Shown: piece by piece, positions 1 to 64,000 of the stretch | Layout of the letters: the number at the start of each line of letters is the position of its first letter | Position numbering within the stretch: position 1 is the first letter of the stretch | DNA from: Acidobacteria bacterium Mor1 | Lineage (GTDB): Bacteria; Acidobacteriota; Polarisedimenticolia; Polarisedimenticolales; Polarisedimenticolaceae | Direction: 5' to 3' | DNA length: 64,000 nt | Assembly (NCBI GenBank): GCA_001664505.1 | Contig: CP011806.1 | Coordinates: 5,263,672-5,327,671 of the forward strand | Translations under genes and position numbers: made by a program | Notes under the pieces: model-generated | Told to the model about the DNA's origin: nothing | The model's database searches: none | What the model saw: the letters and a program-made list of their open reading frames with translations, nothing else

Positions 1-35
1 ACCGACTGGACCCACTTGCACTGACCCGCTCGTTA

Positions 36-1856
36 ATGTTGACCGACCCACGGGGCGACAGGGACGCGAACTTGAGGCAGCGACAGCGTACGGGCCGAGC
101 CGGCCTGGCTCTTCTATTCAGCCTGGCGATTCTCGCGACCGGCTGCCCCACGGGCAGCGACGACGGGGACGACGCCGCGTCGACCGGCGGTTCCGCATCG
201 TCAGCGGCGCCGAAGGGCCGAGAGATCTTCATCGATCGCGCCGCCGAGAGCGGGGTGGACTTCATCCATTTCAACGGGATGACCGGCAAGATGTACACCG
301 CCGAGGTGACCGCTGCCGGGTGCGGGGTCTTCGACTACGACAACGACGGCGATCTGGACCTGTATCTGCTCCAGGGCAACGTGCTCGAGCCGGGCAAGGA
401 ACTCTCCGACGCTGAGTACCCCTTCGCCGGGGACGGTGTCCCGCAGGATCGGTTGCTGCGCAACGACAGCGACGGCAGCCTGCGTTTCACCGACGTAACC
501 GAGGCCAGCGGGATCGAGGCATTGGGCTACGGCATGGGCGTGGCTACCGGGGACTACGACGGCGACGGCTGGACCGATCTCTACGTGGCCAACCTGGGAC
601 CGAATCAGCTCTGGCGAAACCAGGGTGACGGCACCTTCGAGGAGGTCGCCGACGCGGCCGGTGTGCAGGACCCTCGCTGGAGTGTGCCCGCCAGTTTCTT
701 CGACTACGACCGGGACGGCGATCTCGATCTCTACGTCGGCGCTTACGTCCACGCGCCGCTGGATTCCGACAAACGCTGCACCCGGGTCACCGGCGCGTTG
801 GACTTCTGCGGGCCGATGGCCTACGACGCGCTGCCCGACCGGCTGTTCCGCAACGACGGGGGCCGTTTCGTCGACGTGACCCGGGAATCCGGCATCCAGC
901 GCGCCTTCGGTTCCGCGCTCGGGTCGACCGCCTCGGACTTCAACGGCGACGGCTGGATCGACCTCTACGTGGCCAACGACGGCCGGCCCAATCAACTCTG
1001 GATCAACCAGCAGAATGGCCGCTTCGTCGACGACTCGATGCTGAGCGGCACGGCGGTCAACGCCGAGGGGATGGCCGAGGCCAGCATGGGGGTCGAGGCG
1101 GACGACTTCGACGGTGACGGCGACGACGATCTGTTCATGACCCATCTGCTGGGCGAGACCAACACCGTCTATCGCAACGACGGCAGCGGCATGTTCCAGG
1201 ATGTCTCGGTCTCGACCGGACTGGGCGTGCCGAGCCGCTGGGCCACCGCGTTCGGCGCCGCGTCCATCGACTACGACAACGACGGTTGGCTCGATATCCT
1301 GACCGTCAACGGCGAGGTGCGGATTATCGAGGAGCAGGCCCGGCAGGACATTCCCTTCCCCCTGCGCCAACCGAACCAGCTGTTTCACAACCTGGGTGAC
1401 GGCCGTTTCGAGGAGCGCAGCGCCGAGGCCGGTGAGGCGTTCACCCGGCAGGAGGTCAGTCGCGGCGCTGCCGTGGGCGATTTCGACAACGACGGCGATC
1501 ACGATGTCCTGATCCTCAACAACAACGGGCCTGCCGAGCTGTTGATCAACGCCGTCGGCCAGGATGCTCATTGGCTGGGACTGCGGCTGGTCGGTGGGAG
1601 CCCCGCCCGCGACATGTTGGGCGCCCGGATCGAGGTCACCCTCGGCGGCGGCGGCAAACGTTGGCGCCGGGTCCGCACCGACGGCAGCTACGCGTCGGCG
1701 CGTGATCCGCGGGTCCTGGTCGGTCTCGGGAGCGTTACCGCCGTGGAGGCGGTGACGGTACACTGGCCCGATGGAAGTGCAGAGACATGGCGCGATCTCG
1801 AAATCGATCGATACACCACGCTGACCCAGGGGCAGGGCAGCCCCGCGGGCTCATGA
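36..1856 (+). CDS. CRTAC1-type FG-GAP / ASPIC-UnbV lipoprotein
   Basis: Predicted exported lipoprotein of the CRTAC1 family, 606 aa. The hydrophobic segment ends in a lipobox (LATGC, Cys37). Seven Asp-rich Ca-binding loops of the FG-GAP type follow, the first at residues 100-109 (YDNDGDLDLY pattern), then DYDGDG, DYDRDG, DFNGDG, DFDGDG, DYDNDG and DFDNDG, as expected for a beta-propeller. The C-terminal ~90 residues resemble the ASPIC/UnbV domain (LGARIEV, VHWPDGS). No Shine-Dalgarno precedes this ATG. An in-frame TTG at position 72 would give a more compact signal peptide, so the start is uncertain. The stop overlaps the next gene's ATG, so the three genes at 36-5811 are probably one operon. 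Molecular role unknown; CRTAC1-like proteins are generally thought to bind surface or matrix ligands. Confidence 0.88.
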   Translation: MLTDPRGDRDANLRQRQRTGRAGLALLFSLAILATGCPTGSDDGDDAASTGGSASSAAPKGREIFIDRAAESGVDFIHFNGMTGKMYTAEVTAAGCGVFDYDNDGDLDLYLLQGNVLEPGKELSDAEYPFAGDGVPQDRLLRNDSDGSLRFTDVTEASGIEALGYGMGVATGDYDGDGWTDLYVANLGPNQLWRNQGDGTFEEVADAAGVQDPRWSVPASFFDYDRDGDLDLYVGAYVHAPLDSDKRCTRVTGALDFCGPMAYDALPDRLFRNDGGRFVDVTRESGIQRAFGSALGSTASDFNGDGWIDLYVANDGRPNQLWINQQNGRFVDDSMLSGTAVNAEGMAEASMGVEADDFDGDGDDDLFMTHLLGETNTVYRNDGSGMFQDVSVSTGLGVPSRWATAFGAASIDYDNDGWLDILTVNGEVRIIEEQARQDIPFPLRQPNQLFHNLGDGRFEERSAEAGEAFTRQEVSRGAAVGDFDNDGDHDVLILNNNGPAELLINAVGQDAHWLGLRLVGGSPARDMLGARIEVTLGGGGKRWRRVRTDGSYASARDPRVLVGLGSVTAVEAVTVHWPDGSAETWRDLEIDRYTTLTQGQGSPAGS

Positions 1857-3844
1857 CGGCGAGTCGATTCGCGGGCCTTCGAGTCCCGGTGCTGCCGGGT
1901 GTCGCAATCCTGGCAGCCGCGATCCTGGCTGCCGCCTGCGGCGGGCCCACTGCGGTCGACCCCGCTTCGATCGAGGTTCCCGAGCCGGATATGACCCAGG
2001 TAGAGGTCCGGCTGCAGAGCCAGGTCAAGGCGATGCGCGACCGGGTTGCCGGGCTGCTTCGCGACGAGACCGTTGCGCCGGCCGAAGGCGCGGCGGCCCT
2101 CGGTGAGCTGGGCATGCTGTACCACGTCTACGAACTGCGGGAGGCGGCCGGCGACTGCTATCGAGGCGCCGAATCTCTCGACCCCGAGAACTTCCGCTGG
2201 GCGCACCTCGCCGGGTTGAACACCCTCGACGTCGGCGATTTCGACGGCGCGGCAAGCGACTTCCGTCGCGCCCTGGAGTTGGAGCCTGATTCGGTGGCGA
2301 CCCGGCTGCGCCTCGGAGATATCGACCGTGATCTGGGCCGCTGGGAGGATGCCCGGGGTGCCTACGAGGCGGTGCTCGCCCGGGAAGCGGACAACGCTTC
2401 CGCGGTCTTCGGCCTGGCCCAGGTCGAGGCGGGCACCGGGAATCATCAACAGGCCCGGGAGCTGTTCGAGCGTGCGCTCCGGTTGCGGCCCGACGCCGTC
2501 AGCGTGCGTTTCCCCTTGGCCCAATCCCTGCGGGCGCTGGGTGAGGTCGACGCGGCACGGGATCAACTGAAGCTCGCGGGCAATCGTGAACTCCGCGTCG
2601 AGGATCCGGTAGCGGCGGGACTGGCCCGGGCTCAGTTCAACACCGTCGTCGCGGTGATTCGCACCCTGGTGCAGGAACCCGGCGACATGCCCGACCGGGA
2701 ACTGCTCAATTTCGCGATCAACAAGTCGGCGGGAGATCCCGCCTTCCTCGAGGTGCTCGGCCGCGATCTCCAGTTGCTGGCCGAGGGTTCGAAGCCCCGG
2801 GCGCGGATGCACTACGTGCTGGGCGGGCTACGCGTCGCCCGGGGCGAGGACGTGGAGGCCATCGAGCAGTTCCGTGCAGCGCTGACCATCGATCTGGCCA
2901 TGCAGGATGCCCACGTCAAACTGGGAAACGCCCTGATGCGCCGGGGTGAGGCCCAGCTGGGGCTCAATCATTTCGAGCGGGCGCTGGAACTCGATCCGAA
3001 GGATCGGGACGCAGGGCTCAAGTACGCCACGGCGCTCCTCAACACCCGGCAGGCCGATCGCGCCGGGCGTGTCTTGATCGGGCTGCGCAGCATGCACCCC
3101 GGGGACCCCGACGTCCGGGTGCGGTTGGCCGAGTTGACCGAGATGACCGGCGATCACCGGGGAGCCCGCAAACTCTACGAAGAGGCGCTGGCCCTGGAGC
3201 TCGGCGACAAGGATCGCGCCCGTGTGCACCACGGCTACGGCGGTTTCCTGCGACGGCGCGGAATGACCGAGGAGGCCCTCGCCCAGTTCGAGCAGGCGCG
3301 TAGCGCCGATGGAGACCTGATTACCTCGCGGCTCGATCTGGCCGCGCTCTTGGGGCAGCTCGGACGCTTCGACGAGGCGGCGGAGCAGTACCGGGGAGTG
3401 ATCACCGACAAGCCGGACAACGAGCGTGCCCGGGTGGGCGAGGTCGCGGCGTTGATGCTGTCGGAGCGCTACGGCGATGCCCGGACCCGGCTGATGGAGG
3501 GAGTGGCGGCCCAGCCGGGGAGCCTCGAACTCTCGCACCTGCTGGCCCGGGTGCTGGCGGCCCACCCCTCGTCGGAGTTGCGGGATGGCGCCCGGGCGCT
3601 GGAGCTCGCGCGCAGCGTCTACGACGGGGACCCGCGGGCGACCCGGGCCGAAACCGTGGCGATGGCCTACGCGGAGCTCGGGCAGTTCGATCAGGCCGCC
3701 AGCTGGCAGGATCGTGCGGCCTCCGCCGATCCCGCGCCCGCCGGTGCGGCTCAGAGACTGCGGCAGTACCGCAGCGGTCAGCCTTTCCGCGCATCCGGCC
3801 CCGGGGACTATCTGGCGGTCGACCCCGCAGGGAGCCGGGGATGA
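1853..3844 (+). CDS. TPR-repeat lipoprotein (paralogue 1)
   Basis: 663-aa lipoprotein. The start is the ATG that overlaps the upstream stop (ATGA); it gives a classic signal peptide ending in LAAAC. A longer upstream extension in the same frame would lie inside the FG-GAP gene and lacks a signal sequence. The mature protein is almost entirely tetratricopeptide repeats, with alternating units such as ALELEPDS and ALELDPKD. A non-TPR interval sits in the middle, around residues 240-320. The following gene has the same plan, so the two look like a tandem duplication. TPR lipoproteins act as scaffolds; the partner is unknown, but the FG-GAP and VWA neighbours suggest an envelope complex (inference). 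The stop overlaps the next ATG (ATGA), implying translational coupling. Confidence 0.88.
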   Translation: MTASRFAGLRVPVLPGVAILAAAILAAACGGPTAVDPASIEVPEPDMTQVEVRLQSQVKAMRDRVAGLLRDETVAPAEGAAALGELGMLYHVYELREAAGDCYRGAESLDPENFRWAHLAGLNTLDVGDFDGAASDFRRALELEPDSVATRLRLGDIDRDLGRWEDARGAYEAVLAREADNASAVFGLAQVEAGTGNHQQARELFERALRLRPDAVSVRFPLAQSLRALGEVDAARDQLKLAGNRELRVEDPVAAGLARAQFNTVVAVIRTLVQEPGDMPDRELLNFAINKSAGDPAFLEVLGRDLQLLAEGSKPRARMHYVLGGLRVARGEDVEAIEQFRAALTIDLAMQDAHVKLGNALMRRGEAQLGLNHFERALELDPKDRDAGLKYATALLNTRQADRAGRVLIGLRSMHPGDPDVRVRLAELTEMTGDHRGARKLYEEALALELGDKDRARVHHGYGGFLRRRGMTEEALAQFEQARSADGDLITSRLDLAALLGQLGRFDEAAEQYRGVITDKPDNERARVGEVAALMLSERYGDARTRLMEGVAAQPGSLELSHLLARVLAAHPSSELRDGARALELARSVYDGDPRATRAETVAMAYAELGQFDQAASWQDRAASADPAPAGAAQRLRQYRSGQPFRASGPGDYLAVDPAGSRG

Positions 3845-5811
3845 CGCGACGTTCATGGCGTTTTCTCGGGCCAGCGCTCGGGCTTTGGCTGCTCCTCGCC
3901 TGCGCGGGCTGTAGCGGCGAGGGGGCCGGCAGCGGGGACCCGCCGCTGGATCCGACGACTCTCGAGATCCCGCGGGCCGATGCGGACACCGTCGACGACA
4001 CCGTGCGAAGCCTGATGGCCGAGCGCCAGCAGGAGGTGCAGCGGGCTCTCGATGCGGACCCCTTCCAGGCCGCGGCCGCAGCCGAGTCCTTCTCCGCGCT
4101 GGGCAAGCTCTACTTCGCCTACGAGTTCTACCCGGCGGCGGGGACCTGCTTTGCCAACGCCTCCGCTCTGGTCGGCGACGATCCGCGCTTCGCCTACTAC
4201 GAGGGCCTCGTGGCCCAGGCGATCGGGGAGGCGGCCTCCGCTGCGGAATCCTTCGAGCGTGCCGATCGATTGAAGGCCGGCGACGTGCCGACGCTGATCC
4301 GGCTCGGCGATGCCCAGTTCGATCGCGGAGAGCCGGCACTCGCCGGAGAAGCCTACGGCCGCGCGCTGGCCGTCGATGCCGACGAGGCCGCGGCGCACTT
4401 CGGGCTCGGACGCGTCGACGAGGAGGCCGGCCGGGTCGATCAGGCGATCGAACGGTTCGAGCGCACCCTCGAGCTTCAACCGGAAGCTTCGGTGGTTCAC
4501 TACCGCCTGGGCCAGCTCTACCGCCGGCGGGGCGATCTCGATCGGGCTCGCGGCCACCTCGAGCAGCGGGGGACCCGCCGGGTCGCCTTCGAGGATCCTC
4601 TGGGCCGGGAGATCGGGCTGTTGACGGTGCAGACCGCTTTCGAGGTGGTGCGGCGCCTGGCCGAGAACGAGCCGTTCGATTCGTCGGATGCGGTCGGGTT
4701 CGCCATCGCCCAGTTCGGGGATACCACCGGTGCCGTCGAGGCCTTCGAGAAGACCCTGGATGACGGCGGCGAACTGGCCGAGGTGCCGCGCGGCCGGGTG
4801 CACTACGTGCTCGCTTCGCTCTACCAGCGGGCCGGGGACTACGAGCAGGCGGTCGAGCACTATCAATCGGCTCTCGATCGCGCACCGGAGTTGACCGTCA
4901 GCCACGAGCGGCTGGCCGGCCTGATGCTGCGTTTCGGCAACTACGAGCGTGGCTTGCAACACGCCCGGGAGGCGATCAGGCACGCGCCCGACGCGGCGGT
5001 GCCGCAACTCCGTCTCGGTGCGCTGCTGGAAGCGCAGGGGGACGCCGCCGGAGCCTTCAGCGCCTGGAAGAAGGCCACCGACCTGGAACCGCAGAACGGC
5101 GAGGCCTGGTTGCGTCTGGCACTCGCCCGGGAGCAGCGCAACGAGCCGGCCGCCGCCATCGAGGCCTACCGCCGGGGACTGGCGCTCGAGACCCTGGACA
5201 ACGAAGACCGGACGATCGCGTTCCATCGGCTCGGCCAGATGCTGCTGCGGGGTGGCGATGCCGCCGGGGCCGAGGCCGCCTGGCAGGCGGCCCTGGACCT
5301 CGATCCGAAGTGGCCCGATCCAAAGGTGGCCCTCGCCGGGCTCCAGGCCGCCAGCGGCCGGCTCGAACAAGCGGTTACCGCCTACGGCGAGGTGCTGGCC
5401 GATCGCCCGGCCCTGTCCGGCGCGCGGATGGGGCAGGCCATGGCTTTGATCCTCCTCGGCCGTCACGAACAGGCGAAGACCACCCTTGAAGCAGGGCTGA
5501 CCCTGGACGACGGCAATCTGGACTTCGCCCGGACCCTTGCCCGCCATCTCGCGGCCTGCCCCGATCGCAGCGTGCGGGACGGCAACCGGGCGTTGGAGCT
5601 GGCGCAGCGGGTCGCCCGGGAGAGCTCCCGGCTGGAAGACGGCGAGACCCTGGCGATGGCCATGGCCGAGGCGGGGCAGTTCGACCAGGCGGCCGGGCTT
5701 CAGCGTTCGTTGCTCGAGCAGGTCAAGTCCGCCGGTGCACCGCCGGCGCTGGTCTCTCGACTGGAAGGGAACCTCGCGCTCTACCAGAACGGCCGCAGCT
5801 GCTGCGGCTAG
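3841..5811 (+). CDS. TPR-repeat lipoprotein (paralogue 2)
   Basis: 656-aa lipoprotein starting at the ATG inside the upstream stop. It has a signal peptide with lipobox ACAGC near residue 23, then TPR units through most of the length. It is paralogous to the preceding gene: both begin the mature region with an IEVPEPD/LEIPRAD-type segment, both have a central break around a V-x-DP motif, and both end with a TPR block containing a conserved DG.RALELA element. Last gene of the forward three-gene operon; it converges on the VWA gene at 5828 with only 16 bases between the stops. No enzymatic motif is visible. Probable periplasmic or outer-membrane scaffold. Confidence 0.87.
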   Translation: MTRRSWRFLGPALGLWLLLACAGCSGEGAGSGDPPLDPTTLEIPRADADTVDDTVRSLMAERQQEVQRALDADPFQAAAAAESFSALGKLYFAYEFYPAAGTCFANASALVGDDPRFAYYEGLVAQAIGEAASAAESFERADRLKAGDVPTLIRLGDAQFDRGEPALAGEAYGRALAVDADEAAAHFGLGRVDEEAGRVDQAIERFERTLELQPEASVVHYRLGQLYRRRGDLDRARGHLEQRGTRRVAFEDPLGREIGLLTVQTAFEVVRRLAENEPFDSSDAVGFAIAQFGDTTGAVEAFEKTLDDGGELAEVPRGRVHYVLASLYQRAGDYEQAVEHYQSALDRAPELTVSHERLAGLMLRFGNYERGLQHAREAIRHAPDAAVPQLRLGALLEAQGDAAGAFSAWKKATDLEPQNGEAWLRLALAREQRNEPAAAIEAYRRGLALETLDNEDRTIAFHRLGQMLLRGGDAAGAEAAWQAALDLDPKWPDPKVALAGLQAASGRLEQAVTAYGEVLADRPALSGARMGQAMALILLGRHEQAKTTLEAGLTLDDGNLDFARTLARHLAACPDRSVRDGNRALELAQRVARESSRLEDGETLAMAMAEAGQFDQAAGLQRSLLEQVKSAGAPPALVSRLEGNLALYQNGRSCCG

Positions 5812-5827
5812 TGGCGCGCACGGGACG

Positions 5828-7012
5828 CTAGCGTTCGAGGTAGCGGTCGCGGGTCTTGACCTTGAGCGACGGCTGGTTGCGGATCTCCACCTCGACCCGG
5901 TGCCAGGTTCCCGGTCCGCGCCGTTCGCTGGGGTAGTAGCCCAGCAGATACTGTTCGCGTAGTTCCTGCAGGATGTCCTGAAGCGCCGCGGAGACCTCAT
6001 CGAGGCTGCGGATTTCGATGATGCGGCCGCCGCTCTCCTCGACGACGTCCCGGAGTTCGTTGAGCTGGTGCTCGTGCTCGACCCGGCTCTTCCAGGCCGA
6101 ACGGTGCCCGGTACCGCCCCCCGCGGGCCGGGGCCGGATCCAGTAGAACAGCACGTCCCGGTTGCGCCTGGCGGTCCAGTGCACGTCGTCCATCGGCAAG
6201 GCGCTGTCGACGTCGACGCCGTCGGACATCACGATCACGACCTTGCGGCCCTGCCGGCCGTCGAGCCGCTTGATCGCCACGTAGAGCGAGTCGTTGAGGG
6301 CGGTGCCGCCTCCGGCCTGCAGGCCGCTGAGGCTCAGCGAGAGCAACGAGACCAGGTTGGTGAACGGGGTCTCCTGAAGGATGCGATCGGAGAAGAGCAG
6401 GAGCTTGGCCTGGTCTTCCTGTCCGACCCGCGAGACGAACTGCTTGGCGCCGTCGAGCACCGTGCGCAGCTGCGGGCCGCGCATGCTGCTGCTGGCATCG
6501 ATCAGCATCACCGCGGTGAACGCGGCGTTGCCGGTTTCGAAGCTGATCAGTTCCTGTTCTTCGTCGTTGCGCCGGCCGCGGATCTGGTCGGTGATCACGA
6601 AGTCGTCGCGGGTCAGGTCCAGGCGCCGGGTGCCGTCGGGGTTCTCGACGGTGACGTAGAGCTGGACCAGCCGCACCCGCACCTCGTCGTTGATCGGAAT
6701 GCGCGGGGTGACCATGCTGCGGCGGATGACGGCGTCGTCGGAGATGGCCGCCACCTCGAACTCGTGCTCGATGTTGTCCTCGCCCACATCGACCTCGACG
6801 CTGTAGGGGGGCTCGTCCCGGCTGCCTGCGAAGCGGCCGTCGACGTAGAACTCGACCCGGTTCGGCCGTGCTTCCATCGGGATCAGGTCGACCGCCAGGG
6901 TCAGCTTGCCGAAAACCGGCTCCAGGCCGTCGGGGGAGAGGAAGTCGATGTCCTCCACCGCCGGAGGCGCGGCGGTGACCAACATCAGGCAGGCCAGTGC
7001 CAGTCCGCTCAA
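5828..7012 (-). CDS. VWA-domain protein, VWFA-related Acidobacterial type (intact MIDAS)
   Basis: 394-aa exported protein with a short N-terminal hydrophobic stretch. An N-terminal Ig-like region (LAVDLIP, VEFYVDGR) precedes a segment of the form LTRDDFVITD, typical of the Acidobacterial VWFA-related family. The von Willebrand A domain follows. Its metal-ion-dependent adhesion site is complete: D172-A-S-S-S176, then GGTALNDS and MSDG. The C-terminal part has LGYYP and a beta-rich tail. The start is the TTG that overlaps the TGA of the upstream TPR gene (TTGA); no other in-frame start lies further upstream. Downstream member of the reverse-strand VWA/TPR run. VWA domains bind protein ligands through a divalent metal; the ligand is unknown. 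Confidence 0.85.
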   Translation of the reverse strand: MSGLALACLMLVTAAPPAVEDIDFLSPDGLEPVFGKLTLAVDLIPMEARPNRVEFYVDGRFAGSRDEPPYSVEVDVGEDNIEHEFEVAAISDDAVIRRSMVTPRIPINDEVRVRLVQLYVTVENPDGTRRLDLTRDDFVITDQIRGRRNDEEQELISFETGNAAFTAVMLIDASSSMRGPQLRTVLDGAKQFVSRVGQEDQAKLLLFSDRILQETPFTNLVSLLSLSLSGLQAGGGTALNDSLYVAIKRLDGRQGRKVVIVMSDGVDVDSALPMDDVHWTARRNRDVLFYWIRPRPAGGGTGHRSAWKSRVEHEHQLNELRDVVEESGGRIIEIRSLDEVSAALQDILQELREQYLLGYYPSERRGPGTWHRVEVEIRNQPSLKVKTRDRYLER

Positions 7013-9048
7013 GAGTCGGCTCCAAGGGCTTCTGCAAGGTGTTGCCGCCCGGCCTCGAGGCTGTCGTGGACCAGCCGCCGCAACTCGCCCAGTTCGCGCA
7101 ACGGTAGTTCGGCGTAGCGGTGCCGGGGCGCGAAGCGTGTGTCTACTCGGCGGTTGCGCCAGCTGTCGAGCACCGCCCGGGCCATCCAGGGCTTGTCCTC
7201 GAGTTCGTGGGTGAAGGCCAGTAGGAGGTGCAGCTTCTCATCGTCGGGCAGCCTCTCGGTGGCTTCCTCGAGCAGCTCGCGGGCCTCGTCCCGGCGCTTG
7301 TTCTTGATCAGTTTGCGCCCGAGTTCCTGGTAGGCCACCGAGCGGACCCAGCCGTCGGCCTGGCCGATGACCGCGCGCAGATGTTGTTCGGCCCGCCGGT
7401 ACTGTCCCAGTCGTTCGAGGTTGACCGCCAGGCGTAGGCGGGCGCCGTGCTGGTCCGGCTCCAGTTTCAACAGTTCCTGCATCAGACCGGCGGCGGACTC
7501 GTAGCGTCCCTGCCGTTCCTCGACCGAGGCCAGGGTGATCAGCACCGCGGGCTGGCGGCTCTCCATGCGCATGCAGCGGCCGAGTACCTCTTCGGCGATC
7601 TCCGACATGCCCAGCCGCTGGGCGTCAAGGGCCAGGCTGGCCAGCATCGCCACGGCGGTATCCCGGTCGCCACCCCGCTCCAGGTAGGTCTCGATCAGCA
7701 CCATCGCCGTACGCCGGCAATGGGACGAGAGCAGATAGGCACGGCCGCGCCACAGGTTCTTGTGGGCCTCGCGGTAGACCTCGATGATCGGAATCAGAGA
7801 GTCTGCCGCTGCTCGGGTCACCCGGCGGATCTCGCGGCGCTCGGCCCGGGAGACCCGGGTGTCGGCCTGGGCCTCCCCGTCGAAGGCGTCTTCCAGTGCG
7901 CTTCCCAGTTGTTCCGAGGCTTCGACGGAGCGGCCCTCGGACGCCAGCCGCATGACCTCGACGAAGCGGTCCCTGAAACGGCGGCCCCGTTGCCTGATCG
8001 ACGCGTCCTCGGCACTCTCGCCGACGGCTCCGCCCTCGGCGGCCGTAGCGCCGTCTGTGTTCGCCTGAACCGTGGACTCACCTTCAACAGCGCCGCCGCC
8101 GGTCCAGGCAAAGCTGCCGCTGCTGCGATCGACCAGGCTGATCGGCGTGGGAAGCGCCGTGCCCTCGCCGCTCGCCGGGACCAGGCGCAGGTCGTACTCA
8201 CCCGCCTCGAGGCCCGAAGGTTGGAGCAGCACGGTCACCAGTTCCAGGCCCGAGGTGCCGACCGGGCTGCGATCCTGGATGATCGCGGGATGGCTCGAGC
8301 GGGACCCGTCGGGGAGTTCCCACTCGGCGTCGAGGCTCTCGTCGGCGGCGAGGTTGCGGGCCAGAACCTGCAGCACCGTTTGCTGTCTCGCGGGCAGCAG
8401 GGGAGCCGCCGCCGGCTCCATGGCCGAGAGCCCCCAACCGGGGCCCTCGTCGAGGCGCAGCACCGTCCAGCTGTCCGGTGGGTTGCCGACCATCGGCGGC
8501 ATGATCGCGACCTGTTCGTCCAGGGGCGGGACCTCGACCCGAACCATCGCGAGTCCCATCCGCGGGGAACGGTGGTCGCGAACCAGTAGGCGTACGGTGT
8601 ATTCGCCCGGGCCGAGTCCGAGGCTCCACAGCACCTTGAGTCCGGCGGGCAGGCTGCCCGGGTCCGCGCTCCGCAGCTCGAAGGCCTTGGAGAGCGCCCC
8701 GGCGAGCCGGTCCTCGCTGTCGAGCACGTAGCCGTAGACCTCGGTCTGAATCGATCCGGGGTAGGGGTCGGCCAGCAGGTCCTCGAGGGGCATCTCGAGA
8801 ACGACCACAGCCGAAGGGGCCTCGGCCGAGGGCAGCGGGACGGCCAGGGCCCGTAGCTCGATGGTGCCCCCCTGTTGGCCGCTCATGATCAACGCGGCAA
8901 CCTCGGCGGGTACGCCGGGAATGTCGACCAGACGGGTCGACGGCTGCGAGGCGAACGTCTGCGGCATGAGCGCAGCCAGGGCCAGCAGGCAGAGCCATGC
9001 TGCCGGCCGATGGTGACGCCGCCAGGGGGTGCGGCTTTCCGTCGGCAC
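7009..9048 (-). CDS. Exported TPR protein of the VWA cluster
   Basis: 679-aa protein starting at a GTG that overlaps the TAG of the upstream VWA gene. A signal peptide (hydrophobic LCLLALAALM, cleavage near FAS-QP) is followed by about 270 residues of beta-rich sequence with PGEYTVRLLV and AGEYDLRLVP repeats, the Ig-like elements commonly found beside VWFA-related proteins. A low-complexity Glu/Ala linker leads to a C-terminal TPR solenoid (for example LLKLEPDQ, LEEATERLPDD). It lies between two VWA genes and overlaps both, so co-translation is very likely. No catalytic motif seen. It probably forms a scaffold with the VWA proteins (inference from context). Confidence 0.85.
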   Translation of the reverse strand: MPTESRTPWRRHHRPAAWLCLLALAALMPQTFASQPSTRLVDIPGVPAEVAALIMSGQQGGTIELRALAVPLPSAEAPSAVVVLEMPLEDLLADPYPGSIQTEVYGYVLDSEDRLAGALSKAFELRSADPGSLPAGLKVLWSLGLGPGEYTVRLLVRDHRSPRMGLAMVRVEVPPLDEQVAIMPPMVGNPPDSWTVLRLDEGPGWGLSAMEPAAAPLLPARQQTVLQVLARNLAADESLDAEWELPDGSRSSHPAIIQDRSPVGTSGLELVTVLLQPSGLEAGEYDLRLVPASGEGTALPTPISLVDRSSGSFAWTGGGAVEGESTVQANTDGATAAEGGAVGESAEDASIRQRGRRFRDRFVEVMRLASEGRSVEASEQLGSALEDAFDGEAQADTRVSRAERREIRRVTRAAADSLIPIIEVYREAHKNLWRGRAYLLSSHCRRTAMVLIETYLERGGDRDTAVAMLASLALDAQRLGMSEIAEEVLGRCMRMESRQPAVLITLASVEERQGRYESAAGLMQELLKLEPDQHGARLRLAVNLERLGQYRRAEQHLRAVIGQADGWVRSVAYQELGRKLIKNKRRDEARELLEEATERLPDDEKLHLLLAFTHELEDKPWMARAVLDSWRNRRVDTRFAPRHRYAELPLRELGELRRLVHDSLEAGRQHLAEALGADS

Positions 9049-10871
9049 TAGCGGGTGGCGCTCGTTTCTTCGGTGGACAGCTTGCTGCAGACCGTGGAAG
9101 TCACATCGCCGACCTCATCCCACAGGCCGACGGCCACCTCGTGGGGGCCCGGCTTGATCCTCAGGGTGAACTTGTGCCGGCCGTTTCTTTGAATCGCGTC
9201 GAGGAACTGATCGTTGGCGATCCGAACCGGAAGGTCGAGCCGTTGGACCGGTGACGTTCCGCCGTCTTCATTCCGGGTGGCGATGAAGATGCGCAGCCTG
9301 CCTTCGTGGTGCTTCTCTCCCGGCACCAGCACGATGTTGTTCAAGGGGAACAGCAGGTTGACCGGAACGGCGATGTAACCCTCGTCGTCCTCGGTGCCGC
9401 TCTCGAAGTGCACCGAAAGGTCCAGCGGGTTGTCTTCCGCACCGTGCATCAGCGCCGCCAGGGTGTCGTCCGAGGCGCGCTGTTCCCGGGTGCGGTCGGA
9501 GAAGTTGCGGCGGTAGCGCAGCCGCGCCTTGAGGTTCTCGTCCTTGAGCTTGATCTCGACCCGGTGGCGCTTGCCCGGCTGCACGCCGGGATGGCGGTAG
9601 CCCAGGGAGTAGAACGATTCGAAGTCCTGGCGCACCCGTTCGAACATCCGTTCGAACTGGCCACCGCGCAGAGCGGCGAGGCCGCCGGTGGCGTGGGCCA
9701 TCAGCTGCAGCCCGGAACTGTTGTTGCTGGTCTGGACCGCCTCGGTCTGGTTACTCCAGGTCAGGCCGCCGCCGCGGATCGTCATGCTCTGGCGGTCCAT
9801 GCTGCGTTCCGCCGGCGTGATCGTGCTGCGCCCCGCTCCGGCAGAGACCGGATAGAGGGTGACCCGGTTGGCGTTGGCGGCTTCGGCCAGCCGCTCGATG
9901 TCGGGAGAGATATCGAAGGCGAGGATGTTGGTGGCCCCGCGGACGAAGCCCGCTTCCCGTTCGCGGCTGTAGAACTTGCGCTGCCAGGCATCGAGGAGCG
10001 CTTCTCCGGGGCGAGCGTTGAGGCCGTCGCTGGCGTAGACCAGCGCCTTGCGCCCGGGAACGCCGCCCATCGATTGAACGAAGGAGGCCAGCCGGAGCAC
10101 CGCCGAGCGCGAGTTCTGGTACTGCTCCCGGGAGTAGAGTTCGATGCTGTGCAGCACGGCGCGGGCCTGTTCCGTCGAACTGTCCTGGCTGAAGGTCTGG
10201 CCGGAGCCGGTCTCGGCGAGCTCGGCGCGCTGGATCTCGAACAGGATCCGGCGCAGGTCCATCTGCCGCTGGGTACCCCGGGGCGATACCTTGCCGATGC
10301 CGTCCAGGGCCTGCCGTACTTTCTCGACGTCCGAGGTCCAGTCCTGCACCACCCGCAACTCCGAGTCGTGGCTGAGGACCAGGACCTTTTCCCAGGGGCT
10401 GCTCTCACCGTTGTCGAGGAACTCGTCGACCGCCTTCATCACCCGCTTGCGGTTGCTCGGGGACAGGTTGAGGTTGTCGACCAGCAGCACCAGGTTGATC
10501 GCCCGTTCGGCGACCGGCGGCCAGCTCTCGAATTCGTCGGGGGTGGTCGCGATGGCCGTGGCCGGGTCGGTCGCTTCGATCGGCATCTCGGCCGGCTCGT
10601 CCGGGACCGCGGCGGCACCCTCGGAGCCGGGGCCCGCGTAGAAGTTGGAGATGTCCACCGGCACCCCGTCGTGGAGCACGACGAAGTCGTCCGGGGTCAA
10701 CTGCCGGATCGGGTTGCCCTTCTTGTCGGTGACGAACACATCGATGCTGACCACCCGAACCTCTTCGGTGTCGAACAGCGAGCTGCGGATGGGTTCGTCG
10801 TCCTGGGCGAGGGCCCCGAGGGCCAGCAGGAGGGACAGCAGAAGAACGATGAGGCGGGCGTCTGGCTTCAT
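9048..10871 (-). CDS. VWA-domain protein, VWFA-related Acidobacterial type (degenerate MIDAS)
   Basis: 607-aa protein with a clear signal peptide (LLLSLLLALGALAQ). Residues 40-80 carry the family signature VFVTDKKGNP...LTPDDFVVLHDG. In the VWA domain the usual DxSxS is replaced by D132-N-L-N-L-S137, so metal binding may differ from the cluster's first VWA protein. About 200 C-terminal residues form a second beta domain (FPLNNIVLVPG) shared with the protein at 13557. RRNF and LGYRHPG elements sit at the junction. The ATG is preceded by a purine-rich GGGAGA. The gene follows the regulatory-domain TPR gene by 125 bp and overlaps the next gene by 3 bp. Confidence 0.87.
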   Translation of the reverse strand: MKPDARLIVLLLSLLLALGALAQDDEPIRSSLFDTEEVRVVSIDVFVTDKKGNPIRQLTPDDFVVLHDGVPVDISNFYAGPGSEGAAAVPDEPAEMPIEATDPATAIATTPDEFESWPPVAERAINLVLLVDNLNLSPSNRKRVMKAVDEFLDNGESSPWEKVLVLSHDSELRVVQDWTSDVEKVRQALDGIGKVSPRGTQRQMDLRRILFEIQRAELAETGSGQTFSQDSSTEQARAVLHSIELYSREQYQNSRSAVLRLASFVQSMGGVPGRKALVYASDGLNARPGEALLDAWQRKFYSREREAGFVRGATNILAFDISPDIERLAEAANANRVTLYPVSAGAGRSTITPAERSMDRQSMTIRGGGLTWSNQTEAVQTSNNSSGLQLMAHATGGLAALRGGQFERMFERVRQDFESFYSLGYRHPGVQPGKRHRVEIKLKDENLKARLRYRRNFSDRTREQRASDDTLAALMHGAEDNPLDLSVHFESGTEDDEGYIAVPVNLLFPLNNIVLVPGEKHHEGRLRIFIATRNEDGGTSPVQRLDLPVRIANDQFLDAIQRNGRHKFTLRIKPGPHEVAVGLWDEVGDVTSTVCSKLSTEETSATR

Positions 10872-10996
10872 GGGGGCGTCTCCCTGTGGAGAGAGGGACG
10901 ACCCGAGAGTCGCCTCCTCTGTATCTGATATACGCCCGGCCTCGCCCCAAGGCCAATCATGGGCGGCGGGCCCCCTGCCGGGAACCCGCCTTCAGT

Positions 10997-12268
10997 CTAC
11001 CCCATGGTCTGCATCATCATCTTCGCCGTGTCGGCATCGGTGTCGCCGGGCGCCAGCTCGATGAACTTCTCGAAGTGGGTCTTGGCCTTGCCGTTCTCCC
11101 CCTTGTTGAAGTAGGCGAGCCCGAGCATGTAGTGGGCCCGGGCATGGGAGGGATCGGCCTGGGTCGCCTGTTCCAGGGCGGAAATGGCCTCGTCGATGCG
11201 TCCGGCGTTGAACTTCTCCTCGCCGGAGCGGTAGAAGGTCTCGGCCACGGAGCCGGGAGCGACCAGCTTGAGCTGCTCCAGGGTCGCCGCGGCGCCCGCC
11301 TTGTCACCGGCGATCAGCTGGGCCTCGTGCTTGAGGGCCAGGGTGTTCTTATTCTGCGGATCCCGGGTCAGCACACCGTCGATCAGCGCCATGGCCGCTT
11401 CCTGGTCCCCCTTGCGTAGCTTGACCCGGGCCATGCTCTCGGCGGCGGAGTTCATCGAGGGATCGATGGCAAGCGCCTGTTCGAGGCGTTGTTCCGCCCC
11501 GTCCTCGTCCTTGTTGCGCAGCAAGGCGACGGCGTCGTTGTAGAGCCGCAAGGCGGTCGAGCCGGTCTTGTCCAGGGTCGCCAGCTTGTCGAGGGTCGTG
11601 GTGGCCTGGTCGTTCATTCCCAGAGCGGTCTGGGCGTCGTAGAGCATCACCAGCCCTGCCGGGTGATCGGCGCGCTGTTCCAGGAACTTCTGCGCCCGGT
11701 CGAGCACGTTTTCGTGATCGTTGCCCTGCTGGTAGATGGCGGCCATGGTCAGGTGGGCCTCGGCCAGCTCCGGCGACTCGACGAGGGCTTCTTCGAACTT
11801 GGCCAGCGCCCCGGGCTGGTCGCCCGCGTTGAAGGCCTCGACCCCTTCGTCGTAGAGGCGCTTGGCCTTGGCGCCGCCGGCCTCTTCCTCACTGACGGTC
11901 AGGATTTCGTCGTTGAGCACGCTCTCCTGGGCGATGTCTTCCTGGGTGCGGGTCTCGAGCTTGTATTCCTTGTTGTTGATCCCGATGGTCATCTCGACCT
12001 TCTGCCAGTCGAGGGTCTTGTAACCCTCCCGTTCGATGTGGATCTCGTAGTCGTTGCCGTCGCTGACGATGACGACGTTGAAGCGGCCCTTCTTGTTGGA
12101 CTTGACCGTCTTCTTGAAGCTCGATGCCTTGGCGCGGATGGTGATCTCGGCCCCCTGGATCGGCTTCTCATCCTCGTCGAGGACCTTGCCGACCAGGCGG
12201 GAGGTCGCCGCCTGCAGGGAGGTCACGGCTAACGCCAGCACCAGGAACAAAAGGCTGAATTTACGCAT
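10997..12268 (-). CDS. Carboxypeptidase-regulatory-like / TPR exported protein
   Basis: 423-aa protein with a signal peptide (FLLFLVLALAVTSLQA). Residues ~24-105 form a carboxypeptidase-regulatory-like Ig fold (VGKVLDEDEKPIQGAEITI, then GRFNVVIV and EGYKTLDW). The rest is TPR repeats, e.g. ALAKFEEALVESPELAEAH and ALEQATQADPSHARAHYM. A GGGAGATAGAGAGA purine tract precedes the ATG. A TACACT hexamer on the reverse strand (12309-12304) is a plausible -10 with a leader of about 29 nt. First gene of the reverse VWA/TPR run. The domain pair suggests a secreted or periplasmic scaffold; no enzymatic residues seen. Confidence 0.86.
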   Translation of the reverse strand: MRKFSLLFLVLALAVTSLQAATSRLVGKVLDEDEKPIQGAEITIRAKASSFKKTVKSNKKGRFNVVIVSDGNDYEIHIEREGYKTLDWQKVEMTIGINNKEYKLETRTQEDIAQESVLNDEILTVSEEEAGGAKAKRLYDEGVEAFNAGDQPGALAKFEEALVESPELAEAHLTMAAIYQQGNDHENVLDRAQKFLEQRADHPAGLVMLYDAQTALGMNDQATTTLDKLATLDKTGSTALRLYNDAVALLRNKDEDGAEQRLEQALAIDPSMNSAAESMARVKLRKGDQEAAMALIDGVLTRDPQNKNTLALKHEAQLIAGDKAGAAATLEQLKLVAPGSVAETFYRSGEEKFNAGRIDEAISALEQATQADPSHARAHYMLGLAYFNKGENGKAKTHFEKFIELAPGDTDADTAKMMMQTMG

Positions 12269-12346
12269 AAGTCTCTCTATCTCCCAAACTTAAGGACAGA
12301 CCCAGTGTATCCCGCCGGCGGTCCGGAGGCCACAGGGGGGCCACGG

Positions 12347-13492
12347 TCAGCCGCCGGACTGCGGATCTCCGGAGTCCAGAAGGTTGCGCAGCTCAACCAC
12401 CCGGGGATGCTGCGTTTCGATCGCTTCGGCCTCGGCAAGAAGCTCGGCGGCCCGTTCGCGGTTCGCGCTGCGCGCCGCCCACAGTCCCAGGGCCGCAATC
12501 GGCTCGGCATGGTCCCGGCCCAGCCGGTACGCCCGCCGGTAGAAACGTTCCGCGGCCTCGAGGTCCCCCAGTTCGACACTGCTGTCGCCGAGGCTCACGT
12601 AGAAGAAGGGGTTGCGGTTGCCCCGGCGGTCGATCGCCTCGAGCAACTCCCGGACCACGGTGTCGCTGTCTCCCTGGTGCCGCGCCAGACCGAGCAGGTT
12701 GTGGTACGCCGGGAGCGCGGCCTTGGGGTCGGTCTGCACCGCCTGCAGGTAGGCCCTGCGCGCTCCGTCGTCGTCTCCGTTGCGCCGGCGGGCCACGCCC
12801 AGGTTGATCCACGGCCCTGCGCGCCGGTCGTCGAGTCGCACGGCGGTCTCGAGCAGCTGTTGAGCCTCGTCGTTCTCGCCGGCCTGGAGCCGTTCCGCAC
12901 CCCGGTTCGAGTAGTGCAGAGCCACCGCCTCGAGGTCGGAGATCGCCCGGGCGGTTTCGTAGTTGACCTCGCCCAACGCGGCGAACTCCAGCACCTGGCG
13001 TTCGTCGTTGGGACCGTAGCCCGCGGTCACGTGGCCGGACACCAGCAGCAGGTCCCCCTCCTTGCGGTACTCCTCGACCCGTTCGACGCTCATGTAGTAG
13101 GCGCGGATCCCGAGGGAACGAGCGAGCCCGATGTAGAGGTGGCTGAAGGACAGGCAGTTGTAGCGGCCACTCTCGAAAACCTCGGCGGCGCTGCCGGTGT
13201 ATCCGTTCTCGTAGACCATCGGCGGATCCTGGGCGTAGAGCGCCTCCAACAGGATCCGGGCGCGTTCGGTGCGGGAGGTGTTGCGAGGCACGGTCTCCCG
13301 GGCCCATTCGAGCATCGCCTCGGTCGGTTCGAGGGGAGAGGGGATCGTCCCGGGCGCGATACCCCGGCCTTGCAGGGCGGTCTCCAGGGAGTTTTGACGG
13401 GTGCCCGAGCAGCCGGTGCTCAGGATGGCTCCGCCGAGCAGGGCACAGGCCAGGAACGAAAGCCCCGGCGATCGCGCGATCGAAGGCCTCAT
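12347..13492 (-). CDS. Transglutaminase-like / TPR lipoprotein
   Basis: 381-aa lipoprotein. The start is set at the ATG giving the signal peptide with lipobox STGC (Cys28). The longer in-frame extension would run through the divergent promoter region and into the neighbouring gene. Residues ~75-165 look like a transglutaminase-like core: YNCLSFSHLYIGLARSLGIR with candidate nucleophile C113, and SGHVT with candidate His154. The C-terminal half is TPR repeats. Such proteins are often annotated as transglutaminase-like TPR proteins; protease or cross-linking activity is unproven. Divergent from the VWA gene at 13557, 64 bp apart. A TACAAT -10-like box lies 8 nt upstream of the start. Confidence 0.8.
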   Translation of the reverse strand: MRPSIARSPGLSFLACALLGGAILSTGCSGTRQNSLETALQGRGIAPGTIPSPLEPTEAMLEWARETVPRNTSRTERARILLEALYAQDPPMVYENGYTGSAAEVFESGRYNCLSFSHLYIGLARSLGIRAYYMSVERVEEYRKEGDLLLVSGHVTAGYGPNDERQVLEFAALGEVNYETARAISDLEAVALHYSNRGAERLQAGENDEAQQLLETAVRLDDRRAGPWINLGVARRRNGDDDGARRAYLQAVQTDPKAALPAYHNLLGLARHQGDSDTVVRELLEAIDRRGNRNPFFYVSLGDSSVELGDLEAAERFYRRAYRLGRDHAEPIAALGLWAARSANRERAAELLAEAEAIETQHPRVVELRNLLDSGDPQSGG

Positions 13493-13500
13493 CGAGCCGG

Positions 13501-13506
13501 ATTGTA
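13501..13506 (-). promoter_or_regulatory. -10-like hexamer, possible leaderless start for 13492 gene
   Basis: TACAAT on the reverse strand with 8 nt to the ATG at 13492 and no Shine-Dalgarno between. No good -35 hexamer at 16-18 bp. One of a recurrent set in this window. Confidence 0.4.
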
Positions 13507-13543
13507 CACCCGGCTCTTTTGGCGCCGGGATCCGGTCCTCTGG

Positions 13544-13549
13544 TACGCT
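13544..13549 (+). promoter_or_regulatory. -10-like hexamer, possible leaderless start for 13557 gene
   Basis: TACGCT with 7 nt (TCTAAAC) to the ATG at 13557. No Shine-Dalgarno is available in that gap. Same geometry as several other starts here. Confidence 0.4.
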
Positions 13550-13556
13550 TCTAAAC

Positions 13557-15314
13557 ATGAGCAAGAACCCCTTGACCGCCCTGAGCGGCCTGCTGTTGCT
13601 CGTGCTCGCGGCCGGTTTCGTGAGCGCGCAGTCCGAGACCACCTCGTCGTCCGAGCAGGCAGACAACGCGACCCAGGACACCGGCTACGTCGAGCGGGTC
13701 GGTGTCGTCCGCATCAACATGCAGGTGTTCGTCACCGACAAGAAGGGCAACCGGGTAACCGGTCTGACCAAGGATGACTTCGTCATCGTCGAGGACGGCC
13801 GTCCGGTGGAGATCACCTCCTTCGACGAAGTGGTCGGAGGCAAGCGCACCACCCTGGCCGATCTCGCTGCCGCCGAGCAGGGCGAGATTCCTCTGGAGAA
13901 CACCGTCGAACTGGAGAAGTTCGGCGAGCCCGAGGCTGCCGAGGTGCCGGAAGACGAGCGGCTTCATCTGATCGTCTATCTGGACAACCTGAACCTGCGG
14001 CCCAACAGCCGTGTCTGGGCGCTGGAAGGGGTCAAGGACTTCATCCGCCACAATCTGGCACCCAGCGATCTGGCCATGGTCGTGAGCTACGACCGCTCGT
14101 TCCATATCCGCCAGCAGTTCACCACCGATCGCGAAGCGGTGGTCGGCGCCTTGCGCGAGGCGGGGAAACTGTCGGCGGTCCTCGAGACCCGGGACGCCGA
14201 GCGCCGTCGCGTCGCCGAGGATGTCCGGCGCTCCCGGGACGCGTTCACGGCGCTGTCCCAGGTGCGCCAGTACGCCGAGTTCGTCGAGCATGAGATGGGG
14301 TTCGCCATCCGGGCCGTCGAGGAGATCACGCGGCTGCTGGCCGGGGTCAACGGCCGCAAGGCGCTGCTGTACATCTCCGACGGTGTGCCGATGGTCGCCG
14401 CCGAGGAGATGTTCATGGCGGTCGACGTCAAGCATGGCGTCGGTTCCGGCTACAACCAGGCCTTCCGTCACGACATGCAGCGCTACTATCGGCGCCTGGT
14501 GCAAACCGCCAACGCCAACGGCGTGACCTTCTACACCCTTGACGCCCGGGGAACGGCCCAGGATCAGTCCTTCTCGCCGGCCGAGCGCCGTGACCGCTAC
14601 GGCGAAAAGGCCATCTGGATCGAGCAGACCGCCCAGGCCAATCTGGCCGCGCCGCTCCAGATGATGGCGGAGTCCACCGGCGGCAAGGCGATCATCCAGA
14701 CCAATGCCCTGGGACCCGCTCTATCCCGGGTTTCCGAGGACTTCAGCAATTACTACAACGTGAGCTTCAAGCCGCTCAGTCCGTCTGACGGCCGTTACCA
14801 CTCCATCGACGTGCGGCTGAAGGACAAGGGCCGGTCCAAGGGTCGGGGCAAGCTTCGGGTCCGTCACCGTTCGGGCTATCAGAGCAAGACAGTGCGCACC
14901 GAGTTGATCGAGGGCACCACGGCGTCCCTGTTCTTCGGCTTCGAGAGCAATCCCCTGGGCATCGACGTCAACTTCGGTCAACCCCGACCCGTGGAGCAAG
15001 ACCGCTGGATGTTGCCGGTGCGGGTGCGGATTCCGATCGGAAGCGTGCTGCTGGTTCCGCGCAACCGCCAGAATCTGGCCCGGATGGAGATCTCCGTCGG
15101 AGTGATGGACGAGCTGGGGCAGATCTCGCCGGTGGACGTTCAGAAGCCCTTCGAGTTCAATATCCCCGATGCCGACCTCGAAGTAGCCATGGACAAGTAC
15201 TACACCTACGAGTTGAACCTGCTCGTACGCCGAGGCCGGCAGCGGGTGAGTGTCGCGCTCCGCGATTCCTACGGAGACAAGGTCTCCTACTTGCGCCGTA
15301 CGATTAACCTGTAG
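13557..15314 (+). CDS. VWA-domain protein, VWFA-related Acidobacterial type (third copy)
   Basis: 585-aa protein. The ATG at 13557 gives a good signal peptide (LLLLVLAAGFVSAQ); upstream in-frame ATGs lie within the divergent gene. Residues ~50-90 carry VFVTDKKGNR...LTKDDFVIVEDG. The VWA strand reads LDNLNL (D143), the same degenerate MIDAS as the protein at 9048. DGVPM and a LDARG segment follow. The C-terminal ~150 residues (IPIGSVLLVPRN) are homologous to the 9048 protein's C-terminal domain, so the two are paralogues. It is followed 32 bp later by a small lipoprotein gene with its own Shine-Dalgarno, probably the same transcript. Confidence 0.87.
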   Translation: MSKNPLTALSGLLLLVLAAGFVSAQSETTSSSEQADNATQDTGYVERVGVVRINMQVFVTDKKGNRVTGLTKDDFVIVEDGRPVEITSFDEVVGGKRTTLADLAAAEQGEIPLENTVELEKFGEPEAAEVPEDERLHLIVYLDNLNLRPNSRVWALEGVKDFIRHNLAPSDLAMVVSYDRSFHIRQQFTTDREAVVGALREAGKLSAVLETRDAERRRVAEDVRRSRDAFTALSQVRQYAEFVEHEMGFAIRAVEEITRLLAGVNGRKALLYISDGVPMVAAEEMFMAVDVKHGVGSGYNQAFRHDMQRYYRRLVQTANANGVTFYTLDARGTAQDQSFSPAERRDRYGEKAIWIEQTAQANLAAPLQMMAESTGGKAIIQTNALGPALSRVSEDFSNYYNVSFKPLSPSDGRYHSIDVRLKDKGRSKGRGKLRVRHRSGYQSKTVRTELIEGTTASLFFGFESNPLGIDVNFGQPRPVEQDRWMLPVRVRIPIGSVLLVPRNRQNLARMEISVGVMDELGQISPVDVQKPFEFNIPDADLEVAMDKYYTYELNLLVRRGRQRVSVALRDSYGDKVSYLRRTINL

Positions 15315-15346
15315 CCGCCGCACCGGTGGCAGGAAAGGACACCCCG

Positions 15347-15994
15347 ATGAACGCTATCTCGACCCGTGTGTTGCTCGGAGCGATCGTGCTGGTTTCCATC
15401 GGCCTTTCCGGCTGTGCGCGTACGCTCAATACCCAGGTCGATCAGAACGCGCCGGCGGTCGATCCCAAGTTCTCGCTGACCTCCTACGTTGAGGAGGGGG
15501 AATTGCTGGCGCTGGTGGTCGGGACCCGGCCGACCATGACCCGCTCCAAGTTCAACTACCTGCCCTTCGAGGTGGGAGTCGTCAATCGCGGGGTCCCCAA
15601 CCTGACGCTGTCGCTGGAGTCCTTCACGCTGATCGACGAGGACGGCAACCGCTATCCCGCCGTCGGTGAGATCGAGCTGAACAAGAGCTACGAGGGGTCG
15701 GTCAACGCCGACACGGCGATCGGCAGTAGCGGCACCTTCCGGTTGGGAGAGATCGAGCCGATCCTGGCCGGCAGGTTCACGACCTTCCGCCGCAAGCGCG
15801 GCGTGCTGACCCCGGCCACCGGGCGGGCGGATCTCTCGAACCAGTTCCTCGAGCAGTTCACCTACGCGGTGAACATGGTCTACTTCCCCCGCCCCGAAGG
15901 GGCCGAGGTGCGAGGCGAGATCTTCGAGTTGTTCATGGACGCCCCCGAGTTGGAAGACCCGGTGTTCGTGCGTTTCCGCGTTCCCAAGCGCTGA
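15347..15994 (+). CDS. Small exported lipoprotein of unknown function
   Basis: 215-aa lipoprotein with lipobox GLSGC. The ATG at 15347 is chosen because AGGAAAGG lies 9 nt upstream. The mature region is beta-rich, with a segment SFTLIDEDGNRYPAVGEI and a C-terminal VYFPRPEG...FVRFRVPKR. The exported protein at 37795-38391 shares this pattern (NFVLVDPDGVEYPAAGFGEI; VLYFPMPDG...VEVRFEVPRS), so they form a paralogous family. I do not recognise a named domain. The position after a VWA gene suggests a role in the same envelope system (inference). Confidence 0.8.
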   Translation: MNAISTRVLLGAIVLVSIGLSGCARTLNTQVDQNAPAVDPKFSLTSYVEEGELLALVVGTRPTMTRSKFNYLPFEVGVVNRGVPNLTLSLESFTLIDEDGNRYPAVGEIELNKSYEGSVNADTAIGSSGTFRLGEIEPILAGRFTTFRRKRGVLTPATGRADLSNQFLEQFTYAVNMVYFPRPEGAEVRGEIFELFMDAPELEDPVFVRFRVPKR

Positions 15995-16278
15995 CCTCGC
16001 TCCCGGTAAGAGGGGTGCCTCGTTTCGGGAGCGCCCCTTAGGGGTTTCGTTCTCTATCCAATCCTTTGGATTGCTTCGGGTTTTTGGCCGTTTTTTCGGG
16101 TCAGACGCGGCGGACCCCTTTTCTTATCCTCTGATTTTACAACGCTTTACGCGTGCCACTTGCTGTGGCGCGTCCTTTGCTTCTATTTGACACCCCAGCC
16201 GGAGAGGGATGCTTGCAAAGGCCCCCCGGCGAAGGAATCGAAGGAAACGAAACATTCAATTTCTCTGAGGAGGAGGAA
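15995..16278 (+). other. Intergenic leader of the TonB-dependent receptor gene
   Basis: 284 bp without a gene. It starts with an inverted repeat GCTCCCG (15999-16005) / CGGGAGC (16026-16032), followed at once by CCCC-TTA-GGGG and a T-rich run (16034-16050) that may terminate the lipoprotein transcript. A second small hairpin, CAATCC/GGATTG, spans 16059-16073. A consensus -35 hexamer TTGACA occurs at 16187-16192, but the -10 at 17 bp spacing is poor. A very strong GAGGAGGAGG Shine-Dalgarno at 16266-16276 precedes the receptor start. The long leader and strong ribosome site fit a highly expressed gene. Confidence 0.45.
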
Positions 16279-19200
16279 ATGCGTACCAGACTCTTGGTCT
16301 TCCTCTGCGTTGCGGCTCTGGCCCTTTGCGCCATGCCTGCTTTCGCACAGGGCTCGGCCTCCATTCGTGTTTTCGGCAAGGTCATTGACGAAAACAACGA
16401 AGGGCTGCCGGGTGTGACGATCGTCTTCGAGTCGGACAACCTGATCGGTGTCCGTTCCACGCTGTCCGGAAAGAACGGTGAGTACACCTCGCCGCCCGTT
16501 CCGGCCGGTGAATACAAGATCACGTTCCGCATGGACGGCTTCCAGTCGGTCCAGCAGAACGTCCGCCTTTCGGCCGGTCAGGAGCGTGAGGTCGACGCCA
16601 AGCTGCGTAAGACCTTCGAGGAAACCCTGGTCGTGACCGGTGAGGCCACCCAGGTCGTCTCCGAGGGTGCCACCTCGGCCCAGACGATCACCTACGACAC
16701 CCTCGAGGAGCTGCCGGTCGCGCGTACCTTCCAGAGCGCCGTCCTGCTGGCCCCCGGTGCCAAGAACACCGGCCCGCGTAACGGCGGTGGCCGTGGTTCC
16801 GGCACCAACTCGATCACCATCTCGGGTGCCCAGTCCTGGGACAACCTGCTGACCATGGACGGTGTGGTTCTCAACGAGAACATCCGCGGACAGGCTTTCG
16901 ATCTCTACATCGAGGACGCCATCCAGGAAACCACCACCATGAACTCCGGTGTGTCCGCCGAGTACGGCCGCTTCACCGGTGGTGTGGTGACCGCGGTCAG
17001 CCGCTCCGGTGGTAACGAATTCAGCGGAAGCTTCCGCGTCAGCCTCGACAACGAGGACTGGGCGGCCCGCACCGAGCTCACCAGTGCCGAGCGTCTCGAC
17101 AGCCAGAACGAGACCTTCGAAGCGACCGTCGGTGGCCGCATCGTCCGCGACCGCCTGTGGTTCTTCTTCGCCGGTCGTAACCGCGAAACCGAAGCCAACA
17201 ACTTCACCTCGCTGAGCAACATCGCCTACGTGCAGGCCCGTGAGCAGGATCGTCTGCAGGGCAAGATCACCGCGGCGCTGACCTCGAGCCACCAGGTTCA
17301 GGTCACGGCTCTCGAGATCGACGATGTCCAGGGCAACGCCGCCCACGGCGGTCTGTCCGACTTCGCCCTGCTGGTCGACGACGGCACCCTGGCCAACCGT
17401 GAGACCCCGCAGGAACTGCTGAGTGCCCAGTACACCGGTATCCTCAGCACCAACTGGTTCCTCGAGGCCCAGTACACCGAGCGTGGCTTCACCTTCGAAG
17501 GCAGTGGCGGTCTCGACCGTACCCTCGAGACCGGAACCCCGGTCTTCGACCTCGGCGAAGGCGTCGTCTACAACGAGTCGCTGTTCTGCGGCGCTTGTGA
17601 AGACGAAGAGCGCGACAACGAGCAGGCTCGCCTGAAGGCGTCCTACTTCCTCAACACCGACAACTCCGGTTCTCACGACCTTACCTTCGGTGGTGAGACC
17701 TTCACCGACATCCGCAACGCCAACAACCATCAGTCGCCCAACGACCTGATGATCTGGCAGTACGTGCCCTCGGCCACGGCCACCGGCAACATCGCGGACG
17801 TCACCAGCATCAACGACATCTTCCCGCAGGTCGATGCCGGTATCGCCAACATGGTGTGGCTGCCGATCGTCAACCTGTCCCAGGGCACCGATTTCCAGAC
17901 CACCTCGTTCTTCGTGAACGACCGGTGGCGCCTGAACGACAACTGGTCGTTCAACATCGGTTTCCGCTACGACGAGAACGACTCGGTCAACTCGCTGGGC
18001 CTCCAGGTTGCCAGCGACGACGCGATCAGCCCGCGTCTGGCCGTCGAGTACGAAGTCGGTCCGGATAGCCCCTGGTCCTTCCACGCCAACTTCGCCAAGT
18101 ACGTCGGCCTGGCCGGCAACTCGGTGTTCGATGACTCTTCCTCCGCCGGTAACCCGGCCGAGGTCGACTTCTCCTACTTCGGTACCCCGATCCTCGATCA
18201 GCCGGCGCCGAACGTGATGCAGCCCTGGATCAACGCGATCAACAACGCTTGCCCGCAGCTGGGTGGCGGTGAGTGGTGGCTCGATCCTTCGCTGATCTTC
18301 ACCGTTCAGAGCGACTGCCTCTCGGCCACCCATCCGGATGGCTCGGCCCTGGTCGACTTCTTCGACATCCCGGGTGCCACCACCGCCGTCGATACCGGTC
18401 TCACCGCGGCCAACGCCGACGAGATCCAGATCGGCTTCAACTACCTGATCGGTCAGCGCGGTACCCTGCGCGTCGACTTCGTCACCCGTGAGTTCGGTGA
18501 CTTCTTCATCACCCAGCGCGACCTGAGCACGGTCAACCTGGCTGATGGATTCGACCGCGGCGTCATCCGCAACGACAACAGCCTGCTGAGCCGTGACTAC
18601 GATGGCCTGCACGCCCTGTTCAACCTGGGCCTGCTGGAAGATCGTCGTCTCCGCATCGGCGGTAACCTCACCTGGTCGCACCTGCGCGGCAACTTCAACG
18701 GTGAGACCTCGGGCTCCGGTCCGGTGTCCTCCAGCGTCGGTGAGTGGCCGGAGTACATCCAGACCAGCTGGAACGCTCCGCGCGGCGATCTGTTCGCTGA
18801 CCAGCGCATCGCGCTGCGTGCCTGGGCGTCCTACGACATCATCCGGTCGCCCAACCACAACCTGAACGTGGCCTGGTTCGAGAACTTCGCTTCGGGTACT
18901 CCGTACTCGGCGATCGCCACCGTCAACACCGGCGACAACGTGACCAACCCCGGTTACAACTCGCCTGACGTGACCCGCGATTACTTCTTCTCGGGTCGTG
19001 GCGCGTTCCTGACCGACGACATCCACTCGTCGAACGTGGCCCTGAACTACTCGTACCTCTTCCGCGGCTGGGAGTTCTACATCCAGCCGGAAGTCATCAA
19101 CATCTTCAAGGAAGAGGGTGCGGTCCTGGAGAACGCGACCACCTCGCTGCTCTCCAACTTCGACCCGTTCACCACCACGCCGGTCGAGGGTACCGACTTC

Positions 19201-19296
19201 GCGTTCGGTCCCAACTTCGGCAACCCGCTGTCCGAGAACGATCTGCAGGCTCCTCGCGAGTTCCGCGTTTCGCTCGGCTTCCGCGCCAACTTCTAG
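16279..19296 (+). CDS. Oar-type TonB-dependent receptor with carboxypeptidase-regulatory domain
   Basis: 1005-aa outer-membrane receptor. The start is the ATG directly after GAGGAGGAGG; the signal peptide is LLVFLCVAALALCAMPAFAQ. Residues ~25-110 are a carboxypeptidase-regulatory-like domain (GKVIDENNEGLPGVTIVFES). The plug follows (LEELPVARTFQSAVLLAPG; ITISGAQSWDNLLTMDGV), then EYGRFTGGVVTAVSRSGGNEF and a long beta-barrel ending in the outer-membrane terminal phenylalanine (LGFRANF). No TonB box was assigned. Related Acidobacterial receptors are thought to import polymers or peptides; the substrate is unknown. Codon choice (GGT, CGT, TCC, AAG) is strikingly more biased than in neighbours, suggesting high expression. 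A strong terminator follows. Confidence 0.93.
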   Translation: MRTRLLVFLCVAALALCAMPAFAQGSASIRVFGKVIDENNEGLPGVTIVFESDNLIGVRSTLSGKNGEYTSPPVPAGEYKITFRMDGFQSVQQNVRLSAGQEREVDAKLRKTFEETLVVTGEATQVVSEGATSAQTITYDTLEELPVARTFQSAVLLAPGAKNTGPRNGGGRGSGTNSITISGAQSWDNLLTMDGVVLNENIRGQAFDLYIEDAIQETTTMNSGVSAEYGRFTGGVVTAVSRSGGNEFSGSFRVSLDNEDWAARTELTSAERLDSQNETFEATVGGRIVRDRLWFFFAGRNRETEANNFTSLSNIAYVQAREQDRLQGKITAALTSSHQVQVTALEIDDVQGNAAHGGLSDFALLVDDGTLANRETPQELLSAQYTGILSTNWFLEAQYTERGFTFEGSGGLDRTLETGTPVFDLGEGVVYNESLFCGACEDEERDNEQARLKASYFLNTDNSGSHDLTFGGETFTDIRNANNHQSPNDLMIWQYVPSATATGNIADVTSINDIFPQVDAGIANMVWLPIVNLSQGTDFQTTSFFVNDRWRLNDNWSFNIGFRYDENDSVNSLGLQVASDDAISPRLAVEYEVGPDSPWSFHANFAKYVGLAGNSVFDDSSSAGNPAEVDFSYFGTPILDQPAPNVMQPWINAINNACPQLGGGEWWLDPSLIFTVQSDCLSATHPDGSALVDFFDIPGATTAVDTGLTAANADEIQIGFNYLIGQRGTLRVDFVTREFGDFFITQRDLSTVNLADGFDRGVIRNDNSLLSRDYDGLHALFNLGLLEDRRLRIGGNLTWSHLRGNFNGETSGSGPVSSSVGEWPEYIQTSWNAPRGDLFADQRIALRAWASYDIIRSPNHNLNVAWFENFASGTPYSAIATVNTGDNVTNPGYNSPDVTRDYFFSGRGAFLTDDIHSSNVALNYSYLFRGWEFYIQPEVINIFKEEGAVLENATTSLLSNFDPFTTTPVEGTDFAFGPNFGNPLSENDLQAPREFRVSLGFRANF

Positions 19297-19320
19297 TCGA
19301 CGCGGTCTAGTTCGCTAGTG

Positions 19321-19349
19321 AAAGCCCCGGCCGCAAGGCCGGGGCTTTT
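19321..19349 (+). terminator. Rho-independent terminator, probably bidirectional
   Basis: Perfect 12-bp stem AAAGCCCCGGCC (19321-19332), GCAA loop, GGCCGGGGCTTT (19337-19348), then T. The stem's A/T ends give a T-run on both strands, so it can end the receptor transcript and the converging metallophosphoesterase transcript. Confidence 0.9.
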
Positions 19350-19384
19350 CATTTGCGGCGATGGATCGACCCGACGGGCTGGTC

Positions 19385-20284
19385 TCAGTCCTCGGCGCGG
19401 TTCAGGCTCTCGATGAATCGGGAGACCCGCTCGGGCGTGCCCTCCTCGACGCCTTCGAGGGTGACCGGCCCGTCCTCCCACAGGGCCAGCGGCTCCGCCG
19501 CGCCGTTGCCGACCCGTCCCGCATCCCGTTCGGGGCCGTACCCCAGACAATGAGATAGGTACAGCACGCCGTCGATGCGCCGGCGGCGGTTGCGATGCTG
19601 GTGGCCGTAGACGTGAACCGCGGAGCCGAGGCGTCGCACCGCGCGCTCGATCTCCAGGGATCCGGCGTAGCGGCTGAAGTTGAACCCGGGCCGGGGATCG
19701 GTTCCGCGGTAGGGGCCGGCAGAGAAGATCAGCTCGGCGCGGGGCAGGAAATGACTGAAGCTGATGACCGGTGCCCCGTCATCGGGCGTGAATGGAGCGC
19801 GCCGGGTGAGGCTGTCGGGCGGTTCTGTCGTCTCTCCGGCCCAGCGAACGAAGCGATCGTCACTCCACCCACGAAAATTCGGGTCTTCGCCCGGCTTCGG
19901 CAGGAAGAGACTATCGGGATGGGGTGGCCGCCGGTACCACGAGAAGAGCGGCACCAGCCACGGGCCCGCGCCGCCACCCGGGCGAACGGGAGAGACGTGG
20001 ATGCCGAGTTCGAGGCAGAGCGCCTCCACCGCCGCCAGTTTGGCTGTCGAGTCCGGGAAGTTCTCCCGGTGCACCCACAGATCGTGGTTTCCGGGAACGA
20101 AGGCGACTTCCTTGAAACGGGCGAGCAGTTCCTCGAAGGCCCAACGCATCTGGTCCAGCCGGTGGCTCACGTCGCCGGCGACGATCAGCACATCACGCTG
20201 GTAGTCGTGGCGCGAGAGGGACTCGAGCCACTGCCGGTTCTCGCGGCGATTGAGGTGGAGGTCGCTCTGAGCCAGCAGCCGCAC
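19385..20284 (-). CDS. Calcineurin-like metallophosphoesterase
   Basis: 299-aa cytoplasmic protein. The metal-binding motifs of the calcineurin-like phosphoesterase fold appear in order: SDLHL near the N-terminus, GDVSH, GNHD, and GHQH near the C-terminus. The start is put at GTG 20284, which places SDLHL seven residues in as usual for the family and lies 7 bp after the rraA stop. The longer frame runs through rraA and lacks family features. Substrate unknown; relatives cleave phosphomonoesters or phosphodiesters with two divalent metals. Downstream gene of a probable two-gene operon with rraA. Confidence 0.82.
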   Translation of the reverse strand: MRLLAQSDLHLNRRENRQWLESLSRHDYQRDVLIVAGDVSHRLDQMRWAFEELLARFKEVAFVPGNHDLWVHRENFPDSTAKLAAVEALCLELGIHVSPVRPGGGAGPWLVPLFSWYRRPPHPDSLFLPKPGEDPNFRGWSDDRFVRWAGETTEPPDSLTRRAPFTPDDGAPVISFSHFLPRAELIFSAGPYRGTDPRPGFNFSRYAGSLEIERAVRRLGSAVHVYGHQHRNRRRRIDGVLYLSHCLGYGPERDAGRVGNGAAEPLALWEDGPVTLEGVEEGTPERVSRFIESLNRAED

Positions 20285-20291
20285 GAGGGGC

Positions 20292-20774
20292 CTAGTCCGC
20301 CGGGCGCTCGGGCAGAACGACGATGCCGTCCCGGTCGGCAAACAGGTACTGGCCCGGTTCGAACCGCACGCCCGCGAAGCTGACGGGTACGTCCCGGGTG
20401 CCCCGGCCACGCTTCTCGCTGCGTCTGGGAGCCAGCGCCAGGGCCTTGATGCCCACAGGTACCTCGTCCAACTCGTGGGCGTCCCGCACACAGCCGTGAA
20501 TCACGATGCCGGCCCAGCCTCGCTCCGCGGCCAGGGTCGCGATATTGCCTCCGACCAGAGCGCAGCGGGTCGAACCCGCGCCGTCGATCACCAGCACCCG
20601 GCCCTTGCCATCCTCTTCGAGGATCGGCCGGACGGAGCTGTTGTCCTCGAAGGTCTCGACGGTCACGATCGGCCCTTCGAATTCGAGGCGGCCGCCGAAA
20701 TCGCCGAAAAGGGGGTCGCAGACCTGAACCGACGCCTCATGGGCGTCACAGATATCTGCCGTCGGACGATGCAT
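20292..20774 (-). CDS. rraA: RraA family protein (RNase regulator / HMG-oxaloacetate aldolase-like)
   Basis: 160-aa protein with the RraA fold: ADICDAHE near the N-terminus, FGDFGGRLEFEGPI, VLVIDGAGSTRCALVGGN, GWAGIVIHGCVRD and VPVSFAGVRFEPGQYLFADRDGIV. The length matches E. coli RraA. The DGAGS...RCAL...GG and CVRD motifs are those of the superfamily that also contains 4-hydroxy-4-methyl-2-oxoglutarate/oxaloacetate aldolases. Sequence alone does not separate RNase E inhibition from aldolase activity. The ATG at 20774 has GGAG 6-9 nt upstream. First gene of the pair with the metallophosphoesterase. Confidence 0.88.
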   Translation of the reverse strand: MHRPTADICDAHEASVQVCDPLFGDFGGRLEFEGPIVTVETFEDNSSVRPILEEDGKGRVLVIDGAGSTRCALVGGNIATLAAERGWAGIVIHGCVRDAHELDEVPVGIKALALAPRRSEKRGRGTRDVPVSFAGVRFEPGQYLFADRDGIVVLPERPAD

Positions 20775-21090
20775 GGGGACTCCTTGATATAGGCCGATTC
20801 GGACCGACCGGGTCGAGGGCCGCCCTGCGGCGGCGACCGGGAAAGATTGCCATGCTCCAGGGTCCCTTTCAAACGCCCTCCGGCCCATGAGCCCGGGCAC
20901 CTGCCCGGAAAACCCGGTTTCTCCCGCTGAGACAACCGCCGGGAACATTTGGGCACTAGTCCCGGGCTCCGGCCCGCCGTACCATCTGGGCGGCCACGCG
21001 ACCACGCCGGGGGGGAAACAAGTTGGAAACAACTGGCCCGTAGCCTCCGCTCGCCGGCTGGATGGGATGCGTCGCCGAGGAGGGGCACTG
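20775..21090. other. Divergent intergenic region between rraA and the S1 protease gene
   Basis: 316 bp without a convincing gene. An in-frame ATG at 20887 would only extend the protease upstream of its signal peptide. I see GC-rich inverted repeats, the clearest being CCGGGCA-CC-TGCCCGG at 20893-20908, and a GAGGAGGGG ribosome site just before 21091. No clear promoter hexamers in either direction. Confidence 0.5.
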
Positions 21091-23727
21091 ATGAAACGTC
21101 ACGCGATCCTTGTTGTCTTGTTGGTTCTGGCGTCCGCCGCAGGCGCAGCCTGGGCCGCAGAGATCCTGGAGGCCGATCCCTACCGCCAGCCGGGAACTCC
21201 CCGAGCGATGCGCGCGGCCGGGTCGATCCAATCCTTGTCTCAGGTGCGTCTCCACGAGATGCCTGCGGTCGACGTCGAACGGCTGCGCCGCGAGGACGCC
21301 GAGTACGCCGCGACTCATTTCGAGAAAGACCGGCGCATCGGCCACCTACGCAAGATCGCCGTCGACCCGACCCGCTTCGGGACCTGGGAAGACCTGCCGA
21401 ACGGTGACCGGCTGTGGCGCGCCCAGGTGCGTTCGGCCCGCGCGCTGTGGTTGGTGCTCGGATTCACCACCTTCCGTCTGGATCCCGGTGCCGAACTCTT
21501 CATCTACAGCCCCGGCGGTGAAATCGTGCAGGGCCCCTTCACCTCCGACCACGTGCGGGACCACGGCCAGCTTTGGACCACGCCGATTGAAGGGGACGCC
21601 CTCGTCGTCGAACTCTACTGGCCCAAGCACCTGGCCGGCCGGGACCCCAACATCCATCTGGGCAAGATCTCTCACGGCTACGAGCCCTTCGGCAGCATCG
21701 GTCAGATCCAGGACCCGCCCCAGAGCGAGGACCCGACGGTCGACGCCGGCGCCTGCAACATCGACGTGCAGTGCCCGCTGGGTGACGACTGGCAGGACGA
21801 GAAACAGGGCGTGGTGTTGACCCTTCGCAACGGCTCGCGGATCTGCACCGGTTCGATGATCGCCCAGGCCGGCGGCGAAGAGTGCCTGCCGATGATGCTG
21901 ACCGCCGACCATTGCCATGGTTCGGTCTCCGACGGTCCGTCGATGAGCCTGCTGTTCAACTTCGAGCGCCCGGCCTGTGAGTCGGGGACGCCTCCCACCG
22001 ACGATGTGCACGGCGGCGGCGCCGTGCTGCGTGCGACCTCGAGCAACTCCGACTTCAGCCTGTTCGAGATGAACACCATGCCCCCGGCGGAGTTCAACCC
22101 CTACTGGAACGGCTGGAACCGCAACCCTGCGGCGGCGACCGAAACCTACGGGATCCACCACCCGGCCAACGACGAGAAGAAGATTTGCTACAACGATGAC
22201 GCGGTGATCGACGGCAGCAACTACGGGCCGAACCACTGGCGCATCACCGAGTGGGAGCAGGGCACCACCGAGGGCGGCTCCTCGGGGTCGCCGCTGTTTG
22301 ACCAGGACTCCCGGATCATCGGCCAGCTCCACGGCGGCACCGCGTCCTGCAGCAGCATCACCTGGGACGAGTACGGCAAGATCGACGCCTCCTGGGAAGG
22401 GGACGGCGCCGCCGACTCTCGCCTGCGGGACTGGCTCGACCCCAGCGGCACCGGTGAGGAGCAGATCGACGGTACCTACGGCCCGGTTTGCGGCGCGCCC
22501 GCTCCGAGCCTTTCGGTCAACGCGACCACCGTCGACGACACCAGCGGCAACGGCGACTCGATCGTCGACGTCGACGAGACCTTCACGCTCCTGGTCGACC
22601 TGATCAACCGGGGCAGCCTCGACGCCACCAACGTCAGCGGCACCCTCAGCACCTCGACCCCGGGAGTGGTGCTCAACGACGGCGGCGCCGATTGGGTCGA
22701 TATCCCGTCCAGCGAGATCCGCGGCTCCAACGCGCCGCACTTCAACATCTCGACCACCGCCGGCTTCGTCTGCGGCGACTCCATCGAGCTGGGACTGTTC
22801 CTCGTCTCCGACGAGCGTCCCGAGGGTTGGAACCGGGAGGTCTCGATCCCGACCGGCACGCCTCAGGTCACCATCAACTACGAAGACGACATGGAGTCCG
22901 GTGTCGGCACCTGGACCGCCCAGACCCTCCAGGGCGCGTCGGCGGGCTGGGCCCAGTCGACGACCCAGGCCCAGAGCGGCAGCACGAGTTGGTTCGTCGC
23001 CGATCCCGCAGAAGTGAGCGACCACGTGTTAAGCATGGAATCCTTCGTGGTTCAGGCGGGTACCGAGCTGATCTTCGCCCACCGCCTCAACACCGAGGGT
23101 GGCTTCGACGGCGGCGTCCTCGAGTACCAGCAGGACGCTGGTGCCTGGACCGACGCCGGCGCCCTGATCGTCGAGGGTGGCTACAACGATACGATCAGCA
23201 CCCAGTACAGCAGCCCGCTTGCCGGCCGCGATGCCTGGTCCGGGGACAACGGCGGTTTCCAGCCGGTCCGGGTCGCCCTGGACAGTCTGACGGGGAGCAC
23301 CGTGCAGTTCCGCTGGCGCTTTGCCTCGGACACCTCGGTCAGCGACGAAGGTTGGTACGTCGACGACGTCAGCGTCGAGCGCACCGACTACCTCTGCTCG
23401 CCGGTGGTGCCCGGTGAGGTTCCCAGCGGTATCGGTGCGACGCCGTTCACCGTGGACAAGGATCCGGGTGGCTACCTGCTGACATGGTCGGCACCGACCT
23501 CCGGGGCCGCGGTCAGCGACTACGTGCTCTACTCGACGACCCTGAACGCTTACGCGCCGACCTGCGAGGCGAACCTGGGCACCGGCACCTCGGCGGTGCT
23601 GGCCGACATGACCGACAACCGTGGCTTCCTGGTGGTGGCCCGGGGTAGTTCCGGCGAGGGCTCCTACGGAGTCGACGGCGCCGGTTCCGCCCGCGCCAAA
23701 TCCGCCGGCGGCGACGTCTGTCCTTGA
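21091..23727 (+). CDS. Secreted trypsin-like (S1, lysyl-endopeptidase-like) protease
   Basis: 878-aa secreted protease. The ATG at 21091 follows GAGGAGGGG and starts a signal peptide (LVVLLVLASAAGAAWA). A prosegment of about 200 residues precedes the catalytic domain with the S1 triad His274 (TADHC), Asp321 (NSDFSL) and Ser398 (GGSSGSP). The Cys-rich arrangement resembles Achromobacter lysyl endopeptidase. From residue ~470 there is an Ig/CARDB-like module with a GNGDSIVDVDE loop. A jelly-roll-like segment (DDMESGVGTW) and a fibronectin-III-like C-terminus (LLTWSAP) follow. The next gene, a secreted M14 carboxypeptidase, starts 32 bp downstream, so endo- and exopeptidase are probably co-expressed for protein degradation. 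Confidence 0.88.
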   Translation: MKRHAILVVLLVLASAAGAAWAAEILEADPYRQPGTPRAMRAAGSIQSLSQVRLHEMPAVDVERLRREDAEYAATHFEKDRRIGHLRKIAVDPTRFGTWEDLPNGDRLWRAQVRSARALWLVLGFTTFRLDPGAELFIYSPGGEIVQGPFTSDHVRDHGQLWTTPIEGDALVVELYWPKHLAGRDPNIHLGKISHGYEPFGSIGQIQDPPQSEDPTVDAGACNIDVQCPLGDDWQDEKQGVVLTLRNGSRICTGSMIAQAGGEECLPMMLTADHCHGSVSDGPSMSLLFNFERPACESGTPPTDDVHGGGAVLRATSSNSDFSLFEMNTMPPAEFNPYWNGWNRNPAAATETYGIHHPANDEKKICYNDDAVIDGSNYGPNHWRITEWEQGTTEGGSSGSPLFDQDSRIIGQLHGGTASCSSITWDEYGKIDASWEGDGAADSRLRDWLDPSGTGEEQIDGTYGPVCGAPAPSLSVNATTVDDTSGNGDSIVDVDETFTLLVDLINRGSLDATNVSGTLSTSTPGVVLNDGGADWVDIPSSEIRGSNAPHFNISTTAGFVCGDSIELGLFLVSDERPEGWNREVSIPTGTPQVTINYEDDMESGVGTWTAQTLQGASAGWAQSTTQAQSGSTSWFVADPAEVSDHVLSMESFVVQAGTELIFAHRLNTEGGFDGGVLEYQQDAGAWTDAGALIVEGGYNDTISTQYSSPLAGRDAWSGDNGGFQPVRVALDSLTGSTVQFRWRFASDTSVSDEGWYVDDVSVERTDYLCSPVVPGEVPSGIGATPFTVDKDPGGYLLTWSAPTSGAAVSDYVLYSTTLNAYAPTCEANLGTGTSAVLADMTDNRGFLVVARGSSGEGSYGVDGAGSARAKSAGGDVCP

Positions 23728-23759
23728 TCCGCGCAAACGCACAAGAGAGGCCGAACACG

Positions 23760-26183
23760 ATGATCCCCCCTTATCGTTTCGCGACGGCGATCGCTCTGGC
23801 GCTGTGCCTGTCGTTCTCCCTGGCGGTGGCAGGTAAGACCGCGCCCCGGCCGGTGGATGACGACGGTCGCGCCATCTTCACCACCGCTCGGATCCTGCAA
23901 TCCGACGTGGCGACCTGGGACCGGCTGACCGATCTCGGGTTCGCCCTTCAGCGCACCAGCAACGGGCAGATCATCGCGTATCTGTCCGCCGAGGAGATCG
24001 TCAAGCTGGCCTCGCTGGGCCTGGCCTGGCGGCCGGTGGCCGACCCGCACCAGCTGGCCCACGCCGGCCACGACGATCCGTCGCCGGACCTGACCTACAG
24101 CAACCACGCGGCGGTTACGGCGCGGCTGAACCAGGTGATTGCCGACCATCCGGCGATTACCCGGCTCGAGTCCGCCGGTAACTCGGTGCAGGGGCGGGAG
24201 CTCTGGTTCCTGCGCATCACCGACAACCCGGATACCGAGGAAGACGAGCCCGGCTTCAAGTACATCTCGACGATGCACGGCGACGAGGCCATCGGCGTCG
24301 AGATGTGTCTCGAACTGATCGACTACCTGACCGACAACTACGGCACCGATCCCCGGGTTACCCGCATGGTCGACGAGATCGAGATCTGGATCATGCCGCT
24401 GATGAACCCTGACGGGAACCTGACCGTCCAACGCTTCAACGCCGGCGGGGTCGACCTCAACCGGGACTTCCCCGACGCCTACGACGACCCGACCGATTCT
24501 CCGGCGGGCCGTGCGCCGGAGACCCAGGCGCTGATGAACTGGCAGTACGCCCACACCACGTCGCTGTCGGCCAATTTCCATAGCGGCGCTACCGTGGTCA
24601 ACTACCCCTGGGACAACAACTCCGCCGGCAACAGCGTCTACACCGCAACCCCCGACGACGACATCTGCATCGACCTGTCCATCGATTACTCCGAGGAAAA
24701 CGCGCCGATGTTCAACGGCTCGTTCCCCCAGGGGATCACCAACGGTGCCGACTGGTACGCGGTGTCCGGTGGGATGCAGGACTGGAACTACGAGTGGCAT
24801 GGGGATATCCAGGTCACCGTCGAGCTCTACGACATCAAGCGCCCGGCGGAATCCCTGCTCGAGGGGCTGTGGAACGACAACCGGGAATCGATGCTCGACT
24901 TTCTCGACCGGGCCCTGACCGGCGTGCGCGGCATCGTGACCGACGCCGATAGCGGCCAGCCCCTGGCGGCGACGCTGTCGATCGTCGGCCGGGACAAGAA
25001 CTTCTACACCGACCCCGAGGTCGGCGACTACCATCGTGCGATCACCGCCGGCACCTTCGACCTGCGGGTCAACGCTCCCGGCTACCAGGAGCAGATCGTG
25101 CCCTTCACCGTGGCCGATGCCCGGGCCGATGCGGTCCGGGTCGACGTGGCGCTGGCGCCGCGGCTGACCGATCTGGCCTACGACGGCAACCGACTCGACG
25201 CCGACGGCGGTGGGGACGGCTGGCTCGACCCCGGCGAGAGCGGCACCCTGGCGGTGACTCTCGAGAACCTGGGCGGCACCGCTACCGGCATCCAGGGCAA
25301 CCTGATTCCTGCCGGCGCCTACGCCACGATCACCGGCGCCGGGGCGACCTGGCCGGATCTCGATCCGGGCAACTCCGCCGAATCGGCAGCGCCCCACATG
25401 ACCCTCGATGTGGACCCGGCGGCACCGGCAGGCCACAAGCTGGCCTTCGCCATCGACTGGAGCGCGACCGGAGACCTCTCGGGCACCACCGAGGCGTTCT
25501 TCGTTCCCCTTTCGGCGCCGAGCACCGCCATCGAACCCTCGGCTGACGTGCCGACACCGATCCAGGACCAGCAAACCACCGAGAGCACCCTGGTGGTGAC
25601 CGAGGACCGGGAGATCGCCGAGGTCAACGTGCGGGTTGACATCACCCATACCTACAAGGGGGACGTGACCGTCACCCTGATCTCACCTGCCGGCAAGGAG
25701 ATCCGGCTCCACGACCGCACCGGCGGCTCGGCCAACAACATCAACACCTGGTACGACACCGAGACCAACCCGGTGGATTCCCTCGATGTGCTGATCGGCG
25801 ACTCCACCGCGGGCACCTGGACCCTGCGGATGTTCGACGGCTTCAACGGCGACCAGGGCACCCTGGACGGCTGGAGCCTGGAACTGATCACCCGGGCCTA
25901 CGAGGATCCGGTGGCTCCCGTGCGGCTGCGCCGGGTGGCCCGGCAGGGGAGCGACGCGGTACTCGATTGGTGGCCGGTCGGTTCGGCGACCTCCTACAAG
26001 GTCTATCGCTCCACCGATCCCTCGGCCGAGTCCTTCTTCAACGATGTGACCGCCGGTGACGGCGACGCCACCGACACCTCCTTCGTCGACGGCACCGCCG
26101 TGGCGCCGGGGCAGGTGCTCTACTGGATCGTCTCCGGTGAGGGCTACACCGGCGAGGGGCTCTGGGAGCACTTCGGCCGCTAG
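23760..26183 (+). CDS. Secreted M14 zinc carboxypeptidase with P-domain
   Basis: 807-aa secreted metallocarboxypeptidase. The ATG at 23760 is used (AGAGAGG 9 nt upstream; signal peptide ALALCLSFSLAVA). Zinc ligands are His173 and Glu176 (MHGDE) and His274 (NFHSG). The substrate-binding DLNRDFPD motif lies between them, and catalytic Glu355 sits in VTVELYD. After the catalytic domain come a carboxypeptidase-regulatory domain (GVRGIVTDADSGQPLAATL), a GDGWLDPGESG Ca-loop/Ig-like module, and a proprotein-convertase P-domain (THTYKGDVTVTLISPAG; GTWTLRMFDG). A short fibronectin-like tail ends the protein. It removes C-terminal residues from extracellular peptides, complementing the S1 protease upstream. 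Confidence 0.9.
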   Translation: MIPPYRFATAIALALCLSFSLAVAGKTAPRPVDDDGRAIFTTARILQSDVATWDRLTDLGFALQRTSNGQIIAYLSAEEIVKLASLGLAWRPVADPHQLAHAGHDDPSPDLTYSNHAAVTARLNQVIADHPAITRLESAGNSVQGRELWFLRITDNPDTEEDEPGFKYISTMHGDEAIGVEMCLELIDYLTDNYGTDPRVTRMVDEIEIWIMPLMNPDGNLTVQRFNAGGVDLNRDFPDAYDDPTDSPAGRAPETQALMNWQYAHTTSLSANFHSGATVVNYPWDNNSAGNSVYTATPDDDICIDLSIDYSEENAPMFNGSFPQGITNGADWYAVSGGMQDWNYEWHGDIQVTVELYDIKRPAESLLEGLWNDNRESMLDFLDRALTGVRGIVTDADSGQPLAATLSIVGRDKNFYTDPEVGDYHRAITAGTFDLRVNAPGYQEQIVPFTVADARADAVRVDVALAPRLTDLAYDGNRLDADGGGDGWLDPGESGTLAVTLENLGGTATGIQGNLIPAGAYATITGAGATWPDLDPGNSAESAAPHMTLDVDPAAPAGHKLAFAIDWSATGDLSGTTEAFFVPLSAPSTAIEPSADVPTPIQDQQTTESTLVVTEDREIAEVNVRVDITHTYKGDVTVTLISPAGKEIRLHDRTGGSANNINTWYDTETNPVDSLDVLIGDSTAGTWTLRMFDGFNGDQGTLDGWSLELITRAYEDPVAPVRLRRVARQGSDAVLDWWPVGSATSYKVYRSTDPSAESFFNDVTAGDGDATDTSFVDGTAVAPGQVLYWIVSGEGYTGEGLWEHFGR

Positions 26184-26188
26184 GGTTC

Positions 26189-26194
26189 TACAAT
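26189..26194 (+). promoter_or_regulatory. -10-like hexamer, possible leaderless start for 26202 gene
   Basis: TACAAT with 7 nt (CCCGCGC) to the ATG at 26202. The gap contains no Shine-Dalgarno. Confidence 0.45.
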
Positions 26195-26201
26195 CCCGCG
26201 C

Positions 26202-27026
26202 ATGGCGCGACGGGAGAAACCGCAGGGGAAGGCGACCCGGGGTAAGACGGCGAACAACCGTCTGCGCCGGGTCGACCGCTTTCTGCACGGTTACGATCCG
26301 GCGCTGATCAAGCGGGTCGACGATGCCTACGCCCAGGCGCTGTTCGTCGATCTCGGCTACGGCCGCACCCCGGTCACCACCCTCGAGAGCGCCCGCTGGT
26401 TGCGGCGGCTCCATCCGGGGCTCGGAGTCCTCGGCGTCGAGATCGATGCCGAACGGGTCGCCGCGGCCGAGTCGGCCCGGGGCCCGGGTACCGACTTCCG
26501 TCTCGGTGGGTTCAACCTGCCGCTCAGACCCGGCGAGACCGTGCGGCTGGTGCGCGCCTTCAACGTGCTGCGCCAGTACGACGAGGCCGAGGTCGCCGGG
26601 GCGCTCGAGCTGCTGGCCGGGCAGATGCTCCCGGGGAGCCTGCTGCTCGAGGGCACCTCGGACCCCTACGGGCGCTACTGGTCGGCCAACGTCTACCGCC
26701 GGGGCCAGAAGGCCGGGTTCATCACCGAGGCGCTGGTCTTCGGCACCAGCTTCCGCGCCGGCTTCGATCCGGTTGCCTTCCAGGCGATCCTGCCCAAGAA
26801 CCTGATCCACCGGGTCGTGCCCGGCGAACCGATCCACGCCTTCTTCGAAGCCTGGAAGCGTTCGGTGGCCCACACCGCGGCCCATTCGACCTGGGGCCAG
26901 CGCCAGCACTTCACGGCAGCGGGGGAGGCGCTGGCCCGGGAAGGCTACCGGCTCAACACCCGGCGCCGCTGGCTCGGCCGCGGCTACCTGATCTGGCAGG
27001 ATCCGTGGGGGGAGGCAGGGTCCTGA
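26202..27026 (+). CDS. Class I SAM-dependent methyltransferase-like protein
   Basis: 274-aa cytoplasmic protein with a Rossmann methyltransferase core. Motif I is FVDLGYGRTPVTT (residues ~48-60), the acidic motif II is VLGVEIDAERVA, and motif IV-like is VRAFNVLRQYDE. A basic N-terminus (RREKPQGKATRGK) precedes it. The family is usually annotated as class I methyltransferase of unknown substrate. No neighbour hints at the target. The start matches the first ATG and is preceded only by a -10-like TACAAT, with no ribosome binding site. Confidence 0.8.
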   Translation: MARREKPQGKATRGKTANNRLRRVDRFLHGYDPALIKRVDDAYAQALFVDLGYGRTPVTTLESARWLRRLHPGLGVLGVEIDAERVAAAESARGPGTDFRLGGFNLPLRPGETVRLVRAFNVLRQYDEAEVAGALELLAGQMLPGSLLLEGTSDPYGRYWSANVYRRGQKAGFITEALVFGTSFRAGFDPVAFQAILPKNLIHRVVPGEPIHAFFEAWKRSVAHTAAHSTWGQRQHFTAAGEALAREGYRLNTRRRWLGRGYLIWQDPWGEAGS

Positions 27027-27089
27027 ATCGAAGGGATCGTGTCCTTGCCTGCTCCTGCGATACATGACACGCTTTTTTTTGTGCATCGG

Positions 27090-27659
27090 ATGCTGCGAAC
27101 TGCGAGCGTGGCGCTGGTCATCATCGCCAGTGCCATGAGTTTGTCCTGCGACCCGGAATGGGCTCGCGTGGGCGCGTACGATTTGCAGGGTGATTTCGTA
27201 CGTGTCTTCAATGAGCGGAGCGGTTTGCAGGTCCTGGTCTTCACGCGACAAGACTGCCCGATCTCGAACCGGTACGCGCCCGAACTGAATCGGCTGCATG
27301 CGGAGTTCGGCAAAAGGGCGAAGTTCGTCCTTGTTTATCCGGATCCCCAGGCCGACGCCGAGTCGATCGTGGCGCACCGGGCGGAGTATCTTCTGGCGAT
27401 GCCAGCGTTGATCGACTCCGACCATCACCTCGTGGACTACAGTGGAGTGCGCATCACTCCCGAGGTCGCCGTGTACCGCAACCAGCGGCGGGTCTACCGA
27501 GGCCGAATCGACGACCGGTTCGTCGCGTTCGGCAAGGAACGGGCGGCGCCGACGACTCGGGACCTGCGTGACGTGTTGACCGCGATGGTGGCCGGCGACG
27601 ACCCGCAACCCTACGAAACCGAGGCGGTGGGTTGCCATATCCAGGACCTGAAGCCGTGA
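27090..27659 (+). CDS. Redoxin-like (thioredoxin-fold) lipoprotein
   Basis: 189-aa lipoprotein when started at ATG 27090, which gives the hydrophobic segment ASVALVIIASAMSLSC with a lipobox. A GTG at 27039 and a GTG at 27081 are alternatives; none has a good Shine-Dalgarno. The mature part has a thioredoxin-like core with FTRQDCPISNRYAPE. Only one cysteine (C56) is in the motif, so it is a Cys-Pro rather than a CXXC type. The stop overlaps the GTG of the copper-monooxygenase-like gene (GTGA), so the two are translationally coupled. Likely a periplasmic or outer-leaflet partner that handles thiol redox or electron transfer for that enzyme (inference). Confidence 0.78.
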   Translation: MLRTASVALVIIASAMSLSCDPEWARVGAYDLQGDFVRVFNERSGLQVLVFTRQDCPISNRYAPELNRLHAEFGKRAKFVLVYPDPQADAESIVAHRAEYLLAMPALIDSDHHLVDYSGVRITPEVAVYRNQRRVYRGRIDDRFVAFGKERAAPTTRDLRDVLTAMVAGDDPQPYETEAVGCHIQDLKP

Positions 27660-29416
27660 AGCGACTCCTGACCCTGGGGCTGCTCGGTGTGTGGCTTCTC
27701 ACCGGTTGTTCCGGCGAGCCCCCCCGGGCGACCTACGCCGAACATGTCGCCCCGATCCTCGACCGTAGCTGCGTGCCCTGTCACCGCAGCGACTCCATCG
27801 CGCCCTTCCCGCTCCAGACCTACGACGACGCGCGGCGCCGGGCCTCCCAGATCGAGACTGTGACCCAGAGCGGCTACATGCCGCCCTGGCTGCCGGCTGC
27901 GGGACACGGAGAGTTCGCCCACGATCGCCGGCTCAGCGAGCAGGACCTCCAGGCGATCCGACATTGGGTCGAGGATGGCGCCAGGGAGGGGGATCGAGCC
28001 CTGCGTCCCGAGCCGCCGCAGTTCAGTGACGGCTGGCAGCTCGGCGAGCCGGACCTGGTGCTGACCATGACCGAGCCCTTCACGCTGCCTTCCGAGGGCC
28101 GCGACGTCTTCCGCAACTTCGTCATCCCGGCGACCCACGACCGTTCCCGCCACGTCCGGGCCTTCGAGTTCAAGCCGGACAACCCGCGGGTGGTGCACCA
28201 CGCGGTGTTCCAGGTGGACCCGGGCAAGGGCAGCCGCGAGCTGGATGCCCAAAGCGCCGGTCCCGGTTTCGACGGGATGGACATGGGGCCGTCGATCATG
28301 CCCGACGGGCAGTTCCTCGGCTGGACTCCCGGGCACTACGTCGACCCGGGCACCGAGGACATCGGCTGGAAGCTGGATCCGGGGACCGATCTGGTGATGC
28401 AGCTGCACATGCCGACTACCGGCAAGCCGGAGACGCTGCAGGCAAGCATCGGGCTCTACTTCAACGAGCGGCCGCCGACCCGGCATCCCTTCAGCCTGAT
28501 GCTCGGCAGCGAGGAGCTGGACATCCCGGCGGGGGATCCGGCCTGGGAGGTCGAGGACCGCTTCGTCCTGCCGGTCGCCGTCGAGGCCCTAGGGGTCTAT
28601 CCCCACGCCCACTACCTGGGGAAGGAGATCGAGGTCACGGCGAGTTTGCCCGGCGGCGGCGAGGAATCGCTGCTCAAGATTCTCGACTGGGACTTCAACT
28701 GGCAGGACGAGTACCGCTACGCCCGCCCGGTGCCGCTGCCGGCGGGAAGCGAGATCAAGGTCCGCTTCCGCTACGACAACAGCGCCACCAACCCGCGAAA
28801 TCCGAACCACCCGCCTCGCCGGGTGACCTACGGCAACCAGTCCAGCGATGAGATGGCTTATCTGCTGCTGCGGCTGGAGGCGGAGGACGCCGCCGGCCGG
28901 GAGCGGCTGGAGACCGCGCAGCTACGCCACTACCTGGCCAAGGATGACTCCAAGTGGCGGGCCCGGCGCCGGCTGGCCGTGCTCCTGATGCGCCGCGGCG
29001 CCTTTGCCGAGGCGGCCGGGGAGATCCAGGCCGCCCGGGCCGAGGCCCCCGACGACCCGCTCACCCTGACCCTGGCCGGTCAACTGGCGGGCAGGCAAGG
29101 GAATCTGCCCGAGGCAGTGCGCCTGCTGGGGCGCGCAGTGGAGTTGGATCCATCCCTGGTCCCCGCCCGTACGAACCTGGGAGTGGCGCTGATGGCCGGG
29201 CGCCGTCCCGCCGAAGCGGAGCAACAGTTCCGCGCCGCCCTGGAGCTGGATGCGGGTGCCCTGGAACCGCGGATCAACCTGGCGATGCTGCTGCGCGCAC
29301 GGGGATCCCGGGATGAAGCACGGCGCATTTTGCAGGGTGTCCTGCAAGATCTGCCCGCCACCTCGCCGCTCAGGCGCGGGGTTACGCGGCAGTTGGAGGA
29401 TCTGGGAGGCGGGTAG
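27656..29416 (+). CDS. Cytochrome-c / PHM-like copper monooxygenase / TPR lipoprotein
   Basis: 586-aa lipoprotein with lipobox LTGC, starting at a GTG within the upstream stop. Residues 39-43 are a CXXCH haem-binding motif (CVPCH) in a short cytochrome-c-like domain. The central region carries the copper-ligand pattern of ascorbate-dependent type II copper monooxygenases. The first site would be His181-His182 (VVHHAVF) and His251 (MQLHMPT). The second would be His317-x-His319 (YPHAHYLG) and Met400 (SSDEM). The C-terminal ~130 residues are TPR repeats. Hydroxylase activity is inferred from ligand spacing and the substrate is unknown. The fused haem domain could supply electrons in place of ascorbate. 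Coupled to the redoxin gene upstream. Confidence 0.82.
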   Translation: MKRLLTLGLLGVWLLTGCSGEPPRATYAEHVAPILDRSCVPCHRSDSIAPFPLQTYDDARRRASQIETVTQSGYMPPWLPAAGHGEFAHDRRLSEQDLQAIRHWVEDGAREGDRALRPEPPQFSDGWQLGEPDLVLTMTEPFTLPSEGRDVFRNFVIPATHDRSRHVRAFEFKPDNPRVVHHAVFQVDPGKGSRELDAQSAGPGFDGMDMGPSIMPDGQFLGWTPGHYVDPGTEDIGWKLDPGTDLVMQLHMPTTGKPETLQASIGLYFNERPPTRHPFSLMLGSEELDIPAGDPAWEVEDRFVLPVAVEALGVYPHAHYLGKEIEVTASLPGGGEESLLKILDWDFNWQDEYRYARPVPLPAGSEIKVRFRYDNSATNPRNPNHPPRRVTYGNQSSDEMAYLLLRLEAEDAAGRERLETAQLRHYLAKDDSKWRARRRLAVLLMRRGAFAEAAGEIQAARAEAPDDPLTLTLAGQLAGRQGNLPEAVRLLGRAVELDPSLVPARTNLGVALMAGRRPAEAEQQFRAALELDAGALEPRINLAMLLRARGSRDEARRILQGVLQDLPATSPLRRGVTRQLEDLGGG

Positions 29417-29448
29417 CGGGGCCTGGACGGCCTGAGGAGGGCAGTGAA

Positions 29449-29474
29449 CTCCCGCGCCGTCGCCGGCGCGGGAG
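29449..29474 (-). terminator. GC-rich hairpin after the histone gene
   Basis: Perfect 10-bp stem CTCCCGCGCC (29449-29458) / GGCGCGGGAG (29465-29474) with a 6-nt loop, between two converging genes. No strong T-run on either side, so terminator function is tentative. Confidence 0.45.
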
Positions 29475-29488
29475 CGCACGTAGCGGGA

Positions 29489-29740
29489 TTAGCCGACCAT
29501 GAAGTCGTGAGCGCGAACGGTCTTGCGGCCGTTGGCTTCGGCGCGCTTGGCGGCCTGCTCGATGTACCAGTACACCACGAAGTTGAGGTTCTCGAGGGCA
29601 TCACCGGCGACGTTGACGCCGTGGGCCTTGAGAGCGGCCTTGGCCTTGCTGCCGACCAGCAGCATTTCCATCGCCGGCTTCTTCTTGGCCGAGGCCTTAC
29701 GTTTCGAGGCCTTCTTCTTGGTCGCTTTCTTCTTCGCCAT
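29489..29740 (-). CDS. Bacterial histone-fold protein with lysine-rich N-terminal tail
   Basis: 83-aa DNA-binding protein. Residues 1-21 are a Lys/Ala/Ser tail (MAKKKATKKKASKRK...) like histone H1 or lysine-rich tails. Residues ~28-83 form one histone fold: helix 1 GSKAKAALKAHG, loop VNVAGDA, long helix 2 LENLNFVVYWYIEQAAKRA, then the histone-type NGRKTVRAHDF, which parallels the archaeal histone 'RKTVKAEDI' motif. The fold is a singlet, as in Bdellovibrio histones, not the DUF1931 doublet. It probably dimerises and coats or bends DNA. A strong AAGGAGAT ribosome site lies 6 nt before the ATG. Monocistronic: it converges with the copper-monooxygenase gene and is followed upstream by the convergent-facing end of the proline dehydrogenase gene. 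Confidence 0.85.
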   Translation of the reverse strand: MAKKKATKKKASKRKASAKKKPAMEMLLVGSKAKAALKAHGVNVAGDALENLNFVVYWYIEQAAKRAEANGRKTVRAHDFMVG

Positions 29741-29836
29741 CCCACCATCTCCTTATTGGAAAGGAACGACTCCGAGGACCGGAGCCGCAATGTCGTTGCC
29801 CACATCGCGCACCGATGCGGCACGCTGAGGACGAGG

Positions 29837-29842
29837 AGTATA
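29837..29842 (-). promoter_or_regulatory. Candidate -10 of the histone gene
   Basis: TATACT on the reverse strand about 97 nt upstream of the start, predicting a leader near 90 nt. No convincing -35 at 16-18 bp. Confidence 0.3.
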
Positions 29843-29958
29843 GACGCGATTGCGTCGGAGCGAAACCGCTGGAACGGATTCTGTGGGCTTTATTCGGCGA
29901 TTTGCGGCCGATCCGTCGCGGAGAGGGGAGGGTGGGTACCGGACGTCGCTGCGGACGG

Positions 29959-30864
29959 TCAGTCCTTCTTGAAGATTGCCTTGAGCGCATACCCCGCGAT
30001 CTGGGGGTTTTCCTTGAGTCGCCGCACCGAGTACGCGTACCACTGTTCGCCGTAAGGCACGTAGACCCGCAGCCGGTGGCCGGCTTCGATCAGGATACGG
30101 CGCAGGGGTTCATCGACTCCCAACAGCATCTGGAATTCGTACTGCTCGCGGTTCAAACCGTGGCGGTCGATCAGCTCGAGGGCATCCCAGACCAGGATCT
30201 CGTCGTGGGTCGCGATGCCGACGTAGGCGCCCTGCTTGATCATCCGCTCCAGGGACAGAGTGAAGTTGCGGCGGATGATTTCGGGATCGGTGTAGGCGAT
30301 ACTCCGCGGCTCGAGGTAGATCCCCTTGCACAGCCGGAAGTTGGACGGCTCGGCGGTCAAGGCATCGATGTCGTCGAGGGTGCGGCGCAACCGGGACTGG
30401 AGCACCACCCCGACCCGCGGGCCGAACTCCGAGCGGAGGGTGCGGTAGATGTCCAGGGTCGCCGTGGTGCAGGGGGAGTCTTCCATGTCGATGCGAACGA
30501 AGCGGTCGACCTCGGAGGCGGTGGTCATCAGCGCCCGCATGTTGTCGAGGCAGACCCGGTCCTTGAGCAACAGGCCCAGGGCAGAGAGCTTGACCGAGAC
30601 GTTGGTCTCGCTGAGGTCGTGTTCGACGATCTTGCGCAGCAGCTCCTGGTAGTCCCGGGTGTTGCGCTCCGCCTCTTCCCGGGTCTTGATGAACTCTCCC
30701 AGGATGTCGAGGGTGACCAGCGCCCCCTCGGCCCGCAGGTCGCGGATGACCGCGAAGGCCTCGTCGGAGGTCTCGCCGGCGATGTACTTGCGCGAGAAGT
30801 AGCGCACTACCGGCTTGGGCATCAGGGGGATCGTCAGACTGACGGCGCGGTCGAACAGATTCAT
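29959..30864 (-). CDS. Proline dehydrogenase (ProDH domain)
   Basis: 301-aa FAD enzyme that oxidises proline to pyrroline-5-carboxylate and passes electrons to the quinone pool. It is the stand-alone ProDH barrel: NVSVKLSALG, FVRIDMEDS, VGVVLQSRLRRT, RLCKGIYLEP, GIATHDE, and the family hallmark YVPYGEQWYAYSVRRLKENP, whose Arg-Arg binds the substrate carboxylate. The length is typical for monofunctional enzymes; no P5C dehydrogenase gene is adjacent. A TAGACT -10-like box (30895-30890) and GGAG precede the ATG by a short leader. Confidence 0.93.
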   Translation of the reverse strand: MNLFDRAVSLTIPLMPKPVVRYFSRKYIAGETSDEAFAVIRDLRAEGALVTLDILGEFIKTREEAERNTRDYQELLRKIVEHDLSETNVSVKLSALGLLLKDRVCLDNMRALMTTASEVDRFVRIDMEDSPCTTATLDIYRTLRSEFGPRVGVVLQSRLRRTLDDIDALTAEPSNFRLCKGIYLEPRSIAYTDPEIIRRNFTLSLERMIKQGAYVGIATHDEILVWDALELIDRHGLNREQYEFQMLLGVDEPLRRILIEAGHRLRVYVPYGEQWYAYSVRRLKENPQIAGYALKAIFKKD

Positions 30865-30928
30865 CGATTCATGGCTCCGAGAAGAGCACAGTCTAGCAGC
30901 GAGTCCCGGGGGTGGCCCGGCCCCGTGC

Positions 30929-30934
30929 TAGCAT
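30929..30934 (+). promoter_or_regulatory. -10-like hexamer, possible leaderless start for 30941 gene
   Basis: TAGCAT with 6 nt (CCGGAA) to the ATG at 30941. It overlaps the divergent proline dehydrogenase promoter region. Confidence 0.4.
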
Positions 30935-30940
30935 CCGGAA

Positions 30941-31213
30941 ATGCCGCTCTACGTGCGAATTCTGCTGGCCACGGGCCCTCCCGGCCAGGTCGAGGAGGCC
31001 TCCCGGGGGCACCTCGAGCAGGTGGCTCAATGGCGCCGGGAGGGGCGCCTGAGGACCGCCGGGAGCTTTCCCAGGGGAGACGGCTTCCTCGAGATCTTCG
31101 AGGCAGAGGACCGGCTCGAGGCCGATCGCCTCGCCTTTTCCAGCCCGCTGGTCGAGCTGGGCCTCGTCAGCGCCGTCCTTCGCCCCTGGGTCGAGAGCCC
31201 GGGAGAAGATTGA
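30941..31213 (+). CDS. YciI-like (dimeric alpha-beta barrel) protein
   Basis: 90-aa protein resembling the YCII family: LYVRILLATGPP start, R-G-H-L-E-Q-V helix (candidate His24), a GRLRTAGSF strand, then GFLEIFEAED and a SPLVELGLVS helix-strand. YciI-like proteins form ferredoxin-like dimers, with a conserved His sometimes proposed as catalytic; function is generally unknown. Divergent from proline dehydrogenase with 76 bp between starts. No ribosome site; see the -10-like hexamer just upstream. Confidence 0.72.
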   Translation: MPLYVRILLATGPPGQVEEASRGHLEQVAQWRREGRLRTAGSFPRGDGFLEIFEAEDRLEADRLAFSSPLVELGLVSAVLRPWVESPGED

Positions 31214-31310
31214 GCCTTTTTCGGCGCTCTCCGGACTGCCGGAAATTGGCAGTGGCGGAGCGGCCGAACCTCGTCGATAGAGGACTACGACCGTGCAACG
31301 AGGAGACTCC

Positions 31311-31601
31311 ATGAAAGCATCCCCCCGCGCCCCTCGCCTGTGGATCGTGCTCGCCGTCGCCTTGACCGGCATCGGCTTCTGCCTGACCTCGATCGTGCGC
31401 TTCTTCGGACGCATCATCGGGAACGGCCTGCAATGGAACGAGCGGGAGTTCTTCCAGGAACACTATCTGGCGGTGGGAGATGCCTACAGCCAGGCCTTCC
31501 TGGTCGGGTTCTTTCTCTGTTTCTTCCTGGTGATGGTTGCCGTGGCCGTCGGCCAACACGTCGAGCGCCGGCGCGCCTGGCGTCAGGAGGCCGGGGCCTG
31601 A
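31311..31601 (+). CDS. Small two-helix membrane protein, unknown
   Basis: 96-aa protein with two predicted membrane segments: WIVLAVALTGIGFCLTSIV and AFLVGFFLCFFLVMVAVAVG. Between them is a short polar loop (GLQWNEREFFQEHYLAVG), and the tail is positively charged (VERRRAWRQ). The ATG at 31311 is preferred over an in-frame GTG at 31293 because GAGGAG lies 4 nt upstream of it. I do not recognise the family. It sits between the YciI-like gene and ppc. Confidence 0.65.
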   Translation: MKASPRAPRLWIVLAVALTGIGFCLTSIVRFFGRIIGNGLQWNEREFFQEHYLAVGDAYSQAFLVGFFLCFFLVMVAVAVGQHVERRRAWRQEAGA

Positions 31602-31621
31602 ATCTGCCTCTCCGGTTGGTC

Positions 31622-31627
31622 TATCCT
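31622..31627 (+). promoter_or_regulatory. -10-like hexamer, possible leaderless start for ppc
   Basis: TATCCT with 6 nt (TGACGG) to the ATG at 31634. No Shine-Dalgarno in the gap. Confidence 0.4.
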
Positions 31628-31633
31628 TGACGG

Positions 31634-34291
31634 ATGACCCACACCCCCGACGATCCGCACAAACCACTTCGTGATGACGTCCGGCTGCTCGGACAGCTCC
31701 TGGGGCAGACCCTCGAGGAGCAGGCCGGCGCCGAACTCCTGGAAACCGTCGAGAGCCTGAGGCGCCTGGCCAAGAGCGCCCGGGGTGGTCGCGAGGAGGA
31801 CTTCGCGGCCCTGTCGACCCGGCTGGAGAAGATGCCGGTGGACCAGGCGGTTTCCACCGCCCGGGCGTTCGCCCACTTTCTCAGTCTGGCCAACATCGCC
31901 GAGCAGCATCACCGTATCCGGCGGCGCCGGGCCTACCGGGCCGATCCGGAGGCGGCGCCCCAGCGGGCCTCCTTCGAGGAGGCTTTCGCCGGCATGCTCG
32001 AATCGGGCGTTTCCGCCGATGCCCTGGTCGACGCGGTGGCCTCCCTCGATATCGAGTTGGTGCTGACCGCGCACCCCACCGAGGTGATGCGGCGCACCCT
32101 GATGCAAAAGTACCGGCGGATCGCCGAGTTGCTGGCCGCCCGGGATCGCCCCGACCGGACCCTGCCTGAACAGGAAGAACAACTCGAGGCTCTCTGCCGC
32201 GAGATCCACGCGGTCTGGGAAACCGACGAGCTACGCCACGCCAAGCCGACGCCGGTGGACGAGGCGACCTGGGGCTTCGTCGTCATCGAGCAGACGATTT
32301 GGCAGGTCTTGCCCCGTTTTCTGCGGGACCTGGACCGGGCGCTGCACAAGGCCACCGGCCGGCGCCTGCCCCTAGAGGCCGCGCCGGTCCGTTTCGCCTC
32401 GTGGATGGGAGGGGACCGGGACGGCAACCCCAACGTCACTCCCGACACGACCCGGCGGGTCTGCCTGTTGGCCCGCTGGATGGCGGCGGATCTGCTCCAC
32501 CGCGAGGTCAAGGAACTGCGCAGCGAACTCTCGATGCGGGAGTGCAGCGAGGAATTGCGCCGTCAGGTCGGCCGGGTGCGGGAACCCTACCGGGTCTATC
32601 TGCGTGAAGTGGTCGCACGGCTGGAGGCGACCCGGGACCGGATCGAGGCTCAACTCGACGGCCGCGAACCGGGGAGCGCTCCCGGGTACGACAGCGCCGA
32701 GCCGTTGGCTGAGGCGCTGCGCCTGTGCCACCGCTCGCTGCTGGAGACCGACGAAGACCGGATCGCCGACGGGCGGTTGACCGACGTGATCCGCCAGGTC
32801 TCCTGTTTCGGGCTTTCCTTCCTGCGGCTGGATCTCCGTCAGGAATCCGCCCGGCACACCGCGGTCCTCGACGCGGTCACCCGGGAACTGGGCCTCGGAT
32901 CCTACGCCGAGTGGGACGAACTGCGCCGGATCGAGTTCCTGGAAGGGGAACTCCAGAGCCGTCGTCCGCTGTTCCCCCGGGACATGGATTGGGATGACGA
33001 GGCACGGGATGTGATCGAGACCCTGCAGGTCGCCGCCGAGCAGCCGACCGGGTCCCTGGGCGCCTACGTGATCTCCCTGGCCAGTCATGCTTCGGACGTG
33101 CTGGCCGTGGAGCTGTTACAGAAGGAGGCCGGAGTCACCCCGTCGCTGCGCACTGTGCCGCTCTTCGAGAAGGTCGCCGACCTGCGGGCCTGCGGGGAGA
33201 CCCTGGACCGGCTGTTCTCGGTCGAGGCCTACCGGGAACGGGCCGGGGGGCGCCAGGAAGTCATGGTCGGCTACTCCGACGCCTCCAAGGACGGTGGCCG
33301 CCTGGCCGCGGCCTGGGCGCTCTACTCCGCCCAGGAGACCATCGTCGAGGTCAGCGGGCGACACGGCATCGAGGTGACCCTGTTCCACGGACGCGGCGGT
33401 ACCGTCGGCCGTGGGGGCGGGCCGATCGATCTGGCGGTCCAGGCCCAACCCCCGGGTTCGATCCAGGGCCGGCTGCGGGTGACCGAGCAGGGGGAGATGA
33501 TCCAGGCCAAGTTCGGGCTGCCCGGCATCGCCCTGCGCACCCTCGAGCTTTACGCCACCTCGACCCTTCGTTCCAGCCTCAACCCGGCCGTCGAGATCCC
33601 TGACGCCTGGCGCACGCGGATGCAGCAGCTCGCCGATACGTCCCGCGCCTCCTACCGGGAATGGGTCGATGACGCCGAGTTCATCGAGTACTTCCGCACC
33701 GCGACCCCGGTGGACGATCTCGGGGCCCTGAACATCGGCAGCCGACCCGCCCGGCGCAAGAGCGGCGGCGGCGGGCTCGAATCGCTGCGGGCCATTCCCT
33801 GGATCTTCGCCTGGACCCAGATGCGCCTGATGGTCCCGGCCTGGCTCGGCATCGGCGCCGCCTTCGAGCAGGCGATGAATGACGGCGGACGGGACGAGCT
33901 GCAGGCGATGTACGCCGGCTGGCCCTTCTTCCGTTCCACCCTCGACCTGGTCGAGATGGTGCTGGCCAAGGGGGCGCCGGGGATTGCGGCGCGCTACGAC
34001 GACCGGTTGGTCCCGGAGGAGCTGCAGCCGATCGGCGAGCGGCTGCGGGGGCTCCACGCACGCACCGCCGAGCTGCTCTGTCAGGTCACCGGCCACGCCG
34101 AACTTCTCGACGGGAACCCGGTGCTGCGCCGTTCCATCGACGTGCGCAATCCCTACGTCGACCCGATCAATCTGGTGCAGGTCGAGCTCCTGCGGCGGTT
34201 GCGTCAGGCCGAAGGGGATGACCCGCGGTTGCGCGAGGCGCTGATGCTGACGATCAACGGCGTTGCCGCCGGCATGAGAAACACCGGATGA
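31634..34291 (+). CDS. ppc: Phosphoenolpyruvate carboxylase
   Basis: 885-aa cytoplasmic enzyme that carboxylates PEP with bicarbonate to oxaloacetate, an anaplerotic reaction. All hallmark motifs are present: catalytic His147 in LTAHPTEVMRRT, SWMGGDRDGNPNVT, MVGYSDASKDGG, LFHGRGGTVGRGGGP, the FAWTQMRLMVPAWLG helix and the invariant C-terminal GMRNTG. The length matches the bacterial family (E. coli 883 aa). The stop overlaps the next gene's ATG (ATGA). It appears to be transcribed from a -10-like TATCCT just before the ATG. Confidence 0.97.
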   Translation: MTHTPDDPHKPLRDDVRLLGQLLGQTLEEQAGAELLETVESLRRLAKSARGGREEDFAALSTRLEKMPVDQAVSTARAFAHFLSLANIAEQHHRIRRRRAYRADPEAAPQRASFEEAFAGMLESGVSADALVDAVASLDIELVLTAHPTEVMRRTLMQKYRRIAELLAARDRPDRTLPEQEEQLEALCREIHAVWETDELRHAKPTPVDEATWGFVVIEQTIWQVLPRFLRDLDRALHKATGRRLPLEAAPVRFASWMGGDRDGNPNVTPDTTRRVCLLARWMAADLLHREVKELRSELSMRECSEELRRQVGRVREPYRVYLREVVARLEATRDRIEAQLDGREPGSAPGYDSAEPLAEALRLCHRSLLETDEDRIADGRLTDVIRQVSCFGLSFLRLDLRQESARHTAVLDAVTRELGLGSYAEWDELRRIEFLEGELQSRRPLFPRDMDWDDEARDVIETLQVAAEQPTGSLGAYVISLASHASDVLAVELLQKEAGVTPSLRTVPLFEKVADLRACGETLDRLFSVEAYRERAGGRQEVMVGYSDASKDGGRLAAAWALYSAQETIVEVSGRHGIEVTLFHGRGGTVGRGGGPIDLAVQAQPPGSIQGRLRVTEQGEMIQAKFGLPGIALRTLELYATSTLRSSLNPAVEIPDAWRTRMQQLADTSRASYREWVDDAEFIEYFRTATPVDDLGALNIGSRPARRKSGGGGLESLRAIPWIFAWTQMRLMVPAWLGIGAAFEQAMNDGGRDELQAMYAGWPFFRSTLDLVEMVLAKGAPGIAARYDDRLVPEELQPIGERLRGLHARTAELLCQVTGHAELLDGNPVLRRSIDVRNPYVDPINLVQVELLRRLRQAEGDDPRLREALMLTINGVAAGMRNTG

Positions 34292-35514
34292 GCCGCTTTC
34301 GTTTCGGCCGGGTCCTGCTCGGGGTGGCCTGCGCGCCGCTGCTCTTGATCGCCGCCTGCGCGCCGGATGCCTCCGACGGCGCACCGGGGGCCGCGGCGGC
34401 CGACTCTCTCGAGGTCATGGCGCCTCCCTCAACGGCGGGCAGGCTGCCGGTGCTCTCCTCCCGGGGCTCGGCTCTCGGGTTGAGCTGGGTCGAGGAGAAG
34501 GATGGCCGGGCCTATCTCCGTTTCGCCCGGCTGGATGACGGCGGGTTCGGTGAGATCCTCGACGTCGCCCAGGGGGACGACTGGTTCGTCAACTGGGCGG
34601 ACTTTCCGTCGGTGGTCTTGCTCGAAGAGGGCGCGCTGGCGGCCCACTGGCTCGGCCGCTCGGGGGAGGGGACCTACACGTACGACGTCTGGTTCACGGC
34701 GATGAACGATGAGGGGCTGTGGACCAAGCCGCGGCGTCCCCACCGGGACGGCACCCAGTCGGAGCACGGCTTTGTCTCGATGGTGCCCGGAGGAGACGGC
34801 ACCGTCGACTTGTTCTGGCTGGACGGTCGAGGCACCGTCGCCGAGCCGAAGCTTCCGATGGCGCTGCGTCACAGCAGCTGGAGCGCCACGGGGTTCGGCG
34901 AGGAACGGGTTCTCGATCCCCGGGTCTGCGAATGCTGCCAGACCGATGCGGTGCGACTCGACGACGGCAGCCTGCTGCTGGCCTATCGCGACCGCAGCGA
35001 GGGCGAGCTGCGAGATATCTCGATCGTGCGCGGTGATGCCGCCGGTTGGTCGGAGCCGATCCAGGTCCACGCCGACGGCTGGAAGATCGCCGGATGCCCG
35101 GTCAACGGACCGGCGCTGGCGGCATCGGGCAATCGGGTGGCCTGCGCCTGGTTCACCATGGCCACGGGGGAACCGGAGGTCCGGTTGGCCTTCTCCGAGG
35201 ACGGCGGCCGCAGTTTCGCTCCACCGATGCGCATCGACGGCGGGGACCCCCTGGGCCGGGTCGATCTGCTGCTGAACGGTGACGAGGCATCGGTGATCTG
35301 GTACGAGCGTACCGGCGAGCACGCCGGCGTGCTCATGCGCAGGGTCGGGCCGGACGGTCCTCGAGGAGCGCTCCTGCCGTTGGGGGCGACCGGTGGCGGG
35401 CGTCCCAGCGGCTTCCCTCGGGCGGCGCGCACGGCCGCGGGAACCTTCGTCGCGTGGACCGACACCCGTAGCGAACCGAGCCAACTGAAACTGGTTCGGG
35501 TCAGCGACCGCTAG
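34288..35514 (+). CDS. BNR/sialidase-fold lipoprotein
   Basis: 408-aa lipoprotein (signal ACAPLLLIAACA with lipobox near residue 27), starting in an ATGA overlap with ppc. The mature region has the six-bladed pattern of sialidase/BNR propellers: repeated Asp-boxes such as SEDGGRSFAPP, LDDGSLLLAYRDRS and a CECCQTDAVRL segment. That Cys cluster is common in Acidobacterial exo-alpha-sialidase-like proteins. No full sialidase Arg triad can be assigned, so enzyme activity is uncertain. Coupling to ppc may be incidental. It converges with the formylglutamate amidohydrolase gene with 16 bp between stops. Confidence 0.78.
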   Translation: MSRFRFGRVLLGVACAPLLLIAACAPDASDGAPGAAAADSLEVMAPPSTAGRLPVLSSRGSALGLSWVEEKDGRAYLRFARLDDGGFGEILDVAQGDDWFVNWADFPSVVLLEEGALAAHWLGRSGEGTYTYDVWFTAMNDEGLWTKPRRPHRDGTQSEHGFVSMVPGGDGTVDLFWLDGRGTVAEPKLPMALRHSSWSATGFGEERVLDPRVCECCQTDAVRLDDGSLLLAYRDRSEGELRDISIVRGDAAGWSEPIQVHADGWKIAGCPVNGPALAASGNRVACAWFTMATGEPEVRLAFSEDGGRSFAPPMRIDGGDPLGRVDLLLNGDEASVIWYERTGEHAGVLMRRVGPDGPRGALLPLGATGGGRPSGFPRAARTAAGTFVAWTDTRSEPSQLKLVRVSDR

Positions 35515-35530
35515 TGTCGCGCCTGGCTCA

Positions 35531-36286
35531 CTAGGCGCCGGCGACTCCGGTGGGCGTCAGCAGGCTGCGCAGCGGTTCGGCCAGATCCTCGGCCAGCCCG
35601 GCGGCGTAGGCCGGGTCCTCGAAGCACTTCTGATTGACCTCGAGTTCGAGGAAGGGCAGCCCGTAGTGCCGTCCGTGGCGCTCGGCGGCGTAGATCATCT
35701 CCTCGATACCCGAGTAGGGCTCGTTGTAGCGGGTGCTCCTGCCGCAGGCCTCGATGTCGCGGCCCAATCGGTAGGCCAGCTCGGGATGATCGTTGAACAG
35801 CACGCCGATCTCGAAGCCGCGCACCTCGTCGTCGAGTTGATCGGTGAAGGTGTGGATCGAAAATACCAGCGGGCGGACACCCCGCAGCACCCTGCGGAAC
35901 ACCAGCCGGTCGACTTCGACGTGATACGGCGTGTGGACCGCCGCGATCCGTTCCTCGAGTTGCTCGGGACAAAGGTCGCGATTCCAGGGGACCTCGTCGC
36001 TGCCCGCCATGGGGCGAGCCAGGGTCGGGTCGTCGACCCGCCTGTTCAGGTCGGTCCAGAGTCTCGACCAGCGGCCTCCGATGGCGCCGGCATCGAGAAC
36101 CCGGGAGAGCTCCCGGGTCAAGGCCCAGCCGCCGGGATCCCAACCCCAGTGGGACTCCAGCAACTGCCGCCCGGCCGGACCGGGTTCGACCCCTTCCGGA
36201 AGCGCATTCCCCGCGTGCTCACAGATCAGCAGGATCGGCGAAAGCGACTCGGGACGCAGGCACTGGTAAGGCAGTTCCGCGGACAC
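35531..36286 (-). CDS. N-formylglutamate amidohydrolase family protein
   Basis: 251-aa cytoplasmic protein. The GTG at 36286 is chosen because CAGGAG lies 8 nt upstream; the ORF continues further 5' without family sequence. Family motifs: LLICEHAGN near the N-terminus, HWGWDPG, LWTDLNR, FSIHTFTD and NEPYSG with EVNQ near the C-terminus. N-formylglutamate amidohydrolases release formate from formylglutamate or deformylate related amides. This branch is also found outside histidine-degradation operons, and none is adjacent here, so the physiological substrate is uncertain. It is divergent from the HtrA gene. Confidence 0.87.
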   Translation of the reverse strand: MSAELPYQCLRPESLSPILLICEHAGNALPEGVEPGPAGRQLLESHWGWDPGGWALTRELSRVLDAGAIGGRWSRLWTDLNRRVDDPTLARPMAGSDEVPWNRDLCPEQLEERIAAVHTPYHVEVDRLVFRRVLRGVRPLVFSIHTFTDQLDDEVRGFEIGVLFNDHPELAYRLGRDIEACGRSTRYNEPYSGIEEMIYAAERHGRHYGLPFLELEVNQKCFEDPAYAAGLAEDLAEPLRSLLTPTGVAGA

Positions 36287-36434
36287 GGCGTGTGCTCCTG
36301 TGGCGGGGCGGGAGGGCCCGGTCGGTGGTAATCTCGTGGATCGACCGATTTTTTTCAACCGGCAGCCGCGGTTTACGCGGAACGGCCGGGGTAGGGCCCG
36401 GGGCGCCGCCGATGCGGCGCCGGGGGAGGTAGCG

Positions 36435-37646
36435 ATGCGGGCGCGTCACCTGTTTCTTCTCATCGTCGTATTTGCCGCGGGCATCTTCACCGGCCAGGCC
36501 CTCGGGGCTTTCGGCGGCTCCGACGCCGGCCCGGAATCCGGAGCGGTCGACTCCTCCGGTCCTATGCGGGTGCAACCGATCGCATCTTCGGGGGAGCCGG
36601 TATCGAGCCTGCCGTCGGCGCGTCCGTCCGTGGATCTGGCGCCGGGGCAGCGCCGCGCGGCCATGGACGGGTTGACCGAGGAAGAGGCGCGCACCATCCG
36701 CATCTTCCGCGAGGCGTCGGACTCGGTGGTCTTCATCACCAGCGTCGCGGTGCGGCGCAATATCTTCTCGATGAACGTGACCCAGATTCCCCAGGGGTCG
36801 GGCACCGGCTTCGTCTGGAGCGACAGCGGCCACATCGTCACCAATTACCACGTGATCGAACGGGGCAGCCGCTTCCTGGTGACCCTGGCCGATCAGTCCG
36901 AGTGGGAGGCCGAAGTCGTCGGCGCCGCGCCCGAGAAGGACATCGCGGTGCTCAAGATCCAGGCTCCCCGCGACCGGCTCAAGCCGCTGGTGGTCGGATC
37001 GTCCTCGGGGTTGATCGTCGGCCAGAAGGTGCTGGCCATCGGAAACCCCTTCGGACTCGACCAGTCGTTGACCGTCGGTGTGGTCAGCGCTCTGGGGCGT
37101 GAACTCGAATCCCGGGAGCGGGGCCGCACCATTCGCGACGTGATCCAGACCGACGCGGCGATCAACCCGGGGAACTCCGGTGGGCCGCTGCTCGATTCGG
37201 CGGGAAGGCTGATCGGTGTCAACACGGCGATCTACAGCCCCAGCGGCGCCTCGGCAGGGATCGGTTTCGCCGTCCCCGTCGACACGGTCAATCGCCTGGT
37301 GCCCCAGCTGATCGATCACGGCAAGGCGATCCAGCCGGGCATCGGTATCGGCACGCTGCGGGACGACGTCTCCGCGCGCTACGGAATCCAGGGGCTGGTG
37401 GTCTCGCAGGTGTTCCGCGACACGCCGGCGGCTCGTGCGGGGCTGCGCGGGCTGACCCGGGACAGCCGTGGCCGGCTGGAACTGGGCGACATCATCGTGG
37501 CTGCCGACGGCAGCCCGGTGCGGCGAATCGACGATCTGCTGCGGGTGTTCGAGGATGCCGGCGTCGGCCGCGACGTTACCTTGACCCTGGAGCGGGACGG
37601 CGAGAAGCGGGACGTCAAGGTCGAGCTGGTCCCGATCAACCTCTAG
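36435..37646 (+). CDS. HtrA-type periplasmic serine protease with one PDZ domain
   Basis: 403-aa envelope protease. The ATG at 36435 follows GGGGGAGGT and gives an uncleaved or cleavable hydrophobic segment (LFLLIVVFAAGIFTG). The trypsin-like domain has the full triad: His139 (TNYHV), Asp169 (EKDIAVL) and Ser248 (GNSGGPLLD). A C-terminal PDZ follows (GLVVSQVFRDTPAARAGL, LGDIIVAADGSPV). One PDZ, as in DegS, instead of the two of DegP/DegQ. It likely degrades misfolded envelope proteins or senses them; no rpoE or anti-sigma gene is in the window. Confidence 0.92.
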   Translation: MRARHLFLLIVVFAAGIFTGQALGAFGGSDAGPESGAVDSSGPMRVQPIASSGEPVSSLPSARPSVDLAPGQRRAAMDGLTEEEARTIRIFREASDSVVFITSVAVRRNIFSMNVTQIPQGSGTGFVWSDSGHIVTNYHVIERGSRFLVTLADQSEWEAEVVGAAPEKDIAVLKIQAPRDRLKPLVVGSSSGLIVGQKVLAIGNPFGLDQSLTVGVVSALGRELESRERGRTIRDVIQTDAAINPGNSGGPLLDSAGRLIGVNTAIYSPSGASAGIGFAVPVDTVNRLVPQLIDHGKAIQPGIGIGTLRDDVSARYGIQGLVVSQVFRDTPAARAGLRGLTRDSRGRLELGDIIVAADGSPVRRIDDLLRVFEDAGVGRDVTLTLERDGEKRDVKVELVPINL

Positions 37647-37694
37647 CCCCGATCGAGGCGCCGGCGAGCAGGCCTTCGTCGCGCTTCGTCAGCT

Positions 37695-37737
37695 GCCCAT
37701 CAAAAAGAGATGGGCGGCGAGGAGGACCTCGCCGCCC
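37695..37737 (-). terminator. Reverse-strand terminator with alternative hairpins
   Basis: Perfect 11-bp stem GGGCGGCGAGG (37712-37722) / CCTCGCCGCCC (37727-37737), read on the reverse strand and followed by CTCTTTTTG. A second hairpin, GCCCATC (37695-37701) / GATGGGC (37709-37715), overlaps its 3' arm, so the two cannot form together. It terminates the 37795 gene. Confidence 0.75.
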
Positions 37738-37794
37738 GGGGAGGAGCCGGCGCGCCGCAGCGGGAGTCCGCGGCACGCCGATGGCAGGGTGTTT

Positions 37795-38391
37795 CTAGCT
37801 GCGCCTCTGGGAGCGCGGGACTTCGAAGCGGACTTCGACCGGGCTTGCGATGCCCTTGCCCGCGACACGCAGGGTCAGCGGGCCGTTCAGGCCGCCGTCG
37901 GGCATGGGGAAATAGAGCACGTCGGCGATCCAGGTCTGACGGCTGAGTTCGACGTCATCGAAACGCATGCCGTCGGAACGGGCCGGGTAGAAGTTCGAGG
38001 GCAACCGCAGCTTGCGGGCGAAGCCGGGGCCGGTGACCAGGGGGCGCAGGCGGAGCAGCGATCGATCGTAGGCCGCCTTGCGATATTGGTTGCGGATCTC
38101 GCCGAAGCCGGCGGCCGGGTACTCCACGCCGTCCGGGTCGACCAGCACGAAGTTCTCCGGTGAGAGGGTGATCGCCGGGCTGTCCTCGAGGCCGATGGCC
38201 ACCGGGATCGGGATGAAGGCGTCCAGCTCGTGCCGGGACGCCGGGTAGCTGCCGAGCACCACGGTCAGTCGCTCGGAGCCGTCCCGGTAGGTGTCGAGGG
38301 CGATCTCCTCGCTCAGCGCACCCTGGGCGGAGGCAGGCAGGCCGGCAAGCAGCAGCGCCAGGCCGACGATGGGTAAGAAGCTCTTCTTCAT
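37795..38391 (-). CDS. Small exported protein, paralogue of the 15347 lipoprotein
   Basis: 198-aa secreted protein. The ATG at 38391 has GAGGA 4 nt upstream and opens the signal peptide FLPIVGLALLLAGLPASAQG. The mature part is beta-rich, with NFVLVDPDGVEYPAAGFGEI and C-terminal VLYFPMPDGG...VEVRFEVPRS, matching the lipoprotein at 15347 in spacing. Unlike that one it has no lipobox, so it is likely soluble in the periplasm or secreted. No recognised domain. A terminator lies about 60-100 bp downstream. Confidence 0.8.
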   Translation of the reverse strand: MKKSFLPIVGLALLLAGLPASAQGALSEEIALDTYRDGSERLTVVLGSYPASRHELDAFIPIPVAIGLEDSPAITLSPENFVLVDPDGVEYPAAGFGEIRNQYRKAAYDRSLLRLRPLVTGPGFARKLRLPSNFYPARSDGMRFDDVELSRQTWIADVLYFPMPDGGLNGPLTLRVAGKGIASPVEVRFEVPRSQRRS

Positions 38392-38685
38392 CAGGTCCTC
38401 CAATCACTCCTGCGCCGTTCGGCGCTTCGTTGTCACCCCCAGGTCTACGTTCACGAGCTCTCCGTGCACCTGCGGAATCGCAAGGGGCGTGCCGGACTGC
38501 TCGAGTCACGAATCACGCCCGAATTGTGTTTTTGAAGGTATGTGAGAGTCCTATTTGAAGGTCGCAGGTGTCCCTGGGGGATGACGGAAAAGAAAGCCAT
38601 CAGAGCCCTTGATTCCGCAAAAGCGAGACCTAGATTCCTCCCCGCGTAGACGACATTTTCTGCCCCCAAGATCGCGAGGAGTTCG
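38392..38685. other. Divergent intergenic region
   Basis: 294 bp between two divergent genes. It contains a 9-bp direct repeat TTTGAAGGT at 38531-38539 and 38554-38562, 23 bp apart. A 22-codon ORF at 38581 has no usable ribosome site. GAGGAG just before 38686 is the ribosome site for the receiver protein. No clear -35/-10 pair. Confidence 0.4.
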
Positions 38686-39372
38686 GTGTTTCGTTCGGCA
38701 CAGGCCACTGATTCGGCCCCTTCCCGGCTGTTGATCCTCTCGGCGAACGCCGATGAGCGCCACTCGTTGGCTCATCTGTTCGCCTCCGACGGGTACTGCA
38801 TCGAGTCCGCCCGCGACGGGGAGCAGGGGCTGGCCACCGTGGCGCGTTTCCGCCCCGATGCGGTGCTCTGCGACTGGGTCCTGCCCGGCATGGACGGCCT
38901 GTCCTTCTGCCGCACCCTCAAGTCCGACGTCGCCTTCGAGCCGCCCCACGTGACTCTGGTCTCCGGACGGTCCTCCATGGGCGAGCGGCTGCGTGGAATC
39001 GAAGCGGGTGCCGACGATCTGGTGGTGCGCCCGATCGAGCCCGATGATCTGCGCGCCCGGTTGCGGGCAGCCATCGTTGGCCGCCAGAAACGGGGCAAGC
39101 AGGAGGAGGCCCGGCGGGAGACCGCGATCCGCGAGCTGGCCGCCACCGTGGGCCACGAGATCAACAATCCGCTGACCGCCCTCTTCGGTCACATGGAGCT
39201 GATGCTGCACTACCTCGAGCAGGGAGACCCCTCCCGCATGCAGCATCACATCAAGGAAGCGGGGGAGGTCGCCTCTCGCATCGGCGATGTGGCTCGCCGC
39301 CTGACCCAGCTCGACGAGGTCAAGACCAAGCAATACCTCGAGAGCATGAAGATGGTCGACATCGGCAAGTAG
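38686..39372 (+). CDS. Receiver-DHp protein lacking a kinase ATPase domain
   Basis: 228-aa cytoplasmic signalling protein, GTG start with GAGGAG 4 nt upstream. Residues ~12-130 are a response-regulator receiver with phospho-acceptor Asp63 (CDWVLPGMDG) and a VVRPIEPDDL end. Residues ~145-220 are a HisKA-type dimerisation helix pair with H-box His157 (GHEINNPLTALFGHMELM). The protein stops right after the second helix: there is no HATPase_c domain, no frameshift remnant downstream, and the next gene is unrelated. It may act as a receiver with a histidine phosphotransfer module, or as a split kinase needing a partner ATPase (inference). Confidence 0.85.
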   Translation: MFRSAQATDSAPSRLLILSANADERHSLAHLFASDGYCIESARDGEQGLATVARFRPDAVLCDWVLPGMDGLSFCRTLKSDVAFEPPHVTLVSGRSSMGERLRGIEAGADDLVVRPIEPDDLRARLRAAIVGRQKRGKQEEARRETAIRELAATVGHEINNPLTALFGHMELMLHYLEQGDPSRMQHHIKEAGEVASRIGDVARRLTQLDEVKTKQYLESMKMVDIGK

Positions 39373-39440
39373 CCTTCCTGCCGGCCTGCCGGGCCGTGCT
39401 GCTATCCTGGTGTTCTTCCCCAACCCCGCAGGAGGACACC

Positions 39441-39806
39441 GTGAAGCTCGCCCACACCATGATCCGGGTCAAGGACCTCGACGCGACCCTCGACTTCTAC
39501 ACCAACTTCATCGGGCTCAAAGAGGTGCGCCGCAAGGAGATCGGCGACGAGGCGGTGCTCGTGTTCCTGGCGGACGAGAACGAGCACTATCACGTCGAGC
39601 TGACCTACAACAACGACGGGCGCGACTACGACCTGGGCGACCAGTTCGGTCATCTGGCGTTCTTCACCGATGATCTGGAGAAGGTGGTCGCCGACGTCGA
39701 ATCCCGAGGCTGGTGGTACCGCCGCTCCAAGGCGACCGTCGGATCCAAGTACATCTTCGTCAAGGATCCCAACGGCTACGACATCGAGGTGCTCGAGCGC
39801 CGCTAG
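39441..39806 (+). CDS. gloA: Lactoylglutathione lyase (glyoxalase I)
   Basis: 121-aa vicinal-oxygen-chelate enzyme. GTG start with a perfect AGGAGG 5 nt upstream. Metal ligands by alignment to E. coli GloA: His5 (AHTMIRV), Glu53 (VELTYN), His71 (FGHLAFF) and Glu116 (YDIEVLE). DLDATLDFYTNFIGLK and KDPNGYDIE are typical. It converts the methylglyoxal-glutathione hemithioacetal to S-lactoylglutathione. No gloB is adjacent. Several VOC enzymes share this fold, but the four ligands plus the TYN motif favour glyoxalase I. Confidence 0.88.
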   Translation: MKLAHTMIRVKDLDATLDFYTNFIGLKEVRRKEIGDEAVLVFLADENEHYHVELTYNNDGRDYDLGDQFGHLAFFTDDLEKVVADVESRGWWYRRSKATVGSKYIFVKDPNGYDIEVLERR

Positions 39807-39815
39807 CGGTCAGCC

Positions 39816-39980
39816 TTCGCTCGCCAAGGCTTGTTGCGCCGTACGGCGCAACCCGGGCCTCCCTTCAAGCTTCGCCGGCCAATGCCTGTTGCGCCGTACG
39901 GTGCAACTCGTGCCTCCCTTCAGGCCTCGTTGCTCAATGCCTGTTGCGCCGCGCGGCGCAGGCCGGGCAGCCGGGTGGCG
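39816..39980. repeat. Three tandem 55-bp repeats at the 3' end of the MFS gene
   Basis: Three consecutive copies at about 39816-39870, 39871-39925 and 39926-39980. Each contains the palindrome TTGCGCC-GTAC-GGCGCAA or a variant, starting exactly 55 bp apart at 39834, 39889 and 39944. The first palindrome is perfect; the second has one change and the third is GC-shifted. Copy 3 lies inside the MFS coding end; copies 1 and 2 lie downstream of its stop. Translated on the reverse strand, copies encode the same RRxAQQAL tail. Confidence 0.85.
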
Positions 39981-41194
39981 AACCAGGCCGCGGCGAGCAG
40001 GCATACCGTCCCGCCGATTCCGACCGACCAGGATGCGCCGAAGCGCCGCGCTACCGTTCCTGCGAGCAGCGAGCCGAAGGGTGCCATGCCGACGAAGGCC
40101 AGCATGTAGAGGCTGATGATTCTGCCCCGCAGGTGCGCCGGAGACATCAGCTGCAGCAGCGTGTTGCTGGTCGCCATCTGCACCATCAGCCCGCCGCCGA
40201 CCAGGGTCAGTAGCGCCACGGACACACCGAAGCTGGTCGAGAGCGCGAAGGCGATCAACGAGGCGCCGAACAGCGCCAGCGCCCGGGCGATGATGCCGCC
40301 GGAGCGCCTGCTGGTGGTGCGCTGAGCCAGGTAGAGGGCGCCGAAGGTCGCGCCCATTCCCGAAGCACCCATCAACAGCCCCAAGCCCCGTGCCCCGGCA
40401 TCGAGGACGTCCCGGGCGAAGACCGGCATCAGGATGGTATAGGGACTGCCGAAGATGCTGGAGATCACCACCAGGCCGAGGATCACCCGGACCGGCGGCG
40501 TGCGCAGCGCGAAGCGCAGCCCCTCGAGCATCGAGGCGACCCAGGGCTGAGGAGGGGTTGCGTCCCCGCCGGTTGTCGCCGGCAGGCGAATCAGCATCAG
40601 GCTGACCAGGATCGCCAGATAGGAGGCGGCGTTGAGACCGAAGACCAAGGCCTCGCCGCTCATCGTCAGCAGCAGCCCCGCCACGGCCGGCCCGGCCAGC
40701 CGGGCGCCGTTGAACGCCAGGGAGTTGAGGGCGATGGCGTTGGGCAGATCCTCCCGGCCGACCAGGTCCTGGAGGAGTGACTGGCGAATCGGGATATCGA
40801 ACGCGCCGGCGGTGCCGACGCCGAAGGCCAGCAGCGCCACGTGCCAGGCCTCGACCCGGCCGAGGGCGGTGAGCACGGTGAGGATCGCCGCCATCGCCAA
40901 CATGGTGCCCTGGGTCCAGAGGAGCGCCGCCCTGCGGGGAACCCTGTCGGCGGTCACGCCGGCGACCAGCCCGAAGAGCAGCACCGGCGAGAAGGTGCAG
41001 AAACCGACCACGCCCAGCATGAAGGGGGAGTCGGTCAGCCGCAGGACCAACCAGCCCTGGGCGGTGGATTGCATCCAGGAGCCCATCAGCGACGCCCCCT
41101 GGCCCAGCCACAGCAGCCGGAAGTTCCGGTGGCGCAGCGCCCGGAACGTGCCGGGGGCGATGGGCAGGATGCGCCCTGGAAAGGGAAACGACAT
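39920..41194 (-). CDS. MFS transporter (EntS/MFS_3-like exporter)
   Basis: 424-aa integral membrane protein with about 12 hydrophobic helices. The N-terminus FRALRHRNFRLLWLGQGASL and the loop GVTADRVPRRAAL are typical of the MFS_3 branch. DIPIRQSLLQDLVGREDLPNAIALNS also belongs to that branch, which includes EntS-type siderophore and drug exporters. Substrate unknown. Its last ~15 codons are formed by the third copy of a 55-bp tandem repeat (LRRAAQQALSNEA end), so the C-terminus may have been altered by the repeat. It diverges from queF with 34 bp between starts. Confidence 0.87.
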   Translation of the reverse strand: MSFPFPGRILPIAPGTFRALRHRNFRLLWLGQGASLMGSWMQSTAQGWLVLRLTDSPFMLGVVGFCTFSPVLLFGLVAGVTADRVPRRAALLWTQGTMLAMAAILTVLTALGRVEAWHVALLAFGVGTAGAFDIPIRQSLLQDLVGREDLPNAIALNSLAFNGARLAGPAVAGLLLTMSGEALVFGLNAASYLAILVSLMLIRLPATTGGDATPPQPWVASMLEGLRFALRTPPVRVILGLVVISSIFGSPYTILMPVFARDVLDAGARGLGLLMGASGMGATFGALYLAQRTTSRRSGGIIARALALFGASLIAFALSTSFGVSVALLTLVGGGLMVQMATSNTLLQLMSPAHLRGRIISLYMLAFVGMAPFGSLLAGTVARRFGASWSVGIGGTVCLLAAAWFATRLPGLRRAAQQALSNEA

Positions 41195-41216
41195 GGCTCC
41201 CCGACACCATACTTGC

Positions 41217-41222
41217 TAACGT
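41217..41222 (+). promoter_or_regulatory. -10-like hexamer, possible leaderless start for queF
   Basis: TAACGT with 6 nt (GCCGGC) to the ATG at 41229. No Shine-Dalgarno. Confidence 0.35.
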
Positions 41223-41228
41223 GCCGGC

Positions 41229-41582
41229 ATGCCGAGTCAACCGAGCAAGCAGCTTGAGACCTTCCCGAACCCGTGTCCCGAGCGGGACTACGAGATTCGC
41301 TTCGATTGTCCGGAGTTCACCTGCGTCTGCCCCAAAACAGGGCAGCCGGACTTCGCCTCGATCACGATCACCTACGTCCCCGACGAGGTCTGTGTCGAGT
41401 TGAAGTCGCTCAAGCTGTACCTGTGGTCGTTCCGTGACGAGGGGCACTTCCACGAGGCGGTGACCAACCGGATTCTCGACGATCTGGTTCAGCTGACCCG
41501 GCCGCGCCGGATGCGCATCGTCGGCGACTTCAATGTCCGGGGCGGGATTCGCACGGTGGTTACCGCGGAGCACACCGCCTAG
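41229..41582 (+). CDS. queF: NADPH-dependent preQ0 reductase (QueF type I)
   Basis: 117-aa enzyme that reduces 7-cyano-7-deazaguanine (preQ0) to preQ1 in queuosine biosynthesis. Signature residues: catalytic Cys34 in [14 protein letters not shown] with Asp41, and [22 protein letters not shown] with substrate-binding Glu57. It is the single-domain type I form. The short C-terminus matches the compact bacterial members. No queC, queD or queE lies nearby, so the pathway is dispersed. Confidence 0.93.
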
Positions 41583-41603
41583 GGCCGGTGTCCCCCGGAC
41601 CGC

Positions 41604-42152
41604 TCAGGCCTCGAGTTCGGCCAGCACCTTCTCGAACATCTCCCGGGTTTCCCCGTCGAACAGGCAGAAGAGGACCCGCTCCGGCCGCTGATGCGCGCTC
41701 AGGTGGTCGCGGGCCTGGCCGAGCAGGATATCGGCGGCCCGCTCGACCGGGAATCCGAAGGTGCCGGCGGAGATAGCCGGAATCGCAACGCTCCGTAGCT
41801 CCAATTCCTCGGCCAGGCCGAGGGCCGCCCCGCAGGCCAGCGCCAGCAGGCGGTCGCTCTCCTCCTCGGACTGCTGGCCCCAGACCGGGCCGACGGCGTG
41901 GATCACACGTCCCGCCGGCAGGTTTCCGGCGCCGGTGGCCACCGCCGAGCCGACGGCGCAGTGGCCGATCTCGTCGCATTCCCGCTGGATCGAGGGCCCG
42001 CCGGCGATGCGGATGGCGCCGGCCACCCCGGCACCGAGGTGCAACGCAGAGTTGGCGGCGTTGACCAGGGCGTCCACCTCCAGGGCGGTGATGTCCCCCT
42101 GGAGCACCTCGATGGCTCCGTTTCCGATCGGCCTACGCATCCCTTCCGGCAT
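41604..42152 (-). CDS. Macro-domain protein (ADP-ribose / O-acetyl-ADP-ribose binding)
   Basis: 182-aa single macro domain. The signature is clear: LQGDITALEVDALVNAANS, then HLGAGVAGAI (the Gly-rich diphosphate loop) and the second loop AIPAISAGTFGFP. Bacterial relatives such as YmdB deacetylate O-acetyl-ADP-ribose or remove ADP-ribose from protein or nucleic acids. The ATG at 42152 has GGAGGGG 6 nt upstream; an ATG four codons later is possible. No ADP-ribosyltransferase or sirtuin gene is adjacent, so the role is likely housekeeping. Confidence 0.9.
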   Translation of the reverse strand: MPEGMRRPIGNGAIEVLQGDITALEVDALVNAANSALHLGAGVAGAIRIAGGPSIQRECDEIGHCAVGSAVATGAGNLPAGRVIHAVGPVWGQQSEEESDRLLALACGAALGLAEELELRSVAIPAISAGTFGFPVERAADILLGQARDHLSAHQRPERVLFCLFDGETREMFEKVLAELEA

Positions 42153-42217
42153 GAACTACCCCTCCGCTGGCGGAGCCCTATATTAGCGCCATCCCGGACC
42201 GGCGTTTTCGTCGGACT

Positions 42218-42246
42218 TTGGGTTTTCCGCCTCCGGGTGATATATT
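42218..42246 (+). promoter_or_regulatory. infC: Candidate promoter of infC
   Basis: TTGGGT (42218-42223), 17-bp spacer, TATATT (42241-42246). Predicts a leader of about 50 nt before the TTG start. Best conventional sigma-70-like promoter seen in the window. Confidence 0.5.
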
Positions 42247-42303
42247 GAAACAGGCTTTATTCACTTCATTTTCAGGGAATTACATCCCGTTTCGAGGAGG
42301 CTT

Positions 42304-42831
42304 TTGCGGAAGCAAGAAGATCGAGTACGCGTCAACGAAGAGATCCGTCTGAGTCCGGTCCGTCTGATCGGCGCAGAGGGTGAACAGGTCGGCATCGTCC
42401 CGCTGGACGAAGCACGACGCATCGCCCGGGAATCCGGGTTGGATATGGTCGAGGTCGCTCCGGATGCTCGCCCCATCGTGGTCCGCATCATGGACTACGG
42501 CAAGCACCTGTTCGAGGCCAAGAAGAAGGCACGCGAGGCCCGCAAGAAAGAGACCCGCATCGCGGTCAAGCAGGTCAAGCTACGCCCGAACATCGATGGC
42601 CACGACCTCGAAACCAAGCTGAGTCACGCCCGCCGGTTCCTCAAAGCCGGCGACAAGGTCAAGGTCACCATCATGTTCCGCGGTCGCGACCTCCGTCGTC
42701 CCGAGAACGGTCGCAAGCTGCTCGAGCGTGTCATCGAGATCATGGGCGATGACGCCGTGATCGAACAGGCACCCGGCGGCATCGTCAACCGCGACATGAG
42801 CATGGTCCTCGGCCCCGTCAAGAAAGTGTAG
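42304..42831 (+). CDS. infC: Translation initiation factor IF-3
   Basis: 175-aa factor that binds the 30S subunit, checks start-codon pairing and prevents premature 50S joining. Both domains are intact: N-terminal VNEEIRLSPVRLIGAEGEQ...DMVEVAP and linker DYGKHLFEAKKKAREARKK. The C-terminal half has VKLRPNIDGHDLETK and KVTIMFRGRD. The start is a TTG only 3 nt after GAGGAGG; no ATG or GTG is available near the N-terminus. infC in many bacteria uses a rare start codon for autogenous control (known for E. coli AUU). Unusually, rpmI and rplT do not follow. Confidence 0.95.
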   Translation: MRKQEDRVRVNEEIRLSPVRLIGAEGEQVGIVPLDEARRIARESGLDMVEVAPDARPIVVRIMDYGKHLFEAKKKAREARKKETRIAVKQVKLRPNIDGHDLETKLSHARRFLKAGDKVKVTIMFRGRDLRRPENGRKLLERVIEIMGDDAVIEQAPGGIVNRDMSMVLGPVKKV

Positions 42832-43066
42832 CCCTCCAATCAGTCCGTCGTCCTCGTGGGGCCCGGCCGGGCTTCGTGGGACCGGTCTGCATGCGGGCCC
42901 CGGCATCCTCCTTGACGCGGGTTCCTACCTGCGAAGAGAATGCGCAGGTCGATCCGTCACACCCGGGCCGCGCAACCGACGAAAGGCATCGATCATGTGT
43001 TCGCACTCGAGCCTGTTCGGCGTGGGCGCCGGACACCGGCCGTTAACCGTTTGAAGGGAGACCCTC

Positions 43067-43417
43067 ATGGGTGAGTCCGCGGCCTCCGGGCCCAACAAAT
43101 CGAGCACCGGTCTGGACGAAAACGTCGCCGGCTTGCTGAGCTATCTGCTCGGCTTCATCACCGGGCTGATCTTCTTCCTGATCGAGAAGGACAGCAAGTT
43201 CGTCAAGTTCCATGCGATGCAGTCCATCGTGGCCTTCGGCAGCTTGATGGTCCTGAGCATCGTGTTGAACTTCGTGCCCTTCATCGGCTGCCTGATCACG
43301 ATGGTGTTGCCGCTGGTCGGCCTGGTGCTCTGGATCCTGCTGATGGTCAAGGCCTATCAGGGCGAGCGCTTCAAGCTGCCGGTGATCGGCGACTTCGCCG
43401 AGAAACAGGCCGGCTAG
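43067..43417 (+). CDS. DUF4870 membrane protein
   Basis: 116-aa membrane protein of the DUF4870 family: ENVAGLLSYLLGFITGLIFF, the charged IEKDSKFVKFHAMQS that links helices, two further hydrophobic segments (LMVLSIVLNFVPFI, MVLPLVGLVLWILLM), and the C-terminal KAYQGERFKLPVIGDFAE. Function of the family unknown. GAAGGGAG lies 7-8 nt before the ATG. The 235 bp between it and infC contains a CCTGCG/GCGCAGG hairpin but no gene I can support. Confidence 0.85.
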   Translation: MGESAASGPNKSSTGLDENVAGLLSYLLGFITGLIFFLIEKDSKFVKFHAMQSIVAFGSLMVLSIVLNFVPFIGCLITMVLPLVGLVLWILLMVKAYQGERFKLPVIGDFAEKQAG

Positions 43418-43482
43418 TCCGCCTGGATGGCGATGGCCGCGCGCCGGTCGGTGCGCGGCCACCCACGCCCGCCTGCCGGCCG

Positions 43483-43986
43483 TCAGAGCAGGTAGAAAAA
43501 CACCGCCGCCGCCAGCATGAACATCGCCAGGGCGTACTTGGCGGCGGTGCCGATCAGGAATCCGACGAACGACCCCAGGCCGATTCGGGCCGCCTTCTTG
43601 AAGTCGGGGTCCTTGACGTACTCGAACAGCACCGACCCGATCAGCGGGCCGAGAATCCAGCCGGGTATCCCGAAGGGGAGCCCCACTGCGAGTCCCACGA
43701 AGCTGCCGGCGATCCCCCAGCGGGACGCGCCGAAGCGCCGCGCCCCGGTGATGCTCGACACGTAGTCGACCACCGAGATCACCAGGGTGACCACGCCCAG
43801 CAGGATCAACTCGATCCAGCCGATGCGGGTGAAGCCGTCGGCCCAGGACACCAGCACGAAGCCGGCGAACATCAGCGGCGCCCCGGGAAGGACCGGGAGC
43901 AGCAGTCCGACCAGCCCGATCAGCACCAGCGCGATGCCCAGCACGTAGAGCGACACCGTCAGGCCGATGGCGAGATACTCGTTCAA
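43483..43986 (-). CDS. DUF456 membrane protein
   Basis: 167-aa multi-pass membrane protein of the DUF456 family. It starts at a TTG that overlaps the stop of the aminotransferase gene (TTGA); the longer frame lies inside that gene. Hydrophobic helices include GIALVLIGLVGLLLPVLPGA and IELILLGVVTLVISV. DUF456 hallmarks are LPGAPL and VDYVSSITGARRFGASRWGIAGS with the following Gly-rich GLPFGIPGWILGPLIGS. Role unknown. Translationally coupled to the aminotransferase. Confidence 0.85.
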   Translation of the reverse strand: MNEYLAIGLTVSLYVLGIALVLIGLVGLLLPVLPGAPLMFAGFVLVSWADGFTRIGWIELILLGVVTLVISVVDYVSSITGARRFGASRWGIAGSFVGLAVGLPFGIPGWILGPLIGSVLFEYVKDPDFKKAARIGLGSFVGFLIGTAAKYALAMFMLAAAVFFYLL

Positions 43987-45137
43987 CGGCGCCCCAGAAG
44001 TCCGGCGAGCACGTCGATCCCCCGCTCGACCACATCGGGCCGGGCCGAGGTGAAGCAGACCCGGGCATGATCGGGGTAGGGGCCGAAGCTCGGCCCCGGC
44101 GCGAGGAACAGCCCGCGGTCGACGCAGTCCGACAGAAAGCCGTGGAGGCCCCGCTCGTCGAGCCGTTCCGAGACATCGAGGAACAGGAAGGTGCTTCCCT
44201 GGGGGGCCGGTACGCCGAGGCGCTCGGCGGCACGCAGCCCGAGCTCGAGGTACTGCGGCCGGATCCCGTCGACCCAGCGATCTCCCCGTCCGTCCAGCGC
44301 CCGCAGAGCCGCCAGCTGGGACGCGGTCGGGGTGCTGTAGAACGCGTGGGTGCTGACCTTGATCAACTCGGCCAGGGGCTCGGAGGGCCCGACGGCGTAA
44401 CCGCAGCGGTTGCCGGCCATGCCGAAGGCCTTGGAGAAGGAGTGGGTCGAGAAGGTGCGTTCGGGGGCCAGGGTCCGGCAGTAGCTGTGGGTTCCGTCGT
44501 AGACGTAGTCCTCGTAGACCTCGTCGGACACGATCCAGAGATCGTGTTCCCGGGCCCACTCGCAAAGGGCCTCGAGCCAGCTCGCCGGGATGACTTCGCC
44601 GGTCGGGTTGTTGGGTGTGCTGATGTACAGCACCGAGGTCGCGGCGGTCCGATGCCGCTCGACCACCGAGACGGCGCTCTCGGGGGAGTCCGCCTCGCCG
44701 ATGAAGGGCACCGCTACCGGCGTGCCGCGAAACGAGCGCACGATGCCCTCGATCAACGGCCAGTAGGGCGCCAGGATCAAGACCTCCTCACCCGGCGAAA
44801 CCGTGGCTCCGATGGCCGCTCCGACGGCGCCGGTGGCCCCGGCGGTGATCAGGACGTTCGCGGTCTCGGTCGGCACCCCGGTTCGGGCGCTCGCCCGTGC
44901 CGCCACCGCTTCGAGAAAGGGCCCGTAGCCCTGGGGCGCCGTGTAGCGGTGCATGCCGGGGAATTCCTCGACGGTGAGGTCCTGCATGCGGCAGCCCTCG
45001 GCGGGCTCGAGCCAGGTATCGCCGATGTGGAGCGGGTAGACCTCCCCCTGGTGGCGGGCCAGACGGTGGGCCAGCGCCGAGAAGGTGGACCCCTTGATGC
45101 CCGCCACGGCGGGATCGGTCTTCGGGTATTTGGGCAT
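43983..45137 (-). CDS. Class I/II PLP-dependent aminotransferase
   Basis: 384-aa fold-type I aminotransferase. PLP Schiff-base Lys236 lies in THSFSKAFGMAGNRCGY. Other motifs are the substrate and cofactor segments TPNNPTG (174-180) and VSDEVYED (203-210), the phosphate-binding ITAGATGA and C-terminal PDHARVCFTSA. The length is usual for the family. The amino-acid substrate cannot be set from sequence; aspartate/aromatic-type enzymes share these motifs. A TACAAT -10-like box 5 nt upstream suggests a leaderless transcript. The DUF456 gene follows with an overlap. Confidence 0.88.
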   Translation of the reverse strand: MPKYPKTDPAVAGIKGSTFSALAHRLARHQGEVYPLHIGDTWLEPAEGCRMQDLTVEEFPGMHRYTAPQGYGPFLEAVAARASARTGVPTETANVLITAGATGAVGAAIGATVSPGEEVLILAPYWPLIEGIVRSFRGTPVAVPFIGEADSPESAVSVVERHRTAATSVLYISTPNNPTGEVIPASWLEALCEWAREHDLWIVSDEVYEDYVYDGTHSYCRTLAPERTFSTHSFSKAFGMAGNRCGYAVGPSEPLAELIKVSTHAFYSTPTASQLAALRALDGRGDRWVDGIRPQYLELGLRAAERLGVPAPQGSTFLFLDVSERLDERGLHGFLSDCVDRGLFLAPGPSFGPYPDHARVCFTSARPDVVERGIDVLAGLLGRR

Positions 45138-45142
45138 GCGTC

Positions 45143-45148
45143 ATTGTA
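45143..45148 (-). promoter_or_regulatory. -10-like hexamer, possible leaderless start for aminotransferase gene
   Basis: TACAAT on the reverse strand with 5 nt (GACGC) to the ATG at 45137. No Shine-Dalgarno. Confidence 0.4.
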
Positions 45149-45162
45149 CCCGGCGGGCCCGC

Positions 45163-45168
45163 TATAAT
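45163..45168 (+). promoter_or_regulatory. Consensus -10 for the PfkB-family kinase gene
   Basis: Perfect TATAAT, predicting transcription start near 45175 and a leader of about 47 nt that carries the GAGAGGAG ribosome site at 45210-45217. No good -35. It overlaps the divergent aminotransferase promoter. Confidence 0.55.
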
Positions 45169-45221
45169 GCCCCGCCACGCGGCGGTCCGCCGCGCGCAGA
45201 CCCACCCCGAGAGGAGTATCC

Positions 45222-46217
45222 GTGTCCAAACCGTTGGATGTAGTCGGAATCGGCAACGCCATCGTCGACGTGTTGGCCCAGGTCGATGACCGGTTTCTCG
45301 ATCAGAACGAGATGGCCAAGGGGCGCATGACCCTGATCGACGGCGATCAGGCCGCGGCGATCTACGAACAGATGCCCGACACCGTGGAGAGTTCCGGCGG
45401 CTCGGCAGCCAATACCCTGGTCGGCGTGGCGTCCCTGGGCGGGCGCGGTGCCTTCATCGGCAAGGTGCGGGACGACAAGCTCGGCGAGGTGTTCACCCGG
45501 GATATCCGTGACGTCGGCGTCGAGTTCGACACGGCTCACGCCGGCGACGGCCCGCAAACCGCGCGCTGTCTGATCCTGGTGACCCCCGACGCCCAGCGCA
45601 CCATGAACACCTTTCTCGGCGCCGCGGCGCATCTGTCCCCCGAGGACATCGACCCCTACGCCATCTCCCGGGCGGCCTACACCTACCTCGAGGGCTACCT
45701 GTGGGATCCGCCGCCGGCCAAGGAGGCCTTCGTCAAGGCTGCGCGGGTCGCTCACGCCTCCGACGGCAAGGTGGCCTTGACCCTTTCCGATTCCTTCGTG
45801 GTCAACCGCCACCGTGAGTCGTTTCTCGATCTCGTTTCCAACCATGTCGATCTGGTCTTCGCCAACGAGGATGAGGTGCAGTCGCTGTTCGAATGCGACT
45901 TCGACGACGCGATTCGCCAGCTCAAAGGGCGCTGCGAGATCGCGGCGGTGACCCGGGGTGAAAAAGGTTCGTTGATCCTCCGGGGAGACGAGACGGTCGA
46001 GGTCGCTGCGGCGAGTGTCGACAAGGTCGTCGATACCACCGGCGCCGGCGACCTCTACGCCGCAGGGTTCCTGTTCGGCCTGAGCCGGGGCTACGGTCTC
46101 GGCGAGTGCGGCAAGTTGGGAGGTATCGCTGCAGGGGAGGTGATCTCTCACATGGGGGCGCGTCCTCTGACGTCGTTGGCCGATCTGGCCGCGGAAGTGC
46201 TCGGAGCCAAGGGATGA
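45222..46217 (+). CDS. PfkB-family sugar/nucleoside kinase (adenosine-kinase-like)
   Basis: 331-aa cytoplasmic kinase. GTG start with GAGAGGAG 4 nt upstream. N-terminal VVGIGNAIVDVLAQV, the SSGGSAANTLVGVASLGG substrate loop, and the ATP/catalytic motif DTTGAGD with catalytic base Asp277 mark the PfkB/ribokinase superfamily. The GNAIVDVL and GGSAANT forms are those of bacterial adenosine-kinase-like members, so a nucleoside substrate is most likely but not proven. The stop overlaps the DUF1684 lipoprotein start (ATGA). Confidence 0.88.
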   Translation: MSKPLDVVGIGNAIVDVLAQVDDRFLDQNEMAKGRMTLIDGDQAAAIYEQMPDTVESSGGSAANTLVGVASLGGRGAFIGKVRDDKLGEVFTRDIRDVGVEFDTAHAGDGPQTARCLILVTPDAQRTMNTFLGAAAHLSPEDIDPYAISRAAYTYLEGYLWDPPPAKEAFVKAARVAHASDGKVALTLSDSFVVNRHRESFLDLVSNHVDLVFANEDEVQSLFECDFDDAIRQLKGRCEIAAVTRGEKGSLILRGDETVEVAAASVDKVVDTTGAGDLYAAGFLFGLSRGYGLGECGKLGGIAAGEVISHMGARPLTSLADLAAEVLGAKG

Positions 46218-47224
46218 TGCGGCGGGCGGCGCGACGGGGGAGCCGCGGGCCGGGGGCAGCCTGGCCGGCACTGTTGGTGCTGCTTGTGCTTTGTGCCGGC
46301 TGCGGAGCCGAAGAACCGGCTCCGGAACCGGCGGAACCGGCCGCGGAGACATCGGTTGCCGACGCCGAGCCGGAGGGCTTCCTGCCCGCCCTCGCAGCGT
46401 GGAAGGAAAAGCGCGACCAGCGGCTGCGGGAAGAAGACAGCTGGCTGACCCTGGTCGGTCTGCACTGGCTCGAGCCCGGCGACAGCGGCTGCGGCACCGA
46501 CGAGGGGCTGCCGGTGCAGTTCCCCGCGGGAACCGCCGCGGCCCGGGTCGGGACGTTCCGAGTGCAAGAGGACGGAGTCTCGCTCCAGGTGGCTCCCGGC
46601 GTGCAGGTCGATGCGGTTTCCGGTGAGTCCGAGCGCCGGGCCCTGGAGCCCGGAGCCTGGCATCCGATCGCCGCCGACGACGCCGAGACACCCGACCGGT
46701 TGTTCAGCGGGGAACTCCAGTTCTACCTGATTCGCCGGGAAGAGCGGGTCGGCATTCGGGTCAAGCACCCCGGCAGTCCGGTGCGCACCGGGTTCGAGGG
46801 GCTCGACTACTTCCCGCCGTCCGAGGACTACCGGGTCGAGGCGGAGTTCGTTCCCTTCGATCCGCCGAAGAAGGTGCCGATCGCCACGGTCATCGGCACC
46901 GAGGTCGAGATGCAGTCTCCGGGTGAGGTGCGCTTCAGCCTGGGTGGCGAGTCGTTGACCCTGGAGCCGTTGGCGTCGGCCGGCGGCCGCTTGTGGTTCA
47001 TCTTCAAGGACCGCACCAACGGAAGCGAGACCTACGGTGCAGGTCGCTACCTCTACGCCGACGCTCCGGTGGACGGCAAGGTCACCGTCGATTTCAACCG
47101 GGCCTACAACATGCCCTGTGCCTTCACCGAGTTCGCCACCTGTCCGCTTCCCCCGCGCTCCAACTGGCTTGCGGTGAAGGTCGAGGCCGGGGAGAAGGCG
47201 TTCAAGGGAGGTCCGGCGCACTAG
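46214..47224 (+). CDS. DUF1684 lipoprotein
   Basis: 336-aa lipoprotein of the DUF1684 family. It starts at the ATG overlapping the kinase stop (ATGA); a second ATG follows directly. The Arg-rich n-region and hydrophobic LLVLLVLCAGC with lipobox are clear. Family motifs: DSWLTLVGLHWLEPGDSGCGTDEG (split by a Gly turn), GLDYFPP, GRYLYADAP, and C-terminal FNRAYNMPCAFTEFATCPLPP. Family function unknown; it is widespread in Acidobacteriota and Bacteroidota. The 3' end overlaps the converging YkgJ-like gene by 23 bp. Confidence 0.88.
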   Translation: MMRRAARRGSRGPGAAWPALLVLLVLCAGCGAEEPAPEPAEPAAETSVADAEPEGFLPALAAWKEKRDQRLREEDSWLTLVGLHWLEPGDSGCGTDEGLPVQFPAGTAAARVGTFRVQEDGVSLQVAPGVQVDAVSGESERRALEPGAWHPIAADDAETPDRLFSGELQFYLIRREERVGIRVKHPGSPVRTGFEGLDYFPPSEDYRVEAEFVPFDPPKKVPIATVIGTEVEMQSPGEVRFSLGGESLTLEPLASAGGRLWFIFKDRTNGSETYGAGRYLYADAPVDGKVTVDFNRAYNMPCAFTEFATCPLPPRSNWLAVKVEAGEKAFKGGPAH

Positions 47225-47777
47225 TGCCGGGTGGCGCCTGGCGCTTCCGCGCCTCGTTGTCGAAGAGCGAGCGCAACGGGATGCGCTCCATCCCGGCACC
47301 GGTCTCTGCCTGGAGCGTGGCTAGGCGGCCTTCGAACGGGCCGAGGGTCCAGCAGTCCTCTTCGGCGAGAGTTTCGATCACCGGCCCCTCTTCGTTGAGC
47401 GGGCAGATGTCCCGCAGCTCCACCGTTCGGCCGCGATCTTCGTCGAGCCAGCGCAGGGGCAGTCCCTGAGTGCGGCAAACGTACGGCCGGTCGTCGTAGA
47501 TGCGGCAGGCACCCGCTCCGTCGAGGAAAGCGCACGCACCAGCCGGGTGTGGCCTTCCCGAGGCGAGCAGCTCACCGTGCCGCTCGCGGATCCGGTCGGC
47601 CTCGACGGCGAACACGCGGATGTCGTCGACGCAGCAGTCGGTGCAGCCCCGGCGGCAGCGCAGCCGATCGGCGTGAAGCCGCTCCAGGCGGCCGGCGGCC
47701 TCGTCGACCTCCCGATGGAGCATGCGCAGCCGGTTCGACGTCCCGCCCGGACGACCCGATTTCACGCGATCTGCCAC
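47202..47777 (-). CDS. YkgJ-family cysteine-cluster protein
   Basis: 191-aa cytoplasmic protein with the YkgJ/CxxxCxxCC Zn- or Fe-S-binding signature: CRRGCTDCC near residue 41, then GACAFLDGAGACRIYDDRPYVCR with more cysteines and RDICPLNEE. Cys-cluster proteins of this family bind a metal cluster and have unknown function. GTG start at 47777; ribosome site weak (AAGGGG about 10 nt upstream). Its 3' end overlaps the DUF1684 gene on the opposite strand. Confidence 0.85.
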   Translation of the reverse strand: MADRVKSGRPGGTSNRLRMLHREVDEAAGRLERLHADRLRCRRGCTDCCVDDIRVFAVEADRIRERHGELLASGRPHPAGACAFLDGAGACRIYDDRPYVCRTQGLPLRWLDEDRGRTVELRDICPLNEEGPVIETLAEEDCWTLGPFEGRLATLQAETGAGMERIPLRSLFDNEARKRQAPPGTSAPDLP

Positions 47778-47883
47778 CCTAACCCCTTGAAAAAAAGCGC
47801 TTTGCTCGAAGCGTTCGCGATCTGCGACTTTCCGCGCCCCCCGAGCGTACTAGCTCTTCCAACGAAGCTGGAGGACGAAAAGC

Positions 47884-48903
47884 ATGCGTAACGTGAAGTT
47901 CCTGACCACGGCCGCCGGAACCTGCCTGTTGGCTCTCCTGGTCGCCTTTCCGCTGATGGCCGGCGGCTCCGACGAACCGGTGGTCGTCAGTACCTCCGGC
48001 AGCGGCCTGTTCGTGGTCGGCGACGGTACGGCCGATGACGTTCGGGTCCACCTCGCCGGGTTCGGCAAGGGACCCTACCTGGGCGTGTGGCTCGAAGAAG
48101 AGACCGAGCTCTCCGAAGGGGGCGCCCGGGTCACGGCGGTGGCCGACGATTCGCCGGCGGCCGAGGCGGGCATCCGCGAAGGGGATGTCATCGTCGAGAT
48201 GAACGGCCGGGTCGTCCGCGGCCCCAAGGCGTTGACCTCGCGGATTCGCGAGATGGACGAAGGGGACCGCATCGACCTCGACATCGTGCGCGACGGCGAC
48301 CGCATGTCCGTCGACGCCGAGCTGGCTGAACGCCCCAACGCCTACGGCTTCTTCCGTAGCGACGACGGAACCGGCGCCAAGGTCTACAGTTGGAGCGGTA
48401 GCGGTGACGGCCTGAGCTACCTCGATGACCTGCCCGACGATCTCCGCGACCAACTCGGTCAGTGGCGCAACGGCCTCGACGGCCTCAAGGGCCTGGATGG
48501 GCTGAAGCGGCTCGAGAGCCTCAAGGGACTCGAGCGGTTCCACGCCCCGGGTTCCGGCACCAGCATCTTCCGTCTCGACGGCCGCCCCAAGCTCGGCGTG
48601 CACCTGGTCGAGGTCACCGACGAACTCCGCGAGCACCTTGGCGCCAACGGCGAAGAGGGTGTGCTGGTCTCAAAGTTGGTCGATGGAATGCCCGCCGAAC
48701 GCGCAGGCATCCGGGTCGGCGACCTGATCACCGCAGTCGACGGCTCATCCGTGTCCTCGGCGTCGGACCTGATCCGGGCGCTGCGCAACAAGGACGGCGA
48801 GACCATCCGCATCGACATCGTGCGTGACGGCCGCAACGACGTGATCGACGTCGATCTGCCGGCCCGCGAGCGGCTGGAGATCGGTGGCGGCCCGAAGGCC
48901 TGA
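47884..48903 (+). CDS. Exported protein with two PDZ domains
   Basis: 339-aa periplasmic protein. Signal peptide LALLVAFPLMAGG. PDZ 1 spans about residues 60-145 (PYLGVWLEEE, DSPAAEAGIREGDVIVEMNG). PDZ 2 spans about 235-325 (PKLGVHLVEV, MPAERAGIRVGDLITAVDG). Between them is a Leu/Gly/Asp repeat, GLDGLKGLDGLKRLESLKGL, that may form a short coiled or amphipathic linker. No protease domain, so it resembles a scaffold or adaptor of HtrA-type systems. GGAGGA lies about 10 nt before the ATG. Partner unknown; the HtrA protease of this window is a candidate (inference). Confidence 0.84.
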   Translation: MRNVKFLTTAAGTCLLALLVAFPLMAGGSDEPVVVSTSGSGLFVVGDGTADDVRVHLAGFGKGPYLGVWLEEETELSEGGARVTAVADDSPAAEAGIREGDVIVEMNGRVVRGPKALTSRIREMDEGDRIDLDIVRDGDRMSVDAELAERPNAYGFFRSDDGTGAKVYSWSGSGDGLSYLDDLPDDLRDQLGQWRNGLDGLKGLDGLKRLESLKGLERFHAPGSGTSIFRLDGRPKLGVHLVEVTDELREHLGANGEEGVLVSKLVDGMPAERAGIRVGDLITAVDGSSVSSASDLIRALRNKDGETIRIDIVRDGRNDVIDVDLPARERLEIGGGPKA

Positions 48904-49028
48904 TGAAGACCGCCTGATCGAAGACTCCTCCGAGGTTCAGACCTCCCAAGGGCGTCGTGGCTTGCCGAAGGGCAGGCGCGGCGCCCTACCTTTTTTGCCC
49001 CGGGATTCCCGGGTCGCGCCCGGAAGGG

Positions 49029-49034
49029 TACGAT
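49029..49034 (+). promoter_or_regulatory. -10-like hexamer, possible leaderless start for 49041 gene
   Basis: TACGAT with 6 nt (GACCGG) to the GTG at 49041. Supports a leaderless GTG start where no ribosome site exists at normal spacing. Confidence 0.4.
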
Positions 49035-49040
49035 GACCGG

Positions 49041-50165
49041 GTGACTCGTCTGGACGACATCCCGACGCCGTTTCTGGCCCTGGACCGCCGCGTGCTGCAG
49101 CGCAACGTCGAGGGCATGTTGCGTCGCGCCCAACGGTTCGGTGTGGTGCTGCGCCCCCACCTGAAGACCGCCAAGTGCGCCGAGGTCGCCCGCCTCGCTC
49201 ACGGGGGAAGCCACGGTCCGATCACCGTTTCCACCCTGCAAGAGGCGGCCTGGTTCGTGGAGCGTGGCTTTCGCGATCTGACCTACGCGGTCGGCATCGT
49301 CCCGCAGAAGCTCGACCGGGTCGCGGCGATGATGCGGTCCGGAGCCGACTTGAGAATCCTGACCGATGATCCGGCCACCGCCGCGGCGATCAGCGAGGAC
49401 GGCGCCGGCCGTGGCATCCGCTACCGCGTGATGATCGAGGTGGATTGCGGCGCGGGTCGCGCGGGGCTGGACCCGGCGGGAGATTCGCTGCTCGAGACCG
49501 GCCGCGCGCTCGACCAGGGGGAGGGGAGCGAGCTCTGTGGGGTGTTGACCCACGGAGGGCAGTCCTACGGGTGCGATGGTCCCGCCGGCGTGCGGGTGGT
49601 GGCCGGGACCGAACGGGATGCCGCGGTCCGCGCCGCCGAGCGACTACGCGCCGCCGGTTTGCCTTGCCCGGTGGTGAGCGTCGGTTCGACTCCGACGGCG
49701 ATGGTGGCGGAGAACCTCTCGGGGGTCGATGAGATTCGCCCAGGGGTCTACATGTTCTTCGATCTCTTCCAGCACAAGCTGGGCATGTGCACCCTGGAGG
49801 ACATCGCCATCGACGTTCACACACGGGTCGTCGGGCGCTACCCCGAGCGGGGGCAGGTGCTGGTCGATGCCGGGGGCCTGGCGTTGTCCCAGGACCGCAG
49901 CGCCAACCGGTTCGACGAGACGCTGGGCTACGGCCTGTGTCTGGACGCCCGTCGGACGTCGGTCGGCCGGGTGGTGCAGGTGAACCAGGAGCATGGCTTC
50001 GTCGAGCTGGACCCGGGCCGGCGGGACAACCCGCCGGCGGTGGGGGAGCGGCTGCGGATCCTGCCCAACCACGCCTGCATGACCGCTGCGATGTACGACC
50101 GCTACCAGGTGACCGAGGACGGTATCCGGACTATCGGGGTCTGGGACCGCACCGGGGGCTGGTGA
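49041..50165 (+). CDS. D-threonine aldolase / D-serine dehydratase-like PLP enzyme
   Basis: 374-aa fold-type III PLP enzyme. The PLP Lys42 lies in LRPHLKTAK; IPTPFLALD marks the N-terminus of the alanine-racemase-like barrel. The C-terminal domain carries the metal-binding PNHACM motif (His and Cys/Asp position) seen in D-threonine aldolases and DSD1. The start GTG at 49041 places IPTPFLALD at residue 7, as in the family; the longer frame has no such sequence. Relatives cleave D-threonine or deaminate D-serine with a divalent metal. The gene is monocistronic. Confidence 0.86.
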   Translation: MTRLDDIPTPFLALDRRVLQRNVEGMLRRAQRFGVVLRPHLKTAKCAEVARLAHGGSHGPITVSTLQEAAWFVERGFRDLTYAVGIVPQKLDRVAAMMRSGADLRILTDDPATAAAISEDGAGRGIRYRVMIEVDCGAGRAGLDPAGDSLLETGRALDQGEGSELCGVLTHGGQSYGCDGPAGVRVVAGTERDAAVRAAERLRAAGLPCPVVSVGSTPTAMVAENLSGVDEIRPGVYMFFDLFQHKLGMCTLEDIAIDVHTRVVGRYPERGQVLVDAGGLALSQDRSANRFDETLGYGLCLDARRTSVGRVVQVNQEHGFVELDPGRRDNPPAVGERLRILPNHACMTAAMYDRYQVTEDGIRTIGVWDRTGGW

Positions 50166-50186
50166 GCGCCCGCAGCCTCTTCCCGG

Positions 50187-50192
50187 TACAAT
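50187..50192 (+). promoter_or_regulatory. -10-like hexamer, possible leaderless start for 50199 gene
   Basis: TACAAT with 6 nt (ACTTAT) to the ATG at 50199. No Shine-Dalgarno in or near the gap. Confidence 0.45.
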
Positions 50193-50198
50193 ACTTAT

Positions 50199-50510
50199 AT
50201 GTCTAGTCTTTCGATCGGGGGCCTGGTCGCCCGCTTTGCCGGAAACCTGCGCTACCCCTGGCTGGTCGCGATCACCGCAGGGTTCCTCCTGCTCGACATG
50301 GTCGTGCCGGACCCGCTGCCGTTCGTCGAAGAGATCCTGCTCGCGCTGATGACCATGATCTTCATGTCGTTCAAGCGACGGAAAGAGACCGTGGACGTCG
50401 AGCAGGCTCCGGCGGCGAGCAGCGGACAGGCCGCCCCTGCCGCCCCCGCCGATGCGCCGGAGAAGCGGGAGGCCACGGTGATCAGCGTGGAGCCGAACCC
50501 GAACCCCTGA
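50199..50510 (+). CDS. Small membrane protein (DUF6116-like)
   Basis: 103-aa protein. N-terminal amphipathic stretch, then one or two hydrophobic segments (LRYPWLVAITAGFLLLDMVVP and PFVEEILLALMTMIFMSF), a basic FKRRKE, and an Ala/Pro-rich C-terminal tail. The LRYPWL...VVPDPLPFVEEILLAL pattern recalls DUF6116. Function unknown. No ribosome site; a TACAAT lies 6 nt upstream. It converges on serA. Confidence 0.68.
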   Translation: MSSLSIGGLVARFAGNLRYPWLVAITAGFLLLDMVVPDPLPFVEEILLALMTMIFMSFKRRKETVDVEQAPAASSGQAAPAAPADAPEKREATVISVEPNPNP

Positions 50511-50565
50511 GGCAAGCCCGCAACGACAGGAGCGCGCCGGTGTCTCGGACGCGAGCGCTCCCGGG

Positions 50566-52155
50566 CTAGGGAATCGACACGGTGGTGACGCTCAGCACCT
50601 CGGGCAACTGCTCGATACGGCTCAGTGCGTCTGCGGGCACCGGACTATCCACGGCGATGATCGAGATCGCCGCCTCGTCTCCGGTCACCCGGCCGAGCTG
50701 CAAGCCCGCGATGTTCACGCCGGTGTCGCCGAGGATCGAGCCGATACCGCCGATGACTCCGGGGACGTCCCGGTTACGGATGAACAGCAGGTGCCCGTCG
50801 AGGCTGCTCTCGATCGGCGTTCCGTCTACCTCGACCAGCCGTGGATAGTTCCCGGTCAACACGGTACCGGCGACGGTGGTCGTGCTCTCATCGGTGGTCA
50901 GGGTCAGACGCAGCAGCCCGGAGTAGTCGGTGTTCTCGTTGCTGCGCCCTTCCTCGATGGTCACGCCGCGGCTCTGGGCCAGGGCGATCGAGTTGACGTA
51001 GGAAACGGCGCCGTGGACGACCGGTTGCAGGAGGCCCTTGCTCGCCGCCATCGCCACCGGCTTGATCGGGTACTCCCCGAAGGTGCCGTAGCTGCGGACC
51101 TCGAGACGCTTCATTCCACCGGAACAGATCTGGCCGAGCAGGCTGCCCAGACGCTCGCCCAGCTCCATGACCGGGCTCATGGCGGCATGGGTCTCCCGGT
51201 CCATCGACGGGAAGTTGACCGCATCCAGGATCACGCCGCTCTGCAGATAGTCGCGAATCTTCTGGGCAATCTCCACGCCGACCCGTACCTGAGCCTCGAC
51301 GGTGGAGGCGCCCAGGTGGGGCGTCGCGACAACGGCAGGGTGTTCGACCAGGCGCCGGTCGGTCGGCGGCTCGGCGTCGAACACGTCGAGGCCGCAGCCG
51401 GAGAGTTGACCGGACTCGAGCGCGTCGAACACCGCACCCTCGTCGAGCAGACCGCCGCGGGCACAGTTGATCACCCGGGCGCCCTTCTTCATCTTGGCGA
51501 TCGCCTCGGCGTTGATCAGGTTCTTGGTGTCGTCGGTCTTGGGCACGTGAATCGTGACGAAGTCCGACTTGGCCAGCAACTCGTCGAGGGTCACCACGTC
51601 GATACCCAGGGAGTCCATCCCGTCGCCGGAGACGAACGGGTCGTAGCCCAGCACTTCCATCCGCAGTCCGCGTCCGCGCCGGGCCACTTCCCGGCCGATG
51701 CGGCCGAGGCCGATCACGCCCAGGGTCTTGCCTTCGATCTCGATGCCGACGTACTTCTTGCGCTCCCACTGACCGGCGCGAAGGTCGGCGTTGGCCTGAG
51801 ACACGTTGCGAGCCAACGCCGTCATCAGCGCGATGGTGTGCTCGGCGGCGGCTACCGAGTTGCCGCCGGGGGTGTTCATCACCACCACGCCGGCGTTGCT
51901 CGCCGCCGGCAGGTCGATGTTGTCGACGCCGGTGCCGGCCCGACCGATGGCCCGCAGCTTCTTGGCGTGCTCCAGGATGTCCGGGGTGACCTTGGTCGCC
52001 GAGCGGACGATCAGGGCGTCGTAGTCCCCGATGACCTCAGCCAACTCGGGAGGGGTCATCCCGGTCTTGAAGGTCACGTCGAAGCCCTCGGTTTCCTCCA
52101 GCAGGGCGACCCCTTTGGGAGAAACGTTGTCGGCCACCAATACCCGGATGCTCAT
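50566..52155 (-). CDS. serA: D-3-phosphoglycerate dehydrogenase, long form
   Basis: 529-aa NAD enzyme that oxidises 3-phosphoglycerate, the first step of serine synthesis. Substrate domain halves flank a Rossmann domain with GLGRIGREVARRG. Catalytic motifs are IVRSATKV, INCARGGLLDEGA (Arg) and the EP...HLGAST segment (Glu and His). Residues ~320-450 are the allosteric-substrate-binding domain and the last ~75 an ACT domain (DVPGVIGGIGSILGDTGVNIA), typical of type I PGDH regulated by serine. An AGGA 8 nt upstream serves the ATG. A TACAAT (52217-52212) could be its -10. A tandem 10-bp repeat lies in the leader. Confidence 0.96.
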   Translation of the reverse strand: MSIRVLVADNVSPKGVALLEETEGFDVTFKTGMTPPELAEVIGDYDALIVRSATKVTPDILEHAKKLRAIGRAGTGVDNIDLPAASNAGVVVMNTPGGNSVAAAEHTIALMTALARNVSQANADLRAGQWERKKYVGIEIEGKTLGVIGLGRIGREVARRGRGLRMEVLGYDPFVSGDGMDSLGIDVVTLDELLAKSDFVTIHVPKTDDTKNLINAEAIAKMKKGARVINCARGGLLDEGAVFDALESGQLSGCGLDVFDAEPPTDRRLVEHPAVVATPHLGASTVEAQVRVGVEIAQKIRDYLQSGVILDAVNFPSMDRETHAAMSPVMELGERLGSLLGQICSGGMKRLEVRSYGTFGEYPIKPVAMAASKGLLQPVVHGAVSYVNSIALAQSRGVTIEEGRSNENTDYSGLLRLTLTTDESTTTVAGTVLTGNYPRLVEVDGTPIESSLDGHLLFIRNRDVPGVIGGIGSILGDTGVNIAGLQLGRVTGDEAAISIIAVDSPVPADALSRIEQLPEVLSVTTVSIP

Positions 52156-52526
52156 CGCTCGATCCTCGTTCTTGCTCGTTCTTGTATGTGGGGCGGAAGC
52201 GGGAAGCGGGGATTGTAGCAGCGGGGCCGGGTGCTCACCCGGGCGCCGGGGACCGGAAAGCCCCTCTTTTTTTGAACTTCCCGGGATCGGCAGGACAAGG
52301 GGTTGCCGAAGGCGGCCCGCTGGCGTAAGTCGTCTTCTCCGTTGATTTTACGACGGGAATGCGACAGTATCGGGCCGCGCCGACGCGCCGTGACCGCTGA
52401 GGGGCTCCCGGATCCACGACCTGAAGTTGCGGACAGCCGGGCCATTTATGCGTATACAGCAAGTTGGCCTTGCCGGTGCAGAGGGGCTGGCCGGCCAAAA
52501 ATCATGTCTTTAGGGGGCATTTTCTG
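52156..52526. other. Divergent intergenic region between serA and the metalloprotease gene
   Basis: 371 bp, no gene. On the serA side: tandem CTCGTTCTTG repeat at 52165-52184, overlapping the ribosome site region, and a reverse-strand TACAAT (52217-52212). On the protease side: a candidate promoter TTGATT (52342-52347), 17 bp, CAGTAT (52365-52370). A T-rich stretch (CTCTTTTTTT) occurs near 52265. TAGGGGGC at 52511-52518 is the likely ribosome site for 52527. Confidence 0.45.
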
Positions 52527-55500
52527 ATGCACAAACGTTTCCATCGGGCCGCGCGTGTGGCGGTCGTGATCTCGATCTGTGTCGGGGCCACCCTGGCCGC
52601 GCTTGCGATCCAGGGACCTGAGCCGAACCGCCGGTTCGAGGACCTTGTTATTTACGACCCCGCGTCCCAGATGGGACGCCTCGGCGACGACCCGGAGACC
52701 ACCGAGGGCTACGAGGCCGACCGGGAGCACTGGCGCGGCTTCAAGTCGTTGACCGGCGGCGACTGGATGGTGCGGATCGACCGTCGTTCCGGCACTCCGA
52801 TGCTTGTCAGCGGCTCCGGTATCCCCTGGTTCTCCAAGGGCGAGCCGGTCACCGTCGAAACGATGGCGGCCAAGGCCCGTCAGTTCATGAGCCAGCATGG
52901 CTTGATCATGCGGGTCAACCTCGACGAGCTGGTGCTGCGCGAGGAAGGTTCCGGTGCCTGGGACGCGGACCATCATCTGGTCCAGTTCGATCGTGAGATC
53001 GACGGCATCCCGGTCCAGGGCCAGATGCTGCGCTTCGTCATCAGCCACGGCAACCTGGTGATGTTCGGTGCCGACCGTTGGGGCGCGTCTCCACGGCAGG
53101 CGCTCCGCGGGCAGACCATGTCCGACGCCGAGACCGCCAAGCAGTACCTCTTCGACTACATGGAACTGAGTGACTCCGACGAGGTGGACTACACCGCCGA
53201 GCCGGAACTCAAGTGGATCACCATGCCCACCCAGGGCGAGACCAACCGCAGCTACGTCGGCCCCGTCGGCCAGGGCGTGCGCTGGGCTCCGGTCTGGGAG
53301 TTCTCGGTCATCGTCAACGAGGCCCACGAAACCTGGGTCGGCAAGGTCGACGCCGTGACCGGCGACATCCGCGCTTTCTACGACGGCACCCACTACGCCC
53401 AGGCCAAGGCCGGCGTGTTCCCCCGTTCCAGCGACGGCAACTGCCCGGACGGCTGTGAGCAGCCCGACTACCCGCTGCCCTGGCTGAACATCACCGTCGA
53501 CGGCAACGTCCAGACGACCAGCGACATGGGTACGTTCACCTGCTCCGCGGGGAACGCCACCACCTCCCTCGTCGGCCCCTTCGTACGCATCGACGATTCC
53601 TGCGGTGCGGTCAGCGAAAGCGTGGCCTGCGACAACAACCTGGATCTCGGACTCCACGCCGGCAACAACTGCAGCGTGGCCGCTGGCGCCAGCGCCGGAA
53701 ACACCCAGGCCTCCCGCAGCTGCTTCTACAACCTGAACCGCGTGATGGAAAAGGGCCGCTACTGGCTCCCCACCCGCGCCTGGTTGGACAGCACCCTCGA
53801 GTGCAACACCAACGTCAACAGCACCTGTAACGCCACCTACGGCGGCAGCAACCTCAACATGTACCGGGCCGGCGGCGGCTGCGGCAACACCGGCACCATC
53901 GGCGGCGTCGTGCACCACGAATACGGTCACGGCCTCGACCAGAACGACGGCGGCGGATCGGACAACACCTCCGAGGCCTACGCCGACGTCGTCGCGATCT
54001 TCCAGGAGCGCATCTCCTGCGTCGGCCGCGGCTTCTACGACAACGGCACCTGCGGCGGCTACGGCGACTCCTGCCTGACCTGCTCCGGTATCCGCGACCA
54101 CGACTGGGCCGATCGCGCGGGGAACACCCCGGCGACCCCGACCAACTTCACCCAACCCCGCTGCGGCAGCGGCGGCGGCCCCTGCGGCCGTTCGGTGCAT
54201 TGCGAGTCCTACGTGATCTCCGAGTCGATCTTCGACTTGGCGACCCGCGACCTGCCCGCCATGGGCATGGACCAGGACAGCGCCTGGCAGCTCGCCGAGC
54301 GCCTCTGGTACGTCTCGCGCCTGGGTTCCGGTGGTGCGATCTACAACTGCAGCCTGCCCGACTCCGACGGCTGCGGCGCCGGCAACTGGTTCATGGAGAT
54401 GATGGCGGCCGACGATGACGACGGAAACATGGCCAACGGCACCCCCCACGGTGCGGCCATCTTCGCCGCCTTCGATCGCCACGACATCGCCTGCGGCCTG
54501 CCGACCGATCCGTCGAACCAGAACAACAGCTCCTGCCCGACCATCGACGCTCCGACGCTGACGGTCGACGCCAGCAGCGCAGCGGTCAGCCTGGACTGGA
54601 ACGAGGTGCCCGGCGCTTCCTTCTACCGGGTGCTGCGCACCGAGAACGAGTGCGACTACAGTCAGAACGTCATCGCCGAGGTGGCGGCTCCGGCCTCCGA
54701 GTACTTCGACGACGACCTGGCCAACGGCTTCACCTACTCCTACCGGGTGCAGGCCGTGGGTAGCAACTCCGCCTGCGAAAGCCCGGTGTCCACCTGCGTG
54801 CAGGCGGCTCCCCAGGCCTTCGACGGATCGATCAAGTTCGCGGCTCCCCAGTACGCCTGTACCGGCCCGGTGGAGATCCGCGTGACCGACGCCAACGTCG
54901 GCTCGTCGACCCTCGACGTGACCGTCTTCTCCGACAGCGAAGGCACCCCCGAGATCGTGACGCTGACCGAGACCCCCGCGGGATCCTCGGAGTTCACCGG
55001 TACGATCCAGGGCACCACCGCTCCGTCGACCAACGGTGACGGACTGCTGCAGATCCGTCACTTCGACGGCCTGACCGCCGAGTACATCGACACCGATGAC
55101 GGCGAGGGTGGCTCCGGCATCTCGAAGATCGCCCTGGCCACCACCGACTGCGTCGACCTGGTCCGCACCTCGTTGACCCTCGACGACACCGTCGGCGGCA
55201 ACGGCGACGGCATCCTCGATCCCGGTGAGTGGGTCGACCTGCCGCTCGAACTGCAGAACACCGGTGACGACATCGCCCAGAACGTGAGCGTTCAGGTCGA
55301 GGTCACCTCCGGCAACGCCGAGGTGCGGGTGGCCAACTCCGGTCTGCCGGACATGCCCGGCAGCTCGTCGGCCAGCACGTCGGCCGGTTCGCACATGCAG
55401 ATCCGCATCCGTCCGGGTCAGATCTGCACCGAGCCGATCGGCCTGCGCTTCAGCTACCTGGCGGACAACGAGTCGGTGGTTCAGGACGACACCATCGACA

Positions 55501-56363
55501 CCGGCGTCGAGACCACCGTCGACCTCGACAACTTCGAGGCGACGACCAGCTGGGCGCACGTGGCTGCCGAGTCCACCGCCAGCACCGGCGACTGGGTCGT
55601 CGGCGATCCCGACGGCACCGCCTCGCAGCCCGAGGACGATGTCACCGAGGATCCGGGTGTGCTTTGCCTGTTCACCCAGCCCAACCCCGGCGGCCTGGGC
55701 ACCGACGATGTCGACAACGGCACCGTGGTGGCCCGCTCGGGCGAGTTCGATCTGAGCGCCTTCCCGGACGCCCGGGTGTCGCTCTACCGCTGGTTCTCGA
55801 ACCGCGACACCGGTGAGGATGTCGAAGACTTCTACCGCCTTGAAGTGCGGGAGAGTTCGACCTCGCCGGACGTGCTGCTCGAGGAGTTGGACACCAACCA
55901 GTCGGCGGCGGCCTGGACGGAAGTGACCTTCCGCCTCGGCGACTTCATCACCGATCTGAGCTCGGTCTCGCTCAAGGTTTCCGCCGCGGACGGACCCGCG
56001 ACCGGCAACCTGATCGAGGCTGCGATCGACGAAGTTCGCTTCTGGGATCCGACCTGCAACACCTACGATCCGGCACCCAACAGCGTGATCAGCCTGCGGG
56101 TCAACCGGGTCGGCACCGACCTCGATGTCAACTGGACCCGTCCCGGACTGGATCCGGACCACGGTGAGTCGGCCCGTTACCGGGTCTACCGCTCGCAGTC
56201 GGTGCAGAACGGCTTCAGCGAGATCCAGGTGATCAACGACAACACCAGTGAGAACTTGAGCTACCTCGACGCCGGAGCCGGCGACCTGGCGCCCGGGTTC
56301 TACGCCTACCTGGTGATTTCCGAAAACGATTCGGGCGCGTCGGAGCCGGCACCGGCTCCCTAA
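52527..56363 (+). CDS. Large secreted HExxH zinc metalloprotease
   Basis: 1278-aa secreted protein. ATG at 52527 with TAGGGGG upstream; signal segment VAVVISICVGATLAALA. A prosegment (residues ~30-290) with FTP/PepSY-like elements precedes the catalytic domain. Its gluzincin site is His464-Glu465-x-x-His468 (HHEYGHG) with Glu483 as third ligand (TSEAYADV), 15 residues after His468. It resembles M36/M4 proteases, but the catalytic core is unusually Cys-rich (CGNTG, CLTCSG, CGSGGGPCGRSVHC). C-terminal modules: fibronectin-III-like (VSLDWNEVPGASFYRVLR), GNGDGILDPGEW Ca-loop/Ig module, a jelly-roll-like segment and a second fibronectin-like domain. Likely degrades extracellular proteins. Followed by a strong terminator. 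Confidence 0.82.
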   Translation: MHKRFHRAARVAVVISICVGATLAALAIQGPEPNRRFEDLVIYDPASQMGRLGDDPETTEGYEADREHWRGFKSLTGGDWMVRIDRRSGTPMLVSGSGIPWFSKGEPVTVETMAAKARQFMSQHGLIMRVNLDELVLREEGSGAWDADHHLVQFDREIDGIPVQGQMLRFVISHGNLVMFGADRWGASPRQALRGQTMSDAETAKQYLFDYMELSDSDEVDYTAEPELKWITMPTQGETNRSYVGPVGQGVRWAPVWEFSVIVNEAHETWVGKVDAVTGDIRAFYDGTHYAQAKAGVFPRSSDGNCPDGCEQPDYPLPWLNITVDGNVQTTSDMGTFTCSAGNATTSLVGPFVRIDDSCGAVSESVACDNNLDLGLHAGNNCSVAAGASAGNTQASRSCFYNLNRVMEKGRYWLPTRAWLDSTLECNTNVNSTCNATYGGSNLNMYRAGGGCGNTGTIGGVVHHEYGHGLDQNDGGGSDNTSEAYADVVAIFQERISCVGRGFYDNGTCGGYGDSCLTCSGIRDHDWADRAGNTPATPTNFTQPRCGSGGGPCGRSVHCESYVISESIFDLATRDLPAMGMDQDSAWQLAERLWYVSRLGSGGAIYNCSLPDSDGCGAGNWFMEMMAADDDDGNMANGTPHGAAIFAAFDRHDIACGLPTDPSNQNNSSCPTIDAPTLTVDASSAAVSLDWNEVPGASFYRVLRTENECDYSQNVIAEVAAPASEYFDDDLANGFTYSYRVQAVGSNSACESPVSTCVQAAPQAFDGSIKFAAPQYACTGPVEIRVTDANVGSSTLDVTVFSDSEGTPEIVTLTETPAGSSEFTGTIQGTTAPSTNGDGLLQIRHFDGLTAEYIDTDDGEGGSGISKIALATTDCVDLVRTSLTLDDTVGGNGDGILDPGEWVDLPLELQNTGDDIAQNVSVQVEVTSGNAEVRVANSGLPDMPGSSSASTSAGSHMQIRIRPGQICTEPIGLRFSYLADNESVVQDDTIDTGVETTVDLDNFEATTSWAHVAAESTASTGDWVVGDPDGTASQPEDDVTEDPGVLCLFTQPNPGGLGTDDVDNGTVVARSGEFDLSAFPDARVSLYRWFSNRDTGEDVEDFYRLEVRESSTSPDVLLEELDTNQSAAAWTEVTFRLGDFITDLSSVSLKVSAADGPATGNLIEAAIDEVRFWDPTCNTYDPAPNSVISLRVNRVGTDLDVNWTRPGLDPDHGESARYRVYRSQSVQNGFSEIQVINDNTSENLSYLDAGAGDLAPGFYAYLVISENDSGASEPAPAP

Positions 56364-56390
56364 AGACACGTCACCGAAGACGTCCCCATC

Positions 56391-56424
56391 GCCGCGCCCG
56401 GGAAACCGGGCGCGGCTTTTTTTT
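56391..56424 (+). terminator. Rho-independent terminator of the metalloprotease gene
   Basis: Perfect 11-bp stem GCCGCGCCCGG (56391-56401), GAAA tetraloop, CCGGGCGCGGC (56406-56416), then eight T. Textbook structure, 27 bp after the stop. Confidence 0.95.
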
Positions 56425-56447
56425 GTCTGATGAGCAGGTTCGGGAGG

Positions 56448-57581
56448 CTACTGGGGGCCGGCGAAGATCTTTCCCCAGCTCAGGTGGTAGCCGACGTCGA
56501 CGGTGCTGTCCATGTTGAACAGGTTCTCGGTCAGGGCGAAGCCCCACACGCCGAGATCGGTGTGGTACTTGAGGCCGGCAGTGATCTGAATCGCCAGCTC
56601 GGTCAACTCCGAGGCTCCGAGCTCGGAGAAGACGTTCTCGCCGGTTTCGAGCTGGAGCAGCAGGGTCGTCTTGCGGCGATGGCCCACTGACTTGAGCAGC
56701 ACCAGATCGAAAGAGGGCAGGATGCGCGGCGGATCGAAATCACGGCGCTGGTCGAATTCGCCCACGCCGATCGCGTTGGCCTGTAGGATCATGCCCCAGC
56801 GGTTCCAGCGGCGGTCCGCCGAGAGGGTCATCCCGATGTCGATGCTGCCGGTGGAGAGGAAGTCCCGCTCCGAGGCGATCGGGAACTTCAGTCCGCCGCC
56901 GACGTTGAAGCGCCAGCCGGCCAGGGGATGGGGGATCGCGTAGTTCAGCCGGAAGATCGGGTCGCCGATGCCGCCGGCGGACGGGCGTTGCAGCAACGCT
57001 CCGTTGCTGCCTCCGATGATTACCTGGAAGTTGTCCTTCGGCACGAAGTCACGTCCCTGCTGGCTGAAACCGAACTCGTTGTGGAAGCTCTCGATTCCGC
57101 TGTCCAGATCGCCGCCGGAGTAGTTCAGGTAGTTCAGTTCGACCGATAGATCGAGGCGGTCGGTGATGCCGTAGTTGATCACCGTGTTGATCAGCCCGAA
57201 CTCCCCGTCGACGTAGAAGGCGTCTTCGGTGGGTAGGGTGTCGATAAATGCAAGGTCGGTGGCGTCCAGGGGGCGGCGCACGCCGTCGGCGCGGCTCTCT
57301 TCCAGGTAGCGCTCGATGGCGTCGCTGACCTGAAAGTCGTTGACCACCGAGTAGTGGACCTCGGCTGCCCAGCCTCCACGTCCCAGGGAGGCTGCCGGCC
57401 GCGGCATGAATCCCAGCAGCAGAAAGTTGGGAAAGGTCAGGTCCCGCACGCGGAACGGGGCCCCGGTCGGGTGATCTCCGATACGTTCCTCGGCGTGGGT
57501 TGCCGGCACGAGCGCCGTGGCGGCAAGCAGAAGGGCGAGTAGGAAGACGACAACGGTCCGGCCTGCGCGGTAGGAATCCAT
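56448..57581 (-). CDS. DUF3187 outer-membrane protein
   Basis: 377-aa exported protein with signal peptide VVVFLLALLLAATALVPATHA. The mature part is an amphipathic beta-strand series (FRVRDLTFPNFLLLGFMP, DLSVELNYLNYSGG, GWRFNVGGGLKFPI, VGYHLSWGKIF) in the pattern of the DUF3187 family, predicted outer-membrane beta-barrels of unknown function. The ATG is preceded by GGAGAGGAG. A perfect reverse-strand TATAAT (57623-57618) places transcription start near 57611. Independent of the metalloprotease gene, which faces it. Confidence 0.84.
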   Translation of the reverse strand: MDSYRAGRTVVVFLLALLLAATALVPATHAEERIGDHPTGAPFRVRDLTFPNFLLLGFMPRPAASLGRGGWAAEVHYSVVNDFQVSDAIERYLEESRADGVRRPLDATDLAFIDTLPTEDAFYVDGEFGLINTVINYGITDRLDLSVELNYLNYSGGDLDSGIESFHNEFGFSQQGRDFVPKDNFQVIIGGSNGALLQRPSAGGIGDPIFRLNYAIPHPLAGWRFNVGGGLKFPIASERDFLSTGSIDIGMTLSADRRWNRWGMILQANAIGVGEFDQRRDFDPPRILPSFDLVLLKSVGHRRKTTLLLQLETGENVFSELGASELTELAIQITAGLKYHTDLGVWGFALTENLFNMDSTVDVGYHLSWGKIFAGPQ

Positions 57582-57617
57582 CGCTGGGGTGCTCCTCTCC
57601 TTTTTCGGATGGGTTCG

Positions 57618-57623
57618 ATTATA
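57618..57623 (-). promoter_or_regulatory. Consensus -10 of the DUF3187 gene
   Basis: TATAAT on the reverse strand about 36 nt upstream of the start. A weak TTGCAT -35 lies 19 bp further upstream. Confidence 0.5.
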
Positions 57624-57700
57624 GGAGGGCGGCCGAGCGTGGATGCAAGCGCAAATGGCGCCATCCTCGTGCTCTGCCTTGGCGATGGGGCTAGGGGAAG

Positions 57701-59284
57701 TTACGCGGCGAGGGGAAAACGAACCGAGAAGGTGGTGCCGCCGCCGGGGGCGTCGGCGTAGTCCAGCATGGCGCCATGCCCGCGGGCCAGTGAGGCCACG
57801 AGCATCAGGCCGAGGCCCAGGCCGGGCACCCGGTCGTCGGCGCCGCGGTGAAAGGCCTTGAACAGGTCCTTGCGCAGCTCCCGCGGGATGCCGGGGCCGT
57901 GATCCCGCACCTCGAGACTCAGTCCGTCGTCGCGCTGGCCGACGCTGACCCGGATGCGGCGCTGTTCCGAATCCCGCGTGTGTTTCTCGGCGTTGTCCAC
58001 CAGGTTCTGCACGATCTGGAACACCGCATCGGCATCGATCCGTGCCGCCGGCAGGCTTCCCGGCAGGTCGGTCTCGAGCACCACGCCGCTCGATTCGAGA
58101 GTGGGGCGCAACGGTTCCAGCGCCGACGCGACCGCCTCGACGAGGTCTCCGGGCTCCAGGTGCAGCTTGACCGGAGAACGTTCCAGCCGGCTGTAACTCA
58201 TCACGTTGTTGACCACGCGTCCGAGCCGGGCTGCTTCGCGGCTGATCCGCTGGGCGTAGTCCCGCTGCTTCTCCGGAGCACCCCTGCCGCTGGCCAGCAG
58301 TTCGCCGTAGAGCCTCATGCCCGCCAACGGCGTTCGCAGCTCGTGGGCCGCGGCGGCGGCGAAGCGAGCCCGTTGCCGGGACAGCCGGTCGTTCTGCCAG
58401 AGCAGGCCGAGGAGCAGCGCGCCGCAGGCGGCGATGGCCAGCACTCCGGCGAGGAAGGTGTTGAGGAATCTCCGTTCGACCGCCCTGGCTTCGTCGCCGG
58501 CGAGGGCCAGCGCCCGGGAGGGATCGGTCGCGACGAACCAGCGCGCCCCCTCGATCGGGATCTGCGCGACGGTGCTGCTGTCCCCGGCGTCCGCGCGGAT
58601 CGTCGCGGGAAACGCCGCGCCCAGCAGGTCGGTCGACGCGGCCTCCAGGGAGACGAGGAAGCCCTGAACGAGCACCGCCTCGGCGGTCCAGACCTCGCGC
58701 AAGGCGACGAGCCCCTGAGCGTCGTCGAGTTCCACCGTGCGCCAGCGGAAGGGGCCGACCAGCATGACCCGGTCGGCAAGAGGTTCATCGCCGAGGCGTG
58801 ACGAGGCGGCCGACCGGTCGGCGTTGCTCGCCTCCTGGACCAGGGAGTCGCTGACCGCGCACTCAAGGGCCTCGCGAACCGTGAATCGATCCGCCTCGTC
58901 GGAGTTCGCCGCGATCCGGTCGCGATCGGGAACCCGGACGCGGCCGAGGCCGTCGATCTCGAAATGCGCCTGGACCAGCGGATGCTCCGGGGCTTGCTGG
59001 TCGTCGGCAGGCTCGGCGCAGCCGCAGTCTCCCGCCGACGCCTGGGAGTAGTGCTCCAGCGGGCGCCGGGTTTCATCGAGCCGCAGCTCCTCCAGGCGGT
59101 TGGCCACCCGCAGGGCCAGTTGGGTCGCGGTCTCGCGAGCCTCGACACGAGGAGCTTCGAGGATGCGCCGGGCGTCCTCCCGGGCGCTGTGGCTTCCGCT
59201 CAGATACCAGGCCACGCAGGGAGCAGCCAACGCCACGCCGAGTAGCGCCGCGACCACCCCGGTTCTGCGCAGCGGGTGCTTCAT
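57701..59284 (-). CDS. Sensor histidine kinase (HisKA/HATPase_c)
   Basis: 527-aa membrane kinase. It starts at the ATG inside the response regulator's stop (ATGA). A transmembrane helix lies near residues 9-28. A periplasmic sensor of about 250 residues with no recognised fold follows, then a second helix (FLAGVLAIAACGALLLGLLW). The DHp domain has phosphorylated His314 in AAAHELRTPLAG. The ATPase domain has N-box LVDNAEKHT, DHGPGIP and GLGLGLML. It phosphorylates the adjacent OmpR-type regulator. The periplasmic part contains a C-x-C pair (GDCGCAE), possibly a redox or metal-sensing spot. Downstream gene of the two-gene operon. Confidence 0.92.
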   Translation of the reverse strand: MKHPLRRTGVVAALLGVALAAPCVAWYLSGSHSAREDARRILEAPRVEARETATQLALRVANRLEELRLDETRRPLEHYSQASAGDCGCAEPADDQQAPEHPLVQAHFEIDGLGRVRVPDRDRIAANSDEADRFTVREALECAVSDSLVQEASNADRSAASSRLGDEPLADRVMLVGPFRWRTVELDDAQGLVALREVWTAEAVLVQGFLVSLEAASTDLLGAAFPATIRADAGDSSTVAQIPIEGARWFVATDPSRALALAGDEARAVERRFLNTFLAGVLAIAACGALLLGLLWQNDRLSRQRARFAAAAAHELRTPLAGMRLYGELLASGRGAPEKQRDYAQRISREAARLGRVVNNVMSYSRLERSPVKLHLEPGDLVEAVASALEPLRPTLESSGVVLETDLPGSLPAARIDADAVFQIVQNLVDNAEKHTRDSEQRRIRVSVGQRDDGLSLEVRDHGPGIPRELRKDLFKAFHRGADDRVPGLGLGLMLVASLARGHGAMLDYADAPGGGTTFSVRFPLAA

Positions 59285-59961
59285 CGATTGCCCCAGGCGT
59301 AGCCGATGCCCTTGACCGTGACGACCACCGCCGGTTCCTTGGGGTTGCGCTCGATCTTCTGCCGCAGGTTGGCGATGGTCATGTCCACGGTGCGGGTCTG
59401 CATGTCGCCGCTCGAGCCCCAGACGTGCTCCAGCAGTTCGGCACGACTGACCGCCCGTTCGCGGTGCAGGTAGAGCCAGCGGAGGATCGAGACCTCCCGG
59501 GCGGTCAGGGCGATGGCGGCGTCGTTCCGCTGGGCCACGCTGCGTCCGAAGTCGAAGGTGCATTCATCCAGCAGAACCGGCTCGAGGTCGTCGCCGCGGG
59601 GCATGGAGCGCCGGGCCAGGCTCTCGACACGGGCAAGCAGTTCGTCGATACCGAAGGGCTTGGTCACGTAGTCGTCTGCGCCGCTGCGGAGGCCCCGGAC
59701 CTTGTCCTCCTGAGCTCCCCGGGCGGTCAGCATCAGGATCGGGACCCGCGGGCGCACCTCCCGAATCCGCCGGCATACCTCGATGCCGTCCAGGTCGGGG
59801 AGCATCAGATCCAGCACGATCAGGTCGACCGCCTCGTCCACGCCTCGGCGGACTCCGGAGAGGCCGTCGGCGACGCTCTCGATCCGGTATCCGGCGCTTC
59901 CGAACAGGTCTTCGAGGCCTTCGCGCAGGCTCGGCTCGTCTTCGATGACCAGGATTCTCAC
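59281..59961 (-). CDS. OmpR/PhoB-type response regulator
   Basis: 226-aa DNA-binding regulator. Receiver domain with acidic DE at residues 8-9, phospho-acceptor Asp51 (VLDLMLPD), Thr/Lys switch residues (MLTAR, VTKPF). The C-terminal winged helix (LTAREVSILRWLYLH...TVDMTIANLRQKIE...GYAWG) is of the OmpR/PhoB class. First gene of the pair with the sensor kinase, which overlaps its stop. Targets unknown; the divergent small exported gene at 60185 shares the 223-bp control region and is a candidate. Confidence 0.95.
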   Translation of the reverse strand: MRILVIEDEPSLREGLEDLFGSAGYRIESVADGLSGVRRGVDEAVDLIVLDLMLPDLDGIEVCRRIREVRPRVPILMLTARGAQEDKVRGLRSGADDYVTKPFGIDELLARVESLARRSMPRGDDLEPVLLDECTFDFGRSVAQRNDAAIALTAREVSILRWLYLHRERAVSRAELLEHVWGSSGDMQTRTVDMTIANLRQKIERNPKEPAVVVTVKGIGYAWGNR

Positions 59962-60184
59962 CTTCGCTCCGAAAGATATCGGCCGCTCGGACCAGGATCC
60001 GTCAAAGGGCCGTAAAAGCTGTCGGTTTAAGAAAATTAACTATTTCGGGGCGGCCCGATATGCACTGTGCCACATAGGCACCCTTACGAACATCACTATG
60101 GAGTGCCCAGGGGGTGCGACCGTAATGTTGCTTAGCTGGACATGGGTCCAGAGCCAAACGGCTGTTCTCCAGAGGGAAATGGTG
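59962..60184 (+). promoter_or_regulatory. Structured leader region of the 60185 gene
   Basis: 223 bp between the response regulator and a small exported gene. An AT-rich stretch near 60025-60055 could be a promoter. Downstream are hairpins GTGCC-ACATA-GGCAC (60067-60081) and CTGGAC-ATGG-GTCCAG (60136-60151). A competing pairing GCACCC (60078-60083) with GGGTGC (60112-60117) is also possible. No match to a known riboswitch consensus. Confidence 0.35.
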
Positions 60185-60532
60185 ATGACCCGAACCGTTC
60201 TTCGACGAGCCCTTGCCACCACCGCGGTCTTCGCGATGGTAACCGTCTCGCTGCTGTTGCCTCAAACCGGCGCAGCCGGGCCTGGCGAGGTCGCGATCGT
60301 CAGCCATTCCGTACAGGGTAACGTAGTCCTGGTCGACCTCGAAAACCGAGGAAAACGGGCGAAAAACGTGGTTCTCACGGTGACCGTCAAGCTAGGCAAC
60401 GGCGTGACGGTGGTCGGCAAAAAGCCGGCCTCGGTCCCGAAAGGGCAGTCCGTGGTCGTGCCCATCGGCTTCATCGCCCCGGTCAACGGGGTCAACGAGA
60501 TGAAGATCAACGAGGAGCACGATCCCTTCTAG
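60185..60532 (+). CDS. Small exported CARDB/Ig-like protein
   Basis: 115-aa protein. The ATG at 60185 is chosen over 60179 because AGAGGGA lies 8 nt upstream of it. Signal peptide LATTAVFAMVTVSLLLPQTGAAG. The mature ~85 residues are a single beta-sandwich with alternating strands (VSHSVQGNVVLVDLENRGK, KNVVLTVTVKLGNG, PKGQSVVVPIGFI), resembling CARDB/NEW3-type Ig-like domains. It may be a periplasmic ligand or assembly domain. It lies 75 bp upstream of the kinase gene, which has its own candidate promoter. Confidence 0.75.
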   Translation: MTRTVLRRALATTAVFAMVTVSLLLPQTGAAGPGEVAIVSHSVQGNVVLVDLENRGKRAKNVVLTVTVKLGNGVTVVGKKPASVPKGQSVVVPIGFIAPVNGVNEMKINEEHDPF

Positions 60533-60550
60533 TCCCGAAAGGTGTCCATA

Positions 60551-60565
60551 GTCTCAAACTGAGAC
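60551..60565. promoter_or_regulatory. Dyad GTCTCA-AAC-TGAGAC upstream of the kinase gene
   Basis: Perfect 6-bp inverted repeat with a 3-nt centre, about 50 bp before the kinase start codon. It could be an operator for a dimeric regulator or a weak hairpin. Confidence 0.4.
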
Positions 60566-60595
60566 AAACTAGTTCCGGAAGCTCGGCGTCGGCCG

Positions 60596-60601
60596 TAGAC
60601 T
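60596..60601 (+). promoter_or_regulatory. -10-like hexamer, possible leaderless start for kinase gene
   Basis: TAGACT with 6 nt (TGTTCT) to the ATG at 60608. No Shine-Dalgarno. Same geometry as several other starts. Confidence 0.4.
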
Positions 60602-60607
60602 TGTTCT

Positions 60608-63600
60608 ATGGCCGGCGCCGTTTCCTTTTCCGGACGTTTCAAGCCCATCCGTCGCCTGGGTGAAGGTGGGGCAGGTGAAGTCTGGCTCGTTGAGGACACC
60701 CTGCAGCCCGGGCGCCGCCTGGCGCTGAAGAGACTCCTCCGTGCCGAGCCGGAGCGTCTCGACGAGCTTCGCTCGGAGTTCAGTCTTCTGGGCTCGCTGA
60801 GCCACCCCAACCTCGTCCGAGTCTTCGACTTTCATCCGGCGGCCGACGAGGCTGCCTACTTCACCATGGAGTGGGTCGACGGCCCGGACCTGGTTCAGGC
60901 CATCGCCGAGCAGGGTCCCCAAGCACTTCCGGGACTGGCCGATGAGGCGTTGCGCGCGCTGGCTTTCCTGCATCAGTTCGGCGTGGTCCACCGGGACCTC
61001 AAGCCGGGGAACGTCCTGGTGCGCCGGGAGCCGCGACTTGGGCGCCGAGTGGCGCTCCTCGACTTCGGCCTCGCGCAGCGTCGAGGTGTTCCGGGGGACG
61101 GTGAGCCGGGGCTGGCAGGAACGATTCCCTACCTCGCTCCCGAGTTACTCGACGACCCGACCCCGTCGGCGCGATCTGATCTTTACGGGCTGGGTGCGGT
61201 GTTGTTCGAAGGGCTGAGTGGGAAGCCACCGATCACTCCGGCGGAACCGGCAGCGATGTTCGAGCAACTCCGCTCGGGGGATCGAACCGCGTACGTCCCG
61301 TCAGCCGACCTCGAGAGCCGGCTCCTCGAATGGATCGAACTGCTCCTGGCGCCGCCCGGCGATCGGCCCGGCAGTGCTGCGGCAGCTCTTGCGTCGCTGA
61401 ACAGCATCGTGGGAACCGACTTTTCACTGGATGACCCCGTCGAGCGACGGTCTCGCCTGCAGTCCGGTGAGCCTATCGGCCGCTCCGGACAACTCGATGA
61501 CCTGCTACCACAGGTCGAACGCCGTCGAGTTGTCTGGGTAACCGGAGCCGCGGGCATGGGGAAGACACGGCTACTGAGTTGGCTCCGCACCCAGGCCGCC
61601 CGTCGCGGGATGCCTGTCGAGCAGGCCCGTTGCGGAGAGGGGCACGGCAAGGACGAGGAGTTGGCAGCCTGGTTGGCGCAGCGTTTCGGCCAGGCCGTGG
61701 TCCTGTTGGACGACGCCGAACAGGCCGGCCCGCGGGTGTCGGAGCAGATTGATCGGATTCTCTCGGGAGCTGCTCCTGAGAGCTTTGCACTGGTCGTCGC
61801 TATCGACCCGGGCTCGATTGCGAACCAGGGGCTCGAGCGCCGTCTCTCCCAGGCAGGCCTGGCTCCGATGTCGGCGCAGATTGCATTGAAACCTCTCGGG
61901 CACTCCGAACTTCGACAGCTGATCGAACGGGCCACGGGGAGCGAGCAGGTCGGCAACGTGCAGACCGACTGGCTCCAAGAGCAAACCGAAGGAGTCCCGC
62001 TATTTGCAGAGACCCTTCTGGTGGATCGGGTCTGGGAGCGCCGGGACCGGGTAGAAGTGCCTGAGACCCTCGAACAGGCGGTCGGAGCGCGCTTCCTGGC
62101 GCAGGGCAGTCTGTGTCGCCGGTTCCTTCTAGAGCTCGCCCTGCTCCAGGGGCCGGCAACGCTGGGACAGATCGTTTCAGCAGGACGCCTCGGACAAGAG
62201 GAAGCCCTGGCGGGCTCGGCCGAGGCCGAAGCGTCCGGCCTCGTTCGGCGGCATGGTGGGGTATTCGAGTTGGCGTCTCGCGTCCTGCTGGATGCCATCG
62301 TGTCCCGCCTGGCTTCCGAGGACTTGGAGGGGCGGCTCCCCGGAGTGTTGGGCGCCCTCGCAGACCTTCCCGAACCCCAGCGATTTTTCCGCGAGTTTCG
62401 AGTCCAGAGAATCTTCGGCAATGACGACGCGGCCATAGCGGCCGCTCTGCGAGGCCTCGACGGACTGGATCCAGCCAACGAGGCCGCGCGGCTCGCGGAA
62501 ATACTGCGCGCAGCACTGATGTTGATGCCCGGCTCCGATCCACGCCGGGCGGACCTTCGTGGCCGTCTCGGTGAAGCGCTGATGCGTCTGGGCAGGGGGC
62601 GTGACGCTGCGCGGTCTTTCGGAGCGGCTCGCTACTTGACGCAAGACCTTCGGGGGAAGATCCGTTGGGCGTTGAGACAAGCCAGGGCGTGTGTGGCGGC
62701 CGGCCGCGTGAAGGCCGGGTGCCGTATCGGTGAGTCCGCCCGGGCGAGAGCTCGTGAGCTCGGGGATCACCGTCTCGAGGCTCGCGCGGAGCTAGCACTT
62801 GGTGCCGCGTACGGTCGTGCCTATCTGGATGACGCTGCCCTGGAGAGTTTCGATCAAGCGGTGACGGGACTGCGTCAGGATGGAAGCTCCAGGGAGCTCG
62901 CGGAGGCGCTTCACTATCTAGGCTTCATCGAATCACGAAAGGCACGAGAGGACGCGAGCGCACGGTTGATCGAGGCGCGAGATATGTATCTCGCCCTGGG
63001 CGAGGAATCGGCGGCCATTCAGGTGCTGATCGCGATCGGTACTCATTGGGCCCAGCTGGGAAAGCAAGATCAGGCTCAGCAGGCCTACGAAGAAGCGATT
63101 GATCGGGCTCGAGCCCTCGACGACGCGGCGAACTTACGCTACGCACTCAACCAACTTCAGCTTCTCGAGCTGAATCGGGAGCGGTTCGACCGGGCCCGAA
63201 ACCGGTGCGCGGAGATCGAATCGATCGCGCTACGTGACGGCGACTTGTCCCACGCGCTGAGAGCACGCAACATCTGGGCTGAAGCGACGTTGAATCTGGG
63301 AGGTGCTGTTGAGGCCGCAGCGGATCTTCGAGATGCGATCCGGTCCTACGTGACAGGGTCCGACCACTCGCGGAGTGATCTGTCCTACGCGACTCTGGCC
63401 GAGTGCCTCTGCCGAGTGCCCGATCCCCCGGCGTCGGAGATCCGGGAGATCACTCACCGTTTCCTCGAACACACCCGCGACAAAGCCAATCATCGCTCGC
63501 GACTGTCGGCCCTGGTTCTCGAGGCGGAACGCTGTCAACTGTTGGGAGAGGATCAGGACCTGATCCCCGCGCTGATCGCGGAGTATCTGGATCTGGTTTC

Positions 63601-64000
63601 CAAGGGACGTGAGGCCCACGCGCTGAGGTTGACGGCGCGGATGCATCTGGTCGCTGCGAATCACTGGATTGCGAAAGGCCGTTCCGAGGACGCAGAGGCT
63701 TCCGCAAAGGCCGCGATCGAACTCGCGGAGCAGGGCGATCAACTCGGACTGTCCGCCCTCGGATATGCCGCGGCGGCGCGGGTGTTCGCCGCCCAGGGAC
63801 GGGACTCCGATGCAGCGAAGCTTCTGGATACGGCGGCCGAGCATCTGCAGCGGGCCGCGGAGCGTATCGAGGACCCGGATCTGCGCGCCGACTTCCTGGC
63901 GCGCCCCGACTTCAAGTCGATCCGTAGCCTGGACGGCGCTTCCGCCGGTGCGGCCGATCCGCAGGTGCTTGCGCTCTACGACATGGTTCGTGCGCTTAAC
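60608..64000 (+). CDS. Ser/Thr protein kinase - P-loop ATPase - TPR regulator (3' end beyond window)
   Basis: Open reading frame of at least 1131 codons running off the window with no stop. The N-terminal Hanks-type kinase has gly-loop LGEGGAGEVW, Lys41, HRDLKPGN (Asp130), DFG (Asp152) and the APE motif, so it should be active. Residues ~290-500 are a STAND/AAA-like ATPase with Walker A GAAGMGKTR (Lys319) and Walker B-like VVLLDDAEQA. From ~600 on the sequence is helical TPR-like repeats (AYEEAIDRARALDD). Relatives such as PknK-like regulators end in GAF, sigma54-AAA or HTH output domains; which one is used lies beyond position 64000. Probably a cytoplasmic signalling hub that integrates peptide or protein inputs through the TPR solenoid. 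Confidence 0.88.
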   Translation, partial: MAGAVSFSGRFKPIRRLGEGGAGEVWLVEDTLQPGRRLALKRLLRAEPERLDELRSEFSLLGSLSHPNLVRVFDFHPAADEAAYFTMEWVDGPDLVQAIAEQGPQALPGLADEALRALAFLHQFGVVHRDLKPGNVLVRREPRLGRRVALLDFGLAQRRGVPGDGEPGLAGTIPYLAPELLDDPTPSARSDLYGLGAVLFEGLSGKPPITPAEPAAMFEQLRSGDRTAYVPSADLESRLLEWIELLLAPPGDRPGSAAAALASLNSIVGTDFSLDDPVERRSRLQSGEPIGRSGQLDDLLPQVERRRVVWVTGAAGMGKTRLLSWLRTQAARRGMPVEQARCGEGHGKDEELAAWLAQRFGQAVVLLDDAEQAGPRVSEQIDRILSGAAPESFALVVAIDPGSIANQGLERRLSQAGLAPMSAQIALKPLGHSELRQLIERATGSEQVGNVQTDWLQEQTEGVPLFAETLLVDRVWERRDRVEVPETLEQAVGARFLAQGSLCRRFLLELALLQGPATLGQIVSAGRLGQEEALAGSAEAEASGLVRRHGGVFELASRVLLDAIVSRLASEDLEGRLPGVLGALADLPEPQRFFREFRVQRIFGNDDAAIAAALRGLDGLDPANEAARLAEILRAALMLMPGSDPRRADLRGRLGEALMRLGRGRDAARSFGAARYLTQDLRGKIRWALRQARACVAAGRVKAGCRIGESARARARELGDHRLEARAELALGAAYGRAYLDDAALESFDQAVTGLRQDGSSRELAEALHYLGFIESRKAREDASARLIEARDMYLALGEESAAIQVLIAIGTHWAQLGKQDQAQQAYEEAIDRARALDDAANLRYALNQLQLLELNRERFDRARNRCAEIESIALRDGDLSHALRARNIWAEATLNLGGAVEAAADLRDAIRSYVTGSDHSRSDLSYATLAECLCRVPDPPASEIREITHRFLEHTRDKANHRSRLSALVLEAERCQLLGEDQDLIPALIAEYLDLVSKGREAHALRLTARMHLVAANHWIAKGRSEDAEASAKAAIELAEQGDQLGLSALGYAAAARVFAAQGRDSDAAKLLDTAAEHLQRAAERIEDPDLRADFLARPDFKSIRSLDGASAGAADPQVLALYDMVRALN

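Follow-up and report, generated by a model that had tools for sequence, protein, structure and literature searches.

The solved structure closest to the protein examined here is HLp of Leptospira perolatii (PDB accession nos. 9QT0, 9QT1 and 9QT2). HLp is a tetramer that wraps approximately 60 bp of DNA, compacts DNA and gives protection against MNase; R49, N53, R55, D62 and F63 have been named as its tetramer and clamp residues, and HU is missing in Leptospira (PMC12701072). It represents the face-to-face (FtF) alpha3 histones, a third class of bacterial histone whose existence was overlooked in the preliminary description of the DNA studied here, where only Bdellovibrio singlets and DUF1931 doublets were counted as characterised. 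Positively charged N-terminal tails of no conserved sequence are common in bacterial FtF histones, archaeal FtF histones are generally tailless, and bacterial-dimer histones lack the R and N residues of the FtF class (PMC11390915). The main text of that survey names Spirochaetota, Planctomycetota, Bdellovibrionota and Myxococcota as the main holders of FtF histones, Acidobacteriota being unnamed in that text. It had earlier been stated, on the basis of 180 bacterial singlets, that most of these proteins are without long tails (PMC10627809). That a bacterial singlet histone can bear a basic tail is already published; what is added here is the occurrence of an FtF histone in Acidobacteriota, its class-wide basic tail and its coexistence with HU/IHF.

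The histone gene and its surroundings

The window is a 64,000-nt stretch of the genome of Acidobacteria bacterium Mor1 (class Polarisedimenticolia). The features of the locus are as follows:

29489..29740, minus strand: gene of the FtF-type bacterial histone, as assigned by sequence and predicted fold, including the stop codon (ORF and translation; PDB match 9qt0; fold match at 0.7 Å)
29669..29740, minus strand: codons 1-24, N-terminal tail of Lys, Ala and Ser with a net charge of +12 (low model confidence, no secondary structure; basic in all 12 close class homologues)
29492..29668, minus strand: codons 25-83, predicted histone fold (helices 30-38, 48-69 and 77-80) with R66, N70, R72, D79 and F80 (AlphaFold2, HLp alignment, conservation)
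29741..29757, minus strand: ribosome-binding site TAAGGAGAT with an 8-nt spacer to the ATG (sequence)
29446..29473, minus strand: strong GC-rich hairpin of 12 pairs directly 3' of the stop codon (fold of the minus strand)

The histone ORF spans exactly 29489-29740 and is read on the minus strand from an ATG, giving a protein of 83 aa with the sequence MAKKKATKKKASKRKASAKKKPAM EMLLVGSKAKAALKAHGVNVAGDALENLNFVVYWYIEQAAKRAEANGRKTVRAHDFMVG. The plus strand translation of the same interval is unrelated. The preliminary description had located this ORF correctly without giving its strand, and two further details of it hold: the NGRKTVRAHDF motif lies at residues 70-80, and a strong ribosome site (TAAGGAGAT) is placed 8 nt ahead of the ATG. 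Judged from its sequence, the ORF is a real gene and not a chance ORF, since it has homologues in 12 further genomes of the class and its differences from the two nearest of these are mostly synonymous (pS 0.51-0.54, pN 0.17-0.20). The gene is single copy in its genome. Searches of Pfam, PHROGs and Rfam returned nothing useful for it, and a PF00808 search of the genome found no other histone, though the same model also misses the window histone, such that divergent paralogues could escape it.

The gene 218 bp upstream, on the histone's own strand, encodes proline dehydrogenase, and a gene for a TPR protein is convergent to the histone gene. The hairpin that follows the stop codon, which is without a T run, possibly marks the transcript end between the convergent genes. 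No sigma-70-like promoter for the histone reached threshold. When 19 related loci were compared, nothing was found in common with the flanks of the histone gene in the window, the sole match being the shadow frame of the histone itself, and the SMC/MAP neighbourhood of the Leptospira type was not seen at this locus. Four relatives from another family of the class (L019, L024, L030 and L050) have same-strand genes 3' of the histone in common, their products resembling by eye a molybdopterin-binding/CinA-like domain protein followed by a TPR-like protein. Elsewhere in the window (26202-27026, plus strand), a 274-aa protein with no Pfam match at 0.001 has by eye the look of a class I SAM methyltransferase.

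Codon adaptation of the histone gene to the ribosomal-protein set is 0.79, that set (which includes a few misread frames) itself ranging from 0.48 to 0.82 and eight neighbouring genes from 0.51 to 0.74. This codon usage is compatible with high expression, but is a weak indication given the GC-rich genome and the shortness of the gene. The abundance suggested in the preliminary description would fit such codon usage, although five HU/IHF genes are present as well.

Fold and family assignment

The AlphaFold2 monomer, modelled with relatives, shows helices at residues 30-38, 48-69 and 77-80 with a core pLDDT of ~96. The complete histone fold of the preliminary description can be kept as far as a single histone fold is concerned; it is, in the model, the short bacterial form, with an alpha2 of 22 residues and a very short alpha3, and not the full-length archaeal or eukaryotic one. 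HLp is the best structural match (Foldseek: 0.7 Å over 56-57 residues, 46% identity, TMt 0.96; VIA-align: Z 8.8-8.9), followed by HBb (Bd0055) of Bdellovibrio bacteriovorus (Z 8.3-8.7, 1.3-1.7 Å, 30-32% identity). HTkC of Thermococcus kodakarensis (9F2C) has the FtF fold as well (1.0-1.2 Å), but is archaeal and 35-36% identical, while archaeal nucleosomal histones and H3 are farther from the model (Z 6.2-6.6). In sequence searches, phmmer against the PDB returned HLp (9qt0) at 1.3e-9, HBb at 0.002 and HTkC at 0.025, and a profile of 54 relatives returned them at 1.2e-19, 2.9e-14 and 8.6e-11, respectively.

By its sequence and modelled fold, the window histone is a member of the FtF alpha3 histones. 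The HLp residues R49, N53, R55, D62 and F63 align to R66, N70, R72, D79 and F80, which are kept in 99, 99, 99, 99 and 92 of 100 homologous loci, a set that contains near-duplicates. The RxTxxxxD motif is present (R72, T74 and D79, each in 99/100 loci), as is the conserved alpha1 Lys by which FtF histones bind DNA (S31 in 100/100 and K32 in 98/100 loci); K34, also in alpha1, is K or R in 99/100. Against an HLp-like tetramer, A69 occupies the position of the HLp interface residue S52. The protein was grouped with the FtF histones because all five of the tetramer and clamp residues named for HLp are present and the first two of them are missing in HBb, in which S and D align to R66 and N70.

Three other memberships were considered and rejected: bacterial-dimer histones of the HBb type on account of R66 and N70; DUF1931 or pseudodimeric histones, the protein being 83 aa with one fold and no Pfam match; and archaeal or eukaryotic nucleosomal histones, alpha2 and alpha3 being short and PF00808 matching neither the protein nor the genome. 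The NCBIfam archaeal histone model scores the protein at 18.1 bits, its cut-off being 50.

The basic tail, distribution of homologues and HU/IHF

The tail, described earlier as 21 Lys/Ala/Ser residues, is indeed N-terminal and basic; its length is closer to 24 residues. It accounts for +12 of the total charge of +14, the remainder of the chain being +2 by side-chain count. With pLDDT values of 60-66 and no secondary structure in the AlphaFold2 model, it is probably disordered. A basic tail is found in all 12 clear class homologues (window histone included), at 20-33 residues and net +7 to +18. For the tail alone, pS was 0.66-0.78 and pN 0.20-0.24 between the window histone and its two nearest relatives, and 0.47 and 0.05 between L002 and L014. 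As divergence within the window's family is mostly synonymous, selection acts on the charged sequence itself and not just on an open frame. Relatives beyond the class lie between two extremes, L022 and L032 (Planctomycetota) and L004 and L010 (Acidobacteriota) having no tail and L064 (Bdellovibrionota) one of 38 residues. Around 50 of the 100 loci carry a tail of at least 15 residues and at least +5, an approximate count from a redundant set in which automatic start choice placed some starts too late (e.g. L005 and L008). Length and sequence of the tail drift freely among relatives, and close core relatives such as L022, whose core is 82% identical to that of the window histone, and L004 are without a basic tail; the tail is therefore unlikely to be needed for core function.

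Compared with HLp, the window histone is alike in core fold, in the R/N/R tetramer residues, in the RD clamp and in being a singlet; HLp differs in having a short chain ahead of the fold, its first seven residues being disordered, whereas the window protein has its tail of ~24 residues. In category, tail position and tail charge it resembles the tailed bacterial FtF histones (PMC11390915).

The preliminary description considered the protein closer to eukaryotic-style architecture, a view that is not borne out. Tailed Asgard and eukaryotic core histones and H1 are alike in having a basic, disordered, Lys-rich tail, and the core histones also share the general histone fold, so that the likeness is one of position and composition. 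The core histones differ, however, in their longer alpha2 and alpha3 (Z 6.2-6.6) and in a tail of no shown sequence relation; the closest matches to the core of the window protein are HLp and HBb (Z 8.3-8.9), and bacterial tails lack a conserved sequence. Histone H1 does not have the histone fold, and its principal tail is at the C-terminus.

The survey of HU/IHF co-occurrence proposed earlier found HU/IHF in 41/41 genomes of the class and the histone in 13/41, the window's own included. Eleven of the 12 other class homologues share 59-78% identity with the window protein across most of its length. Within the phylum, 12/297 sampled genomes hold the histone. Its distribution is patchy: near relatives such as G033, a 99% complete genome of the same family, yielded no homologue. 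L002 is the nearest relative; it and L029 (Candidatus Polarisedimenticola svalbardensis) encode identical proteins. Related loci were also identified in Planctomycetota, Myxococcota, Bdellovibrionota, Elusimicrobiota, Krumholzibacteriota and others; a tree of the core gene (60 residues, 61 usable columns) leaves 54 of 87 branches open. One class genome (G271) has two divergent histone-fold genes (L012 and L013; 35-36% identity), possibly of another subfamily. A phage origin was rejected, viral contigs holding only distant relatives of 39-46% identity. These distant histones have NGRKTVR loops (L018, 374-613; L101, 2870-3040; L099; L100), and those of L018 and L101 bear Lys-rich N-terminal extensions of >50 residues.

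Five HU/IHF-family genes are present in the histone's own genome (G000:C1 3692062, 811797, 1514799, 800625 and 1332940), three to six copies being typical of the class; the Leptospira host of HLp, in contrast, is without HU. With HU/IHF universal in the class and present here in five copies, the histone is an addition to it and most likely an accessory nucleoid protein.

Proposed mechanism and its alternatives

The window histone very probably acts as an FtF alpha3 histone whose tetramer ring wraps DNA, with the tails adding DNA affinity. Two chains would pair by the histone handshake and two dimers would close into a ring-shaped tetramer via the end of alpha2, loop L2 and the short alpha3, with contacts at the R66/N70/R72 and F80 interface and the R72-D79 clamp. 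Approximately 60 bp of DNA would follow the positive rim, whatever its sequence. The four tails, disordered and each of ~+12, may strengthen by electrostatic attraction the hold on DNA that is wrapped or lies nearby, thereby increasing occupancy and compaction. Homology to HLp makes a DNA-wrapping ring tetramer of the core most likely, and the role proposed for the tail is likewise the most likely one.

It is improbable that the protein instead remains a dimer in the manner of HBb, bending DNA or coating it as a filament and forming no tetramer ring. HBb is the second-best fold match and, like the window histone, a short singlet bacterial fold with the RKT...D loop and the S-K motif; yet it is a dimer with few residues ahead of its fold, and it lacks the FtF R and N present in the window histone and in 99/100 loci. 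HLp is also nearer by both sequence and fold (46% against 30-32% identity). Still less probable is a regulated chromatin resembling that of eukaryotes, in which acetylation or other modification of the tail lysines would switch DNA binding. The tail is similar to core-histone or H1-type tails in position, length and Lys content, and (de)acetylation of HU lysines is reported to alter DNA binding in other bacteria (as outlined in PMC11229371). Against this stand the lack of a conserved modification motif in a freely drifting tail and the lack of a recognised modifying enzyme among neighbours that are not themselves conserved with relatives. That the protein is a general polycation, condensing DNA or binding RNA or polyphosphate like Lys-rich bacterial H1-like proteins and using its fold for oligomerisation only, is hardly credible: the tail does carry most of the charge, but the DNA-contact and clamp residues of the core are strongly conserved, tailless relatives included.

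The preferred reading, a DNA-wrapping FtF tetramer, could be extended. In a speculative and rather unlikely version, the class-wide lysine tail would be a functional module by which the histone both wraps DNA and condenses or bridges neighbouring DNA amid a full HU/IHF set, possibly tuned by lysine modification. If true, this module would give bacteria an equivalent of chromatin built on tailed histones.

As the tail varies among close relatives over a near-constant core, natural pairs are available for testing the role of a basic tail with the core unchanged, the tailless Planctomycetota at 82% core identity providing one such partner. The occurrence of a tailed FtF histone in Acidobacteriota and its coexistence with HU/IHF are worth recording, as the presence of both allows histone-based and HU-based packaging to be compared within one bacterium.
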